Made by a program: the position numbers and the translations under genes. Of a stretch of 64,000 nucleotides of DNA, positions 1-64,000 are shown one piece after another (position 1 is the first letter of the stretch; every line of letters starts with the position of its first letter). Below the pieces are notes generated by a model that worked only from the letters and a program-made list of their open reading frames with translations, was not told the origin of the DNA and made no database searches. The stretch spans positions 992,001 through 1,056,000 of the forward strand of contig NZ_JAUSYS010000001.1 of NCBI RefSeq assembly GCF_030817015.1, read 5' to 3'. Source of the DNA: Arthrobacter sp. V1I7. GTDB lineage: Bacteria > Actinomycetota > Actinomycetes > Actinomycetales > Micrococcaceae.

Positions 1-342
1 GAAGCCCGCGAGATGCTGGAAATGAACGGCCAGGACGAATCCGGCCTCGACCAGCTGGCACGCGTCGGATTCCACACCCTGGGGCTCCAGACCTACCTCA
101 CGGCAGGACCCAAGGAAACCCGGGCGTGGACCATCCACCGGGGGGACACCGCCCCGCAGGCCGCCGGTGTAATCCACTCCGATTTCCAGCGCGGCTTCAT
201 CAAGGCGGAGGTCGTCTCCTTCGAGGATCTGCTCGAAGCGGGCTCCATGGCAGAGGCCAAGGCCCGGGGCAAGGTCCGGATCGAAGGCAAGGAATATGTC
301 ATGGCCGACGGCGACGTGGTGGAGTTCCGCTTCAACGTCTGA
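1..342 (+). CDS. ychF: Redox-regulated ATPase YchF, C-terminal part (5' end outside window)
   Basis: The frame is open from the first base, so this is the 3' end of a longer gene. The 113 visible residues match the C-terminal TGS-like domain of the YchF/OLA1 family: the run VGFHTLGLQTYLTAGPKE, then TIHRGDTAPQAAGVIHSDF and a terminal segment with GDVVEFRFNV. YchF is an Obg-related P-loop protein that binds ribosomes and prefers ATP. The G domain lies upstream of the window and cannot be seen. The gene ends 31 bp before the stop of a convergent integrase, so it marks the left core boundary of a probable accessory segment. Confidence 0.93.
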   Translation, partial: EAREMLEMNGQDESGLDQLARVGFHTLGLQTYLTAGPKETRAWTIHRGDTAPQAAGVIHSDFQRGFIKAEVVSFEDLLEAGSMAEAKARGKVRIEGKEYVMADGDVVEFRFNV

Positions 343-373
343 TATCGCCCGTTTTCCCTTACAAACAAAGGGA

Positions 374-1423
374 TCAGGCCCCGCCAGTCCGCAGGGAGTC
401 CGCAGAAATCCCGAGAGCTTCGTTCATCATGGCCCCGGCAGCGGACCTTGTGCGGTCTTCCGCCGTCGGCCAAAGGTGCGAATACGTGTTCAGGGTGGTG
501 GTGGCCTTGGCATGGCCCAGTGCCCTTTGCACGGTCACAACATCGCATCCGGCAGCGATCAGGCCCGAAGCGTAGAAGTGCCTCAGGTCATGCAGCTTGA
601 CGTCTGAGAGCCCCGCAGCCTTGACGGTCTTCCGCCACCAGTAGCCGGAAGTGTTCTGATGGGGAGGCAGGCCGCCGTCCCCGATGAAAAGCCACTGGTG
701 AACGCTGTGAACCCCGACGTGCTCGACGTGCTGGGCGAGCATCTGCACCAGGGCATCAGGGATATGCACAAGACGCTCCGAACCGTACTTCGGAGGAGTG
801 ATGGACACCTGGCCCGCGCCAGCGCGTTGAACTTGCCTCTGAACGTTGAGGGTCCGGTGCAGGAAATCGATGTCGGAAAGCTGCACCGCGGCAGCCTCGC
901 CCAGCCTCAGCCCGGCGAAAGCGCACATGGCTACGAAGGGCCTGAACCAATCGTCAGAGGCCTCCAGAAGCTTCCCAACATCGGAGGGGGAGGGTATGAG
1001 CATTGCGTGCTCGGCCTTGCGTCCACGGGGCAGGGAGACCCCCTCAGCAGGGTCTGCGGCAAGGCACCTGTCGTTGCGGGCACCATGAAGCACGGACCGC
1101 ACGTTGTTCAGTCGGGTTTTGATCGTCCCGGCAGCCAAGCCGTCCTGACTCATCTTCTTGACCCATGTCTCCACATGGGAGCGCTTCAGGTTGCGGAACT
1201 CGACGTTGGCAAAAGTGCAGGAACGCACTGCAAGGCTCATGGCCTTGGCAGTCCCAGCCGCCCATATCTGGCGTTTTGACCAGTCCTCGAAGAAAGCGGG
1301 GAGAGTAATCGTTCCAGCCTTTGGGCCCACGTACGTGCCGGTGACGACCGCGGTGGTTACTTCGTTCAGCCACTTCTGAGCGTCGATCTTCCGGGCGAAA
1401 TGCCGGGCGTGTTCTTTGCCCAC
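374..1423 (-). CDS. Tyrosine recombinase / phage-type integrase, N-terminus probably incomplete
   Basis: A 349-residue tyrosine recombinase. The catalytic set is visible: Arg173 in AGLRLGE, His278 and Arg281 in HDLRH, His304 in LGHA and the nucleophile Tyr314 in NTYSHLWP. A SAM-like core-binding domain occupies about residues 40-120. The frame opens at a GTG, already inside the usual Arm-binding domain (GKEHARHFARKIDAQKW), and an in-frame stop lies 10 bp upstream at 1433-1435. Family members normally have about 20-30 further residues here, and out-of-frame traces (RKRG, TYRCDPHR) lie just upstream, so the 5' end looks frameshifted or eroded. No prophage structural genes, excisionase or tRNA target is adjacent. 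It is probably the orphan integrase of a genomic island; activity is uncertain. Confidence 0.85.
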   Translation of the reverse strand: MGKEHARHFARKIDAQKWLNEVTTAVVTGTYVGPKAGTITLPAFFEDWSKRQIWAAGTAKAMSLAVRSCTFANVEFRNLKRSHVETWVKKMSQDGLAAGTIKTRLNNVRSVLHGARNDRCLAADPAEGVSLPRGRKAEHAMLIPSPSDVGKLLEASDDWFRPFVAMCAFAGLRLGEAAAVQLSDIDFLHRTLNVQRQVQRAGAGQVSITPPKYGSERLVHIPDALVQMLAQHVEHVGVHSVHQWLFIGDGGLPPHQNTSGYWWRKTVKAAGLSDVKLHDLRHFYASGLIAAGCDVVTVQRALGHAKATTTLNTYSHLWPTAEDRTRSAAGAMMNEALGISADSLRTGGA

Positions 1424-1570
1424 CGATGTGGATCACAGCGATAAGTGGCCGCGTTTTCGCAGCGTTAAATGTCACCCGTGGTGCCCCGTTAACGATCCTT
1501 CATCGGGCGTAGGTTCATCAGTGATCTGTCCCGGTCTGGCTGCTACCGGCTGGCTTGTGCGGGGGTCCTG

Positions 1571-1888
1571 TTAGTGAGCTGCGCCGAGCTCGACGAGCAG
1601 GACGCCGCCGATTACGAGGATTATTCCAAGGCCCATTAGCCAGGTGAGGGGTTCTTTGAACAGGAATTTGGAGATGATGGCCGTGAGGGCGACGCCTGCA
1701 GCTGCCCAGATACCGTAGGACACGCCCAGGGGAAGACCGTTGGAGAGGGTGAGGGTGAGCATCATGAAGGCGACGAGGTAGCCGACGGCGACGGCGCCAT
1801 ACCAGCGTTTGTTGTCGACAGCGAGGCGAAGGCTAACGGTGCCGGCGACTTCGAAGATGATTGCGCCGGTGAGGAACAGGTAGGCCAT
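1571..1888 (-). CDS. Small multidrug resistance (SMR) transporter subunit
   Basis: A 105-residue protein with four predicted membrane helices typical of SMR/EmrE proteins. The essential membrane Glu is at residue 13 (AIIFEVAGTVSLRLA), and the family motif GVSYGIWAAAGVALTA follows in helix 3. The ATG at 1888 is chosen because it starts at the family N-terminus and overlaps the stop codon of the upstream SMR gene (TAATG), which implies translational coupling. Two adjacent, non-identical SMR genes usually form an obligate antiparallel heterodimer, as in EbrAB, YkkCD and PsmrAB. Such pairs export cationic compounds by proton antiport; the substrate cannot be read from sequence. It is the distal gene of the pair. 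Confidence 0.88.
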   Translation of the reverse strand: MAYLFLTGAIIFEVAGTVSLRLAVDNKRWYGAVAVGYLVAFMMLTLTLSNGLPLGVSYGIWAAAGVALTAIISKFLFKEPLTWLMGLGIILVIGGVLLVELGAAH

Positions 1889-2244
1889 TATGCGGACTCG
1901 GCTTTCTTGTGTGCGGCTTGAGCTCCGAGTTCGACGCATAGGACCCCGGCGATGATGACGACGATGCCGATACCCATAAGGAAAGTGAGCGGCTCACCGA
2001 AGATGACGAGCGAGCCGATCGCGGTAAGCGCGACGCCGCTTGCCCCCCAGATGCCGTAGGCGACACCGAGCGCCATGCCGGCACGGAGCACGACGGCGAG
2101 CAGGGCGAATGCGCCGAGGTAGCCAGCGGCTACTACGACGTACAGGGCAGAGTGTTCGAGCGCACCCTTGAGGGACAGTGATCCAGTCACTTCTGCCAGG
2201 ATTGCGGCAGCCAGAAGCAACCACCCCTTGGTGGTCTTGTTCAT
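1888..2244 (-). CDS. Small multidrug resistance (SMR) transporter subunit, partner
   Basis: A 118-residue four-helix SMR protein. The conserved Glu is at residue 18 (LLLAAAILAEVTGSLSLK), followed by GVAYGIWGASGVALTAIGS. The N-terminus MNKTTKGW and the charged tail AAHKKAESA mark it as distinct from its partner, consistent with a heterodimeric pump of fixed opposite topology. It ends in a 1-bp stop/start overlap with the second SMR gene. It lies 38 bp downstream of the lacI-family gene on the same strand, so the three genes may be one transcript. No guanidine riboswitch is recognisable in the short gap. An RND or ABC pump is excluded by size. Confidence 0.88.
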   Translation of the reverse strand: MNKTTKGWLLLAAAILAEVTGSLSLKGALEHSALYVVVAAGYLGAFALLAVVLRAGMALGVAYGIWGASGVALTAIGSLVIFGEPLTFLMGIGIVVIIAGVLCVELGAQAAHKKAESA

Positions 2245-2282
2245 TGGGTGATTCCCTTGGTGATGAGGAGGTGCTGGGCGAT

Positions 2283-3293
2283 CTATGCAGACTGTCGTTT
2301 ACGAAGAGTGGGGACGATCGTTTGGCGCTCTGCGGCCAGGGGCCGGGTCTGGGCTTGAATCGCGAGTGATACCGCGAGAGCACCGAGTTCTTCATAGGGC
2401 TGCCGGATGGTGGTCAGCGGTGGATCCGTGAGTTTAGCCGATTCCTCGTCGTCGTAGCCGACCACGGCAACGTCGCCCGGCACCGTCAATCCGGCTCTGC
2501 GTAGTGACCTTAATGCAGGACCTGCCATCCGGTCGTACTCGCAGAACATCCCGTCGATGCGCATGCCGTCTGCGAGGAGTTCGTCGAGCTCCTTGAAGGT
2601 GAACGGTGGATCGTCCCATGGGTTCTCACACCTAAGGATTAGCCGCTCATCGACTTCAATACCCGCGGATTCGTGGGAGTCTCTAAATCCTTGAATGCGC
2701 TGATCAACGAAGTTACCCGCCCATGTGTTTCCGACATATGCGAGCCTATGCCGGCCTTGGGAGAGCAGGTGTTCGGTTGCCATCCGACCACCTGCTCGAT
2801 TGTCTACCGATACGGTCGGGAGAATCGGCTTAGCCGCCGTGTCGTCTACGGATACGACTGGTAGACGAAGGGCGCCGGCGGCGTTTTGCACTTCCCGGCT
2901 CGCGCTGAATCCGAGAACTATCACTCCATCTGTGGGCACGTTTCCCAGTGCCGAGATAGTACCGGCAGCTCCGTCCCTGCGTTCGCCAACCGGATGCACG
3001 AGAAGGTGGTAGCCATGCTCTTCGGCGGCGTTGTACGCGCTACGGACTACCGGCTCCCACCAGCCCCATTCGAAGTCCGGAACGATGACGCTCAGAGCCC
3101 GGTATTCGCCGGTCCGTAATGCCCTGGCCGCGAGTGAGGGCCGATAGCCAAGATCATCGGCGATCCTGCGGATGCGTTCGCGGGTCGCAGGGCTGACATC
3201 CCGGTGTGGTTCTGCCGCCAGGGCCCGTGACACGGTTGCCACGCCGACTCCAGCCTGTTTTGAGACATCCATGAGCGTTACTCGACGTGTCAT
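2283..3293 (-). CDS. LacI-family transcriptional regulator
   Basis: A 336-residue LacI/GalR-type repressor. The N-terminal helix-turn-helix with hinge helix is clear (VTLMDVSKQAGVGVATVSRA, then YRPSLAARALRTG). It is followed by a periplasmic-binding-protein-like sensor domain with FSASREVQNAAGALRLPVVSVD, GGRMATEHLLSQGRHRLAYVG and a C-terminal VPGDVAVVGYDDEESAKL. It is divergent from the MFS transporter and glycosidase genes, with a palindromic operator and promoter in the 118-bp gap, so it probably represses that sugar module and perhaps itself. The inducer is likely a glycoside taken up or released by the module (inference). The SMR pair lies directly downstream. Confidence 0.93.
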   Translation of the reverse strand: MTRRVTLMDVSKQAGVGVATVSRALAAEPHRDVSPATRERIRRIADDLGYRPSLAARALRTGEYRALSVIVPDFEWGWWEPVVRSAYNAAEEHGYHLLVHPVGERRDGAAGTISALGNVPTDGVIVLGFSASREVQNAAGALRLPVVSVDDTAAKPILPTVSVDNRAGGRMATEHLLSQGRHRLAYVGNTWAGNFVDQRIQGFRDSHESAGIEVDERLILRCENPWDDPPFTFKELDELLADGMRIDGMFCEYDRMAGPALRSLRRAGLTVPGDVAVVGYDDEESAKLTDPPLTTIRQPYEELGALAVSLAIQAQTRPLAAERQTIVPTLRKRQSA

Positions 3294-3315
3294 CCTGCAC
3301 CTCCTACAGCGAGCG

Positions 3316-3345
3316 TTGACATTTTGGGGACTGCGGGTTTACCTT
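3316..3345 (+). promoter_or_regulatory. Putative sigma-70 type promoter for the MFS/glycosidase operon
   Basis: A consensus -35 hexamer TTGACA lies at 3316-3321. With an 18-bp spacer it is followed by TACCTT at 3340-3345 as a possible -10. Transcription would start just before or within the palindromic operator that follows and run into the MFS gene. This is a motif match only; no start site is known. Confidence 0.5.
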
Positions 3346-3357
3346 AGCAACACCAGT

Positions 3358-3379
3358 ACCGGTAACGATACCGGTAACG
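3358..3379 (+). promoter_or_regulatory. Putative LacI-family operator
   Basis: ACCGGTAACGATACCGGT at 3358-3375 is an 18-bp near-perfect inverted repeat with the central CG typical of LacI-family operators. CCGGTAACG also occurs twice as a direct repeat (3359-3367 and 3371-3379). It lies between the divergent lacI-type and MFS genes and directly downstream of the putative -10, where a bound repressor would block transcription. Confidence 0.6.
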
Positions 3380-3411
3380 TTTTAGTTAGACAAGCCAAGG
3401 ACGTCTTCCCT

Positions 3412-4713
3412 GTGACTGCAACCCCTCCCGATTCGGTATCCCCGCTCGCAACAACCTTTGAGGGGGCGGCATCCCCCGCTCCCAAACCACTCCCCCGCGT
3501 CGGGGCACTGTTCATCGGCGTATATGCGCTGGCGATGTTCGGCATCTGGATGGCGATCAACCTCCCGGCCACTGTTACGGTGGCACTGCGCATTGCCGAG
3601 CTCGATCCCGCAAACAAGACCACGACGTACTCCCTGGTCGCCGGCATTGGGACGCTGGTTGCGGTACTCGCCAATCCCTTCTTCGGCCGGCTGAGCGACC
3701 GCACCAGGAGCAGGTTCGGCCGCCGCCGCCCGTGGATTGTGGTCGGCCTCGCCGGTACGACCGTCGGTGCCGCGGTTATCGGCCTGAGCGATTCAATACC
3801 GATGTTGATCCTCGGATGGGTTCTCATGCAGGCTTTCATCAACGCCGCAATCGCAGCGACGCTCGCCATCGTTGCCGACCGAATCCCCGAATCCCAGCAC
3901 GGCCTCGTCGGCGCGCTCTCCGGCACGGCCGCCGCCGCGTCCACCGTGGTGGGAATTTTCTTCATCCAGGCGTTCCCCACAAGTATCCTCGCGCAAATCG
4001 GGCTCCCGGTAGCCATCGCCATCGTCTTCGGGTTCGCCCTGGTTGCCCTGATGAAGGACGACAAGCCGGCGGCAGGCGAACGCACCCCGTTCACCCTCAG
4101 GGAGTTCGCCGGCAGCTTCTACATCAACCCGCGCAAATCCCCGGACTTTGCCTGGTTCCTGCTCGCGTTCTTCCTAATCAATCTTGGCCTGGGCGTCATC
4201 GCAACATACGCGGTGTACTACCTGCAGGACCAGGTCAAGATCGCCGAGGCTGACCTGCCAGGGACTCTCTTCGTCACCTTCCTGCTCAGCGGCCTCGTCG
4301 CGCTACTCGTTGCCCCCTTGGCTGGCTGGATCAGCGACAAGACCGGGCGGCGCAAACCACTCTTCATCCTCGCTGCTGTCCTCATGGCCACCGGGATGGG
4401 CGTGATCGTTCTCGCACAGGACGCCACGATGTTCATCATCGGGCAGACGCTGGGAGCTGGTCTTGCCGCCGGCATCCTCTTCGGCATCTATATCGCCTTC
4501 GCCGTAGCAACACTCAAAGACACGTCCACGGTCGGGAGGGACCTCGGCATTGTGAACATCGCCTTCACCCTCCCGTTCTCCCTGGTCCCGTTCGCCGCAC
4601 CGCTCCTCCTCGGCTCCGGTGACGACCCGAACTACCTGCTGCTGTACATCGTCGGCGGCATCCTCAGCCTCACCTGCATCCCCGTGCTGTTCAAAATCCG
4701 CGCGGCACGGTAA
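3412..4713 (+). CDS. MFS transporter, sugar/glycoside type
   Basis: A 433-residue major facilitator protein with about 12 predicted membrane segments. The loop after helix 2 reads NPFFGRLSDRTRSRFGRRRPW, and a second copy of this signature (LAGWISDKTGRRKPLF) opens the C-terminal half. These loops resemble the SLC45/GPH-like sugar symporters. The GTG at 3412 is preferred. The open frame extends upstream to 3172, but that would overlap the divergent repressor gene and the operator, and the residues there look non-coding. The stop is 14 bp before the glycosidase start, so the two are one operon. It probably imports the oligosaccharide or glycoside that the glycosidase cleaves; the substrate is not deducible. 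Confidence 0.85.
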   Translation: MTATPPDSVSPLATTFEGAASPAPKPLPRVGALFIGVYALAMFGIWMAINLPATVTVALRIAELDPANKTTTYSLVAGIGTLVAVLANPFFGRLSDRTRSRFGRRRPWIVVGLAGTTVGAAVIGLSDSIPMLILGWVLMQAFINAAIAATLAIVADRIPESQHGLVGALSGTAAAASTVVGIFFIQAFPTSILAQIGLPVAIAIVFGFALVALMKDDKPAAGERTPFTLREFAGSFYINPRKSPDFAWFLLAFFLINLGLGVIATYAVYYLQDQVKIAEADLPGTLFVTFLLSGLVALLVAPLAGWISDKTGRRKPLFILAAVLMATGMGVIVLAQDATMFIIGQTLGAGLAAGILFGIYIAFAVATLKDTSTVGRDLGIVNIAFTLPFSLVPFAAPLLLGSGDDPNYLLLYIVGGILSLTCIPVLFKIRAAR

Positions 4714-4727
4714 CCAGAAAGAAATCC

Positions 4728-6485
4728 ATGAGCCAACCTGACTACCTCAATCCCTCACTCACCGCCGAGCAGCGGGTGAACGACCTCCTTCCGCGCATGA
4801 TGCTGGAAGAAAAAGCAGGACTGCTCTTCCAGCCCGTCACACGGCTACCGGAAGAGGGCTACAGCGACGAAGAAGCCCGCGCCGACGCCCGCGCCTCCGT
4901 GCAGGACAAGCTCCTGAATCATCTCCACGTCCTCAACGGCACCAAGGCCGCAGAGATAGCTGAATGGACGAACGAACTACAGGGACTCGCGGCGGATACA
5001 CGCCTGGGCATCCCCATCACGTTCTCCACGGACCCGCGCAGCGGGTTCCGCAGCACCCCATTCACCGGGCAGAGCACCGACGAACTGTCCCGCTGGCCCG
5101 AGCACACCGGCCTCGCTGCAATTGGAGACACCGACCTTGCCTACCAATACGGCGACACACTCCGCCAGGAGCAACTCGCGATGGGGATCCGCGTCTACCT
5201 CGGCCCGATGGCAGACCTATACTCAGAACCACGCTGGTCACGAGGGTTCGGAACCTTCGGTGAAGATGTCGACATGGTCTCCCGTCTCACCGCGGCGTTC
5301 ATCCGGGGACTGCGCGGCAGCAACACCCTCGGACCCGAAAGTGTAGCCGCGGTCGTCAAGCACTTCCCGGGCGCCGGCCCCCAACTTCGCGGTGACGACG
5401 CCCACGACAAACGCTTCCCCGAGCAGGTCTACCCGGGTGGGCAGCAACAACTTCACCTGCGCCCCTTCGAGGCCGCATTTGAAGCCGGAGTCACACAAAT
5501 CATGCCGTACTACGGTATGCCCGTAGGAACAGACTGGCAGGAGCGCGGCTTCGCCTTCAACGAGCCCGTTATCCGTGATCTACTCCGCGGAAAGTACCGC
5601 TTCGAAGGCATTGTCCTCAGCGACTGGTTCCTCCTTGAACCCACTATCCACGCCGGCCTAACCTTCGGCCCCAATGGGTACGGATTGGAAGACCTCACGC
5701 CGACCGAACGCCTGGTCATCGGCATCGGCGCCGGAGTTGACCAGTTCGGTGGTGACAGCTGCACCTGGCGTGTTCTCCAAGCCGTCCGCGACGGTCAGCT
5801 CGACGAGACACAGGTAAACCGATCGGTCGCGCGGCTGCTGCGCGAAAAGTTCACGCTAGGCCTGTTCGAGAACCGCTACGTAGACGTTGAGCACGCCCAC
5901 GAGATTGGGACGAACCCCGAGTTTAGGGCTCGTGGAAACTACGCGCAGGCAGCATCACTGACGCTGCTCAAAAACGGCGACACCATGCCGCTGCGCGCCG
6001 GCACACGGGTGTACTCCGAGGGCATCGACTGGTCCACTGTTGAGCACGACCTCGAAATTGTCGGAACCCCTGCCCATGCGGAGGTCAACCTGGTTCGCCT
6101 CGACGCACCGTGGCAGCCCGACCCCGATAACGCACTCGGGGACTTCTTCCACCGCGGCCAGCTCGACTTCCCGCAAGACACCGTAAAACACATCGCTGAA
6201 CTCGCAGCACAGGCCCCGACAATCGCAGCGATCTACCTCGAGCGCCCGGCGGTGGTAACGGAGCTCCTTCCACACCTCGCCGGCCTCATCGGCGAATTCG
6301 GCGCGAGCGACCAAGTCTTAGCCGACGCGCTTCGTGGACGGACTCCGTTCACCGGCAAGCTGCCGTTCGATCTACCAAGCAGCATGACAGCAATCGAAAT
6401 TTCACGGGAAGACGTCCCCTTCGACACCGAAAACCCATCCTTCAGTCACGGCCACGGCATCACAGTCACGCCAGCCACCTTGTAA
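4728..6485 (+). CDS. Glycoside hydrolase family 3 protein (beta-glucosidase/xylosidase-like)
   Basis: A 585-residue GH3 enzyme. The N-terminal barrel shows family landmarks: YLGPMADLYSEPRWSRGFGTFGEDVDM, the KHFPGAGPQ substrate-binding motif and the catalytic nucleophile Asp299 in IVLSDWF. The second alpha/beta domain begins around residue 405 (AASLTLLKNGDTMPL). There is no signal peptide and no C-terminal fibronectin domain, so it is shorter than the BglX class (about 750 residues) and probably acts in the cytoplasm. It follows the MFS importer by 14 bp, under the same promoter and LacI-type control. The general acid/base residue and the sugar specificity cannot be settled by eye. Confidence 0.88.
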   Translation: MSQPDYLNPSLTAEQRVNDLLPRMMLEEKAGLLFQPVTRLPEEGYSDEEARADARASVQDKLLNHLHVLNGTKAAEIAEWTNELQGLAADTRLGIPITFSTDPRSGFRSTPFTGQSTDELSRWPEHTGLAAIGDTDLAYQYGDTLRQEQLAMGIRVYLGPMADLYSEPRWSRGFGTFGEDVDMVSRLTAAFIRGLRGSNTLGPESVAAVVKHFPGAGPQLRGDDAHDKRFPEQVYPGGQQQLHLRPFEAAFEAGVTQIMPYYGMPVGTDWQERGFAFNEPVIRDLLRGKYRFEGIVLSDWFLLEPTIHAGLTFGPNGYGLEDLTPTERLVIGIGAGVDQFGGDSCTWRVLQAVRDGQLDETQVNRSVARLLREKFTLGLFENRYVDVEHAHEIGTNPEFRARGNYAQAASLTLLKNGDTMPLRAGTRVYSEGIDWSTVEHDLEIVGTPAHAEVNLVRLDAPWQPDPDNALGDFFHRGQLDFPQDTVKHIAELAAQAPTIAAIYLERPAVVTELLPHLAGLIGEFGASDQVLADALRGRTPFTGKLPFDLPSSMTAIEISREDVPFDTENPSFSHGHGITVTPATL

Positions 6486-6649
6486 GCACAGATCAGCGCA
6501 CCTTTGCACTAGTCGACGGGCGGTTGGCCCTGCAAAAGCGGGCGCGGGGGAAGGTAGGGGCACCTGGCAACGCCAGAACCTTCACCTTCCCCCGCACCAC
6601 CCCTAACTCAACAGCTCTAATAACTACTTCCCCCAGATGCGAGACCCCA

Positions 6650-6877
6650 GTGACAACAACAACACAAACCCAACCATCACCGGGAATGGTCGAAATAAGC
6701 GTTGACGCCGCCTCACGGGTAGACCAGGCCATAACCGACGCAGTTGAAACCGTAAGAGCCGCGGCCACCCGCCACGAGACAGGGATCATGATCACCCGAA
6801 CCGGCCCCGGCCGCTACATCGTCCGCACACCCGGCAGTGCCCTTCGGGCTCATCCGGGAGCAGCACAACTAAATTAG
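6650..6877 (+). CDS. Small hypothetical protein, possibly decayed at its C-terminus
   Basis: A 75-residue reading from a GTG at 6650. Its core, MVEISVDAASRVDQAITDAV followed by a GIMITRTGPGRYIVRT segment, looks like a genuine conserved small protein of this bacterial group. Upstream codons in the same frame look non-coding, so the longer frame from 6524 is not adopted. The C-terminal residues after IVRT are irregular and may result from an indel. It sits 164 bp after the glycosidase at the left edge of a stretch of broken genes. No function is known to me. Confidence 0.45.
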   Translation: MTTTTQTQPSPGMVEISVDAASRVDQAITDAVETVRAAATRHETGIMITRTGPGRYIVRTPGSALRAHPGAAQLN

Positions 6878-7007
6878 GAAACCGGGCCTATATAAGCCGT
6901 CAAGCGGTTACGTGTGAATCACCGATCCTTCAACGGGCACTCGAAGCGATTGGAGCCGGTGTATATCTGAGCCCCAGGTCAACCACCTCAAGCGGTAAAC
7001 CAATCTT

Positions 7008-7192
7008 GCCGGTGAAAGGGTCACCGTCGGCAACGAAGTACCGCAGGGCAACGGCCTCGCACTGGAGAACTACACAGTCGGCGGCGAAGTAATCGAAAAG
7101 GATGCCAACAACTGGGCTATTACCAGCTCGGAAGGATCGGGTTCGACGGCGAGAACTGGGACAGCTGGAACGCCTACCGGGCAACCCCATAA
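7008..7192 (+). pseudogene. C-terminal remnant of an unidentified gene, frame-disrupted
   Basis: Two consecutive protein-like stretches in different frames suggest a broken gene tail. The first contains RVTVGNEVPQGNGLALENYT and continues to EKDANN. After a frame change near 7112 the second reads GYYQLGRIGFDGENWDSWN and ends AYRATP before a stop at about 7190. Neither part has a start codon context and I do not recognise the family. The surrounding interval 6878-7281 (404 bp) contains no intact gene. Confidence 0.4.
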
Positions 7193-7281
7193 CCAAACCA
7201 AAGTAGATACCAGCTAGAACCGAAGTGGGCGGCAGTACCGAAACTGCCGCCCACTTCGGTCCCACCGAAGAGAAGGACCGC

Positions 7282-7614
7282 ATGACCACCGACACCGCCA
7301 CCACCGGCCACTACATCAGCATCGACATCGGCGGCACGGGAATCAAAGGCGGCATCGTGGATCTCGATGCGGTCCGAATTCAAGGCAACACGCTCCGACT
7401 ACCCACACCCCGACCAGCCACACCCCACGACATCGGCGATGCCGTCGCTCAACTCGCGGACGAACTGGAAGCTGAACACAACCGGCCGGTGCAATCTTCC
7501 ATCGGCATCACCTTTCCCGGTATCATCCAGCACGGCATCTCACGAGCCGTAGCAAACGTCGACAGCGCCTTCATCAACCTCGACATCCAAGCCTTCTTCA
7601 CCGCGCCAGCGTGA
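7282..7614 (+). pseudogene. ppgK: Truncated polyphosphate glucokinase (ROK family), N-terminal fragment
   Basis: From the ATG at 7282 the frame encodes 110 residues that match the start of actinobacterial polyphosphate/ATP glucokinases. The phosphate-binding motif SIDIGGTGIKGGIVDL is near residues 13-28, followed by LPTPRPATP and SIGITFPGIIQHG with ANVDSAFINLDI. A full enzyme is about 260 residues and continues with the catalytic DADAAG segment, but here the frame stops after FFTAPA and no continuation is visible in any frame downstream. It would lack the catalytic Asp and cannot be active. It is one of several gene remnants between the sugar module and the peptide transporter. Confidence 0.75.
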
Positions 7615-7690
7615 AGTTCCGGACATCCGGCTGAATCGATTCTGCTTCCCCCATCCGCAAGTAATGAGGAATTAACTCGACAATCCGGAT

Positions 7691-7712
7691 GCTCCCAACG
7701 GGAGCTTTCTTA
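7691..7712 (+). terminator. Intrinsic terminator
   Basis: GCTCCC (7691-7696), a 3-nt loop AAC, then GGGAGC (7700-7705), followed by TTTCTTATT. It lies in the 337-bp gap (7615-7951) between the ppgK fragment and the first peptide-binding lipoprotein and probably insulates that gene from upstream transcripts. The rest of the gap holds nothing I recognise. Confidence 0.6.
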
Positions 7713-7951
7713 TTCCGTCGCTTTTATCGCCCGCTTCCCGACCGGCCAGGTTCTTGTCGATTTACTCGGGACGGTCCTGCCCCGAAGTGTTGCAACTCGC
7801 TAACAAACATTACAAGGAGTCAGCTTTCCCGGGCGCGCGGGTTTACGCTTCATCCCATATGAGACAAGCTCACCTGCTGCCGGGGGAGGGGGACCCCTGT
7901 CCGGTGTCGCCGGACCCGGTATCGTCCACACCGCGGAAACAAGGAGGCCGG

Positions 7952-9733
7952 ATGCGCTGGGTTCGGACTGCCCGGGCAGTGGGTGTGGCCGCAGCCGTTG
8001 CCCTGGCGCTCGGCGCCTGCGCCGGGAACAGCGAGGGCACAGCCCCGACTCTTGCTGCAGCGCCAGTCGCGTCGGACGGGTCGGCGACGGTCATCGAGGT
8101 GAACGCCTTCAACACGTTCAACCCCAACACCGCTGAAGGCAATACCGACATCAACGCAAAAATCAGCTACGCCACCCACTCGGGGTTCTTTTACCTCGAT
8201 AACAAGCTGAACGTCGTGCGCAACGAGAAGTTCGGCAAGATGGAAAAGACCTCGGACAACCCGCTGACGGTCAAGTACACCATCAACGAGGGTGTGAAGT
8301 GGTCGGACGGAACACCGGTCACGGCGGCGGACCTGCTGTTGCAGTGGGCCGCCTTCTCCGGGTTCTACGACGACGCCGACCCGGAAGCCGGTACCGGTAC
8401 GTCCTACTTCTCCTATGCCGGAGACCCGACCGGCGTCGCCCTGACCGACTTTCCGGAACTCGGCGCGGACAACCGCTCCATGACCCTGAAGTACTCCAAG
8501 CCCTTCGCCGACTGGGAGGTCGCTATTGGCGGGCCCGGGGTCGATATCCCGGCGCACGTCCTCGCCACAAGGGCGGGGCTGAACGACGTGGGCGACTTCG
8601 TTGACCTCCTGAAGAACACACCGCGCGGTGACGCCGGGGCGCCGGAGCCTGCCAACGCCCGGCTCCGGGCAGTGGCGGAGATGTGGAACACCGGCTTCGA
8701 CACCACGACCCTGCCGGCCGACCCGATCCTGTACCTGTCCAACGGCCCGTACATCGTCAAGGCCGTCAACCCGGACCGGTCCCTGACCATGGTCAGGAAC
8801 AAGGACTACAACTGGGGTCCGGAACCCAGACTGGACGAAATCACCGTCCGCTCCATCGGTTCCGCTGCGGCCCAGGTGCAGGCGCTCAAGGACGGCGAAG
8901 CCGATATCATCGCCCTGCAGCCTGCTGCCGATACGGTGGACCAGCTCACGGCACTGCAAGGCCAGGGCGTCACGGTGGACGTGGGCAACCAGCTCGCATT
9001 CGACCACATCGACCTGAACTACACGGGTCCTTTCGCCGAAAAGAACGTCCGCGAGGCCTTCCTGAAAACGGTGCCGCGCAAGGACATCGTCGACAAGCTC
9101 GTCAAAAAGCTCGACCCGAAGGCTGCACCGCTCGACTCGCAGATGTTCTTTCCAGCTCAGGCACCGTACGCCGACGCCGTCAAGGACAACGGCTCGTCCG
9201 CCTACCAGGACGTGGACATCGACGCCGCAAAGAAGCTGCTGGACGGAGCCACTCCGGAGGTGCGCATCCTCTACAACAGGGACAACCCCAACCGCGTCGA
9301 AGCGTACTCGCAGATCCGCGGGTCAGCAGCCGAAGCAGGCTTCCGGATCGTCGACGGCGGCCTTGGCGCCTCCGACTGGGGCAGGGCACTCGGCGGGGGC
9401 ACCTATGACGCCGCCATCTTCGGGTGGATCAGCACGGGTGTCGGCGTCACCGGTGTTCCGCAGGTCTTCAAGGCGGGCAATGACTCCAACTTCAACCGGT
9501 ACACCGACCCGGAAGCCGACAGGCTGATGGACGAACTCATTGCCACGACCGACCGCAGCAAGCAGGACGGCCTCATCCAGCAGATCGACAGGAAGCTCTG
9601 GGATTCTGCCTACGGCCTCCCGCTGTTCCAGACAGTCGGCGTCGTCGCGTACAGCGATCGGATTACCGGAGTCAAGCACATGCCGACCCAGACCGGTGTC
9701 TGGTGGAACTTCTGGGAGTGGACCCAGAAGTAA
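7952..9733 (+). CDS. ABC transporter family 5 solute-binding lipoprotein (peptide type)
   Basis: A 593-residue extracellular binding protein. The start at 7952 is chosen because AAGGAGG lies 4 bases upstream and the protein then begins with a lipoprotein signal peptide (MRWVRTARAVGVAAAVALAL) ending in the lipobox LGAC. The mature part has the SBP_bac_5 layout: TINEGVKWSDGTPVTAADLL near residue 110, an LSNGPYIVKAVN segment and a C-terminal FKAGNDSNFNRYTDPEADRL region. It probably delivers oligopeptides or a related solute to the permease encoded further downstream. It is separated from the second binding protein by 273 bp, so it may have its own promoter. The ligand is not known. Confidence 0.88.
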   Translation: MRWVRTARAVGVAAAVALALGACAGNSEGTAPTLAAAPVASDGSATVIEVNAFNTFNPNTAEGNTDINAKISYATHSGFFYLDNKLNVVRNEKFGKMEKTSDNPLTVKYTINEGVKWSDGTPVTAADLLLQWAAFSGFYDDADPEAGTGTSYFSYAGDPTGVALTDFPELGADNRSMTLKYSKPFADWEVAIGGPGVDIPAHVLATRAGLNDVGDFVDLLKNTPRGDAGAPEPANARLRAVAEMWNTGFDTTTLPADPILYLSNGPYIVKAVNPDRSLTMVRNKDYNWGPEPRLDEITVRSIGSAAAQVQALKDGEADIIALQPAADTVDQLTALQGQGVTVDVGNQLAFDHIDLNYTGPFAEKNVREAFLKTVPRKDIVDKLVKKLDPKAAPLDSQMFFPAQAPYADAVKDNGSSAYQDVDIDAAKKLLDGATPEVRILYNRDNPNRVEAYSQIRGSAAEAGFRIVDGGLGASDWGRALGGGTYDAAIFGWISTGVGVTGVPQVFKAGNDSNFNRYTDPEADRLMDELIATTDRSKQDGLIQQIDRKLWDSAYGLPLFQTVGVVAYSDRITGVKHMPTQTGVWWNFWEWTQK

Positions 9734-10006
9734 ATCAACACGTACTGCCGCCAGTTAACCCCGGATAACCCGGAGGCCCGCAGAGACGTATGCTACCAGC
9801 CAGTAGGTGTGACCTGCAATACAGTGCAGCCGACTCCGGCGGTCGCTATATTGGGGGGTCACGGTTTGGCAACAGGGTTCCACTATTCGGACTTTTTGGG
9901 GCTAGGCTACTTCCACATGTAGGCCACGTCACAGGGAAAATCCCTGTGCCAGCCTGCGGGGAAGCACAAGTTTTCCCATACGAACTCCCAACCCATAGGA
10001 GGCGGA

Positions 10007-11692
10007 ATGCGTTTTTCGCGCACTTCCAAAGCACTGGGCATATTGGCTATCGCCGCTCTTGCCCTGACCGGATGCGGTGCCGGTGGCAGCACCTCGAACG
10101 GCGCCAGCCAGGCTCCCGGTGATCCCAACAAAGTCATCACGGCCTACAGCAACGAGCCGCAGCACCCGCTCCTGCCGGGCAACACCAACGAGGTTTACGG
10201 CGGCCGTGTCGTCGAGCTCCTCTTCGAGGGCCTGCGCAGCTACGATCCAAGCGGCAAATCGGTCAACGCCCTTGCTGAGTCTGTGGAATCTCCCGACGGC
10301 CAGAATTACACCATCAAGGTCAAGAAGGGCACCAAGTTCACGAACGGCGAGGAAGTCACCGCCAAGAGCTTCGTTGATGCCTGGAACTTCACCGCGCTGA
10401 GCACCAACGCCCAGGGCAACAGCAGCTTCTTCGAATCAATCGAGGGCTACGACGCCGTCAGCGCCACCTCGAAGCAGACAGGCGCGGACGGCAAGGAAAC
10501 CGAAGTTCCCGCCCCGACCGCCCAGACCCTTTCCGGCCTGGTCCTGACGGACGACTCCACGATCACGGTCAAGCTGGCCCAGCCGGAAGCGGACTGGCCG
10601 CTGCGCCTTGGCTACTCGGCGTTCATGCCCCTGCCCGCCGACGCCATCAAGGACCCGAAGGCGTTCGGCGAAAACCCGATCGGCAACGGCCCTTACAAGA
10701 TGGCCAAGGAAGGCGCCTGGCAGCACGACAGCCAGATTGAACTCGTCAAGAACGCTGACTACAAAGGTCCCCGCGAAGCCAGGAACGGTGGCGTGACCTT
10801 CAAGTTCTACACCGACCCGGCACCGGCCTACACGGACATCCAGGCCAACAACCTGGACGTAACGGACGTCCTCCCCACGAACGCGCTGAAGACCTACACC
10901 TCGGACTTCCCGGAGAACCACCTGAACAAGCCGTACGCCGGCAACTCCACCCTGAACATTCCGGGCTACCTGCCGGAGTTCCAGGGCGACGCGGGCAAGT
11001 TGCGCCGTCAGGCCCTGTCAATGGCAATCAACCGCGAGGAAATCACCAAGGTCATCTTCTCCGGCACCCGTATTCCGGCCAAGGACTTCACCTCCCCGGC
11101 GGTTGACGGCTACAACGACAACGTTGCCGGCTCCGACGTCCTCAAGTTCGACGCCGCCAAAGCCAAGGACCTCTGGGCCCAGGCCGACGCGATGACCCCG
11201 TGGCCCGCCGACAAGACCCTGCTGCTTGCCTACAACACCGACGGCGGCAACAAGGAATGGATCGACGCGGTCGCCAACAACTTCAAGAACAATCTGGGAA
11301 TCAAGGCCGAAGGCCAGCCGTTCGCCAAGTTCGCTGAGATCCTGACGCTGCGCACCGCCCAGAACCTGCCGGGGCTGACCCGCGCCGGCTGGCAGGCTGA
11401 CTATCCGTCGCTGTACAACTTCCTGGGCCCGCTCCTGAAGACCGGCTCCAGCGCCAACTACGAGGGCTATACGAACCCCGAGTTCGACAGGCTCCTCAGC
11501 GAAGGCCTGGCCGCCAAGTCCACGGACGATGCCAACAAGAAGTTCACCCAGGCCCAGGAGGTCCTGTTCGAGGACCTTCCCAACCTGCCGCTGTGGTACT
11601 CCGCCCGCCAGGCTGTCTGGAGCCAGAACGTCAGCAACGTTGACGCTGGCTGGAACGGCGTTCTGCAGTACTGGGCCATCACGGCCAAGTAG
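10007..11692 (+). CDS. Oligopeptide/dipeptide ABC transporter substrate-binding lipoprotein
   Basis: A 561-residue OppA/DppA-type lipoprotein. The signal peptide MRFSRTSKALGILAIAALAL ends in the lipobox LTGC, and AGGAGG lies 6 bases before the ATG. Family signatures include VVELLFEGLRSYDPSGK, VKKGTKFTNGEEVTAKSFVD, NPIGNGPYKM and LRRQALSMAINREEI. It is the first gene of a co-directional set: permease, permease and double ATPase follow. The 127-bp gap to the first permease gene contains no clear terminator. It probably binds oligopeptides outside the membrane. Two distinct binding proteins upstream of one permease set suggest widened substrate range. Confidence 0.92.
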   Translation: MRFSRTSKALGILAIAALALTGCGAGGSTSNGASQAPGDPNKVITAYSNEPQHPLLPGNTNEVYGGRVVELLFEGLRSYDPSGKSVNALAESVESPDGQNYTIKVKKGTKFTNGEEVTAKSFVDAWNFTALSTNAQGNSSFFESIEGYDAVSATSKQTGADGKETEVPAPTAQTLSGLVLTDDSTITVKLAQPEADWPLRLGYSAFMPLPADAIKDPKAFGENPIGNGPYKMAKEGAWQHDSQIELVKNADYKGPREARNGGVTFKFYTDPAPAYTDIQANNLDVTDVLPTNALKTYTSDFPENHLNKPYAGNSTLNIPGYLPEFQGDAGKLRRQALSMAINREEITKVIFSGTRIPAKDFTSPAVDGYNDNVAGSDVLKFDAAKAKDLWAQADAMTPWPADKTLLLAYNTDGGNKEWIDAVANNFKNNLGIKAEGQPFAKFAEILTLRTAQNLPGLTRAGWQADYPSLYNFLGPLLKTGSSANYEGYTNPEFDRLLSEGLAAKSTDDANKKFTQAQEVLFEDLPNLPLWYSARQAVWSQNVSNVDAGWNGVLQYWAITAK

Positions 11693-11819
11693 TTCTTGGA
11701 ACTCGTCCACATCACTGAGCTGTGGGGGTCCGGCCTGGCCGGGCCCCCACAGCCTTGAAACGGCAGGAAAGCTGTCCAATGATTCCCCTTAGTTCCACAA
11801 ATGCACGGGAGGCCATGCT

Positions 11820-12749
11820 GTGATCCAGTACATCCTCCGGCGCCTGCTGCAGGTCATTCCGGTTTTCCTCGGAACCACCCTGCTCGTCTACTTCATGGTC
11901 TTTGCCCTTCCGGGCGACCCCATCCGGGCGCTCTTCGGAGACCGCCCGCCAAGCGAAGCGGTCATCGCCCAGCTCCGCCAGCAGTACAACCTGGACCAGC
12001 CCTTCTGGGTCCAGTACGGGCTCTTCCTCAAGAACCTCTTTACCTTTAACCTCGGCGTCGACTTCACCGGCCAGCCGATCGCCGCCACGCTGGCCCGCAT
12101 CTTCCCCGTCACGGCCATGCTCGCCGTGGAGGCCCTCGTCATCCAGGCTGTCTTCGGCGTCGCCTTCGGCCTCGTCGCAGGCCTGCGCAAGGGCGGCGTC
12201 TTCGACAGCACGGTCCTCGTTCTCTCGCTCGTCGTGATCGCCATCCCGACCTTCGTCCTCGGCTTCATGCTGCAGCTGTTGATCGGTGTGCAGCTCGGCT
12301 GGGCGAAACCCACGGTCGGTTCGAACGTCGACTGGGGGACACTGCTGCTGCCCGCGACGGTGCTGGGGCTGGTGTCGTTCGCCTATGTGCTGCGCCTGAC
12401 CCGAGCGTCCGTGATCGAAAACATGAACGCCGACTATGTGCGCACCGCAACCGCCAAGGGCCTGTCCCGGCCGAAGGTTGTGCTGACCCACGTGCTGCGC
12501 AACTCGCTGATCCCGGTGATCACCTATCTGGGCGCCAGCCTTGGCGCCCTGATGGGCGGCGCGATCGTGACCGAAGGCATTTTCAATGTTCCCGGTGTTG
12601 GCCAAAAGCTGTACCAGGCGATCCTGCGAAGCGAAGGCCCCACCGTTGTCGCCATCGTCAGCGTGCTGGTGCTGGTCTTTGTCGCCGCCAACCTGTTGGT
12701 CGATCTGCTCTACGCCTGGCTTGACCCGAGGATCCGCTATGAAAAGTAA
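11820..12749 (+). CDS. Peptide ABC transporter permease (DppB/OppB type)
   Basis: A 309-residue inner-membrane permease of the BPD_transp_1 family. The N-terminus is typical of DppB/OppB (RRLLQVIPVFLGTTLLVYFM followed by ALPGDPI), and the ATPase-coupling EAA region lies around residues 195-225 (YVRTATAKGLSRPKVVLTHV). About six membrane helices are expected. It starts with GTG; GGGAGG lies about 8 bases upstream. The last codons overlap the start of the next permease by 11 bp, so the two are translationally coupled. Together with the second permease it forms the channel of the importer. Confidence 0.93.
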   Translation: MIQYILRRLLQVIPVFLGTTLLVYFMVFALPGDPIRALFGDRPPSEAVIAQLRQQYNLDQPFWVQYGLFLKNLFTFNLGVDFTGQPIAATLARIFPVTAMLAVEALVIQAVFGVAFGLVAGLRKGGVFDSTVLVLSLVVIAIPTFVLGFMLQLLIGVQLGWAKPTVGSNVDWGTLLLPATVLGLVSFAYVLRLTRASVIENMNADYVRTATAKGLSRPKVVLTHVLRNSLIPVITYLGASLGALMGGAIVTEGIFNVPGVGQKLYQAILRSEGPTVVAIVSVLVLVFVAANLLVDLLYAWLDPRIRYEK

Positions 12750-13689
12750 CCGCCAAATCGAGCACTTCGTTGCCCCGGTCGAGGAGACCCCGCTGCTCGC
12801 CACGGATGCTGTCAAAGCCGGCGAGGCCCCGCTGAGCCTCTGGGCGGACGCGTGGCGCAAGCTCCGCCGTCGTCCGCTCTTCATCATCTCCGGCGTTCTG
12901 ATCGCCCTGATCATCGTCGTGGCCGTGTTCCCGGGGCTCTTCACCCAGGTTGCACCGGACAACGGCTGCGAGCTCGCGAACTCCAACGGGGCGCCCGCGT
13001 CCGGGCACCCGCTCGGCTTCACTTTCCAGGGCTGCGACATTTACTCGCGCATCATCCACGGCACCCGGGCCTCGCTGATGGTGGGTGTCTTCTCCGTGAT
13101 CTGCGTGACGATCATCGGTGTGACGCTCGGCGCCCTCGCAGGCTTCTTCGGCGGCTGGGTGGACGTCGTCATCGCCCGCCTCGGTGACATCTTTTTCGCC
13201 CTGCCCATCATTCTGGGCGCGCTCGTCATCACCCAGCTTCCGCTGATGCGGGAAAACCGCGGGGTCTGGACAGTGGTGCTGGTGCTGGTGCTGCTCGGCT
13301 GGCCGCAAATGGCCCGCCTCACCCGCGGAGCGGTCATCGAGGTCCGCAACGCGGACTTCGTCACGGCGGCCCGCTCGCTGGGCGTGTCCCGGATGGGCTC
13401 GCTGATCCGCCATGTCCTCCCGAACGCGCTGGCCCCGATCATCGTGCTCGCCACGATGGAACTCGGCGTGTTCATCGTTGCGGAAGCCACGCTGTCGTTC
13501 CTCGGAATCGGCATGCCCGGGTCCGTGATGTCCTGGGGTAACGACATCTCCGCCGCGCAGTCCTCCATCCGCACCAACCCGGCTGTGTTGCTGTACCCGG
13601 CAACAGCCCTGTCCATCACGGTCTTGAGCTTCATCATGCTGGGCGACGCCCTCCGTGATGCCCTCGATCCGAAGAGCCGTCAGCGATGA
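12739..13689 (+). CDS. Peptide ABC transporter permease (DppC/OppC type)
   Basis: A 316-residue permease with the DppC/OppC N-terminal domain (WADAWRKLRRRPLFIISGVL) and the coupling-loop region ADFVTAARSLGVSRMGSLIR. The ATG at 12739 is used because it overlaps the end of the partner permease; an open frame from 12586 exists only as a shadow of that gene. The first extracellular loop contains CELANSNGAPASGHPLGF, similar to other OppC proteins. The stop is 11 bp before the ATPase start. It forms the heterodimeric membrane pore with the upstream permease. Confidence 0.93.
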   Translation: MKSNRQIEHFVAPVEETPLLATDAVKAGEAPLSLWADAWRKLRRRPLFIISGVLIALIIVVAVFPGLFTQVAPDNGCELANSNGAPASGHPLGFTFQGCDIYSRIIHGTRASLMVGVFSVICVTIIGVTLGALAGFFGGWVDVVIARLGDIFFALPIILGALVITQLPLMRENRGVWTVVLVLVLLGWPQMARLTRGAVIEVRNADFVTAARSLGVSRMGSLIRHVLPNALAPIIVLATMELGVFIVAEATLSFLGIGMPGSVMSWGNDISAAQSSIRTNPAVLLYPATALSITVLSFIMLGDALRDALDPKSRQR

Positions 13690-13700
13690 AGGAGGCAAAC

Positions 13701-15419
13701 ATGACAACTTCCCGCGTCACCATTCAAGAGGCCGGAACCCGGGACGATCGGCCGCTGCTGGAAATCCGCGATCTCGCGATCACGTTCAAGACCGGCAGCG
13801 GCGAAGTCCCGGCCGTGCGCAACGCACACCTGACCATCATGCCCGGCGAGACGGTCGCCATTGTGGGCGAGTCCGGTTCCGGCAAGTCGACGACGGCACT
13901 GGCCGCGATCGGTCTGCTGCCGGGCAACGGCCGCGTCGCCGGCGGCCAGATCCTGCTGGACGGCGAGGACATTTCCCATGCCTCCGAAAAGCGCATGATC
14001 GAACTCCGCGGCAACATCATCGGCATGGTGCCGCAGGACCCGATGTCCAACCTGAACCCGGTCTGGAAGATCGGCTACCAGGTCAAGGAAACGCTCAAGG
14101 CCAACGGCCGCCCCAGCGGTCCGGACGACGTCGCCACCGTCCTGGCGGAGGCCGGCCTGCCGGACGCCGCCCGGCGCGCCAGGCAGTACCCGCACGAGTT
14201 CTCGGGGGGCATGCGCCAGCGTGCCCTGATCGCGATCGGCCTGTCTTGCCAACCGCGCCTGCTGATCGCAGACGAGCCGACGTCGGCCCTGGACGTGACG
14301 GTGCAGCGGCAGATTCTCGACCATCTGGACAAGATGACGACGGAACTGGGGACCGCCGTGCTGCTGATCACCCATGACCTGGGACTGGCCGCGGAGCGTG
14401 CCGACAAGGTCGTGGTCATGTACCGCGGCAACGTCGTCGAGGCCGGCCCGTCACTGGAGCTGCTGCAGAACCCGCGGCACCCGTACACCCGGCGGCTGGT
14501 TGCCTCGGCGCCGTCGCTGGCGTCACGACGTATCCAGGTGGCCAAGGAACTCGGCGTGGAGACCGACGAGGTGCTCGCCGCCGGCGAGGCAGCCGGCGTC
14601 GGACCGGCCCTCACGGAAGAGGTACTGCAGATCCAGAACCTGAGCAAGGTGTTCAAGCTGCGCTCGGGGATAGGCAAGTCGGCGGATTTCACCGCCGTCG
14701 ACGACGTCTCGTTCAACGTCAAGCGGGGAACGACGACGGCGATCGTGGGTGAGTCGGGTTCCGGCAAGTCCACCGTGGCGCAGATGGTGCTGAACCTGCT
14801 TGAGCCGACCTCCGGCAAGATCGTGTTCGACGGGGTGGACACGTCCACGCTGAGCCGTAAGGAGATCTTCGCCTTCCGGCGCCGGGTACAGCCGATCTTC
14901 CAGGATCCCTACGGATCCCTGGACCCGATGTACAACATCTTCCGGACCATCGAGGAGCCGCTGCGGACCCACAAGATCGGGGACAAGGCCAGCCGGGAGA
15001 AGAAGGTCCGCGAACTGCTGGATCAGGTGTCGCTGCCGCAGTCCACCATGCAGCGCTACCCGAACGAACTCTCCGGCGGTCAACGCCAGCGTGTCGCCAT
15101 CGCGCGGGCACTGGCGCTGGATCCGGAGGTAATCATCTGCGACGAGGCCGTTTCCGCGCTGGACGTCCTGGTCCAGGCGCAGGTGCTGAACCTGCTTGCC
15201 GGGCTGCAGTCCCGCCTCGGCCTGACGTACCTGTTCATCACCCACGACCTGGCCGTGGTCCGGCAGATCGCGGACCACGTCTGTGTGATGGAAAAGGGCA
15301 AGCTGGTCGAGACCGGGTCCACGGACGACGTCTTCGATTCGCCGCAGCAGAACTACACGATGGCGCTGCTGAACGCCATCCCGGGCGCGAGCCTGATGCT
15401 GCCCCCGGAAGTTGCCTGA
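13701..15419 (+). CDS. Fused double ATPase of the peptide ABC transporter (DppD-DppF)
   Basis: A 572-residue protein with two complete ABC ATPase domains. Domain 1 has Walker A GESGSGKST at about residues 55-63 and signature SGGMRQRALIAIGL with DEPTSALD. Domain 2 has a second GESGSGKST near residue 350, signature [19 protein letters not shown] and DEAVSALD, where Glu-Ala replaces the usual Glu-Pro. Each is followed by an oligopeptide-type C-terminal extension (HPYTRRLVASAP and QQNYTMALLNAIPGA). The ATG at 13701 is chosen over one 15 bp upstream because AAGGAGG sits 5 bases before it. The fusion replaces separate DppD and DppF subunits and completes the importer. It is the last gene of the operon. 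Confidence 0.94.
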   Translation: MTTSRVTIQEAGTRDDRPLLEIRDLAITFKTGSGEVPAVRNAHLTIMPGETVAIVGESGSGKSTTALAAIGLLPGNGRVAGGQILLDGEDISHASEKRMIELRGNIIGMVPQDPMSNLNPVWKIGYQVKETLKANGRPSGPDDVATVLAEAGLPDAARRARQYPHEFSGGMRQRALIAIGLSCQPRLLIADEPTSALDVTVQRQILDHLDKMTTELGTAVLLITHDLGLAAERADKVVVMYRGNVVEAGPSLELLQNPRHPYTRRLVASAPSLASRRIQVAKELGVETDEVLAAGEAAGVGPALTEEVLQIQNLSKVFKLRSGIGKSADFTAVDDVSFNVKRGTTTAIVGESGSGKSTVAQMVLNLLEPTSGKIVFDGVDTSTLSRKEIFAFRRRVQPIFQDPYGSLDPMYNIFRTIEEPLRTHKIGDKASREKKVRELLDQVSLPQSTMQRYPNELSGGQRQRVAIARALALDPEVIICDEAVSALDVLVQAQVLNLLAGLQSRLGLTYLFITHDLAVVRQIADHVCVMEKGKLVETGSTDDVFDSPQQNYTMALLNAIPGASLMLPPEVA

Positions 15420-15511
15420 ACGGGAACGTTTCGGGCCGGCGACGTTTCGGGCCGGCGGCCCGTGGGCTGACGGTTTGTGCCGGAAGCCTGCGCTGAGGAA
15501 CCCGGGGGTGC

Positions 15512-16336
15512 TTACCGGTCCTCGGCCTGCAGGCGCATGTCCTTCAGCATCGTGCCCAGAATGGTGCCCAGCTTCCGGTGGCCCTCGGTGTCCAGATGCA
15601 CCCGGTCCGACGCGTACTGCAGCAGGTCATACCTGGTCATCCAGTCCCCGACGCTGACGAAGGGAATGCCCCGCTTCGCCGCGACCGTTCCCAACAATGT
15701 GTCCACCTCGGTGCGGCGGCCGCCGCCATGGTCGGCGCCGAGGGCAAGGGTGCCGATCATGGCCAGGGTAGCGCCGGGATAGCGTTGCCGTAGCATGCCG
15801 ATCAGCCTCTCGGCGTTGGCCGTGATCTCGCCATCACTGGCTCCCTTGGTGGCATCGTTCCCGCCGCCCTGGATGACCACCAGCGCCGGTGACCCGTAGG
15901 GGAGTCTCCAGTCGCCGCGGTCCAGGGCGTCACTGTAGTTGCCGGTTTTGCCGTTCGCCGCCACGAATCCGGTGCCGCCCGCGCCGCAATAGTAGACGTG
16001 GTAGCCCACGGCGGTAAGCGCCCGGCGGGGCCATCCGACGGCGGGGGCGGACTGGGAGTCGCCGATCAGCAGCGCGGTGTGCCCGAGGTCCTTCAGAACG
16101 ACTTCTTCCCGGCCGCTGGCGGGGTTCCGGTGGATCGAACACGGCGGCATCGTGGCCGGATCCGGACCCGCATCCGGACCCGCATCTGGACCCGGGGCAG
16201 GGGTGGTCAGCGTCGACGCCGCACACACATCAGGGTTGTAGGGCTGGGGTGGGGTGGCCTGTCCGCAGCCGCCCACGAGTACGCCTGCGGCGATCATCGG
16301 TGCGAGGAAACGGAACAGAGCCGTTGCGTTCCGCAT
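15512..16336 (-). CDS. SGNH/GDSL-type hydrolase lipoprotein
   Basis: A 274-residue predicted lipoprotein esterase. The ATG at 16336 has GGAGA upstream and opens a signal peptide (MRNATALFRFLAPMIAAGV) with lipobox VGGC. SGNH blocks are visible: block I LLIGDSQSAPAVGW (Ser nucleophile), block III VVIQGGGNDATKG (Asn) and block V SDRVHLDTEGHRKLG (Asp/His). Between the lipid anchor and the enzyme lies a short Pro-Gly-Asp-Ala repeat (PGPDAGPDAGPDPA) from a 12-bp tandem repeat, probably a flexible linker. It is convergent with the peptide transporter operon. Natural substrate is unknown; cell-wall or exported polysaccharide de-esterification is possible. Confidence 0.85.
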   Translation of the reverse strand: MRNATALFRFLAPMIAAGVLVGGCGQATPPQPYNPDVCAASTLTTPAPGPDAGPDAGPDPATMPPCSIHRNPASGREEVVLKDLGHTALLIGDSQSAPAVGWPRRALTAVGYHVYYCGAGGTGFVAANGKTGNYSDALDRGDWRLPYGSPALVVIQGGGNDATKGASDGEITANAERLIGMLRQRYPGATLAMIGTLALGADHGGGRRTEVDTLLGTVAAKRGIPFVSVGDWMTRYDLLQYASDRVHLDTEGHRKLGTILGTMLKDMRLQAEDR

Positions 16337-16606
16337 GAAGAATCTCCGGGCTGGCTTGCTGCTTTCCAGCAATCATGGGGCACGGCGTCGCGAAAATCCA
16401 GTGAGATTGCTCATAGTCCGCGACCGATCCGGTGCATTCGGGCCGGCGATGGCTGCCCCGGCAATCCGCCATTTTAGGCCAATAAATGCCCTAGCGTTTA
16501 GACTTGTAGAAGGTGCCCTGTGCGAAAGGGGCGTAACCGTCGTGCGTTCCGGTTGGAAATGTCGCGATACAACAGCTGACTTCACCACTGAATCGAGCAA
16601 TAACGC

Positions 16607-18535
16607 ATGTCTGAAACCACCACCAACACCGCGGTAGCCACTGCATCGCGCAGTGATCTGCGCAACGTCGCGATCGTGGCCCACGTTGACCACGGCAAGA
16701 CCACTCTGGTCGACGCCATGCTCAAGCAGACCAACTCCTTTGCCGCCCACAACCACCTCGAAGACCGGGTCATGGACTCCGGCGACCTCGAGCGGGAAAA
16801 GGGCATCACCATCCTGGCCAAGAACACCACGGTGGCCTACAACGGTCCGTCCTCCAAGGGCGAGACCATCACGATCAATGTCATCGACACCCCGGGCCAC
16901 GCGGACTTCGGCGGCGAGGTCGAGCGCGGCCTGTCCATGGTCGACGGCGTCGTCCTCCTCGTCGACGCATCTGAGGGCCCGCTGCCCCAGACCCGCTTCG
17001 TGCTGCGCAAGGCCCTCGCCGCGCACCTGCCGGTGATCCTCCTGGTCAACAAGACCGACCGTCCCGACGCGCGGATCGAAGAAGTTGTACACGAGTCCAT
17101 GGACCTGCTCCTGGGCCTGGCCTCCGACCTGGCCGACGAAGTTCCGGACCTGGACCTGGACAAGATCCTCAACGTTCCCGTCGTCTACGCCGCCGCCAAG
17201 GTCGGCCGCGCCTCCCTCCAGCAGCCGGCCGACGGCTCCGCTCCGGAGAATGAGGACCTCGAGCCGCTGTTCCAGGCCATCATCGAGCACATCCCGGCAC
17301 CGACGTACAACCCGGACGGCGTCCTCCAGGCCCACGTCACCAACCTCGACGCCTCCCCGTTCCTCGGCCGCCTCGCGCTGCTGCGTATCTACAACGGCAC
17401 CCTGCGCAAGGGCCAGACCGTCGCCTGGGCCCGGGCCAACGGTGAACTGAAGAACGTCAAGATTACCGAACTGCTGGCCACCAAGGCCCTGGACCGCGTC
17501 CCGACCGAGTCCGCAGGCCCCGGTGAGATCGTCGCCGTCGCCGGCATCGAGGAGATCACCATCGGTGAGACCCTGACCGACGTCGACAACCCGCAGCCGC
17601 TGCCGCTGATCACGGTTGACGATCCGGCCATCTCCATGACCATCGGTATCAACACCTCGCCGCTGGCCGGCCGGGTCAAGGGCGCCAAGGTCACGGCCCG
17701 CCAGGTCAAGGACCGCCTGGACAAGGAACTGATCGGTAACGTCTCCATCAAGGTGCTCCCCACCGAGCGTCCGGATGCCTGGGAAGTCCAGGGCCGTGGC
17801 GAGCTCGCGCTGGCCATCCTGGTTGAGCAGATGCGCCGCGAAGGCTTCGAGCTGACCGTCGGCAAGCCGCAGGTTGTCACCAAGACCATTGATGGCAAGA
17901 TCCACGAGCCGATGGAGCACATGACCATCGACGTGCCCGAAGAGTACCTCGGTGCCGTCACGCAGCTCATGGCCGCCCGCAAGGGTCGCATGACCAACAT
18001 GGCGAACCATGGCACCGGCTGGTGCCGGATGGAATTCATCGTTCCGGCCCGCGGCCTGATCGGTTTCCGCACCAAGTTCCTCACGGACACCCGTGGCGCC
18101 GGCATCGCGGCCTCCATCTCCGAGGGCTACGAGCCCTGGGCCGGCCCGATCGAGTACCGCACCAACGGCTCGATGATCGCGGACCGCGCCGGTGTTGTGA
18201 CGCCGTTCGCCATGATCAACCTGCAGGAGCGCGGCTCCTTCTTCGTCCGCCCCACCTCCGAGGTTTACGAAGGCCAGATCGTCGGCGAGAACTCCCGCGC
18301 GGACGACATGGACGTCAACATCACCAAGGAAAAGAAGCTCACCAACATGCGTGCCGCTTCCTCCGACACCTTCGAGAACCTGACGCCGCCGCGCGACCTG
18401 ACCCTCGAAGAGTCCCTCGAATTCGCCCGCGAAGACGAGTGTGTCGAGGTCACCCCGGAATCGATCCGCATCCGGAAGCTCATCCTGGACGTCAACCAGC
18501 GCGCCAAGTCCAACCGGGCACGCGCGAAGGCCTAG
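16607..18535 (+). CDS. typA: Translational GTPase TypA/BipA
   Basis: A 642-residue ribosome-associated GTPase. The G domain shows G1 AHVDHGKTTL (about residues 25-34), the switch I region EREKGITI, G3 DTPGHADFGGEVERGL and G4 NKTDRPDAR. It is followed by EF-Tu domain-2-like, EF-G C-terminal and TypA-specific C-terminal domains (GRMTNMANHGTGWCRMEF, REDECVEVTPESIRIRK). Length and domain order are standard. TypA acts at the ribosome in stress and low-temperature adaptation. A strong hairpin terminator follows 41 bp after the stop, overlapping the next reading frame. Confidence 0.97.
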   Translation: MSETTTNTAVATASRSDLRNVAIVAHVDHGKTTLVDAMLKQTNSFAAHNHLEDRVMDSGDLEREKGITILAKNTTVAYNGPSSKGETITINVIDTPGHADFGGEVERGLSMVDGVVLLVDASEGPLPQTRFVLRKALAAHLPVILLVNKTDRPDARIEEVVHESMDLLLGLASDLADEVPDLDLDKILNVPVVYAAAKVGRASLQQPADGSAPENEDLEPLFQAIIEHIPAPTYNPDGVLQAHVTNLDASPFLGRLALLRIYNGTLRKGQTVAWARANGELKNVKITELLATKALDRVPTESAGPGEIVAVAGIEEITIGETLTDVDNPQPLPLITVDDPAISMTIGINTSPLAGRVKGAKVTARQVKDRLDKELIGNVSIKVLPTERPDAWEVQGRGELALAILVEQMRREGFELTVGKPQVVTKTIDGKIHEPMEHMTIDVPEEYLGAVTQLMAARKGRMTNMANHGTGWCRMEFIVPARGLIGFRTKFLTDTRGAGIAASISEGYEPWAGPIEYRTNGSMIADRAGVVTPFAMINLQERGSFFVRPTSEVYEGQIVGENSRADDMDVNITKEKKLTNMRAASSDTFENLTPPRDLTLEESLEFAREDECVEVTPESIRIRKLILDVNQRAKSNRARAKA

Positions 18536-18568
18536 TCCTGACTTCCTAGCCTCGGCAACGGATCATTT

Positions 18569-18946
18569 GTGAATAGAAGAGCTGCCGGTATGGCAGGCGG
18601 CCTGGCCGCCGCCGTACCGGCAGCTCTTTTTGTTGCCGCGGCTGGCACGGCCCTGCACCGGCAGGGTCTGGTGCTTGCCGGCGTCGACGTCCCCTGGGGT
18701 GCCGTTGCCGCGCTTGTGCTGCTCGGTTCGGCCCAGCTGTGGCTCGGGGCCGCTTTCCGTTCCATCGTCCCGACGGCCGTCTGCGGGGTACTCTGCTACG
18801 CCCTCACCGGCTGGTGGTCCACCGTGGAAAACGGCAAACGACTCGTAATCGCCGACACTCCGGGCAATCTCTGGATCTTCGGCAGCGCGGCGGTCACTCT
18901 CGTGATGCTCGCCTGGTGCCGGAGGTACCGCCCCGGGCAGGCGTAA
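18569..18946 (+). CDS. Small membrane protein, DUF6113-like
   Basis: A 125-residue protein from a GTG at 18569 with three to four hydrophobic segments (LAAAVPAALFVAAAGTAL, WGAVAALVLLGSAQLWLGAA, IVPTAVCGVLCYALTGWW, LWIFGSAAVTLVMLAW) and a basic tail CRRYRPG. It resembles small integral membrane proteins found after typA in related bacteria, but I know no function. No good ribosome-binding site is visible. The first 20 codons coincide with a terminator-like hairpin; an internal ATG at 18590 lies in the hairpin loop region. Expression may therefore need read-through or a start downstream. Confidence 0.6.
   Translation: MNRRAAGMAGGLAAAVPAALFVAAAGTALHRQGLVLAGVDVPWGAVAALVLLGSAQLWLGAAFRSIVPTAVCGVLCYALTGWWSTVENGKRLVIADTPGNLWIFGSAAVTLVMLAWCRRYRPGQA
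18577..18631 (+). terminator. Strong terminator hairpin after typA, inside the next ORF
   Basis: A perfect 14-bp stem, AAGAGCTGCCGGTA (18577-18590) paired with TACCGGCAGCTCTT (18615-18628). The 24-nt loop contains a further GCGGCC/GGCCGC helix. TTTTT follows at 18627-18631. It is 41 bp beyond the typA stop and has all features of an intrinsic terminator, but it also lies within codons 3-21 of the membrane-protein ORF. Confidence 0.8.
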
Positions 18947-18972
18947 CATCCGGTCCGTGCACAACCCTCCCC

Positions 18973-19055
18973 GCGGGACATGCTCATTCTTCCCTGGCGG
19001 TTCTGCGGGACATGCTCATTCTTCCGGCGGTTCCGCGGGACATGCTCATTCTTCG
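18973..19055 (+). repeat. Three tandem 30-32 bp repeats with GGACATGCTCATTCTTC core
   Basis: GCGGGACATGCTCATTCTTC begins at 18973, 19005 and 19035, separated by short GC-rich linkers (GGCGGTT). The 282-bp region 18947-19228 before the AbiEi-type gene also contains GGCACTATGTCCAT at 19076-19089, a CCGGTG/CACCGG dyad at 19092-19108 and a small ACGCGCA/TGCGCGT hairpin at 19134-19151. The GGACAT theme recurs in the array downstream of the gene. Function unknown. Confidence 0.8.
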
Positions 19056-19228
19056 TGGCCACGGCCGGGCATAATGGCACTATGTCCATCGCCGGTGTCC
19101 GCCACCGGACATGCCCGCTTCTGACCGTGGGATACGCGCATTTCTGCGCGTTCGGTGGGGCATGCGCTTGTGCACATAGCTGAACAGGCCTCTGTGCTAA
19201 CCGACGTCTGCGGCGCCACCATATCCAC

Positions 19229-20038
19229 ATGGCCCAGATCACCGAAGTGCTTTCAAATTACGACGGCGTAGCACGCGCCAAACACCTCGCTGCCGCCGGG
19301 GTCTCCGACTTCCAGCTCAAGGCCGCCTTGGCCAGCGGAGCAGTTTCCCGGGTCGCCCCGGGCGTTTACGCTGTCCCCGGCGCCGACGAGCAGCTCACCT
19401 CCATCCGGTCGTTGCCAGCCGAGCCGACGTGCGTCACAAAGGCGCAGCTTCAAGGTCTCTGGGTGCTGGAACCGCCGCAACACCCGCATATTGCACTCAC
19501 CCACAGCCGCAACTACCCGGGTTTCATATGCCACCGGTCCGCCGCGCCGCCCACGCTGCTGGACACGGTCGTCCAAAGCCTGCGCTGTCTGCCGGAACTC
19601 GACGGCCTCGTCGTTGCGGAATCCGCCGTCGTTTTGAAGGGCGTGCCGGTATCGGCGCTGCGACAACGGCTATCGGGCCGCAACGATGCTCGGGAGCGGC
19701 GGATCGTTGCCGGAATCGTGCCGCAATCCCAATCCATCATCGAATGCATGGCAAGGTACCTGCTCCGCAGGGCGGGGTTCCACGTTGAATCCCAGGTCAA
19801 TGTTCCTGGCATGGGCCATCTGGATCTGATGGTGGACGGCAGGCTCGGCATCGAAACTGATGGGGCAGGATTCCACATGGACAGGGCGAGCTTCGAGGAA
19901 GACCGGCGGCGGTGGAACATGACGACCCGGCGCGGCATCCCGACCCTTGTCGTCAGCTATCCCTTGCTCCGCAACCGGCCCGATGAGTTCATCGCGATGG
20001 TCCGCGCCGCCCTGAACAAGCTTCCCTCCGCCGCCTAA
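19229..20038 (+). CDS. AbiEi-like winged-helix protein with PD-(D/E)XK (DUF559-like) domain
   Basis: A 269-residue protein with two parts. Residues 1-55 resemble the N-terminal winged-helix domain of AbiEi-type proteins (GVARAKHLAAAGVSDFQLKA, then SGAVSRVAPGVYAVPG). Residues about 165-265 look like a Vsr/DUF559-type PD-(D/E)XK nuclease fold: Glu in SIIECMARYLL, Asp in GHLDLMVDGRLGIETDG with the following Glu-x-Asp, then FEEDRRRWNMTTRRGI and a hydrophobic strand PTLVVSYP. Such proteins are common in actinobacteria and often annotated as type IV antitoxin-like, but no AbiEii-type toxin gene is adjacent. It is isolated, and flanked on both sides by repeats rich in GGACAT. Whether it cuts DNA is unknown. 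Confidence 0.75.
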   Translation: MAQITEVLSNYDGVARAKHLAAAGVSDFQLKAALASGAVSRVAPGVYAVPGADEQLTSIRSLPAEPTCVTKAQLQGLWVLEPPQHPHIALTHSRNYPGFICHRSAAPPTLLDTVVQSLRCLPELDGLVVAESAVVLKGVPVSALRQRLSGRNDARERRIVAGIVPQSQSIIECMARYLLRRAGFHVESQVNVPGMGHLDLMVDGRLGIETDGAGFHMDRASFEEDRRRWNMTTRRGIPTLVVSYPLLRNRPDEFIAMVRAALNKLPSAA

Positions 20039-20180
20039 GACTGAGCACGCTCTCTTCCCCACCTAAGGCCGGACATTTCCCCTTGATAGACGATATGAAC
20101 CCGCGCGACCTGCCCGGCCTTCAGAGCAAAGCATGGACATGTCCCAGGCTGCCGCACTCGGCCGATGAGCCCGCGCTCCC

Positions 20181-20630
20181 GCCCAGCAATGGACATAGTG
20201 CCTATATGTCCATTGGCGCGGCCAAGGGGAGGGCTTGTCCACTGGGCAGGTCTGGACGCGACAAGAACCGGGCGGCCCACGGGAGGGCATGTCCCGCGGC
20301 TCCGCCCAGCAATGGACATAGTGCCTATAGGTCCATTGGTGCGGCCAAGGGGAGGGCATGTCCACTGGTCAGGTCTGGACGCGACAAAAACCGGGCGGCC
20401 CAGGGGAGGGCATGTCCCGCGGCTCCGCCCAGCAATGGACATAGTGCCTATAGGTCCATTGGTGCGGCCAAGGGGAGGGCATGTCCACTGGTCAGGTCTG
20501 GACGCGACAAAAACCGGGCGGCCCAGGGGAGGGCATGTCCCGCGGCTCCGCCCAGCAATGGACATAGTGCCTATAGGTCCATTGGTGCGGCCAAGGGGAG
20601 GGCATGTCCACTGGTCAGGTCTGGTCAGGA
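20181..20630 (+). repeat. Tandem array of a 123-bp unit, about 3.6 copies
   Basis: Units start with GCCCAGCAATGGACATAGTG at 20181, 20304, 20427 and 20550; spacing is exactly 123 bp, and the last copy ends near 20630. Copies 2 and 3 are nearly identical and copy 1 differs at a few bases. Each unit contains a dyad (AATGGACATA, 7-nt loop, TATGTCCATT; perfect in copy 1, one mismatch later) plus GGCATGTCC boxes. A perfect palindrome GGACATGTCC sits at 20135-20144 before the array. The unit is divisible by three, so long open frames run through it on both strands; I do not believe they are genes. The 623-bp interval 20039-20661 holds no other feature. Confidence 0.92.
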
Positions 20631-20661
20631 CAGGCCGGGCCGTAGCAGGGCCCCTGGCGGG

Positions 20662-20904
20662 TCAGGTTTGCCGTGGGTTGCGGCGAGGAGGCGCGGGCGG
20701 GACTTCCTTGGCCGCGACTACGCGGGCCAGCGGAATAACCACGTCCTGGCGCCGGGTGCGGACGGTGCAAGCCCCCTCGCCGAGTCCCACCAGTTCGCCG
20801 AGCGCGTCCGTCAGGCCGCCCTCGATCCGGTACCTGACCACGACGCGGGTGCCAATTGGGGCACCGGAAAGGAATTGCTGCGGCGGGGGCATGGGCTGGC
20901 TCAC
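20662..20904 (-). CDS. Small SH3-like protein related to the N-terminus of Rv0428c-type acetyltransferases
   Basis: An 80-residue protein from a GTG at 20904. The core GTRVVVRYRIEGGLTDALGE followed by TVRTRRQDVVIPLARVVAAKEVPPAPPRR resembles the small SH3-like domain found at the N-terminus of actinobacterial GNAT proteins of the Rv0428c type. The acetyltransferase domain itself is absent, so it is either a stand-alone adaptor or a truncated gene. It is divergent from the ferredoxin gene and borders the 123-bp repeat array. The enzyme activity implied by family names should not be assumed. Confidence 0.65.
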   Translation of the reverse strand: MSQPMPPPQQFLSGAPIGTRVVVRYRIEGGLTDALGELVGLGEGACTVRTRRQDVVIPLARVVAAKEVPPAPPRRNPRQT

Positions 20905-21071
20905 TAGTTCATACTAGGACCAGTTCCGGCACCCGCCCGGGCTTCTGTGACGCCCGGCTAGGTTCGCGGGAACCCACAGGGAGATAATAGGCTCAGAAGT
21001 CAGCAGCCCGGCGCTCAGGCCGGGAGCAACATCCGGCCGGTCGCCGGACCCAACGTGGAGAGGCCAGGGAC

Positions 21072-21398
21072 GTGACGTACGTAATCGCGCAGCCGTGTGT
21101 AGATGTCAAGGACAAGGCATGTATTGAAGAATGCCCCGTCGATTGCATCTATGAGGGTGAGCGTTCGCTGTACATCCACCCGGACGAATGCGTGGACTGC
21201 GGTGCCTGTGAGCCGGTCTGCCCCGTGGAGGCGATCTACTACGAGGACGACACCCCCGAGGAGTGGGCCGACTACTACAAGGCCAACGTTGAATTCTTCG
21301 ACGACCTGGGATCCCCGGGCGGGGCCGCAAAGGTCGGCAACACCCACACCGACCATCCGATGATCGCCGCCCTCCCGCTGCAGAACCAAGAGAGCTAG
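21072..21398 (+). CDS. fdxA: Ferredoxin, 7Fe type (FdxA)
   Basis: A 108-residue ferredoxin with two iron-sulfur cluster motifs: Cys9, 17, 21 and 25 in PCVDVKDKACIEECPVDC and Cys40, 43, 46 and 50 in CVDCGACEPVCPVEAIYY. This is the pattern of mycobacterial and streptomycete seven-iron ferredoxins carrying one [3Fe-4S] and one [4Fe-4S] cluster. It is a small cytoplasmic electron carrier. The start is GTG, with GGAGAGG and AGGGA upstream. It lies 11 bp before dapC and is probably cotranscribed, a frequent actinobacterial arrangement. Confidence 0.95.
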   Translation: MTYVIAQPCVDVKDKACIEECPVDCIYEGERSLYIHPDECVDCGACEPVCPVEAIYYEDDTPEEWADYYKANVEFFDDLGSPGGAAKVGNTHTDHPMIAALPLQNQES

Positions 21399-21409
21399 GC
21401 GGCGCTTCG

Positions 21410-22558
21410 GTGACATCCGCGCTGCGCAGTTTCGGCCTCAGCCTGCCCGACTACCCGTGGGAGGCAATGGCGCCGTACCTCGCCAGGGCAGCCGGACACC
21501 CCGATGGAGTGGCCAACCTCTCCATTGGGACACCGGTGGATCCGACGCCCGAGGTCGTGCAGGAGGCCCTTCGGGCCGCGGCCAACGCCCCCGGCTACCC
21601 CACGGTCCACGGCACCCCGGCACTTCGGGAGGCCATCGCGGCCTGGTTTGGGCGCCGTCGCGGCGTCCCCGGCCTGGATCCGCAGAACATCATGCCCACG
21701 CTGGGATCCAAGGAACTCGTGGCCTGGCTGCCGTTCCTGCTGGGACTGAAACCGGGCGACGTCGTCGTCCGGCCCACCGTCGCGTATCCCACCTACGACA
21801 TCGGTGCCACCTTCGCCGGCGCCGAGCACATTGCCGCGGACGACCTTGACGAACTCGACGCCGCGACCCGGGCCCGCGTGCGCCTGGTCTGGGTCAATTC
21901 CCCGGCCAACCCCACCGGCAGCGTGCGGGACACCGCATCACTCCGCCGCATCGTGGCGCAGGCCCGCGATCTCGGCGCCGTGGTCGCCTCGGACGAATGC
22001 TACGCGGAACTCGGCTGGGGCGAATGGGATCTCCAGCGCGGAGGCTCCGCGGTGCCGAGCATCCTCGATCCGGAGGTGGCCGAGGGTTCCCATGAAGGCC
22101 TGCTGGCCGTCTACTCCTTGAGCAAGCAGTCCAACCTTGCCGGCTACCGCGCCGCTTTTGTCGCCGGAGACCCCGCCATCATGGCGAACCTGGTCAACAG
22201 CCGCAAACACGCCGGCATGATCGTGCCCTATCCGGTCCAGGAGGCCATGCGCGCGGCCCTGGGCGATGATGCGCACGTCCAGCACCAGAAGGATCTGTAC
22301 CGTGGCCGCCGTGAGCGGATCGTGCCGGCACTGCAGGGCTTCGGACTGACGATCCAGGAATCCCGGGCCGGGCTCTACCTGTGGGCCACCGCGGGGGAGG
22401 ACACCTGGCGCACGGTGAGCCGTCTCGCGGACCGGGGGATCGTCGTCGGGCCCGGCGTCTTCTACGGCGACGCCGGCGACGGGTTCATCAGGGTCGCTCT
22501 GACGGCCACGGATGAGCGGATCGACGCCGCCGCCGCACGGCTGGCCCTGGGACCGTAA
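21410..22558 (+). CDS. dapC: Succinyldiaminopimelate transaminase
   Basis: A 382-residue fold-type I PLP aminotransferase. Landmarks are LSIGTPVDPTPEVVQEAL near the N-terminus, GYPTVHGTPALREAIAAWF, the conserved NSPANPTGSV and DECYAELGW, and the Schiff-base lysine region YSLSKQSNLAGYRAAF. It converts N-succinyl-2-amino-6-ketopimelate to N-succinyl-LL-diaminopimelate in lysine and peptidoglycan precursor synthesis. The neighbouring fdxA is the usual partner, and dapD and dapE lie 5-6 kb away in this window, so the succinylase branch is complete except for dapA, dapB and dapF. The start is GTG. Confidence 0.93.
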   Translation: MTSALRSFGLSLPDYPWEAMAPYLARAAGHPDGVANLSIGTPVDPTPEVVQEALRAAANAPGYPTVHGTPALREAIAAWFGRRRGVPGLDPQNIMPTLGSKELVAWLPFLLGLKPGDVVVRPTVAYPTYDIGATFAGAEHIAADDLDELDAATRARVRLVWVNSPANPTGSVRDTASLRRIVAQARDLGAVVASDECYAELGWGEWDLQRGGSAVPSILDPEVAEGSHEGLLAVYSLSKQSNLAGYRAAFVAGDPAIMANLVNSRKHAGMIVPYPVQEAMRAALGDDAHVQHQKDLYRGRRERIVPALQGFGLTIQESRAGLYLWATAGEDTWRTVSRLADRGIVVGPGVFYGDAGDGFIRVALTATDERIDAAAARLALGP

Positions 22559-22785
22559 CAATGCTGTGACGCGTGCCACAACGGGCGCATTTTCGGCCGC
22601 TCCGGGACGTCCCGGATTAGTAGCGACCGCGAACTGAAGGTAGTTTTTAACTGACTATCAATGGTGGCTTTCCACAAGAAGGCAGTCCGGCCGTTGGAAT
22701 CCGTCTCCGTACGGTTCCGTGGGCGGCTTCACCAGAAGTTGGACCAGCTTTCTACAGAGGCCCCGATGCCTCATGAGGAGACTCC

Positions 22786-24069
22786 ATGACTGAGACCACC
22801 AGCGCAACCCTGCGCCATGCCGGAGGCGAGCTCGAACTCCCGCGCATCAAGGTTGTAGAAGGAAACGAGGGCTACGACGTTTCCAAGCTGCTGAAGCAGA
22901 CCGGCGCCGTTGCCTTTGACCCCGGCTTCATGAACACCGCGGCCACGACGTCCGCCATCACCTACATCGACGGTGACGCGGGAATCCTGCGTTACCGCGG
23001 TTACCCGATCGAGCAGCTCGCGCAGCACTCCAGTTTCCTGGAAGTTTCCTACCTGCTGATCTACGGCAACCTGCCGACCGCCACCGAGCTGGAAGCGTTT
23101 GACCAGCGGATCCGCCACCACACCCTGCTGCACGAAGAGCTCAAGGGCTTCTTCAGCGGCTTCCCGCGGGACGCCCACCCGATGCCAGTGCTGTCCTCGG
23201 CCGTGTCGGCTCTCTCGACCTTCTACCAGGACTCGCTGGACCCGTTCAACGCCGAGCAGGTGGAGGTCTCCACCTACCGCCTGCTGGCCAAGATGCCGGT
23301 TATCGCCGCCTACGCCCTGAAGAAGAGCATCGGCCAGCCCATGCTCTACCCGGACAACTCCCACAACCTCGTGGAGAACTTCCTGCGGCTGAGCTTCGGC
23401 CTCCCGGCCGAGCAGTACGAGGTGGACCCGGTCGTCGCCAAGGCACTGGACCTCCTGCTCATCCTGCACGCGGACCACGAGCAGAACTGCTCCACCTCCA
23501 CGGTCCGGCTGGTGGGTTCCTCCAACGCCAACCTGTTCGCCTCCGTCTCCGCCGGTATCAACGCCCTCTTCGGCCCCGCCCACGGCGGCGCCAACGAGGC
23601 CGTGCTGAAGATGCTGCGCCAGATCCAGGCCGACGGCACCAAGCCCGAGGACTACATGGAGAAGGTCAAGAACAAGGAAGACGGCGTCCGCCTGATGGGC
23701 TTCGGACACCGCGTCTACAAGAACTACGATCCGCGCGCCAAGATCGTCAAGGCCACGGCGCACGAGATCCTCAGCAAGCTCGGCGGCAACGACCAACTGC
23801 TGGACATCGCCATGCGGCTGGAGGAGAAGGCCCTGAGTGATGACTACTTCATCCAGCGCAAGCTCTACCCGAACGTGGACTTCTACACCGGCCTGATCTA
23901 CAAGGCCATGGGCTTCCCGGAGAAGATGTTCACCGTGCTGTTCGCGATCGGCCGCCTGCCGGGCTGGATCGCCCAGTGGCGCGAGATGATCAGCGACCCC
24001 AACACCAAGATCGGCCGCCCGCGGCAGCTGTACGTCGGTGAGCCGGAGCGCAACTACCCCTCGGTGTAG
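22786..24069 (+). CDS. gltA: Citrate synthase
   Basis: A 427-residue type II citrate synthase. It condenses acetyl-CoA and oxaloacetate at the entry of the TCA cycle. Visible active-site landmarks are DHEQNCSTSTVRLVGSS (His of the substrate site), GPAHGGANEAVL and GFGHRVYKNYDPRA, with catalytic Asp in VDFYTGLIYKAMGFP. N-terminal beta-rich residues (GGELELPRIKVVEGNEGYDV) are typical of the hexameric bacterial form. The ATG has AGGAG about 7 bases upstream. The 227-bp leader shows no motif I can name. A long hairpin follows between it and the convergent galE. Confidence 0.97.
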   Translation: MTETTSATLRHAGGELELPRIKVVEGNEGYDVSKLLKQTGAVAFDPGFMNTAATTSAITYIDGDAGILRYRGYPIEQLAQHSSFLEVSYLLIYGNLPTATELEAFDQRIRHHTLLHEELKGFFSGFPRDAHPMPVLSSAVSALSTFYQDSLDPFNAEQVEVSTYRLLAKMPVIAAYALKKSIGQPMLYPDNSHNLVENFLRLSFGLPAEQYEVDPVVAKALDLLLILHADHEQNCSTSTVRLVGSSNANLFASVSAGINALFGPAHGGANEAVLKMLRQIQADGTKPEDYMEKVKNKEDGVRLMGFGHRVYKNYDPRAKIVKATAHEILSKLGGNDQLLDIAMRLEEKALSDDYFIQRKLYPNVDFYTGLIYKAMGFPEKMFTVLFAIGRLPGWIAQWREMISDPNTKIGRPRQLYVGEPERNYPSV

Positions 24070-24090
24070 TGCACTAAAGACCACAGCAGT

Positions 24091-24136
24091 ACGACGCCGG
24101 CCGCGCACCTCAGCTGAGGAGCGCGGCCGGCGTCGT
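24091..24136. terminator. Hairpin between convergent gltA and galE
   Basis: ACGACGCCGGCCGCGC (24091-24106) pairs perfectly with 24121-24136, and the helix can be extended by CAGCA/TGCTG with a bulge. The 14-nt loop contains the palindrome CTCAGCTGAG. There is no strong T-tract on either side, so it may be a bidirectional or factor-assisted terminator. Confidence 0.6.
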
Positions 24137-24155
24137 GCTGTCCGCGGTGGATCGG

Positions 24156-25169
24156 TCAGGCGTTGTAGCCCTGCGGGTTGTTTTTCTGCCAGCGCCAGTG
24201 GTCCTCGCACATCTGGTCCACCGTCCTGGTGGTGGACCAGCCCAAATCGGCCAGGGCCGAGGAGGCGTCGGCCCAGAACGCGGGCAGGTCTCCGGGGCGG
24301 CGGGCGGTGATCTCGTAGGGGATGGCTTTGCCCGCGGCCTTCTCGAACGAGCGCAGGACCTCCAGCACGGAGGAGCCGTGGCCGGAGCCGAGGTTCCAGC
24401 GGCGCACCCCGGACCGGTGGGCGATGTGGTTCAGGGCCGCGACGTGGCCATCGGCGAGGTCGACGACGTGGATGTAGTCGCGCTGGCAGGTCCCGTCCGG
24501 GGTGTCGTAGTCGCCGCCGAAGACCATCAGCTTCTCGCGGCGGCCGACGGCGACCTGGGCGATGAACGGGACGAGGTTGTTGGGAATGCCCTGAGGGTCC
24601 TCGCCGATCCGGCCGGAGGGGTGCGCACCGACCGGGTTGAAGTAGCGCAACAGGGCGATGTGCCAGCGCTCGTCCGCGGCGCCGAGGTCGGCGAGGATGT
24701 CCTCGATCTGTTCCTTGGTCCGGCCGTAGGGGTTGTTCGCGCCGATCTCCATTTTCTCCAGGTAGGGGCTGGGGTTGTGCTCGCCGTAGACGGTGGCGGA
24801 GGAGCTGAAGACGATGGAGCGGACGTTGTGCCGGTCCATCACGCGGAGGAGGTTCAGGGTGCCGGTGAGGTTGTTGTGGTAGTACAGCAGGGGCTCCCGG
24901 ACGGACTCGCCGACGGCTTTGAGGCCGGCGAAGTGGATCACGGCGTCGATCGCGTGCTCGGCGAAGACGGCGTCGACGGCGGCCTCGTCCACCAGGTCCA
25001 CGCGGTGGAACACCGCGGCCGTGCCGCTCAGCTCCGCCACCCGGCGCAGGGCTTCCTCGCTGGAGTTCACCAGGTTGTCGAGGACCACGACCTCGTGGCC
25101 GGCTTCCTGCAGGGACAGCACAGTGTGCGAACCGATGTAGCCGGTGCCGCCAGTAACCAGAATTCTCAT
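24156..25169 (-). CDS. galE: UDP-glucose 4-epimerase
   Basis: A 337-residue extended short-chain dehydrogenase. The NAD-binding motif is GGTGYIGSHT at residues 7-16, the catalytic SSSATVYGE is near residue 125, and the active-site tyrosine and lysine lie in NPYGRTKEQIE. The GalE-specific regions KAVGESVREPLLYYHNN and RYFNPVGAHPSGRIGEDP are present. It interconverts UDP-glucose and UDP-galactose. The ATG at 25169 starts at the Rossmann fold; the longer frame to 25253 adds residues with no family match. The gene is monocistronic and convergent with gltA. Confidence 0.95.
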   Translation of the reverse strand: MRILVTGGTGYIGSHTVLSLQEAGHEVVVLDNLVNSSEEALRRVAELSGTAAVFHRVDLVDEAAVDAVFAEHAIDAVIHFAGLKAVGESVREPLLYYHNNLTGTLNLLRVMDRHNVRSIVFSSSATVYGEHNPSPYLEKMEIGANNPYGRTKEQIEDILADLGAADERWHIALLRYFNPVGAHPSGRIGEDPQGIPNNLVPFIAQVAVGRREKLMVFGGDYDTPDGTCQRDYIHVVDLADGHVAALNHIAHRSGVRRWNLGSGHGSSVLEVLRSFEKAAGKAIPYEITARRPGDLPAFWADASSALADLGWSTTRTVDQMCEDHWRWQKNNPQGYNA

Positions 25170-25273
25170 GAGTCTTAGGCTATCCCACCACGGGAACCGC
25201 CCCGCGGAGGCCAGCCCGGCCGCAACCGGTGCGCCCCGCCGTCGTGCGGGCACATCCGTGCTAAAAAAGACTA

Positions 25274-25939
25274 ATGCCCAAATTTGTCGACGCCGCTTTG
25301 CGGCGCCAGGAAGTGGTCGAAGCGGTCTTCCGCATCATAGCGGCAGACGGACTGGAACGGGCGTCGCTCCGGGAAGTTGCCGACGAGGCGGAACTCGCCG
25401 TCGGCTCGGTCCGGCACTACTTCGCGAGCAGCGATGAACTGCTCACGCACTCCTTCGGCGTCGTCGTGGACCGGATCGTGGGCCGGCTCACGGCAGCCGA
25501 CGAACGGCTCGGCGAGGTGCTGCCAGGGACGGCGGACCACCATGAAGCCGTGTTAACCCTGCTGGGCGAGCTCCTGCCGCTGGATGAGGAGCGGGCCGTC
25601 GACGCGTGCGTCTGGATGGCTTTCAAGAATGCCGCCAGGACCAAGCCGTTCCTGGCCCCGGAGGCCGACCGCAGCCACCGTGCCGTGGCCGCGATCATGG
25701 GCCGGCTCGTGATGGAGCTTTCCACCGCTGCCGGCGACGGCGCGGAGCAGCCCGGCCTGTCCGACCCTGGCCAGCAGAGGCTCGTCACCGAAGCCGAAAG
25801 GCTGCTAGCCACCCTTGACGGGCTCACCATGCACGCGCTGCTCCAACCCGAATGGATGACGGCGCAGATGTGCAGGGACGTGCTGGAAGCCCATCTGGCG
25901 GGCCTCGGCGGCCTGGTGCACGCCATTAACCTGCGTTAG
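25274..25939 (+). CDS. TetR-family transcriptional regulator
   Basis: A 221-residue regulator with an N-terminal TetR helix-turn-helix (FVDAALRRQEVVEAVFRIIA, then ASLREVADEAELAVGSVRHY) and a C-terminal ligand/dimer domain containing VDACVWMAFKNAARTKPFL. The architecture resembles BetI/AcrR-type repressors. It is divergent from galE with 104 bp between the starts, and lies 48 bp upstream of an unknown gene on the same strand. The usual rule that TetR proteins control neighbours would point to these two, but no operator is evident. Confidence 0.85.
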   Translation: MPKFVDAALRRQEVVEAVFRIIAADGLERASLREVADEAELAVGSVRHYFASSDELLTHSFGVVVDRIVGRLTAADERLGEVLPGTADHHEAVLTLLGELLPLDEERAVDACVWMAFKNAARTKPFLAPEADRSHRAVAAIMGRLVMELSTAAGDGAEQPGLSDPGQQRLVTEAERLLATLDGLTMHALLQPEWMTAQMCRDVLEAHLAGLGGLVHAINLR

Positions 25940-25987
25940 CTTGAGGAATACACTGGGATAGTACGTCTTGCCAAGGGAGGCAATTTG

Positions 25988-26599
25988 ATGCACGACACCG
26001 GCGGACCTGGCTGGCGGATCACCATGGACACTTCGGGTCCTATGCTCATTGCCCTGTACATTCGTGACGCAGCCGGCCTCGACGGCGTGGGGCACCCCGC
26101 CCTCTGCCACGTGGCACCAAAGATCCGCCCCTCGGACCACGCCCACCTCATCGCCGAGGTCGGCGGTTCCAGCGCCCTCAGGACCGAGTGGGAGGCGTGG
26201 TGGGAGCAGCTCCTCAAGGCGCATCCGGATATGTCCCCCGAACTGGGGCCGCCTGGGTTCCGTTCCTTCAGTAATTCCCCCGCCCTGCGGCGCGTGCTGC
26301 AGGCGCACTTCGGCGCCGCGTTGTCCTGGGCCAGGGAACGCCGCGGCGAGTATGCCGCGCTCGAGGCAGAGCGGGAAGCCGGCGGCGAGGTGCAGCTGCT
26401 GACCGACATGGTGGACGACAGGCTGCTGGAGCTCGGCCGCACCGCGAATCCTTTCGACCTGACCATCATCGAGCTTCCGCTGGCCGAGCAGCGGGCGTGG
26501 TACCTGGAGCCGGACAGGATCTTCATGAGCCGCGAGCTGCTCTCCGATCAGGAACTGTTCCGCAGCTACGTCCAGCCCGTCGTGGACCTGCTGGCCTGA
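25988..26599 (+). CDS. Hypothetical protein
   Basis: A 203-residue soluble protein I do not recognise. The ATG at 25988 has GGGAGG 7 bases upstream and is preferred over the adjacent TTG. Visible features are an N-terminal Trp-rich segment (GWRITMDTSGPMLIALYI), a charged helical middle (AALSWARERRGEYAALEAER) and LPLAEQRAWYLEPDRIFMS near the C-terminus. There is no signal peptide and no membrane helix. It follows a TetR regulator by 48 bp and may be cotranscribed with it. Base composition matches the neighbours, so it looks like a resident gene. Confidence 0.65.
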   Translation: MHDTGGPGWRITMDTSGPMLIALYIRDAAGLDGVGHPALCHVAPKIRPSDHAHLIAEVGGSSALRTEWEAWWEQLLKAHPDMSPELGPPGFRSFSNSPALRRVLQAHFGAALSWARERRGEYAALEAEREAGGEVQLLTDMVDDRLLELGRTANPFDLTIIELPLAEQRAWYLEPDRIFMSRELLSDQELFRSYVQPVVDLLA

Positions 26600-26653
26600 G
26601 GATGCGCCGGAGCCGACGTCCGCCCTGGGAGGACGCGCCGCCGCCGGCGTCCG

Positions 26654-27583
26654 CTACTTCTGCGGAGCCTCCGCGACTGTGATGCTGACCTGGCCCGCCG
26701 GCGCGTCCGAGGGCTGCCAGCCATCGCGGGCCGCGCGGGTCCAGCTCCGGCCATCCGTCCGGACCTCCGCGATCGAGAGGGCCTTGGCGTTGGACACCGC
26801 CCAGTGCGCCACCGCCCAGGCCAGGGGTCCCTCGGCCTCGATCAACAGGGACCTGCCCTCGGCGGTGGCCGGGACCTCGCCGAAGGACGCGGACAGGCGT
26901 AGCTGCACCGCTGCCGGGTCGCCGGCGTCATCGGGTGAACGCAGCGTGCAGTCCAGGCCGGCGGCGGTCTGCCCGGTCAGCGAGGAGGCGAAGGCACGGG
27001 CCATCACCTCGTGCTGGGCGTAAGCTCCGGGGAACGCTGAGCGCTGCACCCGCTGCGCGGCGTCGGTGATCTCCAGCGACTGGTAGCCGGAGACTTTCAC
27101 GAGGGCGTTGTAGAAGGCGTTGCTGGCGTAGACGGGATCCATCACCTGCTCCGTGGTGCCCCACCCCTGCGAAGGGCGCTGCTGGAACAGCCCGCGGGAG
27201 TCGGGGCCGGCCTGGTCCCCGTGGCCGATGTTCCGCAGCTTGGATTCCTGCATGGCCGTGGCCAGCGCAATGCTGGCGGCCCGGGCCGGGAGCCCCCGGC
27301 GGACGGCGACGGCGGTGATCAGCCCGGCATTCGCAGCCTGGTCGGTGGCAAGCTCGGCGCTTCCCGACCCTACCGCCGTGCAGCGTTCACTGACCAGGGT
27401 TTCGGACCGTTGCAGGAACGCCACCGCCGTGTAGACCGCGCCGGCAACCATTGCAAGTGTCAGCAGCAGCACCATCCGACGGCGCCAGCTGCCTCTGCGT
27501 GCCACGAAACTACTCCCTTGGGCCCTGTCGGGCCGGTCATTCTTCTGCAGGCTCTTCTGACGGCTTGTGTCCTTCGGCTCCAC
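26654..27583 (-). CDS. Membrane-anchored lysozyme-like (lytic transglycosylase-like) protein
   Basis: A 309-residue protein. The GTG at 27583 begins 1 nt after the dapD stop with AGGGTGG upstream, implying coupling. Residues 1-36 are basic and cytoplasmic, residues about 37-57 form one membrane helix (MVLLLTLAMVAGAVYTAVAF), and the rest is extracellular. The segment ALATAMQESKLRNIGHGDQA, then DSRGLFQQRPSQGWG and YASNAFYNAL, resembles the lysozyme-like fold, with Glu of MQES as the likely catalytic acid. Homologues are sometimes labelled heavy metal transporter, which the sequence does not support. Position beside dapD and dapE fits a cell-wall role (inference). Confidence 0.7.
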   Translation of the reverse strand: MEPKDTSRQKSLQKNDRPDRAQGSSFVARRGSWRRRMVLLLTLAMVAGAVYTAVAFLQRSETLVSERCTAVGSGSAELATDQAANAGLITAVAVRRGLPARAASIALATAMQESKLRNIGHGDQAGPDSRGLFQQRPSQGWGTTEQVMDPVYASNAFYNALVKVSGYQSLEITDAAQRVQRSAFPGAYAQHEVMARAFASSLTGQTAAGLDCTLRSPDDAGDPAAVQLRLSASFGEVPATAEGRSLLIEAEGPLAWAVAHWAVSNAKALSIAEVRTDGRSWTRAARDGWQPSDAPAGQVSITVAEAPQK

Positions 27584-27584
27584 C

Positions 27585-28595
27585 CTAGTTCGCGTGCAGA
27601 TCCTCGTTGAGGGCGACGGTCTGACCCTTGCGGGGAAGGACCTCCACTTCGCCGGTGGACGAATTGCGGCGGAACAGCAGGTTGGGGACGCCGGAGAGCT
27701 CGACCGCCTTGACGATCCGGCTGGTGTCCTCCCCGTCGGCGTCCTTGGACCCGACGAGCCGGACCCGGGTACCGGCGGTGACATACAACCCGGCCTCGAC
27801 GACGGAGTCGTCGCCGATGCTGATGCCCACGCCGGAGTTGGCGCCCAGCAGGACACGCTCGCCCAGGGAGATCTTTTCCTTGCCGCCGCCGGAGAGGGTG
27901 CCCATGATCGAGGCGCCGCCGCCGACGTCGGACCCGTCACCGGTGACCACACCGGCCGAGATGCGGCCTTCAACCATCGAGGTGCCGAGGGTTCCGGCGT
28001 TGAAGTTCACGAAACCCTCATGCATGACCGTGGTCCCTTCGGCCAGGTGCGCGCCGAGGCGGACCCGGTCGGCGTCGGCAATCCGGACGCCGGAGGGGAT
28101 GACATAGTCGACCATCCGCGGGAATTTGTCCACGCCGTAGACCGTCACGGCGCCGCGCTTGCGCAGGCGTGCACGGGTCAGCTCGAAGTCCTCCACGGCG
28201 GCCGGGCCGAAGTTGGTCCACACCACGTTGGGGAGTTTGCCGAAGATGCCGTCGAGGTTAATGCTGTTCGGCTGGACGAGCCGGTGGGAGAGCAGGTGGA
28301 GGCGCAGATAGGCGTCTGCCGTGTCTGCCGGAGCCTCGTCGAGGTGGATCTGCACGAAGACGAGCTGCTGCTCGGTGCCGCGGTCCGGATCGTTGCCGTT
28401 GGCCGCGATGTCGCTCAGGCTCCGGTCCGCGTTGGCGACGTCGCGGAGGCGCTCCGCCGCGATGCCGAGGGCCGGCGCCGGGAACCAGACGTCCAGCACG
28501 GTGGCTTGACCGTTGCGGGTGGAAACGGTGGCGACACCAAAGCCATAGGCAGAGCGGGCGTCGGCGGGCACGGCAGAAGAAGCGGTCTCAGTCAT
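27585..28595 (-). CDS. dapD: 2,3,4,5-tetrahydropyridine-2,6-dicarboxylate N-succinyltransferase
   Basis: A 336-residue actinobacterial-type DapD. It transfers succinyl from succinyl-CoA to tetrahydrodipicolinate, the committing step of the succinylase lysine/DAP branch. The C-terminal half is a left-handed beta-helix of hexapeptide repeats (RIADADRVRLGAHLAEGTTV, then EGFVNFNAGTLGTSMVEGRI and GVGISIGDDSVVEAGLYV). The N-terminal half (YGFGVATVSTRNGQATVLDV) is the group-specific domain. It is divergent from dapE with 131 bp between their starts, a shared regulatory region for two steps of one pathway. Confidence 0.95.
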   Translation of the reverse strand: MTETASSAVPADARSAYGFGVATVSTRNGQATVLDVWFPAPALGIAAERLRDVANADRSLSDIAANGNDPDRGTEQQLVFVQIHLDEAPADTADAYLRLHLLSHRLVQPNSINLDGIFGKLPNVVWTNFGPAAVEDFELTRARLRKRGAVTVYGVDKFPRMVDYVIPSGVRIADADRVRLGAHLAEGTTVMHEGFVNFNAGTLGTSMVEGRISAGVVTGDGSDVGGGASIMGTLSGGGKEKISLGERVLLGANSGVGISIGDDSVVEAGLYVTAGTRVRLVGSKDADGEDTSRIVKAVELSGVPNLLFRRNSSTGEVEVLPRKGQTVALNEDLHAN

Positions 28596-28726
28596 GCCCC
28601 AAGTCTATAGAGGGCGCCCGCGGTGGCTGAAACTCACGACGCGCCGGTGGCCTGCGTCAGCTGCCAGACGGGGCCGAACCTGACCGCTGCGGGCCCGGCG
28701 CGGTGGGCAGCGGATAAAGTGGAGCG

Positions 28727-29878
28727 GTGACTGCCCCGGAATCCACTGCCCCCGCCACCCGCCCCCACGCCCCGGCCCGCCTTGACCTCCGTCAGGACGT
28801 CGCGCTGCTGACCGCGGCACTGATCGACATCAACAGCGTGTCCGGCAACGAAACGGTGCTGGCGGACGCCGTGGAGCATGCCCTGCGCTCCCTCCCGCAG
28901 CTGGAGCTGGTGCGGGACGGCGATTCGATCATCGCCCGGACCAACCTCGGCCGCGCCGAGCGCGTGATCCTGGCCGGGCACCTGGACACCGTCCCGCTGC
29001 CGGCCATCGAGGGATCCCTGGGCACGGTGCCGTCCTACTGGCCCTCCGGCGCCCCGGGCGAGGGCGTCCTCTACGGCCGGGGCGCCACCGACATGAAGGG
29101 CGGCGTCGCGGTGCAGCTTGCCCTCGCCGCGGGCCTGTTCGACGCCGGCGCGGAACCCGCCCGGGACGTCACCTTCGTGTTCTACGACCACGAGGAAGTC
29201 GAGGCCGTCAAGAGCGGACTCGGCCGGCTGGTCCGGAACCACGGAGGCCTGCTGGGCGGGGACTTTGCGATCCTGCTCGAGCCCACGAATGGAACGGTGG
29301 AGGGTGGCTGCAACGGCACCAGCCGCTTCGAAGCGACCACCCGCGGGGAAGCGGCCCACTCCGCCCGCGCCTGGATGGGCAGTAACGCGATCCACGCCGC
29401 CGCACCGATCCTGGCCCGGCTGGCCGGCTACGCGCCGCGGACCGTCAACGTGGACGGGCTCGATTACCGGGAAAGCCTCAACGCGGTGAAGATCAGCGGC
29501 GGCACCGCCGGCAACGTCATTCCGGACCGCTGCGTCGTTGAAATCAACTACCGCTTCGCTCCGGACAAGACCCCGGATGAGGCGGAAAACCATGTGCGGG
29601 AACTGCTCGAAGGGTTCGACGTCGTCCGCACTGACAGCGCCGCCGGCGCGCGTCCGGGACTGACGCACCCCGCCGCCGCGTCCTTTGTGGCCGCCGTGGG
29701 GGCCGAGCCCAAGCCGAAATACGGCTGGACCGACGTCGCCCGCTTCAGCGAACTCGGCATTCCCGCGGTGAACTTCGGCCCCGGGGACGCGTTGCTGGCG
29801 CACAAGGACAATGAGCACGTGGAGGCGGACGCCATCCGCGAATGCCTGCGCGCGCTGCGGAGCTGGCTTTCGGCATAA
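28727..29878 (+). CDS. dapE: Succinyl-diaminopimelate desuccinylase
   Basis: A 383-residue M20-family metallohydrolase that removes succinate from N-succinyl-LL-DAP. Metal ligands and catalytic residues are in ILAGHLDTVPLP (His, Asp), GRGATDMKGGVAV (bridging Asp), YDHEEVEAVKSGLG (catalytic Glu-Glu) and a C-terminal LAHKDNEHVEADAI (His). The dimerisation lid domain contains GCNGTSRFEATTRGEAAHSA. The start is GTG. It is followed by a strong terminator shared with the convergent gluD. Confidence 0.94.
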   Translation: MTAPESTAPATRPHAPARLDLRQDVALLTAALIDINSVSGNETVLADAVEHALRSLPQLELVRDGDSIIARTNLGRAERVILAGHLDTVPLPAIEGSLGTVPSYWPSGAPGEGVLYGRGATDMKGGVAVQLALAAGLFDAGAEPARDVTFVFYDHEEVEAVKSGLGRLVRNHGGLLGGDFAILLEPTNGTVEGGCNGTSRFEATTRGEAAHSARAWMGSNAIHAAAPILARLAGYAPRTVNVDGLDYRESLNAVKISGGTAGNVIPDRCVVEINYRFAPDKTPDEAENHVRELLEGFDVVRTDSAAGARPGLTHPAAASFVAAVGAEPKPKYGWTDVARFSELGIPAVNFGPGDALLAHKDNEHVEADAIRECLRALRSWLSA

Positions 29879-29905
29879 GCGGGCCTTTCCGATGGTGCAA
29901 GGGGG

Positions 29906-29940
29906 AAGGCCCGGATCCTGGCGGATCCGGGCCTTTCTTT
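29906..29940. terminator. Bidirectional terminator between dapE and gluD
   Basis: AAGGCCCGGATCC (29906-29918) pairs over 13 bp with GGATCCGGGCCTT (29923-29935) around a 4-nt loop, and is followed by TCTTT. It lies between convergent genes and can serve both strands, since the opposite end carries CTTTCC/GGAAAG context. Confidence 0.8.
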
Positions 29941-29958
29941 GCATGCTGTGTGCAGCGG

Positions 29959-30801
29959 TTAGGGCTTTGCAGCGGCGGCTTCCACCGCAGGTTCGGCCTT
30001 GGCCACGCCGCCCGCGGCCTTCTTGGACCCCCGGCGTTCGATCCACACGGCGATGCGGGACACGCAAATGTTGATCGCAATGTAGATCGCGGCGGCTACA
30101 AAGAAGATCGGGAACAGGAACTGCGTCCCCAGGAAGTCGGCCATGACCTGTACCGCCCGGAGCAGCTCACCGTAGGCGACGATATAGCCAAGCGAGGTGT
30201 CCTTCAGGAGCACCACGAGCTGGGCCACCAGGGATGGCATCATCCGGCGGACGGCCTGGGGGAGTTCGATGATCATGCGGGACTGGAAGCTGGTCAGGCC
30301 CACCGTCAGGCCGGCTTCGCGCTGGCCCTTGGGCAGCGACTGGATGCCGGCGCGGATGATTTCCGCGAACACGGCAGCGTTGTATAGGACGAGGCCCGCC
30401 ACGACGGCGATGAACTGGTTGGTGCCGAAGACCAGCAGGACAAAGAGCATCATCAGGACAACGGGCATGCCGCGGAGGAATTCCAGCACGATGCGGATGG
30501 GAATCCGGATGCCGGGCACGTCGGAGATCCGCAGGAGGCAGAGCAGCAGGCCGAGCGGGAAGGCGATGACGGCCGCAACCAAGGCTGCACTGAGGGTGGC
30601 ACCGATTCCGTTGCCGATGAGGGACCAGACATCCGCGCGGGTGAAGATGGCCCAGCGGCGACCCTCAAAGATTCCCTGCTGGGCCAGCGTGCTGATGATC
30701 CACGCCAGCAGGCCTGCGATGAGCAGGGAGCCAACCACGGAACCAACAAGTGAAACCCGGCGGGCCTTGGGCCCCGGGACGTCGTAAAGGACTGAGCTCA
30801 T
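29959..30801 (-). CDS. gluD: Glutamate ABC transporter permease GluD
   Basis: A 280-residue polar amino acid permease with about five helices. The HisM/GltK-type coupling region is AEIIRAGIQSLPKGQREAGL with MIIELPQAVRRMMPSLV. It has an extended N-terminus and an Ala/Lys-rich C-terminal tail. The start overlaps the stop of gluC by 4 bp. With GluC it forms the membrane channel of a GluABCD-type glutamate uptake system, known from Corynebacterium. It is the last gene of the operon and ends just before a bidirectional terminator. Confidence 0.92.
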   Translation of the reverse strand: MSSVLYDVPGPKARRVSLVGSVVGSLLIAGLLAWIISTLAQQGIFEGRRWAIFTRADVWSLIGNGIGATLSAALVAAVIAFPLGLLLCLLRISDVPGIRIPIRIVLEFLRGMPVVLMMLFVLLVFGTNQFIAVVAGLVLYNAAVFAEIIRAGIQSLPKGQREAGLTVGLTSFQSRMIIELPQAVRRMMPSLVAQLVVLLKDTSLGYIVAYGELLRAVQVMADFLGTQFLFPIFFVAAAIYIAINICVSRIAVWIERRGSKKAAGGVAKAEPAVEAAAAKP

Positions 30802-31448
30802 CGGGCGATCGCCACCTTTCGTTCGACCGTGCTGGCCAGGATGCCGAGCGGGACGGTGATCAGCAAGTAGAAGAAGGCAACGCCCAGCAGGACTGGCATG
30901 ACCTGGTCACCGTGGGCGTTGGCGAGCTGCCGGCCGTAGCCGAACAGCTCAAGGACGAAGAAGGCGCCGGCAACTGAGGAGTTCTTGACAAGGGCGATCA
31001 GGATGTTGATCAGCGGCGGAACGACTGTCCGGAGGGCCTGGGGGAGGATGATCAGCGACAGTACCTGGCTAAACTTCATCCCGATGCTGCGGGCGGCCTC
31101 GGCCTGGCCCACCGGAACGCTGTTGACGCCGGAGCGGACAGCCTCGGCGATGAAGGCTGCGGTGTACGCGCTCAGCGCGATGATAGCTGCAACCTCGAAC
31201 TGCCCGAATGTCACTCCGAGGCGGGGCAGCACGATCGCCGCGAAGAAGAAGGCAATGGTGAGGGGTGTGTTCCTCAGGACTTCCACGTAGGTCATGCTGA
31301 AGCCGCGGAGAGCCGCGACGGGGGAGACCCTGGCAGCGGCGAGCAGCGTCCCCAGCAGCAGGGCGATCACTCCGGACACGGCAGACAGGAAAAGGGTTCG
31401 GAGAAAGCCGTTCCAGTAGAGTGGCAGGCTTTCGATGACGGCGTCCAT
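30798..31448 (-). CDS. gluC: Glutamate ABC transporter permease GluC
   Basis: A 216-residue polar amino acid ABC permease. It begins LPLYWNGFLRTLFLSAVSGV, and the EAA coupling loop is EAVRSGVNSVPVGQAEAARS followed by LSLIILPQALRTVVPPLI. Length and topology (about five helices) match GluC/HisQ proteins. It lies 96 bp downstream of the binding-protein gene and overlaps gluD by 4 bp. It functions as half of the membrane domain. Confidence 0.92.
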   Translation of the reverse strand: MDAVIESLPLYWNGFLRTLFLSAVSGVIALLLGTLLAAARVSPVAALRGFSMTYVEVLRNTPLTIAFFFAAIVLPRLGVTFGQFEVAAIIALSAYTAAFIAEAVRSGVNSVPVGQAEAARSIGMKFSQVLSLIILPQALRTVVPPLINILIALVKNSSVAGAFFVLELFGYGRQLANAHGDQVMPVLLGVAFFYLLITVPLGILASTVERKVAIAR

Positions 31449-31544
31449 AGGATCCTTCGGCTGGGTGTCGTGGACTGGAGCGAAGACGGGAGCGGCGGGT
31501 GCCGGAGCCGCGGCGAGCGGACTCCGGCAACCGCCTGACGTTAC

Positions 31545-32432
31545 TTAGTAACGGTTGATGGCAGGGAGATCCGGGGCCGTCTTGATGACAGCGCCTGCGG
31601 TAGCTTCCCAGGCCTTCTTGTAGGACCCGTCCTTGGCGAACTCTTCCAGCTGGTCGTTGATCCAGTTACGGAACTCGGTGTCGTCCTTCTTCAGGCCGAT
31701 GCCGTAGGGCTCCTTGGTGAACGTCTCGTCCGAGGCCAGCTTGAAGGCGTCCGGCTCCTTGTCCACGAAGCCGGCCAGGATCACGTTGTCCGTGGTGATG
31801 GCCTCAACCTGCTTGTTGCGGAGCGGCTCAAGGCAGGCCGAGTAAGTGGCGGCCGGAACAAGCTCTGCCTGGTACTTCTCCACGATCGTGGCGGCCGGCG
31901 TGGAACCGGTCACGGAGCAGACCTTCTTGCCCTTGACGTCCTCCGGCTTGGTGATGGCCGTGTTGTCCTTATTGACCATCAGTGCCTGGCCGGCCTCGTA
32001 GTACGGGCCCGCGAAGCTGACAACCTGCTTGCGCTTGTCGTTGATGGTGTAGGTGGCGATGACAAGGTCCACCTTGCCCTGCTCAATAAACGGTTCGCGG
32101 TTGGCCGAAACGGTCTCGGACCATTCGATCTTCTCGGCGGCAATTCCGAGCTTGGCGGCGATGAGCTTGCCCATCTCGACATCAAAACCGACCGGCTTGC
32201 CGTCCAGGCCCACCTGGCCGAACAGCGGCTGATCGTACTTGGTGCCGATCTTAATGGTTCCTGCGGAGGAGAGTTTCGCCATGGTGCTTCCAGCAGCGAA
32301 TGTCGGCGTCTCGGCAACGGTGGGGTTGCTGGTGGTGCCGGTACCGCTGCCGCCACATGCGCTGAGGGACAGCGCCAGGGCTGCGGATGCTGCTACCAGG
32401 AGGGATTTCCTCCGGGTCAAAAATGCCTTCAT
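31545..32432 (-). CDS. gluB: Glutamate-binding lipoprotein GluB
   Basis: A 295-residue family 3 extracellular solute-binding protein. The signal peptide MKAFLTRRKSLLVAASAALA ends in a lipobox LSAC, so the mature protein is membrane-tethered. The ligand-binding fold is evident from GTIKIGTKYDQPLFGQVGLD, VGFDVEMGKLIAAKLGI, DLVIATYTINDKRKQVVSFA and VCSVTGSTPAATIVEKY. The neighbouring GluA, GluC and GluD assign it to glutamate, or a similar acidic amino acid. It is 62 bp downstream of gluA. Confidence 0.92.
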   Translation of the reverse strand: MKAFLTRRKSLLVAASAALALSLSACGGSGTGTTSNPTVAETPTFAAGSTMAKLSSAGTIKIGTKYDQPLFGQVGLDGKPVGFDVEMGKLIAAKLGIAAEKIEWSETVSANREPFIEQGKVDLVIATYTINDKRKQVVSFAGPYYEAGQALMVNKDNTAITKPEDVKGKKVCSVTGSTPAATIVEKYQAELVPAATYSACLEPLRNKQVEAITTDNVILAGFVDKEPDAFKLASDETFTKEPYGIGLKKDDTEFRNWINDQLEEFAKDGSYKKAWEATAGAVIKTAPDLPAINRY

Positions 32433-32494
32433 GACATTCCTTTCATTGGGCGGCCGCCTGTGACGGCCTGGGTGCGAACTCTGAGGGTGTCAGG

Positions 32495-33250
32495 TCAGTG
32501 AGTCAGGAGCTTGGACAGGAAGTCCTTGGCCCGGCTGCTCTGGGGGTTGGTGAAGAACTCCTCGGGCTTCGCGTCCTCGACGATCTGGCCGCCGTCCATG
32601 AACACCACGCGGTCCGCGGCCTTGCGGGCGAAGCCCATCTCGTGCGTGACCACGATCATGGTCATGCCTTCCTTGGCCAGCTGGATCATGACGTCGAGGA
32701 CTTCGTTGATCATTTCCGGGTCCAGCGCGGACGTGGGCTCATCGAAGAGCATGACCTTCGGCTTCATGGCGAGGGCGCGGGCAATGGCGACGCGCTGCTG
32801 CTGGCCGCCGGAGAGCTGGGCGGGAAGCTTGGGGGCCTGGTGGCCCACCCCCACCCGCTCCAGCAGCGCCATGGCGTCCTTGTCAGCCTGGGCCTTGGCG
32901 ACGCCCTTGACCTTGATGGGGCCGAGCGTGACGTTCTCAAGGATCGTCTTGTGGGCGAAGAGATTGAAAGACTGGAAGACCATACCGACGTCGGCCCGCA
33001 ATCTGGCCAGCTCCTTGCCCTCTTCGGGCAGCACCTTGCCATCGATCTGGATCACGCCGTCGTCGATCGTCTCAAGCCGGTTAATGGCGCGGCAGAGCGT
33101 CGATTTCCCGGACCCCGACGGCCCGATGACGACGACAACCTCGCCCTTGCGGACGTTCAGGTTGATGTCCTTCAGGACGTGCAGCTGGCCGTAATGCTTG
33201 TTCACGGCATTCAGGGAGACGAGCGCATCGCCGGGCACTTGAGTAGTCAT
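32495..33250 (-). CDS. gluA: Glutamate ABC transporter ATPase GluA
   Basis: A 251-residue polar amino acid ABC ATPase. Walker [10 protein letters not shown] is near residues 43-51, the Q-loop is [11 protein letters not shown], the signature [17 protein letters not shown], Walker [15 protein letters not shown], and the switch histidine is in [15 protein letters not shown]. It powers uptake by the GluBCD partners. The first gene of gluABCD starts with ATG at 33250. The 182-bp gap to the divergent LOG-family gene should contain the operon promoter, but no clear hexamers stand out. Confidence 0.94.
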
Positions 33251-33432
33251 AAGAAGAATCTAGCGAACATCAGAGCATTATGACTGCAATCACTCCCAGT
33301 TCCTGCAGATCGTGATTCAAGAGATACCTGCAGGTCAGCGTGCCTGCGGCGGGCTCCCGTCCGGGCCAGCACCGTCCGGCGGGCGAGCACGCGCTGCAGG
33401 GGAACGCAAGGAATTCCGGCTAATCTGTGGGC

Positions 33433-34320
33433 ATGAGTACCGATCCGAAGCAGAGCCCAGGCCAGGACCCCAGTGGAAAGCGGCCGCCCGAAAAGCGTGA
33501 TGCACCTGTCAACGGCATCCGGCACAAGGGCCCGCTGGAGCTGCGGCGTAAGCAGGCGACGGTCACGATGTCTGATCAGACTCTGCTGGACACGAAGGGG
33601 CCGGGGCAGTTCGTGCACACCGACCCGTGGCGCGTGCTGCGGATCCAGAGCGAATTCGTGGAGGGATTCGGCGCACTGGCGGACCTTGGCTCGGCCGTCA
33701 GCGTCTTCGGCTCGGCCCGGACCCTCCCGGGCAGCGCCTATTACGAACTCGGCGTCGAGGTCGGCCGGAAGCTGGCCGAGGCCGGGCTCGCCGTGATCAC
33801 CGGCGGCGGCCCGGGCTCGATGGAGGCCGCGAACAAGGGTGCCGTGCAGGGAAACGGCGTGTCGGTGGGCCTCGGCATCGAGCTGCCCTTCGAACAGGGC
33901 ATGAACCAGTGGGTGGACCTGGGCATCAACTTCCGCTACTTCTTCGCCCGCAAGACCATGTTCGTGAAGTACGCGCAGGGCTTCATTGTGCTGCCCGGCG
34001 GCCTCGGGACCCTCGACGAGCTCTTCGAGGCAATGGTCCTGGTCCAGACCCGCAAGGTGACCTCCTTCCCCATCGTGCTCGTGGGTATCGCATTCTGGAG
34101 CCCGATGGTGGAGTGGATCGAGAGCACCCTGGTCGCCGAGGGCATGGTGTCGGAGGAGGATCTTGACCTGATTCACGTAGTGGACGATCCGGCGCTCGCG
34201 GTGGAGCTGGTGGTGGAGGGGGCGGCACGGCACCGGAACCCGAACGGCGGCGGTCCGGTCAACATCAATGGCGAGGGCAGCAGCGGGCGCGGACGCGGGC
34301 CTGAGCGGCCGGCTGAATAG
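33433..34320 (+). CDS. LOG-family (TIGR00730) protein
   Basis: A 295-residue Rossmann-fold protein of the LOG/lysine decarboxylase-like group. Family signatures are SVFGSARTLPGSAYYE, AVITGGGPGSMEAANKGA and the PGGxGTxxE motif in IVLPGGLGTLDELFEAMVL. Proteins with this motif are nucleotide 5'-monophosphate phosphoribohydrolases (cytokinin-activating type) or related; they are not decarboxylases. The N-terminal 60 residues are polar and probably disordered. The ATG at 33433 is preferred over a GTG two codons upstream. It is followed 44 bp later by the DivIVA-like gene. Confidence 0.88.
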   Translation: MSTDPKQSPGQDPSGKRPPEKRDAPVNGIRHKGPLELRRKQATVTMSDQTLLDTKGPGQFVHTDPWRVLRIQSEFVEGFGALADLGSAVSVFGSARTLPGSAYYELGVEVGRKLAEAGLAVITGGGPGSMEAANKGAVQGNGVSVGLGIELPFEQGMNQWVDLGINFRYFFARKTMFVKYAQGFIVLPGGLGTLDELFEAMVLVQTRKVTSFPIVLVGIAFWSPMVEWIESTLVAEGMVSEEDLDLIHVVDDPALAVELVVEGAARHRNPNGGGPVNINGEGSSGRGRGPERPAE

Positions 34321-34364
34321 GCCGGCTGGGTAGACCGGCGGCCGCCGGCTTCTGGCACGATGGG

Positions 34365-34715
34365 GTGGTGAGCTTTTTCCTGATCTTCCTGGCGATCATG
34401 CTGATCGGCGTCGCGGTCCTGCTGGGCACCGGCGTGGCGTCGACGGTCTTCCGTCGCGGCGCCGACGCGCGGCCCTTCGACGACGGCTTCGATGAGCCGG
34501 TGGCGTCCCTGCCCCCGGTGCTCCTCCCGGAGGACCCTAAGCCGTCCGACGTCGACCACCTCCGCTTCGCCGTCGGGCTGCGCGGCTACCGGATGGACCA
34601 GGTGGACCAGGTGCTGGACGAGCTGCGGGACCAGCTCGCGGCCAAGGACAGGAAGATCGCTGACCTCGGGGAGGAAGTGGGACGCTTGCGCCACGCCGCC
34701 GGGCAGGTCCGGTGA
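34365..34715 (+). CDS. Small membrane-anchored DivIVA-domain protein
   Basis: A 116-residue protein. Residues about 3-24 form one membrane helix (FFLIFLAIMLIGVAVLLGTG). After a polar linker, residues 70-110 match the N-terminal DivIVA/Wag31 helix (HLRFAVGLRGYRMDQVDQVL, then DELRDQLAAKDRKIADLGEE), likely a short coiled coil. DivIVA domains localise to curved membrane and organise polar growth or septation, but here the domain sits after a membrane anchor. Two tandem GTG codons are possible starts. Its stop overlaps the start of the next gene (GTGA), so it is coupled to the mannosyltransferase-like gene. Confidence 0.8.
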   Translation: MVSFFLIFLAIMLIGVAVLLGTGVASTVFRRGADARPFDDGFDEPVASLPPVLLPEDPKPSDVDHLRFAVGLRGYRMDQVDQVLDELRDQLAAKDRKIADLGEEVGRLRHAAGQVR

Positions 34716-36073
34716 ACGACCCCGCCAACCCGCCGGTCAACGCTCCGGCGGTCACTCCGGACGGGCATCCTCCGGCGGCCGGACCGGCGGCCCTGAATGC
34801 TGCCGTACGGGCCCGCCTGGCTTCCGCCGGCGGCCGGGTCTCCCGGTGGCCGTGGTGGATCCAGGTGGGCGGGCTGTACCTGGCCGCCCGGCTGGTGAGT
34901 GCCGGGATCTTCATGGCCGCCGCCCTGCACCAAGGCGTCAATCCCTGGTTCCCCGCCAAGCCCGACTACTGGTCCTTCGTCAATATCTGGGACGCGCGCT
35001 GGTACGGGGAAGTCCTGCAGAACGGTTATCCGGAGGTCCTGCCGGCGGACGGGACGGGCGCGGTACAGGAGAACGCCTGGGCGTTTTACGCCTTGTTTCC
35101 GACGCTGGGCAGGGTGCTCGCCGGCGTGACCGGGATGCCCCCCGCCTTCAGCCTGACGCTGATCGCCTCCGTGTGCGGCCTCGGCGCGGCGCTGGTGGTG
35201 TACAGCCTGTTCAGGCTCAAAGCCGCCCACGGCACGGCGCTGTGGGGGACGGTGTTCTTCTCCACGTTTCCCGTGTCGGCGGTGTTGCAGGTGCCCTACG
35301 CCGAGTCCCTGAATCTCCTCCTGCTCGCCACAGCACTGCTGCTCGTGGTGCAGCGCCGGTATCTGGCGGCGATGCCCGTCGTCGTGCTGATGTGCCTCTC
35401 CCGCCCCACCGGGGTGCCGTTCGCGGCGACGGTGGGGCTGCTGCTGCTCTACCGCCTCTGGCAGCGGCGCGCTGCGGGCCGGCAGCCGGCACGCGACGCG
35501 GAGCCCGGTGCCGGCTCCCGGTTTCCCGCCCCGAAGCTGCGGACCCCAACACCGCACCGCAACTCCGAGCTCTGGTCGTTGGCCGGCCTGGCCGCGGTCA
35601 GCGGGATCGGGGCCCTGCTGTGGCCCGCGATTGCCTGGGCTGTCACGGGCGACCCGCAGGCCTATACCAGGACCGAAACCGTCTGGCGGGGCCATGACCT
35701 CGTGCCGTTCAAACCGTGGTTCGATACCGGCGTCCTGCTCTTCGGGCCCACGCTCGGACTCCTGGCGCCCTTCGTTTTCGTTGCGCTCTTCATCCTGCTG
35801 ATGATGTCCCGGCCCGTGGCCGCTCTGGGCACCGGATTGCGGCTGTGGTGCAGCTGCTACATGGGCTACTTGCTGGTCTTCCTGCACCCCCAGACCAGCA
35901 CCTTCCGGATGTTGCTTCCGCTCTTTCCGCTGGCCCTCAGCGCCGCGCTGGTCTCCCGGTCGCGTGCCTACCGCGGCACCGTGGTCCTGATGTTCCTGCT
36001 GCTTCAGATTGTCTGGATTGTCTGGTTGTGGGCCTGGGCACCCTTGCCCGGCGGCGGTGACTATCCGCCGTGA
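34712..36073 (+). CDS. PIG-V-like integral membrane mannosyltransferase
   Basis: A 453-residue polytopic protein with about nine to ten hydrophobic segments. The first luminal/extracellular loop has the acidic motif NIWDARWYGEVLQNGYPE, and the segments AWAFYALFPTLGRVL and MCLSRPTGVPFA resemble PIG-V/GT-C type glycosyltransferases that use polyprenyl-phosphate mannose. In actinobacteria such enzymes build cell-envelope glycans or glycoproteins. A conserved Asp in the first loop is the likely catalytic base. It starts with GTG inside the stop of the DivIVA-like gene, so production is coupled. Confidence 0.82.
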   Translation: MNDPANPPVNAPAVTPDGHPPAAGPAALNAAVRARLASAGGRVSRWPWWIQVGGLYLAARLVSAGIFMAAALHQGVNPWFPAKPDYWSFVNIWDARWYGEVLQNGYPEVLPADGTGAVQENAWAFYALFPTLGRVLAGVTGMPPAFSLTLIASVCGLGAALVVYSLFRLKAAHGTALWGTVFFSTFPVSAVLQVPYAESLNLLLLATALLLVVQRRYLAAMPVVVLMCLSRPTGVPFAATVGLLLLYRLWQRRAAGRQPARDAEPGAGSRFPAPKLRTPTPHRNSELWSLAGLAAVSGIGALLWPAIAWAVTGDPQAYTRTETVWRGHDLVPFKPWFDTGVLLFGPTLGLLAPFVFVALFILLMMSRPVAALGTGLRLWCSCYMGYLLVFLHPQTSTFRMLLPLFPLALSAALVSRSRAYRGTVVLMFLLLQIVWIVWLWAWAPLPGGGDYPP

Positions 36074-36305
36074 CACATAGCACATTTCTGCGGCGCCGGG
36101 CCGGTTCCGCATGGCGGGAGGAAAACTCCAACGATTAGCTACAGTCGCGCAGTTACGCGATAATAGAAGGTAAGCAAGGGCAAGAAGCAAACTGAGTTCA
36201 TGGCCATGATGGCTCCCATCACGGCCGCCGGGCGGCTTGATTGACTAAGCGGACGCAGCCCGGCCGGGCTGGTAAGTCACTGGACTAATGGAGGGGATAT
36301 TCCTT

Positions 36306-36473
36306 ATGGCGGCTATGAAACCACGCACCGGCGACGGCCCGATGGAAGTGACCAAAGAGGGACGGAGCCTGATCATGCGGGTCCCGCTCGAAGGTGGGGG
36401 TCGGCTCGTCGTTGAACTGAATTCCGCCGAAGCAACAAACCTGAAGGACTGCCTCGTCGGCGCTACCGAGTAG
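36306..36473 (+). CDS. DUF3117 protein
   Basis: A 55-residue protein matching the very conserved actinobacterial DUF3117 family: MAAMKPRTGDGPMEVTKEGR at the N-terminus and RVPLEGGGRLVVELNSAEA in the middle. The ATG at 36306 is the family start; an upstream ATG at 36288 would add six residues and lacks a good ribosome site, whereas GGAGGGG lies about 10 bases before 36306. Function is unknown. It is monocistronic, followed by a strong terminator. The 232-bp region upstream has no named motif. Confidence 0.9.
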   Translation: MAAMKPRTGDGPMEVTKEGRSLIMRVPLEGGGRLVVELNSAEATNLKDCLVGATE

Positions 36474-36503
36474 CGTCCGCAGCCAGCTAGGCACCGGAAT
36501 TCA

Positions 36504-36552
36504 AGAGGGCGGGAGCTGCAGTCGGTTGACTGCAGGTCCCGCCCTCTTTCTG
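36504..36552. terminator. Terminator after the DUF3117 gene
   Basis: AGAGGGCGGGAGCTGCAGTC (36504-36523) and 36528-36547 form a 20-bp stem with one mismatch around a GGTT loop, then TTCT. It also faces the convergent methyltransferase and may act on both strands. Confidence 0.75.
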
Positions 36553-36599
36553 TCCGCTCCAGTGGTCCGGCCGCAGCGGAAAGGCTGCGGCCGGACGGC

Positions 36600-37232
36600 C
36601 TATTTCTTGACGGCGATCAGGAGGCCATCCCCGGTGGGCAACATGGCCGACTCGAGCCGGTCGTCGTCGCGGATCGACTTGCCCACCTGCCGGAGCACCG
36701 CGGTGGTGGTGTCGCGTGCCGCGGGGTTGGCGACACGGTCCTTGTCCAAAGCATCGTTGACCACCAGCAGCCCGCCGCGTTTGAGCAGCCGGATGGCCTG
36801 TTCGACATAGCCCGGGTAGTTCGGCTTGTCGGCGTCAATGAACACCAGATCGTAGGCGCTGTCGGTCAGCCGGGGAAGGACGTCGCCGGCCCGGCCGGAA
36901 ATCGTCCGGGTCCGGTTGGCCGGGCTGCCGGCCTCCTGGAAGGCTTCCCGGGCCGCCTTGAGGTGCTCGACGTCGACGTCGATGGTGGTCAGAACAGCGT
37001 GCGGGCCCAGGCCACGGAGGATGCACACGCCCGAGACGCCGGCGCCGGTTCCGATCTCCACCGCGGTCTGCGCCTTCGATGCGGCGGCCAGCACCGTCAG
37101 GACCGCACCTACTCCAGGGCCGATGGGCGTGACGCCAAGCTCGAAGGACCGTTCGCGCGCGTGAATCAGGACCTCATCCTCGGCAGGCAGATCTTCTGCA
37201 TAGGACCAGCTCGTGGACTTATCGGCGCTCAT
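36600..37232 (-). CDS. O-methyltransferase (class I, SAM-dependent)
   Basis: A 210-residue O-methyltransferase of the caffeoyl-CoA/catechol type. The SAM-binding motif is AVEIGTGAGVSGVCILRGL, followed by TTIDVDVEHLKAAREAF, and the metal-binding region is YDLVFIDADKPNYPGYVEQA with LLVVNDALDKDRV. The ATG at 37232 begins at a normal family N-terminus (MSADKSTSWSYAEDL); the longer frame to 37337 is not supported. It is divergent from the ECF sigma factor gene across 279 bp, the typical neighbour in related actinobacteria. The substrate is unknown. Confidence 0.9.
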   Translation of the reverse strand: MSADKSTSWSYAEDLPAEDEVLIHARERSFELGVTPIGPGVGAVLTVLAAASKAQTAVEIGTGAGVSGVCILRGLGPHAVLTTIDVDVEHLKAAREAFQEAGSPANRTRTISGRAGDVLPRLTDSAYDLVFIDADKPNYPGYVEQAIRLLKRGGLLVVNDALDKDRVANPAARDTTTAVLRQVGKSIRDDDRLESAMLPTGDGLLIAVKK

Positions 37233-37511
37233 GGATTTTCGCTTTCTGGGCGGCAGGGGGAGTGTCCTGTACAGCCTACTGTGTCGGGCCGGGCACGGCC
37301 GGGAGGCGCCCCCGCCGCGGTCTGGACGACGGCTCAAGCCGCCGTTCCGCCGTGGGCGGAAGAGCGGCCGACGTCAGGAAATTCCCAGCTTGCTTTGAAA
37401 TGATGGATATCCGATCATCCGCGCGATGATCGGCGCCGAATAAAGGGTGCAGGAGCTTGCCCCGGCAAGCACCATCCACGGCGTAAGTGCCATCCAAGAG
37501 GGGAGCGGACG

Positions 37512-38136
37512 ATGTCGATTCCGACGGTAGTCCCTGCAGCTGAAGAGTCCCGGCCTGCCACGGACAGCGAGTGGGTCCGGCCGACGTGGGAGGAAGTGGT
37601 AACCAACCACTCCGCCAAGGTCTACCGGCTCGCGTACCGGCTCACCGGCAACAAGTACGACGCCGAGGACCTCACCCAGGAAGTGTTCGTCCGGGTCTTT
37701 CGTTCGCTCGAAAACTTCAAGCCCGGCACCCTGGACGGGTGGTTGCACCGGATCACCACAAACCTCTTCCTGGACCAGGCCCGCCGCAAGAGCCGCATCC
37801 GCTTCGACGCGCTGGCCGAGGACGCCGAGTCCCGGCTGCCCGGCCGCGAGCCCGGCCCGGAGCAAAGCTTTGAATTCAACAACCTGGATCTCGACGTGCA
37901 GGCCGCCCTCGAGGAGCTGCCCCCGGACTTCCGTGCCGCCGTCGTGCTGTGCGACCTGGAAGGGCTGTCCTACGACGAAGTGGCTGTCGCCCCTGGGCGT
38001 CAAGCTCGGAACGGTGCGCTCCCGGATCCACCGGGGCCGGACCATGCTCCGGGAAAAGCTCGCGCACCGCGACCCGCGCCCGAAGCAGGGCCTCGCACCG
38101 CGGCTCAAGATGCCGCGCATCGCCGGCCTCCTCTGA
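37512..38136 (+). pseudogene. sigE: ECF sigma factor (SigE-like), frameshifted in region 4
   Basis: The first 160 codons encode a normal ECF sigma factor: region 2 [20 protein letters not shown] with EVFVRVF and [19 protein letters not shown], then region 4 starting [20 protein letters not shown] and [13 protein letters not shown]. At the CCCC run 37990-37993 the frame is lost. The expected continuation [19 protein letters not shown] to KMPRIAGLL is present but in the +1 frame, ending at 38136. Removing one C restores a 207-residue sigma factor. As written, the -35 recognition helix is destroyed and the frame runs on into the anti-sigma gene for 617 residues. Consensus error is likely; the intact protein would direct an envelope/heat stress regulon. 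Confidence 0.85.
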
Positions 38137-38144
38137 ACAGGTCG

Positions 38145-39365
38145 ATGAAGCTGCTGAACCGGCTGCTGCGCGGTCTGCCGTGCAGCTACCCCCGGTGGCT
38201 CGGCCGCGGGGGCAGCAACGGCGCGGGGCTGGCCGCCGGGGCCGGCGCCTGGCGCCGGAAACACCGCGAGGCGTGCGATGAATGCCGGCTGCAGGAGCGC
38301 AGGGAGCGGCAGTACCTGGAACGGCTGCGCGGTGCCGCCGTGCCCGTTGCCAGTGACGACCTGACCGCCCGGCTGCTGGCCCGCACGGAGGAACTCGCAC
38401 GCGAAGCCCGGCCCGCTGCAGGCCATCCTGCCGGGGATCCGCCGTCGTTGCAGCCCGGAACAGTTCAAGGCGGCACGCAGCACGGGGGACGTGTGCGCAG
38501 CGGCGTGCCTGCGCGTCCGCGGTTGGCGGCCCTGTCAGCCGGGGGCGCCGCGGCCGCCGTGGCCCTGATGACCGGGTCCGCCTACCTGATGGGCGGAAGC
38601 CCGGCGCCGCTGGCTGGCAGCGAAATCTCGTCCGCTTTCCCGCAGAAGGACTTGCGCGTTTCCGCGGCGGCCGGGACGCCGGAGGCCGGGACGGCCTCCG
38701 GCTGGGGCCTGACCGTCGAACCGGACATCACGCCGGCTGACGCGCTCACCGCCGGGCAGCTCACCGCCCTGCGGGCCCAGGGCTGGAGCTGTCCGGAGCT
38801 ACGCGAGCTGGGCTTCCACCTCGTCTGGGCGCGCGGCGGCGTGGCGGCCGGTGGCGACATGGTGGAACTGCGGCTCACGGACGGACACCACTTCACCACG
38901 GTGCTCGAGCAGCACGCCCGCCAGCCGTCGCAGCATGGCGGATCCGGATTCCAGCACACCCCCGATGCGCCGCCAGTGAACGTGCTCACCGGCCGCTCCG
39001 CGGCCGCGGACGGCTTCACCGCCGCCGCCGGCGCGGAGGGCACGGCCCTGCCGGCAGGCACTTTGCCCGAAACGCTGTCGGGGGAGGGAAGCGGCGGGCT
39101 CTGGATCAATGCGGCGCCGCCTTTCCGTGCCATCTACCAGGATTCCGCCGGCGCCACCCTCACCTATGTCTCGGATCAGCCTGCCGCTGAGGCCGCCGAC
39201 GGCCTGGCCGCCCTGATCCGGGCCTCGGCACCGCAGCGGGCTGAAACGCGGGCGGCCGACGGAACGGCCCCGGACGACGCCACCGGGAGCGAAGTCTTCC
39301 TGGAAGGCATCAGGGCCCGGATCGAGCGGGGCCTCGGCAGGATTCCGGAGCTCCTGGCTCCATGA
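38145..39365 (+). CDS. Anti-sigma factor with zinc-finger-like N-terminus
   Basis: A 406-residue predicted regulator starting 8 bp after the sigma factor's true stop. The anti-sigma zinc motif His-x3-Cys-x2-Cys is visible in [15 protein letters not shown] near residue 40. One hydrophobic membrane helix is [20 protein letters not shown] around residues 126-145, and the remaining 260 residues are predicted extracytoplasmic ([37 protein letters not shown]). The arrangement matches ECF sigma/anti-sigma pairs, and the neighbour is its probable target. By accident of the frameshift upstream its frame is continuous with the sigma factor's. tatB follows 81 bp later. Confidence 0.8.
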
Positions 39366-39446
39366 CGACTGGCCCGGCCGGCAACCGGCGTGTTGTTGGC
39401 GCCGCCGAATCGTCGCCGCTCCGACGGAGAGGGTAATCTTCCTACA

Positions 39447-39845
39447 GTGCTTGGAATCAACGGACCGGAGTTTCTACTTCTGCTGATCATCGGACTTCTC
39501 GTGATCGGTCCCAGCAGGCTGCCCGAATACACCCAGAAACTTGCCAACATCGTCAAGGAAGTCCGGCGGATGGCCTCCGGCGCGCGGGAGCAGATCAAGG
39601 AAGAAGTCGGCATCGACATCGACGATGTCGACTGGAAGAAGTACGATCCGCGGCAGTACGATCCGCGCCGGATCATTCGGGAAGCCCTGCTCGAGGACGA
39701 TACGAAGCCGGTGAGCGCCGGGGCGCCGGCCGCGGCTTCAGCGGTCGCCGGCGCCGCGGTGTCCGCCGCGGAGCACCGTCCGGTGCGCGTGGTCGAGCGA
39801 TTGCCCGAAGGGGAGCCTGCCCCCTTCGACGCAGAGGCCACCTAG
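39447..39845 (+). CDS. tatB: Sec-independent protein translocase subunit TatB
   Basis: A 132-residue TatA/B-family protein. It starts with GTG and one N-terminal membrane helix (FLLLLIIGLLVIGPSRLPEY), with the Gly-Pro hinge, then an amphipathic helix TQKLANIVKEVRRMASGARE and an acidic, Ala-rich tail. The EVGIDIDDVDWKKYDPRQYD segment is typical of actinobacterial TatB. It recognises twin-arginine precursors with TatC, which is not in this window. The stop codon overlaps the stop of the convergent mrp gene. Placement after a SigE-type pair is conserved in actinobacteria. Confidence 0.9.
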   Translation: MLGINGPEFLLLLIIGLLVIGPSRLPEYTQKLANIVKEVRRMASGAREQIKEEVGIDIDDVDWKKYDPRQYDPRRIIREALLEDDTKPVSAGAPAAASAVAGAAVSAAEHRPVRVVERLPEGEPAPFDAEAT

Positions 39846-41008
39846 CGCGGCTGCAGCCCGAGGGACATCCCCTTGAGCCCGCGGGGAACCGCGGCGAGCC
39901 TGCCTGCGATATCCAGCAGGGCCACGGCCGCAGGGGTCTCCGGACGCCCGAGCACCAGCGGAACCCCCGCGTCGCCGCCCTCGCGCAGCAGGATGTCCAG
40001 GGGAATCTGCCCCAGCAGCGGTACATTCGTTCCCACGGTGGCGGACAGCCGTTCGGCGAGCACCGCTCCTCCGCCGCTGCCGAACAGCTCCATCCGGCCG
40101 CCGTCGGGCATCTCCAGGAAGGACATGTTCTCCACCACGCCGGCCACGGACTGGCCGGTCTGGGTGGCGATGGCGCCGGCCCGTTCCGCCACGTCCGCGG
40201 CAGCGGCCTGCGGGGTGGTCACGACGAGGATCTGGGCGCTGGGCAGCAGCTGGGCCACCGAAATCGCGATGTCGCCCGTGCCTGGCGGCAGGTCCAGGAA
40301 CAGCGCGTCGAGGTCACCGAAGTAGACGTCCGTGAGGAACTGCTCGAGGGCGCGATGCAACATCGGCCCCCGCCACGCGACCGGTTGGTTTCCGCTGACG
40401 AACATGCCGATGGAGATGACTTTGACCCCATAGGCAACCGGCGGCAGGATCATGTCATCCACCCGGGTGGGGGACTGGGTGATGCCCATCAGCGCCGGAA
40501 CGGAGAAGCCGTACACATCCGCGTCGACGATTCCGACGCGCAGTCCCCGGGCCGCCAGGGCGCAGGCCAGATTGACCGTCACGGACGATTTCCCGACCCC
40601 GCCCTTGCCGCTCGCCACGGCGTAGACCCTGGTGAGGGAGCCGGGCTGGTTGAAGGGGATCCCGCGCTGGCCGCCCGGCCCGCGCAACTGCTCCTTCAGC
40701 GCGTCGCGCTGCTCCTGCGTCATCACCTTCAGCTCGACCTCGACGCCGGAGACCCCCGGCACCGCGGCCAGCGCCGCTTCGCAGTCGGCGGTGATGGTGC
40801 CGCGCAACGGGCACCCTGCAATGGTCAGGAGCACGGCAACCCGTACCCGGCCGCCGTCGGAAACCTCCACGGAGTCCACCATGCCCAGTTCGGTGATGGG
40901 GCGGCGCAGCTCCGGGTCGATCACGGTGGCGAGGGCCGCGTGCACGGCCCTTTCCAGGGGGAAGCCCCGGGAAGAGTCGAGGGGGGTGCTGCCAGGCGTG
41001 GTGCTCAT
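39842..41008 (-). CDS. mrp: Mrp/NBP35-family iron-sulfur carrier P-loop ATPase
   Basis: A 388-residue protein with an N-terminal DUF59/MIP18-like domain (VHAALATVIDPELRRPITEL) and a C-terminal deviant Walker A ATPase domain: VASGKGGVGKSSVTVNLACA, switch I/II VGIVDADVYGFSVP and LFLDLPPGTGDIAISVAQLL. Members of this family bind and transfer Fe-S clusters; the CxxC pair of other homologues is not obvious here. It is the third gene of a minus-strand set after the MgtE-N/CBS and DUF1003 genes. Confidence 0.93.
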   Translation of the reverse strand: MSTTPGSTPLDSSRGFPLERAVHAALATVIDPELRRPITELGMVDSVEVSDGGRVRVAVLLTIAGCPLRGTITADCEAALAAVPGVSGVEVELKVMTQEQRDALKEQLRGPGGQRGIPFNQPGSLTRVYAVASGKGGVGKSSVTVNLACALAARGLRVGIVDADVYGFSVPALMGITQSPTRVDDMILPPVAYGVKVISIGMFVSGNQPVAWRGPMLHRALEQFLTDVYFGDLDALFLDLPPGTGDIAISVAQLLPSAQILVVTTPQAAAADVAERAGAIATQTGQSVAGVVENMSFLEMPDGGRMELFGSGGGAVLAERLSATVGTNVPLLGQIPLDILLREGGDAGVPLVLGRPETPAAVALLDIAGRLAAVPRGLKGMSLGLQPR

Positions 41009-41019
41009 GCGGTGGATGC

Positions 41020-41799
41020 TCAGCTCTCGGGGAAGGTGCGGGGTGCGGGCGGCGCGGGATTGTCCGGGTTGGTGTCCGTCCGGGCGTCGGTCCGGGCGTC
41101 GGCCGGGCCGTCCGGCGCGATGGTGCGCTTGCGGGTGGCCGGGAGCCGGGGGATCTGCTGCGTCCGGGGGCTGCGCTGCTTGTCGCGCCGTTCCTTCAGC
41201 TTTTCCTTGACTTTGTCGCGCGGGGTTTCATGCGCCCCGGCCGACGGGTCGTGGCTGCGCAGTTCCTCCTGCGCCTCCAGCATGTCCTCCAGCAGGCTGC
41301 GCAGCTCCGCCCGGACATAGTCGCGGGTGGCAACTTCGCGCAGCGCGATCCGGAGCGAGGCGAGTTCCCGGGTCAGGTACTCGGTGTCGGAGAGGTTGCG
41401 TTCCGCGCGCTGCCGGTCCTGCTCGAGCGAGACGCGGTCCCGGTCATCCTGGCGGTTCTGCGCCAGCAGCAGCAGCGGGGCGGCGTACGAGGCCTGCAGC
41501 GAGAGCATCAGGGTCAGCAGCGTGAAGCCGAGGTCCCGGGAGTCGAACTGCCAGGCCAGGGGAGCCCAGGTGTTCCAGACCAGCCAGAGGAGGACGAACA
41601 CCGTCATGTACACCAGGAACTGGGGCGTGCCCATAAAGCGGGCAAAGCCTTCGGTGGTTTGGCCGAAGGCATCCGGGTTCGGCGAGAACTTGGGCAGGAT
41701 CCGCTGCCGCCCGCTCAGGGGCGTGTCGAGACTGCCTTTGCCGGTGGCCTTGCTGCCCGGGCGGTTGCCGGGGCCCCGCGGTGCGCCGATTTCAGCCAA
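41020..41799 (-). CDS. DUF1003 membrane protein
   Basis: A 259-residue protein read from a TTG at 41799 with GGGAGG 5 bases upstream, overlapping the end of the preceding gene by 8 bp. The DUF1003 core has two membrane helices (FLVYMTVFVLLWLVWNTWAP and LLTLMLSLQASYAAPLLLLA) followed by the charged helix QNRQDDRDRVSLEQDRQRAE. The C-terminal 80 residues are polar and Arg/Asp/Pro-rich. Function unknown; it is usually found beside MgtE-N/CBS and Mrp genes as here. A GTG at 41901 would add about 34 residues without family match. Confidence 0.85.
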   Translation of the reverse strand: MAEIGAPRGPGNRPGSKATGKGSLDTPLSGRQRILPKFSPNPDAFGQTTEGFARFMGTPQFLVYMTVFVLLWLVWNTWAPLAWQFDSRDLGFTLLTLMLSLQASYAAPLLLLAQNRQDDRDRVSLEQDRQRAERNLSDTEYLTRELASLRIALREVATRDYVRAELRSLLEDMLEAQEELRSHDPSAGAHETPRDKVKEKLKERRDKQRSPRTQQIPRLPATRKRTIAPDGPADARTDARTDTNPDNPAPPAPRTFPES

Positions 41800-43075
41800 T
41801 GCGGCCTCCCAGTTTCCGGATCGGGGCGTCGTCGTCGTGGGCGCGCCAGTCATCGGGCAACAGGTGATCCAGCACGTCATCAACGGTGACTGCCCCGACA
41901 AGCCGCCCGTCGCTGTTGACTACGGGGAGCGAGTTGAGGTTGTAGGTGGCCAGTGTGCGGGCCACCTCACTGATGTGGGCCTGGTCCGAGACCGGTTCCA
42001 GGGTCTTGTCCACGAGGTTGCCCAGCGGTTCGGGCGGCGGGAAGCGCAGCAGCTGCTGGATGTGCACGACGCCGAGGAAACGCCCGGTCGGCGTCTCTAG
42101 TGGAGGCCGGGCGATGAAGATCGAGGACGCCAGGGCGGGGGAGAGTTCCTCGCGCCGGACATGGGCGAGGGCCTCCGCCACGGTTGCCTCCGGCGGCAGG
42201 ATGACCGGGACAGGGGTCATCAGGCCGCCCGCGGTGTCCTCGTCATATTCGAGCAGGCGCCGGACGTCCTCCGCGCCTTCGGGTTCCATCAGCTGGAGCA
42301 GCTCTTCCGCCTGGGCGCTCGGGAGCTCGGCGAGGAGGTCGGCGGCGTCGTCCGGGTCCATTTCCTCCAGCACGTCGGCGGCGCGATTGACGTCGAGGGC
42401 GGAGAGGATCTCCACCTGGTCCCCTTCGCGCATCTCCTGCAGGACGTCGGCCAGGCGTTCGTCCTGCAGTTCGCTGGCGACCTCGAAGCGGCGTTTGTCG
42501 CTCATCTCCTGGAGGGCCTCGGCGAAGTCGGCAGGCTTCAGGTCCTCATGCGTGGCGACGAACTGGGTGGCCGCCTGCGGCTCGGTCCGGGCTCCCTGCC
42601 GTGCGTCCGCCCAGTCAATGATCATGGTCTCGTTGCGCCGCAGCCTGCTCAGCGGAGAGAGGGAGTGGCCGCGGCGGACAAAGAGCTTGCTGACAAACCA
42701 GTCGCCGGAGCGGTGCCGGTCCATCGCGATGTCCTCGATCGTGGCGTCCCCGCTGCCGTCGGCGAGGGTCACGCGGCGGTCGAACATTTCGGCCACCACG
42801 AGGGTCTCCGCGCCGCGCTGTTCAAAGCGTCGGAGGTTCACGAGTCCGGTGCAGATGATCTGGGTCTGGTCGATCGAGGTGATCCGGGTCATCGGCACAA
42901 AGACGCGTTTCTTGCCGGGGACCTCGACGACGATGCCGACCACATGGGGGGAACCCCGGTTGCCGCGGGACAGCACGACGACGTCACGCAGCCGGCCCAG
43001 ACGGTCGCCCAGCGGGTCAAAGACGTCCAGTCCGAGGAGGCGCGCAACAAACACCCGCGTCAGATTTGTGCTCAC
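41792..43075 (-). CDS. MgtE N-terminal/CBS domain protein lacking the transport domain
   Basis: A 427-residue cytoplasmic protein. It starts with a PRC-barrel-like region (VFVARLLGLDVFDPLGDRLG), then an MgtE N-terminal superhelix (LQEMSDKRRFEVASELQDER, EILSALDVNRAADVLEEMDP) and two CBS domains (GGLMTPVPVILPPEATVAEA and LATYNLNSLPVVNSDGRLVG). The MgtE transmembrane Mg2+ channel domain is absent, so it is a Mg2+/nucleotide sensor-like protein rather than a transporter, although it is often annotated as one. The start is GTG. The DUF1003 start overlaps its stop, implying joint expression. Confidence 0.88.
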   Translation of the reverse strand: MSTNLTRVFVARLLGLDVFDPLGDRLGRLRDVVVLSRGNRGSPHVVGIVVEVPGKKRVFVPMTRITSIDQTQIICTGLVNLRRFEQRGAETLVVAEMFDRRVTLADGSGDATIEDIAMDRHRSGDWFVSKLFVRRGHSLSPLSRLRRNETMIIDWADARQGARTEPQAATQFVATHEDLKPADFAEALQEMSDKRRFEVASELQDERLADVLQEMREGDQVEILSALDVNRAADVLEEMDPDDAADLLAELPSAQAEELLQLMEPEGAEDVRRLLEYDEDTAGGLMTPVPVILPPEATVAEALAHVRREELSPALASSIFIARPPLETPTGRFLGVVHIQQLLRFPPPEPLGNLVDKTLEPVSDQAHISEVARTLATYNLNSLPVVNSDGRLVGAVTVDDVLDHLLPDDWRAHDDDAPIRKLGGRIG

Positions 43076-43152
43076 TTGTACAGGCTACCGAGTCTGCTCT
43101 CTTTTAGCTGAATTTACAGGCGCAGCCCAGCCGGATAGGTAAGAATGGGCTT

Positions 43153-44067
43153 ATGTCAAACATTTTTGGTGCTCCCAGGACCGGCGCCCCCGGCGGTCCG
43201 GACGAGGCCCGCACTGTGCCCAAGGGCGACCCTGTCGGTTCCTACACTTCCTACCTGGATGCCCAGAAGGCGGTGGACTACCTGGCGGACCAGCAGTTCC
43301 CGGTGCAGATGGTCTCGATCGTGGGCAACGACCTCAAGATGGTGGAGCGGGTCACCGGCCGGCTCAGCTACCCCCGCGTGGCACTCTCCGGGGCACTGAG
43401 CGGTATGTGGTTCGGCCTCTTTGTCGGCGTCATGCTGTCCTTCTTCTCGCCGACCGGCGGTTACTTCTCGATCATCACATCGGTGCTGATGGGCGCCGCG
43501 TTCTTCATGCTCTTCGGCATCGTCACCTACGCGATGCAGCGCGGAAAGCGGGACTTCACCTCAACGAGCCAGGTCGTGGCGACCAGCTACGACGTCGTCG
43601 TGTCCTTCGAGGCCGCCAACGAGGCCCGCCGGCTGCTCCACCAGCTGCCGATGACCCAGCGTGAGGCCTCTGCGCCGGCCGGCTACGCGCAGCAGGACTA
43701 CCAGCAGCAGCCGTACGTCCAGCCCGGCCAGCAGGGCCCGCAGCAGAACGAACAGGCCCAGCCGGGCCAGGCGCCGCAGCGCCCCGCGGGCTGGAACGAT
43801 CCGTACGGCCAGCGCGGCGCGGACGCCGGCACCGGCGCGGACGCCGGCACCGGCGCGGCCGCAGCGCACCCGGCCGAACCCTCACGCCAGCCCGAGGCCG
43901 GCCAGCCCGGCTCGGGCCAGCCTGCCGAGGCGGCTCCCCAGGGCGAGCCGGGTCCGGCCCGTCCGGCGGCGGTCCGCTACCCGGACCTGCCCGATGGCCG
44001 GCCGCAGTACGGCGTGCGGGTCACCCCCAAGCACGATCATCCTGGCCAGGACGGTACCCGGCCGTAG
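43153..44067 (+). CDS. General stress protein 17M-like membrane protein
   Basis: A 304-residue protein. Residues about 25-60 match the GSP17M/YflT-type domain (VGSYTSYLDAQKAVDYLADQ, VQMVSIVGNDLKMVERVTGR). Two membrane segments follow (ALSGMWFGLFVGVMLSFF and ITSVLMGAAFFMLFGIVTYA). The C-terminal half is a low-complexity Gln/Pro/Ala/Gly tail with a short tandem repeat of DAGTGA. It is divergent from the MgtE-N/CBS gene, with 77 bp between starts. Probably a stress-linked envelope protein; no mechanism is known. Confidence 0.82.
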   Translation: MSNIFGAPRTGAPGGPDEARTVPKGDPVGSYTSYLDAQKAVDYLADQQFPVQMVSIVGNDLKMVERVTGRLSYPRVALSGALSGMWFGLFVGVMLSFFSPTGGYFSIITSVLMGAAFFMLFGIVTYAMQRGKRDFTSTSQVVATSYDVVVSFEAANEARRLLHQLPMTQREASAPAGYAQQDYQQQPYVQPGQQGPQQNEQAQPGQAPQRPAGWNDPYGQRGADAGTGADAGTGAAAAHPAEPSRQPEAGQPGSGQPAEAAPQGEPGPARPAAVRYPDLPDGRPQYGVRVTPKHDHPGQDGTRP

Positions 44068-44077
44068 CGGCAAGAGA

Positions 44078-44122
44078 AGAGCCCCGGCCCGGATATTCCT
44101 CCCCGGGCCGGGGCTCTCTGCG
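44078..44122. terminator. Terminator between GSP17M and pepP genes
   Basis: AGAGCCCCGGCCCGG (44078-44092) pairs perfectly over 15 bp with 44103-44117; the loop is 10 nt and CTCT follows. It lies between convergent genes and can act in both directions. Confidence 0.75.
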
Positions 44123-44168
44123 CTTCTGTGATCGTGCGCTCCCGTGGTCGCGGGAACGGCGGTGAAGG

Positions 44169-45752
<1,584 letters not shown>

Positions 45753-45823
45753 CGTCCCATCGTCTCATCAGCGGCGTGGCTGGGGCCAACAGGCTGCCGG
45801 GACCCATCTACTAGGCTGGTGGG

Positions 45824-46670
45824 GTGAGGATCGACCTGCATACGCACTCGAATGTTTCCGACGGCACCCAGGCCCCGGCCGACGTGATGGCGTCAGCCGC
45901 CGCGGCCGGGATCGACGTGGTCGCCCTGACGGATCACGACTCCACCGACGGCTGGGCCGAGGCCGCCCGGGCCGCCCCGGAATGCGGGGTCGCGCTCGTT
46001 CCCGGAATGGAAATTTCCTGCCGGACGTCCGAGGGCATCAGCGTCCACCTGCTCAGCTATCTGCACGACCCGGAGCATCCCGGGCTGTTGGAGGAAATCA
46101 CCAAGGCCAAGGATGCGCGCTACACGAGGGCCGAGCGGATGGTCAGCCTGCTCGCGGAGGACTACCCGCTGACCTGGGACGACGTCATCCACCACGTGGC
46201 GCCCGGGGCCACCCTGGGCCGGCCGCACATCGCCGACGCGCTCGTCGCCGCCGGGGTCGTCGGGGACAGGTCCGAGGCCTTCAGCTCGATCCTCACCTCA
46301 CGCTCGCGCTATTACGTGCAGCATTACGCGCCCGATCCCGCACTCGCCGTCGAGCTGGTCCGTGCCGCCGGGGGCGTCCCGGTGTTCGCCCATCCGGTGG
46401 CATCCGCCCGCGGACGCATCGTGGGGGACCGGACCTACCACGAGATGATTGACGCCGGCCTGGCCGGGCTGGAGATCCACCACCGGGATAAACCCCGAAG
46501 AGGGCCGGGAGTTCCTGCGCAGGCTTGCGCAAACGCACGGCCTGCTCGTGACGGGGTCCTCGGATTATCATGGCGCCGGGAAGCCGAACCTGCTGGGAGA
46601 GAACGTGACCTCGCCGGAGGTCTTCGCCCGGATCGAGGAACTGGGCACCGGGTCCTCCGTGGTGCGCTGA
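45824..46670 (+). pseudogene. PHP-domain phosphoesterase, frameshifted near the C-terminus
   Basis: A PHP-superfamily phosphoesterase of about 281 residues when corrected. The N-terminal metal sites RIDLHTHSNVSDGTQAP, VALTDHDSTDGW and GMEISCRTSEG are intact, as is GGVPVFAHPVASARG. At AAA 46490-46492 the frame is lost after GLEIHHRDK. The natural continuation NPEEGREFLRRLAQTHGLLV with the metal-binding SSDYHGAGKPNLLGEN follows in the next frame and ends at 46670. Deleting one A rejoins them. As written the protein would lack the final Asp/His motif. Family members include 3',5'-nucleoside bisphosphate phosphatases. Probably a consensus error rather than a true pseudogene. Confidence 0.85.
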
Positions 46671-46717
46671 CGGAGCGGCCTGACCTCCAGCCGGGGTGAG
46701 GGGCCTGGCGGGACGCG

Positions 46718-47590
46718 CTAGCTGGCCGGGAAGGCGGTGAATTCTGCGTGGGCCGCGAGGCGATTGGCCATGACATCAATGGCCGGTAGGTTCTGGTCCA
46801 CGCAGACGAACCTGCGCTCCAGCTTCGCTGCGACGGCTCCCAGCGTTCCGGAGCCGGCGAAGAAGTCGAGGCACCAGTCGCCGGGCCTGCTTGATGCGGC
46901 GACCACACGCCGGATCAGGCCCTCGGGCTTCTGCGTCGGATAACCGGTCTTCTCCTTGCCGGTCGGGGACACAATGGTGTGCCACCAGACATCGGTGGGC
47001 AGCTTGCCGAGTTCCCGTTTCGCCGGGGTCACGAGGCCCGGAGCCATGTAGGGTTCCCGGTCCACCTCGGCGCTGTCGAAGTGGTACCGGGCCGGGTTCT
47101 TCACGTACACGAGGATGTTGTCGTGCTTGGTGGGCCAGCGGTACTTGGCCCGGGCACCGTAGTCGTAGGCCCAGATGATCTCGTTCAGGAAGCACTCGCG
47201 GCCGAAGATCGCATCGAGCATGACCTTGGCGTAATGGACTTCCCGGTAGTCGAGGTGCAGGTACAGGGTCCCGTCGTCCGCGAGCAGCCGCCAGGCCTCG
47301 ACCAGCCGTGGCTCCAGGAAGGTCCAGTAGTCGCTGAACGCGTCGTCGTAGCTGTGCAGCGCACCCTTGATCGTGTCGTAGGACCGGCCCTTGAAGCCCA
47401 CCCTGTCGCCCTCGCCGCCGGCGTTGAGCACCATCCTGGTCTCCTGGCGCCGCTGCACCCGGCCGGTGTTGAAGGGCGGGTCCACGTAAATGAGTGTGAA
47501 GGCGCCGTCCGGCAGCGTGGGCAGGTACTCCGCGTTGTCCGCGTGTACCACCAGGTTGCTGCCGTCCGGCGCCCAGACGGTGTCAGTCAT
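46718..47590 (-). CDS. Orphan site-specific DNA methyltransferase, beta class
   Basis: A 290-residue SAM-dependent DNA methyltransferase of N6-adenine/N4-cytosine type. The catalytic motif IV is LIYVDPPFNTGRVQ near residue 35 and the SAM motif I is WCLDFFAGSGTLGAVAAKLE near the C-terminus, the IV-to-I order of the beta class; the region between contains a target-recognition stretch (YDYGARAKYRWPTKHDNILV). No restriction endonuclease gene is adjacent. It lies 7 bp after the DEAD-box helicase stop on the same strand, so the two appear cotranscribed. Target sequence unknown. Confidence 0.85.
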   Translation of the reverse strand: MTDTVWAPDGSNLVVHADNAEYLPTLPDGAFTLIYVDPPFNTGRVQRRQETRMVLNAGGEGDRVGFKGRSYDTIKGALHSYDDAFSDYWTFLEPRLVEAWRLLADDGTLYLHLDYREVHYAKVMLDAIFGRECFLNEIIWAYDYGARAKYRWPTKHDNILVYVKNPARYHFDSAEVDREPYMAPGLVTPAKRELGKLPTDVWWHTIVSPTGKEKTGYPTQKPEGLIRRVVAASSRPGDWCLDFFAGSGTLGAVAAKLERRFVCVDQNLPAIDVMANRLAAHAEFTAFPAS

Positions 47591-47597
47591 GTACGGG

Positions 47598-49355
47598 TTA
47601 GGCCTCGGCGTTGCTGGGACGGGCGCTGGCCTGCTGGCCTTCGCCGGCGACTACCTCGCCGTTGCGGCGGCGCGTGCGGCGGCGGGCGCGGGTGGCGCGG
47701 TCGACCTCGGTCGGGACGCTGGCCGCCTTGGCCGGTGCCTCAGCCGCCGGCCGGTTGCTGGTTTCGGCCTCGGCGGGACGACGACGGCGCTCGCCCGACC
47801 GTCCGCCGGATTCTCCGCCGCTGCGCCGGCTGTCGCGGCCGCTGTCCTTGCTACTGCCGCGGCTGCCGTCACGGCCGCCGCTTTGGCCCGCGCGGGCACC
47901 GTCGCGGCTGCTGTCCCGGCCGGCGTCGCGGCCGCTGGGGCGGGCGTTCTTCTTGCCGGTCTCGCCCAGGTCCTCAAGGACCTCGGCGTCGACGCCGGCC
48001 AGCACACGCTTGTTCCGCGGCAGCCGGCCCTTGGTGCCTTCGGGGATATCCAGTTCCTCAAAGAGGTGCGGGGAGGAGGAATACGTCTCCACCGGCTCCG
48101 GGACGCTGAGGCCGAGGGCCTTGTTGATCAGTCCCCAGCGCGGCATGTCATCCCAGTCGACAAAGGTCACGGCCGTGCCCTTGTTCCCGGCCCGGCCGGT
48201 GCGGCCGACGCGGTGCAGGTAGATCTTTTCGTCCTCGACGCACTGGTAGTTGATCACGTGCGTGACGTCGTCGACGTCGATGCCGCGGGCGGCGACGTCG
48301 GTGGCCACGAGGACATCCACCTTGTTGTTGCGGAAGGCGCGCAGCGCCTGCTCGCGGGCGCCCTGGCCAAGGTCACCGTGGATGGCGGCGGCTGCGAAGC
48401 CACGGTCCACCAGCTCCTCGGCAACTTTCGCCGCGGTGCGCTTGGTCTTGGTGAAGATAATGGTGCGGCCGCGGCCCCGGGCCTGCAGGATGCGGGCGAC
48501 GACCTCGATCTTGTCCATGCTGTGGGCACGGTAGATCAGCTGGCGGATGTCGCGCTTGGTCAGGCCTTCGTCGTCCGGGTCGGCGGCGCGGATGTGCGTC
48601 GGCTTCGTCATGTAGCGGCGGGCCATGGCGACGACCGGGCCGGGCATGGTGGCCGAGAACAGCAACGTCTGGCGGACCGCAGGGGTGCCGGCGATGAGCG
48701 TCTCGACGTCGGGCAGGAAGCCGAGGTCCAGCATTTCGTCGGCCTCATCAAGGATGACCATCTTGACGTTCTTGAGCACGAGGTGCTTCTGCTTGTAGAG
48801 GTCGATCAGGCGGCCGGGGGTGCCGACGACGACCTCGACCCCCTTCTGGAGCGCCTCGACCTGCGGCTCGTAGGCGCGGCCGCCGTAGATCGTGGTGATC
48901 CGGGCATTGCGCCTGCGGGCGGCGTTCTGCAGGTCGTTGGCGACCTGGACAGCCAGTTCACGTGTCGGCACGATCACAAGGGCCTGCGGTGCACCGGGGG
49001 CGGGCAGCTTGTCGAACCCTTCGTCGTCGGGTCCGATCACGCGCTGCAGGGCCGGAATGCCGAAGCCGAGGGTCTTGCCGGTGCCGGTCTTGGCCTGGCC
49101 GATGATGTCGTGGCCGCTCAGGGCCACGGGCAGCGTCATCGCCTGGATCGGGAAGGGGTGGGTGATGCCGGCGTCGGCGAGGGACGCTACGATGTCGGCG
49201 CGGACGTTGTAATCGGCGAAGGTCTTCTCGGCGATCTCGTGCGGCATTTCGTCCGAGATGATGGTTTCTTCAGGCTCGAGCGTTTCCGTTCCGGATTCGT
49301 CGATCAGAAGCTGGTGCGTGTGCAATTCACTCACTAGGGGAGTTTCCTTATTCAT
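47598..49355 (-). CDS. DEAD-box ATP-dependent RNA helicase
   Basis: A 585-residue DEAD-box helicase. Motifs in order: Q motif region ITHPFPIQAMTLP, motif I AKTGTGKT, Ia VIVPTRELAVQV, Ib TPGRLI, II LDEADEML, III FSATMP, then IV-VI with TKRTAAKVAEELVDRGFAA, ATDVAARGID and HRVGRTGRAGNKG. The C-terminal 150 residues are Arg/Ser/Gly-rich (GRDAGRDSSRDGARAGQSGG) and likely RNA-binding and disordered. Such helicases assist ribosome assembly and RNA turnover, often at low temperature. A 298-bp leader separates it from the upstream RNB ribonuclease gene, which is on the same strand. Confidence 0.94.
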   Translation of the reverse strand: MNKETPLVSELHTHQLLIDESGTETLEPEETIISDEMPHEIAEKTFADYNVRADIVASLADAGITHPFPIQAMTLPVALSGHDIIGQAKTGTGKTLGFGIPALQRVIGPDDEGFDKLPAPGAPQALVIVPTRELAVQVANDLQNAARRRNARITTIYGGRAYEPQVEALQKGVEVVVGTPGRLIDLYKQKHLVLKNVKMVILDEADEMLDLGFLPDVETLIAGTPAVRQTLLFSATMPGPVVAMARRYMTKPTHIRAADPDDEGLTKRDIRQLIYRAHSMDKIEVVARILQARGRGRTIIFTKTKRTAAKVAEELVDRGFAAAAIHGDLGQGAREQALRAFRNNKVDVLVATDVAARGIDVDDVTHVINYQCVEDEKIYLHRVGRTGRAGNKGTAVTFVDWDDMPRWGLINKALGLSVPEPVETYSSSPHLFEELDIPEGTKGRLPRNKRVLAGVDAEVLEDLGETGKKNARPSGRDAGRDSSRDGARAGQSGGRDGSRGSSKDSGRDSRRSGGESGGRSGERRRRPAEAETSNRPAAEAPAKAASVPTEVDRATRARRRTRRRNGEVVAGEGQQASARPSNAEA

Positions 49356-49653
49356 TTTGGGCTGCGCTGCTTGCTCAACGGGGCCGGCCGGAGGCCGTTC
49401 CGGAGCACGCTCAGGCGCGCAGGCAATTCCAGTGGAAGCCGATCGCGGGCTATCTAAATGCTGGCACTGGGGACCAGCGGGTCTGTCTCAAGATCGCGTA
49501 GGGGCGGGCTTGTTGAATTCGAAAATCAAGGAAATCAACGACCGGGCATCCATATCTACCTTCCCAGTCTAGCCGTACGCGGCCCGGAACCTCGACTGGG
49601 CGCACCATGCCCGGCCCGCGCGGCCGGAACGCCGGGCGGATAAACCGGCAGCG
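49356..49653. other. Intergenic region upstream of the helicase gene
   Basis: A 298-bp gap between the RNB ribonuclease stop and the DEAD-box helicase start, both on the minus strand. It has an AT-richer patch around 49510-49560 that may contain the helicase promoter, leaving a long transcribed leader. I found no riboswitch, hairpin terminator or small ORF that I can support. Confidence 0.4.
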
Positions 49654-51138
49654 TCAGCCCACGAGTTCCAGCCGGATCTCCCCGCTGGCGATGTCCGCCG
49701 ACAGCACCCGGACCCTGACCTGTGTGCCCGACTCCAGCTCGCCGGGGCACCTGGCGGTCACGGCCGGTTCCGCGATCTGGACCATGCCGGACGGCCCGTT
49801 GCCGTTCCCGTTCTTCCCGTTGCCGTTCTTCCCGTTCCCGTTCTTGGCGGGTTTGGAACCGGAGATAACGACGGCGTCGAATTCCTCACCGATGTGGTTG
49901 CTCAGCAGCGCCGCCTCCACGATATCCAGGGAGAGCCGCTCCAGCCTGGCCGCGAGCTGGTCCGAGGTCCCCATGATCGAGGGCAGCGAGGGCAGGGCCG
50001 CGCGCGCCCAGTCCGGAACGTCCGTGCCATTGCTGAGCGCCTCGCAGATGACGAGCACGAAGCGGTCAATCAGCCGGCGCAGCGGCGCGGTGGCGTGGGC
50101 ATACGCCGCGCCGATGGCGGACTGGGCAGCGGCCTCCGGAACGCTCCCGTCGAAGGGTGTGTAGCCGGCGCCGCGGAACAGCATGCCGGCCGAGTGCACG
50201 ATCGCCAGCTGCTGCGGGTCTGTCGGGTCCAGGGTGCGCAGGTATTCGCCGTAGCTCATCTCCCCGTCCCAGGGCTTGCCCAGGGCGCGGGTCTGACGGT
50301 GGAAGTGGGCCAGCGAGTTCTCGTCCGGGGCGGGCATGGTGCGGAGGATGCCGACCTTGCCTTCGAGCATGATCCCTGCGGCCGCCATCCCGGTCATGAG
50401 CGAAATCTGGGCGTTCCAGTCCTCCACCGGCAGCGGCGGGGCCGCGACGATCCGGTAGCCGCCGTCGGGCAGCTGTTCGATCTCCTGTTCCGGCATATTC
50501 AGGCTGGCGCCGCCGCGGAGCCGCTCCAGCTCCACCCGCTTGATCCCGACTTCCTTGAGCAACTGCAGCACGGGCGCCGCGGAGCCGGCGTCGAGCTCCG
50601 CCTGGACACCCTGGTAGCTGAGTTTGGCCCGGCTGCGGACGCGGGCCCGGCGCACCAGCACCGAGGAGACCTCGGCGTCGGCATCGAGCTCGAATTCCCA
50701 GACGAAAGCGGCGCACAGCTGCCCGGCGAGCAGGCTGCCGGCTTCCTCGCTGATGACCTCCGGATGCAGCGGGATCCGGCCGTCCGGGGTGTAGAAGGTC
50801 TGGCCGCGGCGGCGGGTCTCAGCGTCGAGCACCCCGCCGGGGGAGACGAAGGAGGGAACGTCCGCGATGGCGTAGTGCACTTTGTAGCCCGTGCCGGCGC
50901 GGGCAATGTGGAGGGCCTGGTCCAGGTCCGTGGAGGACTCCGGATCGATGGTCACGAAGTCGATGTGGGTGAAGTCGAGCTCCGGCAGCTCATGCCCGGC
51001 CACGGCCTCCTTGGCTTCCCGCAGGACGTCTTCCGGGAACGGTCCGGGCAGTTCCAGCGTGGTGCGCAGCGCGGTCAGCGCCAGGGCAAGCTGGTTCTCC
51101 TGCCGGTGGATGCTGGGGGTCAGGCGATGATGGGACAC
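49654..51138 (-). CDS. RNB-domain ribonuclease (RNase II/R family)
   Basis: A 494-residue 3'-5' exoribonuclease-like protein. The RNB catalytic region has the acidic cluster in FVTIDPESSTDLDQALHIAR (Mg2+-binding Asp residues), YAIADVPSFVSPGG, and later ATAPLRRLIDRFVLVICEAL. It lacks N-terminal cold-shock domains and has only a short C-terminal OB-like end, so it is a compact actinobacterial form. A short Asn-Gly-Asn-Gly-Lys repeat (about 49800-49845) lies before the last domain. The start is GTG. It is divergent from the ferritin-like gene, with 41 bp between starts. Confidence 0.9.
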   Translation of the reverse strand: MSHHRLTPSIHRQENQLALALTALRTTLELPGPFPEDVLREAKEAVAGHELPELDFTHIDFVTIDPESSTDLDQALHIARAGTGYKVHYAIADVPSFVSPGGVLDAETRRRGQTFYTPDGRIPLHPEVISEEAGSLLAGQLCAAFVWEFELDADAEVSSVLVRRARVRSRAKLSYQGVQAELDAGSAAPVLQLLKEVGIKRVELERLRGGASLNMPEQEIEQLPDGGYRIVAAPPLPVEDWNAQISLMTGMAAAGIMLEGKVGILRTMPAPDENSLAHFHRQTRALGKPWDGEMSYGEYLRTLDPTDPQQLAIVHSAGMLFRGAGYTPFDGSVPEAAAQSAIGAAYAHATAPLRRLIDRFVLVICEALSNGTDVPDWARAALPSLPSIMGTSDQLAARLERLSLDIVEAALLSNHIGEEFDAVVISGSKPAKNGNGKNGNGKNGNGNGPSGMVQIAEPAVTARCPGELESGTQVRVRVLSADIASGEIRLELVG

Positions 51139-51179
51139 GAAAATCAGGTTAGCCCGAAATGCGCTATTAGTCTTGGATC

Positions 51180-51851
51180 ATGAGCACATCCCCGGCTGAT
51201 CCTGCCCGCTACAACAGCTTCCTGAGGGATCTGCTCGGCGTGATGGCCTACGGGGAGCTGTCGGCCTTCGAACGCTTGTCCTCCGATGCCCGCTATTCGC
51301 CCACCCTGCACGACCGCGCCGTGCTGGGCAGGATCGCCGTGCTCGAATTCCAGCACTATGAGCTGGTCAGCGCCCGGCTTGATGAAATGGGCCTGGACCC
51401 GGAGGTGGCCATGCTCCCCTTCCAGCCTTCCGTGGACCACTTCCACGAGCGCACCCGCCCGGCGGACTGGTTTGAATCGCTCATGAAGGCGTACGTGATC
51501 GACACCGTCTCCGCGGATTTCTACCGCGCCGTGGCCCGTCATGTGGACGCCTCGACCCGCCGGCTGGTGGAACGGATCCAGGCCGATGAAGAGGCCACGG
51601 CGGTGCTGCGGGACCGGCTCAAGACGGCCCTTGCCGAGGACCCGCGGCTGGCTTCCCGGCTGGCGCTGTGGGCGAGGCGGCTGCTGGGGGAGGTCCTGAC
51701 CCAGGCCCGGCGGGTCGGCTTCGAGCACGCGTTCCTGGGCGGCCTGATCGGCGAGGACGAGGAGGGGTCCCGGGAATTGGTCCGGGACCTGGCGGCCCAA
51801 CTCGTGGCCAATCACTCGCGCCGGATGACGCAGCTGGGGCTGGCCGGCTGA
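51180..51851 (+). CDS. Ferritin-like fold protein (MiaE-like)
   Basis: A 223-residue helical protein of the ferritin-like group. Likely diiron ligands are spread over helices: AYGELSAFERLSSD (Glu), AVLEFQHYELVSARLDEMG (Glu...His) and VIDTVSADFYRAVARHVD, with ADEEATAVLRDRL later. Actinobacterial homologues are annotated as tRNA-(MS[2]IO[6]A)-hydroxylase-like or simply ferritin-like; the substrate is unknown. It is divergent from the RNB gene and convergent with thiE. Confidence 0.75.
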   Translation: MSTSPADPARYNSFLRDLLGVMAYGELSAFERLSSDARYSPTLHDRAVLGRIAVLEFQHYELVSARLDEMGLDPEVAMLPFQPSVDHFHERTRPADWFESLMKAYVIDTVSADFYRAVARHVDASTRRLVERIQADEEATAVLRDRLKTALAEDPRLASRLALWARRLLGEVLTQARRVGFEHAFLGGLIGEDEEGSRELVRDLAAQLVANHSRRMTQLGLAG

Positions 51852-51871
51852 GCAGACAGCCCGGACCGGAC

Positions 51872-52567
51872 TCAGTTCTCCGCGGCGTCGAGCGCGGCGA
51901 GCAGGGCCCGGGCGGCTGCGGCCGGATCGTCAGCCTCGGTGATCGCCCGGACCACGACGATCCTATGTGCACCCGCTTCCACCACCTGCTCCACGTTCCC
52001 CAGGTCAATGCCGCCGATCGCGAACCACGGCACTACCCCCGCGACCTTTCCCTCGTCCGCGGCTTCGGCCCGGCGGATCGCCGCAGCGGCATACCGCACC
52101 AGCTCCAGTCCGACGGCGGCGCGGCCCGGCTTGGTGGGAGTGGCCCAGACGGGGCCCACGCAGAAGTAGTCCAGCCCGCTGCGGCCCGGCGAGGCCATGA
52201 TCGCGGCGTCCACCTGGTCCGTGTCATGCGTGGACAGCCCGATCACGGCCTCCTTGCCGAGGAAGCTCCTGGCGGCCGCGAGCGTGATGTCCTTCTGGCC
52301 CACGTGGAACACGGGCGCGCCGGACAGTGCGGCCAGATCCGCGCGGTCGTTGACCGCCCAGAGACGTCCGTGCCGGCGGGCGGACTGCTGCAGGACCTCG
52401 AGCAGCTCGAGTTCCTCGGCCGCCTCAAGGGACTTGTCGCGCAGCTGGATGATATCGACGCCGCCGGCAAAGGCGGCATCCACGAAGGACTCAAAGTCGC
52501 CGCGGCCCCTGCGGGCATCGGTGCACAGGTACAGGCGGGCGGTGGTGTGGACGTCATCGCGGCTCAT
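51872..52567 (-). CDS. thiE: Thiamine phosphate synthase
   Basis: A 231-residue TIM-barrel enzyme that joins HMP-PP and thiazole phosphate to give thiamine phosphate. Conserved features are [10 protein letters not shown] at the N-terminus, [20 protein letters not shown] (pyrimidine site), [34 protein letters not shown] and the phosphate loop [20 protein letters not shown]. It is divergent from the riboswitch-controlled thiOSG operon, separated from thiO by 155 bp. The riboswitch is on the opposite strand, so it does not directly control thiE. Confidence 0.94.
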
Positions 52568-52600
52568 GCCCCAAGCCTAGTTCCTCTAAACTGGGCCCAT

Positions 52601-52712
52601 ACCGCGGGAGCCCGCTGCAGGACCATGCGCCAACTGGTGTGCGGCACTGCAGGGCTGAGAGGGCATCAGAGCCGACCGCTTGACCTGATCCGGTTAGTAC
52701 CGGCGTAGGGAA
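52601..52712 (+). promoter_or_regulatory. TPP riboswitch (THI element) upstream of thiO
   Basis: The conserved core is present: GCGGGAGCCC at the 5' end, CTGAGAGGG at 52655-52663 (pyrimidine-binding), the GACCGCTTGACCTGATCCGG region around 52674-52693 with TACCGGCGTAGGGAA after it. The terminal GGGAAGGA lies close to the thiO start and overlaps its ribosome-binding site, so control of translation initiation by thiamine diphosphate is likely. Confidence 0.94.
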
Positions 52713-52722
52713 GGAATCCGCC

Positions 52723-55165
<2,443 letters not shown>

Positions 55166-55214
55166 GTCCCGCACAGGGGCCGGGCCGTCAGGTCCGGCCA
55201 GCAAAGGAGTCGTC

Positions 55215-55889
55215 ATGGGAGCCACGGACAAAGTCCTCAACCAGAGCCAGGTCGACGCCGCCCTTGCCGGCCTTCCCGACTTCCGGTACCGCCTGGGCGG
55301 ACTGGTCACGGTCTACAAGGCGCCGACGTCGGCCGCGGCGCTCGAGCTGATTGCCGGCCTGGGGCGCCAGGCCGAAGAGCAGAACCACCACCCGGACCTG
55401 GACTGGCGCTACAACCGGGTCTTTCTTCGGTACAGCTCCCACGACGCCGGCGGCCAGGTCACCCGCAAGGACGTCGAGGCCGCGGCGGCGGCCAGCGCGG
55501 CGGCCGCCGCGCTGGGTGCCGCCGCGGAGCCGGGGCTGTACCGCACCGTGGAGGTGGCCATTGATTCCGAGGACCCGGCGGCTATTTCCGAGCTCTGGCG
55601 GCTGGCCCTGGGGTACCGCAGGGGAAGCACCGGGGACCTCCGTGACCCGTACGGACGCGGCCCGACCCTCTGGTTCCAGGAGACATCCACGCCCAACCCC
55701 AACCGCCTCCATCTCGATATCTATCGCAGCAAGGCCGAATCGGGGCCGGTGCTGGACAAAACGGCGGCCGCCGGGGCGTTAATGAACCGTGACCACGCAC
55801 CCGCTTGGGTGGTGGTCACGGATGCGCAGGGAAACAGGCTGTGCCTCTGCACCGAAGCAGGCCCCCGACCGGAGCTGCCGGAAGCCTGA
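55215..55889 (+). CDS. Pterin-4a-carbinolamine dehydratase fused to a VOC-like domain
   Basis: A 224-residue two-domain protein. Residues 1-95 match 4a-hydroxytetrahydrobiopterin dehydratases: the motif EEQNHHPDLDWRYNRVFLRY with the HHP histidines, and SSHDAGGQVTRKDVEAAAAA. Residues about 110-224 resemble a glyoxalase/bleomycin-resistance (VOC) half-barrel (TVEVAIDSEDPAAISELWRL, then GPTLWFQETSTPNPNRLHLD). The fused form is frequent in actinobacteria. Tetrahydrobiopterin recycling is not expected here, so its natural role is unclear. It starts 49 bp after thiG and may be in the same transcript. Confidence 0.85.
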   Translation: MGATDKVLNQSQVDAALAGLPDFRYRLGGLVTVYKAPTSAAALELIAGLGRQAEEQNHHPDLDWRYNRVFLRYSSHDAGGQVTRKDVEAAAAASAAAAALGAAAEPGLYRTVEVAIDSEDPAAISELWRLALGYRRGSTGDLRDPYGRGPTLWFQETSTPNPNRLHLDIYRSKAESGPVLDKTAAAGALMNRDHAPAWVVVTDAQGNRLCLCTEAGPRPELPEA

Positions 55890-56012
55890 ACGAGGACTGA
55901 ACGGCCCGCCTGGATGGCCCGCCTAGATGGGGCTAGCCCGAACGGCCCGCCGATTTGGCCTGCCGGGCCGGCCGGCTGGGTCCGCCCGCCGGGAGGGCCG
56001 GCGCGGAGCGCC

Positions 56013-56321
56013 TTAGAGGCGCAGGATGGCGGTGAGGCGGGCCGTGTCGTGCTGTGTGCGGCGACGGCCCAGGTACAGCGCCACGGCGACGGCGGCCGCC
56101 GTGCCGATCACCATGGGCAGGACCCACGGTATCCAGGTCAGGCCGGGCTGGTAGCCCAGTCCCGCCGCCGTGAAAATGATCCAGCTCAGCATCCCCACGG
56201 CGACCGCAACACCCGCCGGCACGCTGATGCCGTACTTGGCGTGCCGCTTGTCGTTGGCCCAGACCACGAAGCCGGCGGCCACGGTCACCATCGCAACCAC
56301 AATCAAGGACAGAATTTTCGA
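56013..56321 (-). CDS. Small membrane protein of unknown function, start codon unclear
   Basis: About 100 residues with three hydrophobic segments: KILSLIVVAMVTVAAGFVVW, VAVAVGMLSWIIFTAAGLG and WVLPMVIGTAAAVAVALYLG, ending TARLTAILRL. The frame has no normal start at the expected place: AGGAG at 56323-56327 is followed by TCG-AAA-ATT-CTG where TTG or ATG would be expected. In-frame alternatives are a TTG at 56306, a GTG at 56300 and an ATG at 56291. TTG-to-TCG mutation, an unusual ATT start at 56315, or a sequencing error would explain it. It lies downstream of the DUF3107 gene on the same strand. Confidence 0.6.
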   Translation of the reverse strand, partial: SKILSLIVVAMVTVAAGFVVWANDKRHAKYGISVPAGVAVAVGMLSWIIFTAAGLGYQPGLTWIPWVLPMVIGTAAAVAVALYLGRRRTQHDTARLTAILRL

Positions 56322-56401
56322 ACTCCTACTTCTCGTGGGGCGGCAGTTCCGGGAACGGCGGCCGCAGGGGCGGCTGTTGTTGGAGCGGCGTTGCCGGGTG
56401 G

Positions 56402-56627
56402 CTAGAGGGCGCCGAAACCGACGCGGCGTACCTCTTCGGCGCCGATCTCGACGTAGCCGAGGACGTTGGCGGGGATGATGATCTGGCGGCCCCTTCTCAT
56501 CGGTGAGGCGGAGCTCGGTGCCCTTCGAGATGGAATCCGCGACGACGGTGGCCAGGGCGTCCGCATCCTGCGTCGACTCCAGGACAATTTCGCGGCCGAT
56601 GTTCTGAATGCCGATCTTTACTTCCAC
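56402..56627 (-). pseudogene. DUF3107 protein, frameshifted
   Basis: Joined across two frames the sequence gives the conserved 74-residue actinobacterial DUF3107 protein: MEVKIGIQNIGREIVLESTQ and SKGTELRLTDEKG in one frame, then RQIIIPANVLGYVEIGAEEV and RRVGFGAL in the other, ending at 56402. The frame is lost at CCCC 56491-56494 (GGGG on the coding strand), and deleting one base restores it. The family is highly conserved and short, so an uncorrected loss seems unlikely; consensus error is favoured. It lies 52 bp downstream of the TetR gene on the same strand, a conserved neighbourhood. Confidence 0.85.
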
Positions 56628-56679
56628 AGCAAGGCCTCCCAGCCAATCAAAGTTCTAAAACGTGTTCTCTATTTGTAGT

Positions 56680-57348
56680 CTAGGACTCCTTGGGAAATCG
56701 GGAGATTCCGCGCCAAGCTAAACGATAGATCAGGTCGCTGGCGACATCGAGGTCCAGATTCCCGTCAGTTTCCAGCCAGTACCGGGCACTGACCTGCGCC
56801 ATCCCGGCGAGTCCGCGGCCCAGCAGCTGGGCTTCGAGCTCCGGCAGCTTCGTGTCCTCGGCGATGACACGCGCGACGGCGTCGGCGAAAGTCTTGTTGA
56901 ACGACTCCAGCCGGGCGCTCACGTCCGGATCGTTGATCAGGTCGGATTCAAAGACGAGACGATGGGCCTGGTCATCGTTGGCAATGAACCGGAAATAGGC
57001 GCGCATGACGGCCTGGACCCGCTCGTCGTTGTCGGTGGTGGAGTTCAACGCACCCAGCAGCAGCTCGATGAGCTTGCTCAGGTGGCTGTCCAGCAGCGCC
57101 AGGTACAACTCACGCTTGGACGGAAAGTGCTGGTAAAGCACCGGTTTGCTCACCCGCGCGGTTTCTGCGATTTCGTCCATGGCGGCACCGTGGTAGCCGT
57201 TGGCAACAAAGACCTCCTGGGCGGCGGCCAGCAACTGCGCCCGGCGTTCGTCGCGGGGGAGACGCGCCGACCGCGGTCCGCCGCTCCGGGGCTGCCCGGA
57301 CGCCGCCCTGCCGGCGGGGCCATGCTCAACCGGTGCCTGATGAACCAC
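56680..57348 (-). CDS. TetR-family transcriptional regulator
   Basis: A 222-residue TetR protein read from a GTG. The HTH region is QLLAAAQEVFVANGYHGAAM, then DEIAETARVSKPVLYQHFPS with KRELYLALLDSHL. The C-terminal domain (MRAYFRFIANDDQAHRLVFE) matches the group of actinobacterial TetR proteins adjacent to DUF3107. It is divergent from the MoeB/ThiF gene with 84 bp between starts. The ligand and targets are unknown. Confidence 0.9.
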   Translation of the reverse strand: MVHQAPVEHGPAGRAASGQPRSGGPRSARLPRDERRAQLLAAAQEVFVANGYHGAAMDEIAETARVSKPVLYQHFPSKRELYLALLDSHLSKLIELLLGALNSTTDNDERVQAVMRAYFRFIANDDQAHRLVFESDLINDPDVSARLESFNKTFADAVARVIAEDTKLPELEAQLLGRGLAGMAQVSARYWLETDGNLDLDVASDLIYRLAWRGISRFPKES

Positions 57349-57432
57349 TGTCGGCCTTCTTTCCTTCGCTTTTAGGTCTACTTTACGCGCGGGTAATATG
57401 ACCTGACGGCATCTTCGGGCATAGATTGAACT

Positions 57433-58669
57433 ATGGCCTCCAAGATCACCGCAAATGCCGCACCCGCAAGCCCGGAACTGCTGCTGGATCCGGCTGCTTG
57501 ATCCAGTGCCTGGCCCGCTCGTGGAGCCGGCCGAAGGCCTGAGTCCGGACGAAGTGGAACGCTACTCCCGGCACCTGATCATTCCCGAGATCGGGTCGCT
57601 CGGCCAGCGCCGGCTGAAGAACGCCAAAGTACTGGTGATCGGCGCCGGCGGCCTCGGCTCGCCGGCGCTGTTGTACCTCGCCGCCGCCGGAGTGGGCACC
57701 CTGGGCATCGTCGACGACGACGACGTGGACCTGAGCAACCTCCAGCGGCAGGTGATCCACGGCGTCGCGGACGTCGGCCGGCCCAAGATCGAGTCCGCGC
57801 GCGACGCCATCGCGGCGCTGAACCCGCTCGTCGACGTCCGGCTGCACAACGTCCGGCTTGACGCTTCCAACGCCCTGGAGCTGTTCGCCGGCTACGACCT
57901 GATCCTCGATGGCGCCGACAACTTCGCCACCCGTTACCTGGTCAACGACGCGGCGGCCATCCTCGGCAAGCCCTACGTCTGGGGCTCGATCTTCCGCTTC
58001 GACGGGCAGGTCAGCGTCTTCTGGGAGAAGCACGGACCGACGTACCGGGACCTGTACCCGGAGGCGCCGCCGGCCGGTTCCGTCCCGTCCTGCGGGGAGG
58101 GCGGGGTGTTCGGCATGCTCTGCGCGTCCGTCGGCTCGCTGATGGTGACAGAAGCGGTCAAGTTGATCACCGGCGTCGGGCGCTCCCTGCTGGGACGCGT
58201 GGCGCTCTTTGATGCCCTCGGCGGAAGCTGGCGCGAAATCAAGGTATCCCGGGACCCGGAGGCGGAACGCGTCACGGAACTCACCGACTATGAGGCGTTC
58301 TGCGGCATCACTCCCTCCGCCGGGGCGGGTGCCGAACACACCATCACCGCCACGCAGCTCGCCACCATGCTGGCCTCCCGCGAGGCCGGGCTCAAGGACT
58401 TCCAACTCGTGGATGTACGCGAGACCGGGGAGCACGAGATCGTCCGGATCGACGGCGCCGTGCTGATCCCGCAGGGCCGGATCCTGGCCGGGGAAGCCTG
58501 GGGGGAGCTGCCGCAGGACGTGGACATCGTGTTCCACTGCAAGGGCGGAACCCGCTCCGCCGCCGTCCTCGCCGCGGCACGCGCCGCCGGCTACGAACGG
58601 GTGAGCCACCTCGACGGCGGAATCCTGGCCTGGGTGCGGGATGTGGAACCCGAAAAGCCGGTGTACTGA
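57433..58669 (+). CDS. moeB: MoeB/ThiF-type sulfur carrier adenylyltransferase with rhodanese domain; N-terminal frameshift
   Basis: The main frame encodes an E1-like adenylyltransferase of about 390 residues. ATP binding is VLVIGAGGLGSPALLYLAAA, then DDDDVDLSNLQRQVIHG and LILDGADNFATRYLVNDAA. A C-terminal rhodanese domain starts near FQLVDVRETGEHEIVRIDGA with active Cys in IVFHCKGGTRSAA. One zinc CxxC is not obvious. The natural start appears to be ATG 57433 (MASKITANAAPASPELLLDP), which hits a stop near 57500; one extra T at 57498-57499 would explain this, as removing it joins smoothly to DPVPGPLVEPAEGLSPDEVE. It probably activates ThiS and/or MoaD for sulfur transfer. Confidence 0.85.
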
Positions 58670-58782
58670 ACATTTCCGGCCGGCTGAACGTGCGGCCGAG
58701 GTTGCCGGCAAAGCCGGCCGGCATCAACGCCGGGGGACGGGGCTTGGGCCGGGCCGCCAGCGGATGTCGCGTCAGACGGAAG

Positions 58783-60129
58783 TTACGCCGTTTCCCGCTT
58801 GTCTGCCGTTGGCATCGGTCCGGCCAGGCCGTCGTGGTCGACCGGGCAGGCGGCTTCTGTGGCCCGGGCGGCCGGCTGTTCGACCGTAATGCCGTACAGC
58901 GCCTCGAGGGCTGCGACGTAGTCATCCTGCTGGCCGTTGGCGGCGAGTTCGCGGGCGCGGACCGTCGGCACATGGAGCAGCTGCTTGACCATGCGGCGCA
59001 AGGCAAACTCGACTTCTTCGGCCGCGGCGGTGCAGCCGTGCCGGGCCCGGACTTTTTCCATTTCCGTGTCCAGGACATTCATGGTGTGCCGGCGCAGCGC
59101 GACAATCGCCGAGTCCACGGATCGGGCTTCACGATCCTGTTCAAAGGCACTGGCGGCCCCCGCGACAATGCTGCCCGCCTGCTCCAGCGACTCTGACTGT
59201 TCCTGCGGGGCGGCAAGGCGCACGGACTCAAGGGTGAGGAGCTCCACGCCGGCGAGCTCGCCGACGGCGGGATCGAAGTCGTGCGTGAGGGCGAGGTCGA
59301 TGGCGATCAGCGGCTGCGGCGAGCCGGACCGGACCCGGGCCAGGTCCGAGGCCTCGACCCGGGTGTCGGATCCGCTGCAGCCGATCATGACATCGGCGGC
59401 CGCGACGGCGGCCGGGAGGCTCGCCTCGTCCAGGGCCGTGCCCCCGCGGGTGGCGACGAAGCCGGCCGCGCGGCCTGAGGAGGAGTAGACGGAGACGTCC
59501 GTGCAGCCGCGTTCGCGCAGCAGCGACATGGTGGCCCCGGCATAGGCTCCGGTGCCGAAGACCACGGCCTTCTTGCTGGACCAGTCCGGGTCCTCGGAGA
59601 GTTCAGTGGCGAGGTCCAGGGCCACGGAGACGATTGAGAGGCCCCGGGAGCCGAGGGCAGTCTGCGCGCCGACGTCCTTGGCGGTCTTGGACGCGGCCTG
59701 GAACAGCCGGACAAGGCCGGAGCTGGCCGTGCCTTCGTGCTGGGCGGTGATCAGGGCCCGGCGGACCTGGCCCGCGATTTCGCGTTCACCGACGACGGCG
59801 GAGTCCAGACCGGAGCTGACCGAGAACAGGTGCCGGCTGACGTCGGAGCCGGTCCGGGTGCTGAAGGATCGCGAGACGAGATGTTCGTTGAGCCCGGTGG
59901 AGCCGCTGATCTGGGAGATGAGGGCGGCGCGGGCGGCCTCGACATCGTCGGGACGCGGCGCCTCGCCGTAGATTTCGAAGCGGTTGCAGGTGGCAAGGAC
60001 AATGGCACCCGCCACGGCCGGCGATCCGGCAAGGGCGGATGTGGCGAGCTCTGAAGCGCCGGTGCTCAGTTGAGCAACGGTCTCGAGGTCGATGTCGGCG
60101 TGAGTCGCCACCAGTGAGAAAAGAACCAC
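58783..60129 (-). CDS. hemA: Glutamyl-tRNA reductase
   Basis: A 448-residue enzyme of the C5 heme pathway, reducing glutamyl-tRNA to glutamate-1-semialdehyde. The catalytic Cys lies in [15 protein letters not shown] near residue 50, followed by [20 protein letters not shown], the NADPH-binding [19 protein letters not shown] and a C-terminal helical dimerisation domain ([20 protein letters not shown]). The start is GTG. It is divergent from hemE with a 158-bp intergenic region, a common actinobacterial layout. No hemC, hemB or hemL is in the window. Confidence 0.96.
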
Positions 60130-60287
60130 AGCAGAACAATCATAGCTTTGACGTCACCGCGCCGAACAACAATGCGCCGCGGAACCGCGCACGCTGCCCT
60201 GTGATTCCCGCCACGGGAGCACCCGCAATCGCCGCTGTGACAGGTTGTCATTATCTTTTGAAGCCGATTTTGGGCACAATCGAAGTC

Positions 60288-61457
60288 ATGACTCCCAGCC
60301 CTGCGGCCACAGACGGCACGTCCCGGATGAGCACGTCGCACCTCCACTCCTCAACCGCCGGTTCGTCCATTGGATCAGAAGCAGATGGCCGCCCCGGTCT
60401 CCCTGCCGATCACCCGCTGATGGACGGCCGCACCGCGGATTCCCCGCTCATCACCGCCTACCGCGGCGGCACGCCATCCCGTCGTCCGGTCTGGTTCATG
60501 CGGCAGGCGGGGCGCTCGCTGCCCGAATACCTCAAGGTCCGCGAAGGCGTGGCCATGCTGGACTCCTGCCTGCGCCCCGAGCTTGCCTCCGAGATCACCC
60601 TGCAGCCGGTGCGACGCCACGATGTTGATGCGGCCATCTTCTTCTCGGACATCGTGATCCCGCTCAAGCTGGCCGGCGTCGGAGTGGACATTGTTCCCGG
60701 CGTGGGACCCGTGCTGGACAAGCCGGTGCGCACCGCCGCGGACGTCGCCGCCTTGCCGCAGCTGACCTGGGAAGCCCTCGAGCCCATCCGCGAAGCCGTC
60801 CGGCTTACGGTGGCCGAACTGGGCAGCACCCCGCTGATCGGCTTCGCCGGTGCCCCGTTCACGCTCGCGGCCTACATGGTCGAAGGCAAACCGTCCCGCG
60901 ACCACCTCGGCCCGCGCACCATGATGCACGCGGACCCCGGGACCTGGACCGCGCTGGCCAACTGGGCGGCCGACGCGTCCGGAATGTTCCTGCGGGCCCA
61001 GCTGGAGGCGGGCGCTTCGGCCGCCCAGCTCTTCGATTCCTGGGCCGGTTCGCTGGGGTTGGCGGACTACGAGCGCTTCGTGGCCCCGGCGTCGTCGCGT
61101 GCCCTGGACCATGTCCGGCACCTCGGCGCCCCGCTGATCCACTTCGGCACCGGCACCTCGGAACTGCTCGTGGCCATGCGCGACGTCGGCGTCGACGTCG
61201 TGGGCGTGGACTACCGGCTGCCGCTCGACGAGGCGAACCGCCGCCTGGGCGGAACGGTGCCGCTGCAGGGCAACATCGACCCGGCCCTGCTGTCCGCACC
61301 CTGGGAGGTCCTGGAAGCCCACGTCCGGGAGGTCATTGCCGCCGGCGCGTCGGCTCCCGGGCATGTGCTGAACCTCGGTCACGGGGTCCCGCCGGAAACG
61401 GATCCGACGGTGCTGACGCGCGTCGTCGAACTGATTCACTCGATTTCCCCGGCGTAG
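60288..61457 (+). CDS. hemE: Uroporphyrinogen decarboxylase
   Basis: A 389-residue enzyme converting uroporphyrinogen III to coproporphyrinogen III. The two signature regions are RRPVWFMRQAGRSLPEYLKV and FSDIVIPLKLAGVGVDIVPG, with GFAGAPFTLAAYMVEGKPSR, LFDSWAGSLGLADYERFV and the C-terminal LQGNIDPALLSAPWE, HVLNLGHGVPPETDP. The start chosen (ATG 60288) gives a polar 40-residue extension; an ATG at 60420 (MDGRTADSPL) would match the usual family start better. It precedes hemY by 4 bp. Confidence 0.95.
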   Translation: MTPSPAATDGTSRMSTSHLHSSTAGSSIGSEADGRPGLPADHPLMDGRTADSPLITAYRGGTPSRRPVWFMRQAGRSLPEYLKVREGVAMLDSCLRPELASEITLQPVRRHDVDAAIFFSDIVIPLKLAGVGVDIVPGVGPVLDKPVRTAADVAALPQLTWEALEPIREAVRLTVAELGSTPLIGFAGAPFTLAAYMVEGKPSRDHLGPRTMMHADPGTWTALANWAADASGMFLRAQLEAGASAAQLFDSWAGSLGLADYERFVAPASSRALDHVRHLGAPLIHFGTGTSELLVAMRDVGVDVVGVDYRLPLDEANRRLGGTVPLQGNIDPALLSAPWEVLEAHVREVIAAGASAPGHVLNLGHGVPPETDPTVLTRVVELIHSISPA

Positions 61458-61461
61458 CGGC

Positions 61462-62937
61462 ATGGGCGCAGCTGAGCGCGGCCGCGGCCTCACTGCCGTC
61501 GTGGTGGGCGGGGGGATCTCCGGCCTGCTGGCCGCCCGCGAGCTGGCCTGCGCCGGTGTCAGCACCACCGTGCTGGAGGCTTCCAAGGAATGGGGCGGCT
61601 GCGTCGGCAGCCATGTCGTCGGCGGCCTGACCCTGGACAGCGGCGCCGAATCCTTCGCCACCCGCTCCTCGGCTGTGGCGGACCTCGCCGCCGAGCTGGG
61701 TCTCGCGGCCGAGATCGTGGCGCCGGACCCCGGGGGCGCCTGGGTCCAGCTCCCCGACGGTCCCCGCGAACTGCCCCGAACCGGTGTGCTCGGCATCCCG
61801 GCCAACCCCTGGGATCCCGAAGTCCGGCGTTCCCTCGGCATGCTGGGCTCGCTCCGCGCCTCGCTCGATGCCCTCCTTCCGGCCTCGCTCGGCACCGGCA
61901 GCGGGGACACGAGCGTCTCGGCGCTGGTCCGCGCCCGGATGGGGCGGCGTGTCCTGGAGCGTCTCGTGGCGCCGGTCGTCGGCGGGGTGCACTCGGCCGA
62001 CCCGGCCGTGCTCGACGTGGATATGGTGGCGCCGGGACTGCGCGCCGGAATCAGGCAACACGGGTCCCTCGCCGCCGCTGTCGCCGCCCAGCGCCGGGGA
62101 ACCCCCGGTGCGGAGCCCGGCAACAGCAGCGCCGGGGCCGGTGCGGCCAAACCCGCCCTGCAGAAAGCAGGCTCGGCCGTGGCGGGTCTCCGGGGCGGAA
62201 TGCACACGCTTATTTCCGCGCTCGTGGCCGATCTCCGGGAACGCGGCGTGACGCTGCTACCCAGCACCCGGGCCGATACCATCGAGCGAACTGCCGCGGG
62301 CTGGCGGGTCCGGTCCGGGGACCTCGCCTACGACGCCGGGCTGCTGGTCGTCGCGGTCGAAGGTCCGGCCGCCGTCGGGCTGCTTTCCGGGGCTCTGCCG
62401 GAGCTGGCGAGCCGCCGCCCCGCCGCCGGACCGGACGTCAGCCTGGTCACCCTCGTGGTGGACCAGCCGGAACTCGACTCCGCCCCGCGCGGCACCGGGA
62501 TCCTGGTGGCGCCGCAGAGTCCGGGCATCGCGGCCAAGGCCCTCACCCATGCCACCGCGAAGTGGCGCTGGCTTGCCGGCCAGACCGCCCCCGGCACCCA
62601 TGTCCTCCGTCTGTCCTACGGGCGCGGGACGCGGCCCGCCGACGGATCCGCCACGGACCCCCGGACCGACGCCGAACTGTTCGACACCGCCTTGCAGGAT
62701 GCCTCGGCCCTGCTCGCCGTTCCGGTCCGGCCCGGCGCAGTCCTGGCCTGGGACGTGGTGCGCTGGTCCGGGGCCCTGCCGTTCGCGTCCCTCGGGCACA
62801 AGCGCCGCGTCGCCGACGTCCAGGAGATCTGCGCTGCAGACGGCACCCTCGCCGTCGTGGGCGGCTGGCTGTCCGGCAACGGGCTCGCCGCGATCGTCGC
62901 CGACACGCCGAAAGTGCTGCGCACCCTGTTGCCGTGA
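61462..62937 (+). CDS. hemY: Protoporphyrinogen/coproporphyrinogen III oxidase (HemY/CgoX type)
   Basis: A 491-residue FAD enzyme. The dinucleotide fold is TAVVVGGGISGLLAARELAC, then SGAESFATRSSAVADLAAEL, VAPVVGGVHSADPAVLDVDM and C-terminal VVGGWLSGNGLAAIVADTPK. Actinobacterial members of this group oxidise coproporphyrinogen III in the coproporphyrin-dependent route. It is tightly coupled to hemE (4-bp gap). It is often annotated hemG, but that name belongs to the unrelated flavodoxin-like enzyme. The adjacent hemQ usually expected is not seen in the window. Confidence 0.92.
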   Translation: MGAAERGRGLTAVVVGGGISGLLAARELACAGVSTTVLEASKEWGGCVGSHVVGGLTLDSGAESFATRSSAVADLAAELGLAAEIVAPDPGGAWVQLPDGPRELPRTGVLGIPANPWDPEVRRSLGMLGSLRASLDALLPASLGTGSGDTSVSALVRARMGRRVLERLVAPVVGGVHSADPAVLDVDMVAPGLRAGIRQHGSLAAAVAAQRRGTPGAEPGNSSAGAGAAKPALQKAGSAVAGLRGGMHTLISALVADLRERGVTLLPSTRADTIERTAAGWRVRSGDLAYDAGLLVVAVEGPAAVGLLSGALPELASRRPAAGPDVSLVTLVVDQPELDSAPRGTGILVAPQSPGIAAKALTHATAKWRWLAGQTAPGTHVLRLSYGRGTRPADGSATDPRTDAELFDTALQDASALLAVPVRPGAVLAWDVVRWSGALPFASLGHKRRVADVQEICAADGTLAVVGGWLSGNGLAAIVADTPKVLRTLLP

Positions 62938-63017
62938 TCGCCGCTTCCGGCCGCCGCTGAGCATGCCCACCGGCCGGCAGTCAAAATTCCCCCCGGACCT
63001 GATCCCGGTTAGGGTCG

Positions 63018-63866
63018 ATGACCATGGTTATTCACAGGTCCAACGATTCCAGGCCCCGAGCGCGGACGCAGGCCGGCCGCCATCGGGGACTCCGCCGCGG
63101 CCTGGCAGCTGTCGCGCTCGGTGCGGTGCTGGCCGGGTCGGCAGGAGTTCCTGCCGCACATGCCGCAACCGGAGTCCTGGCCCCCTCGGCAACGACAGCG
63201 GGGGGTTCGCTGTCGGTCGGTCTCGACGGGCTGCTCGATAACGTGCTCGGTTCGCCGCAACCGACGCCGTCGCAACAGCCCACCTCGTCCGAACAGCCGA
63301 CGTCATCACCGGAGCCGACGCCGACGAACCCGGCACCCTCGCAGCAGCCCGGGCAGGACGAAGACGACGACGACGACGAGGCGGCCGCGCCGGACCGGAC
63401 GGCGGAACCGTCCCCGACGCAGTCCGGCAGCGCACCGCCGGAGGCTCCCCAGGACGCCCCGCCGTCCGAAGGCCAGCCGCCCGCACCGCAGCCTGCCGCC
63501 CCGGCCGCGGAGGGCACTGCCGCGGACGGCACCGCCGCTGTCCAGCCCGGCAGCGGTGCGGCGCCAGGCCGGGAACCGTCTCCCGCCGGCCGGAACGCCG
63601 CCGGGGATCCGGCTCCCGGGACGACCGCCCCGCCCGGAACAGCCGGAACGCCGACACCGGCCGGCTCCGACTTAGTCCCGACGTCGGAGCCCGGGCCGGC
63701 GCGGACGGCGGTTCAGTCCGGGACCAACGGCCGCTCCGGCAGCACCTCGCTGAAGGCCACCTCCGCCGAAGAATCCGGCACCTCCCCGCTGCTCGGCTGG
63801 GGAATAGGCCTCGTCGGGCTGTCCGTGATCGCCGGCGTCGTCCTCACCAGACTGCGCAAGGTCTGA
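63018..63866 (+). CDS. Secreted, Pro/Thr/Ala-rich, C-terminally membrane-anchored protein
   Basis: A 282-residue low-complexity protein. A Sec-type signal peptide occupies about residues 25-50 (RRGLAAVALGAVLAGSAGVP, cleavage near AHAA). Residues 80-240 are dominated by Pro, Thr, Ser, Gln and Ala, with an Asp run (QDEDDDDDEAA) around residues 113-123. A C-terminal helix LLGWGIGLVGLSVIAGVVLT is followed by RLRKV, which would anchor it in the membrane with the repeat region outside. There is no LPxTG motif. It resembles a stalk-like cell-surface protein. No enzymatic domain is visible. ATG 63018 and 63024 are both possible starts. Confidence 0.75.
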   Translation: MTMVIHRSNDSRPRARTQAGRHRGLRRGLAAVALGAVLAGSAGVPAAHAATGVLAPSATTAGGSLSVGLDGLLDNVLGSPQPTPSQQPTSSEQPTSSPEPTPTNPAPSQQPGQDEDDDDDEAAAPDRTAEPSPTQSGSAPPEAPQDAPPSEGQPPAPQPAAPAAEGTAADGTAAVQPGSGAAPGREPSPAGRNAAGDPAPGTTAPPGTAGTPTPAGSDLVPTSEPGPARTAVQSGTNGRSGSTSLKATSAEESGTSPLLGWGIGLVGLSVIAGVVLTRLRKV

Positions 63867-63937
63867 GCGAAACGCAGCCGGGGACGTCGGCGCCTGGACC
63901 ACGGCGCCCGGACCCCAAAGTGTGAAATCCAGCACTT

Positions 63938-64000
63938 CTACGCGTTGTAGAAGTTCTCGGTTTCGACTTCGCTGAAGGGAAGAGGCAGACTGGTATCCAT
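63938..64000 (-). CDS. C-terminal tail of an unidentified protein (partial)
   Basis: On the minus strand a frame enters from the right edge and ends with a stop at 63938-63940. Only 20 residues are visible: MDTSLPLPFSEVETENFYNA, where the first Met may be internal. Coding quality is plausible, but the product cannot be identified from this fragment. Confidence 0.35.
   Translation of the reverse strand: MDTSLPLPFSEVETENFYNA

Follow-up and report, generated by a model that had tools for sequence, protein, structure and literature searches.

A single extra C within a run of four (CCCC) shifts the reading frame of sigE in Arthrobacter sp. V1I7 and joins this ECF sigma factor gene to the downstream anti-sigma gene in one open frame. 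We consider it very probable that the base is a residual single-base assembly error, of sequencing or of consensus, in an ordinary sigE and anti-sigma pair of a soil actinobacterium. The real DNA would then most likely lack it, as judged from related genomes and from the other +1 breaks in the same assembly. In this case the error would have produced the frame shift inside sigma region 4, while the living cell would most likely encode a normal ECF sigma factor of about 207 residues, presumably held inactive by a separate zinc-motif anti-sigma factor encoded alongside. The fused frame would then be a feature of the record alone: a +1 shift exposes the frame that contains the anti-sigma start codon, and stops are few in GC-rich DNA. 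The case serves mainly as a caution, since a single erroneous base is enough for a regulator to seem fused to the protein that inhibits it.

The frame of sigE shifts inside region 4

The window analysed here is a stretch of 64,000 nucleotides, and the features around sigE are collected in Table 1. The original prediction, made from the letters of this window, held that the sigE frame breaks at the C run, that the expected region 4 helix and C-terminus follow intact in the next frame, and that the anti-sigma gene starts in the original frame, leaving 617 uninterrupted residues across both genes. All of this was borne out. The first frame reads as an ECF sigma factor as far as YDEVAVA; the anti-sigma ATG at 38145 shares its frame with the sigE start; and the 617-codon open reading frame runs from sigE into the anti-sigma gene with no internal stop.

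The family models locate the break within the protein. Pfam Sigma70_r2 was matched at residues 30–95 of the first frame, where region 2 is complete (PF04542, 67.5 bits, positions 2–70 of 71). Sigma70_r4_2 was matched at residues 128–159 of the first piece over profile positions 3–34 of 54 only, and its positions 36–54 were matched by the next frame (37993–38133), with the short second piece scoring 19.4 bits, under the 25.7 cut-off (E 0.00086). The NCBIfam SigE model NF007229 is split in the same way, with positions 33–177 in the first piece and 180–211 in the second. Its scores for the first piece (255.4 bits), the second piece (43.0 bits) and the 617-residue frame (252.1 bits) all lie under the curated cut-off of 265. 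A complete region 4 is absent from any single frame, and no frame here represents an ECF sigma factor with region 4 in one piece. That the family models split exactly at the C run is more than chance.

Table 1. Features of the sigE locus of Arthrobacter sp. V1I7, in window coordinates
Feature	Position	Strand	Basis
O-methyltransferase (Methyltransf_3)	36600–37337	−	Domain match
Apparent 617-codon fused frame	37512–39365	+	ORF listing
sigE, first piece: region 2, linker, first half of region 4	37512–37989	+	Pfam and NCBIfam matches
CCCC run with extra base	37990–37993	+	Sequence; one base fewer in 29/29 aligned relatives
sigE, second piece, next frame: remaining region 4, C-terminus, TGA	37993–38136	+	Sigma70_r4_2 positions 36–54, NF007229 positions 180–211
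Anti-sigma gene, 406 aa, HxxxCxxC motif	38145–39365	+	P0121, conserved motif
Anti-sigma ectodomain, predicted RseB-C-like fold	38703–39362	+	Fold prediction
TatA/B/E-type gene	39390–39845	+	PF02416, 21.2 bits (cut-off 21)
Mrp-type iron-sulfur P-loop NTPase	39842–41008	−	Domain match

sigE in related genomes

A DNA search of 206 genomes of the same genus, that of V1I7 included, matched 203, and 69 of the 202 other matching genomes, chosen from the best-ranked, were examined, 29 as loci returned by the search and 40 fetched. The 29 relatives whose sequences were aligned at the site are all one base shorter there, and 68 of the 69 carry sigE as a separate gene in one unbroken frame. The exception (L009, genome G163) also lacks the extra base; its sigE is broken elsewhere, upstream of the site, in a one-contig assembly that is 79% complete with 6% contamination. 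A sigma/anti-sigma fusion was found in none of the 69. The original prediction had taken the extra C for a probable error and had pointed to sigE of related strains as a check; this comparison, together with the +1 breaks described below, supports that assessment.

The closest relative, G199, is at 93%; a search for a second assembly of the same species found none, the best sigma match being 94% identical. Between V1I7 and G199, three codons of sigE are replaced before residue 14, and from there to the site all 22 changes are silent. The second piece, beyond the shift, carries eight silent changes and one replaced codon. This pattern argues that both pieces have been kept by selection until very recently, or still are. 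An old pseudogene is rejected, since nearly all differences from G199 are silent in both pieces.

The same pattern bears on a real mutation. We regard it as unlikely that the extra C is a genuine mutation of very recent date, leaving an isolate without functional SigE. The product would keep region 2, lack the second half of region 4, and be degraded or tethered to the membrane through its anti-sigma part. Such a mutation takes the sequence as it stands, with its C run and 617-codon frame, and stress-response genes can be lost in culture. The genome holds no other SigE, as the next best NF007229 match reaches 120.5 bits, far below 265, and a second SigE as a stand-in is thereby rejected. Against a real mutation, both pieces show nearly only silent change, so it would need to be very young. 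It would also count among nine +1 breaks of the same kind within 800 kb, and two of these fall in ndk and leuD, for which there is no second copy. A real extra base would truncate region 4, and the protein could then most likely no longer recognise the −35 element. It is more doubtful still that free SigE is replaced by a hybrid in which region 2 and half of region 4 are joined to the anti-sigma factor and hence to the membrane; with such a hybrid the SigE response would recently have become null or dominant-negative.

Frame breaks elsewhere in the assembly

Turning again to an assembly error as the favoured explanation, we compared 800 kb of the V1I7 genome with 800 kb of G199 and sorted the candidates by hand. 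Nine mid-gene breaks were judged real in V1I7, all of them net +1 (two-sided sign test, p 0.004), and no clear one was seen in the 800 kb of G199. The broken genes are those for nucleoside-diphosphate kinase, peptide deformylase, LeuD, an NADPH-dehydrogenase-like flavoenzyme, an RND-family permease, a SufS-family cysteine desulfurase, a PHP-domain protein and a PhoR/PnpS-like histidine kinase, and sigE itself. The only ndk locus of the genome is the split one (G000:C1:1614350-1614758), with a +1 shift and two frames. leuD is likewise split in two frames by a +1 shift (G000:C1:1415844-1416384), and no second place in the genome reaches the family cut-off. Both loci lie outside the window, and split copies of these two genes would be a sign of assembly errors. 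For peptide deformylase, two further genes are unbroken. The PHP-domain gene lies in the same window as sigE (45824–46699, plus strand) and is net +1 relative to G199, with the break near 46489.

The count of nine comes from candidates drawn from the ORFs of both genomes. Thirteen arose from G199 ORFs; eight were kept and five dropped as 5' extensions or poorly aligned ends (86, 292, 345, 376 and 406). Twelve arose from V1I7 ORFs; sigE (173) was kept, two (294 and 380) were repeats of breaks already counted, and nine were dropped as 5' extensions or gene boundaries (13, 117, 188, 202, 287, 293, 407, 417 and 561). ORFs lacking a good match numbered 110 of 607 and 99 of 604 in the two sets, and those with a partial match only 17 and 25. 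A large gene (index 208) seen in an earlier 400-kb pass is +1 in G199 relative to V1I7 and assignable to neither genome; it did not pass the stricter identity filter applied in the 800-kb comparison and stands outside the nine.

Isolated one-base gaps served as a looser control. Where both genomes are called coding, V1I7 has 25 extra bases and G199 has 8; in noncoding sequence the corresponding numbers are 54 and 56 (Fisher p 0.009). Gaps in sequence called coding in only one genome lean the opposite way, with 15 extra in V1I7 and 23 in G199, and with the coding classes pooled there is no difference (40 to 31 against 54 to 56 noncoding, p 0.36). The coding calls are those of a simple ORF caller that covered about 82% of the sequence. 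This control backs an error only in part, and we give more weight to the nine breaks.

Several points count against an error. The assembly (5.03 Mb in two contigs) is scored 100% complete, so most marker genes are unbroken; the gaps coding in one genome lean the opposite way, as above; and index 208 is +1 in G199. Passages of PMC12007338 document gene-breaking indels in long-read bacterial assemblies, and the V1I7 breaks resemble them in being single-base shifts that break conserved genes and disappear on comparison with relatives. They differ in that all nine are insertions, whereas the same passages stress homopolymer deletions, the direction towards which uncertain homopolymer length in nanopore reads is said there to tend. 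In practice, the V1I7 assembly needs polishing before gene losses are read from it.

Fused frames and true fusions

If the C run caused frameshifting, programmed or phase-variable, both the sigma factor and the fusion would be made. Such a shift would make use of the short C run and of the open frame downstream of it, but the run is not conserved, the extra base is missing in 29 of 29 relatives, and 68 of 69 make sigE with no shift at all. Four Cs are also short for phase variation. We consider this explanation very improbable and reject both programmed frameshifting and phase variation, as the aligned relatives do not share the extra base.

A true evolved fusion is, in our estimate, scarcely credible. 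Fusions of this kind have been described in Actinobacteria, and PMC8999054 reports that ECF48, ECF52 and ECF53 sigma factors carry fused zinc-finger anti-sigma parts and membrane helices. Like them, the V1I7 locus combines sigma factor sequence with that of a zinc-motif anti-sigma factor in a single frame. It is unlike them in that it has no intact region 4: this region is destroyed, and about 51 codons of the normal sigE C-terminus and spacer are read in another frame. Nor is the fusion common to any of the 69 relatives examined, 68 of which have a separate, intact sigE as opposed to an arrangement of the ECF48, ECF52 or ECF53 type.

How easily such a frame can arise by error is seen in the relatives themselves. 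In 28 of the 68 intact relatives the frame exposed by a +1 shift passes the sigE stop by more than 60 nt; for 16 of the 28 the fetched stretch is too short to reach the end of the frame, which need not be that of the anti-sigma gene in every case. The length of the fused frame in V1I7 is therefore not special, and it needs no special cause, because the +1 frame overruns the sigE stop in so many relatives. Similar frames occur in metagenome catalogues. In P0126 and P0136 a sigma factor runs into anti-sigma sequence, and in P0081 and P0235 the frame changes inside the sigma factor; all four have other break points and each is a single-member cluster. The sigE/anti-sigma pair is thus prone to false fusion.

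The original prediction had also expected an automatic caller to record the fused frame. In the catalogue searched this did not hold: the protein P0121, apparently that of V1I7, is the separate 406-residue anti-sigma factor, and no entry of 617 residues is present among the best 120 of 218 matches. Two more distant SigE-like proteins, P0236 and P0240, keep an unbroken region 4, and their frame continues into further sequence, which in P0240 carries a zinc-finger domain (PF13490). These two may be true fusions or frame errors.

The anti-sigma gene and its neighbourhood

In Mycobacterium tuberculosis a sigE-type ECF gene is followed by its anti-sigma gene, with tatB further on, as given in the sections of PMC10027907 on this locus. 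The V1I7 locus has the same order of SigE-type gene, anti-sigma gene and Tat gene, and its anti-sigma factor, like RseA in the part of PMC8999054 that treats it, has a zinc (ZAS) motif. Together with the family assignments, the M. tuberculosis pair in these parts of PMC10027907 and PMC8999054 suggests, by analogy, that the cell most likely has an ordinary SigE-type sigma factor kept in check by a zinc-motif anti-sigma factor. The two loci differ in that htrA lies between rseA and tatB in the M. tuberculosis arrangement of PMC10027907, whereas in V1I7 the TatA/B/E-type gene directly follows. The gap between the two V1I7 genes (39366–39390) holds no htrA.

The HxxxCxxC motif of the anti-sigma factor is fully conserved, with H40, C44 and C47 invariant in 26 of 26 aligned anti-sigma sequences, so that the ZAS motif is present. 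Among the best 120 of 218 matches, at least two homologues, P0149 and P0169, are named anti-sigma factor by their source, as is P0191. A Pfam search of the protein returned no family, and a profile match to RsiW (anti-sigma-W factor) is weak (E 0.96). RseA is described as soluble in the same part of PMC8999054, whereas the V1I7 anti-sigma factor has a hydrophobic stretch, read from the sequence by eye, and a long further domain. A literature search on RseB-like domains in anti-sigma factors or in Arthrobacter returned nothing on the topic. The model of the whole protein is poor (pLDDT 52.1), and its structural matches were used as a lead only. The ectodomain (38703–39362) is predicted to resemble the C-terminal domain of RseB (RseB/MucB).
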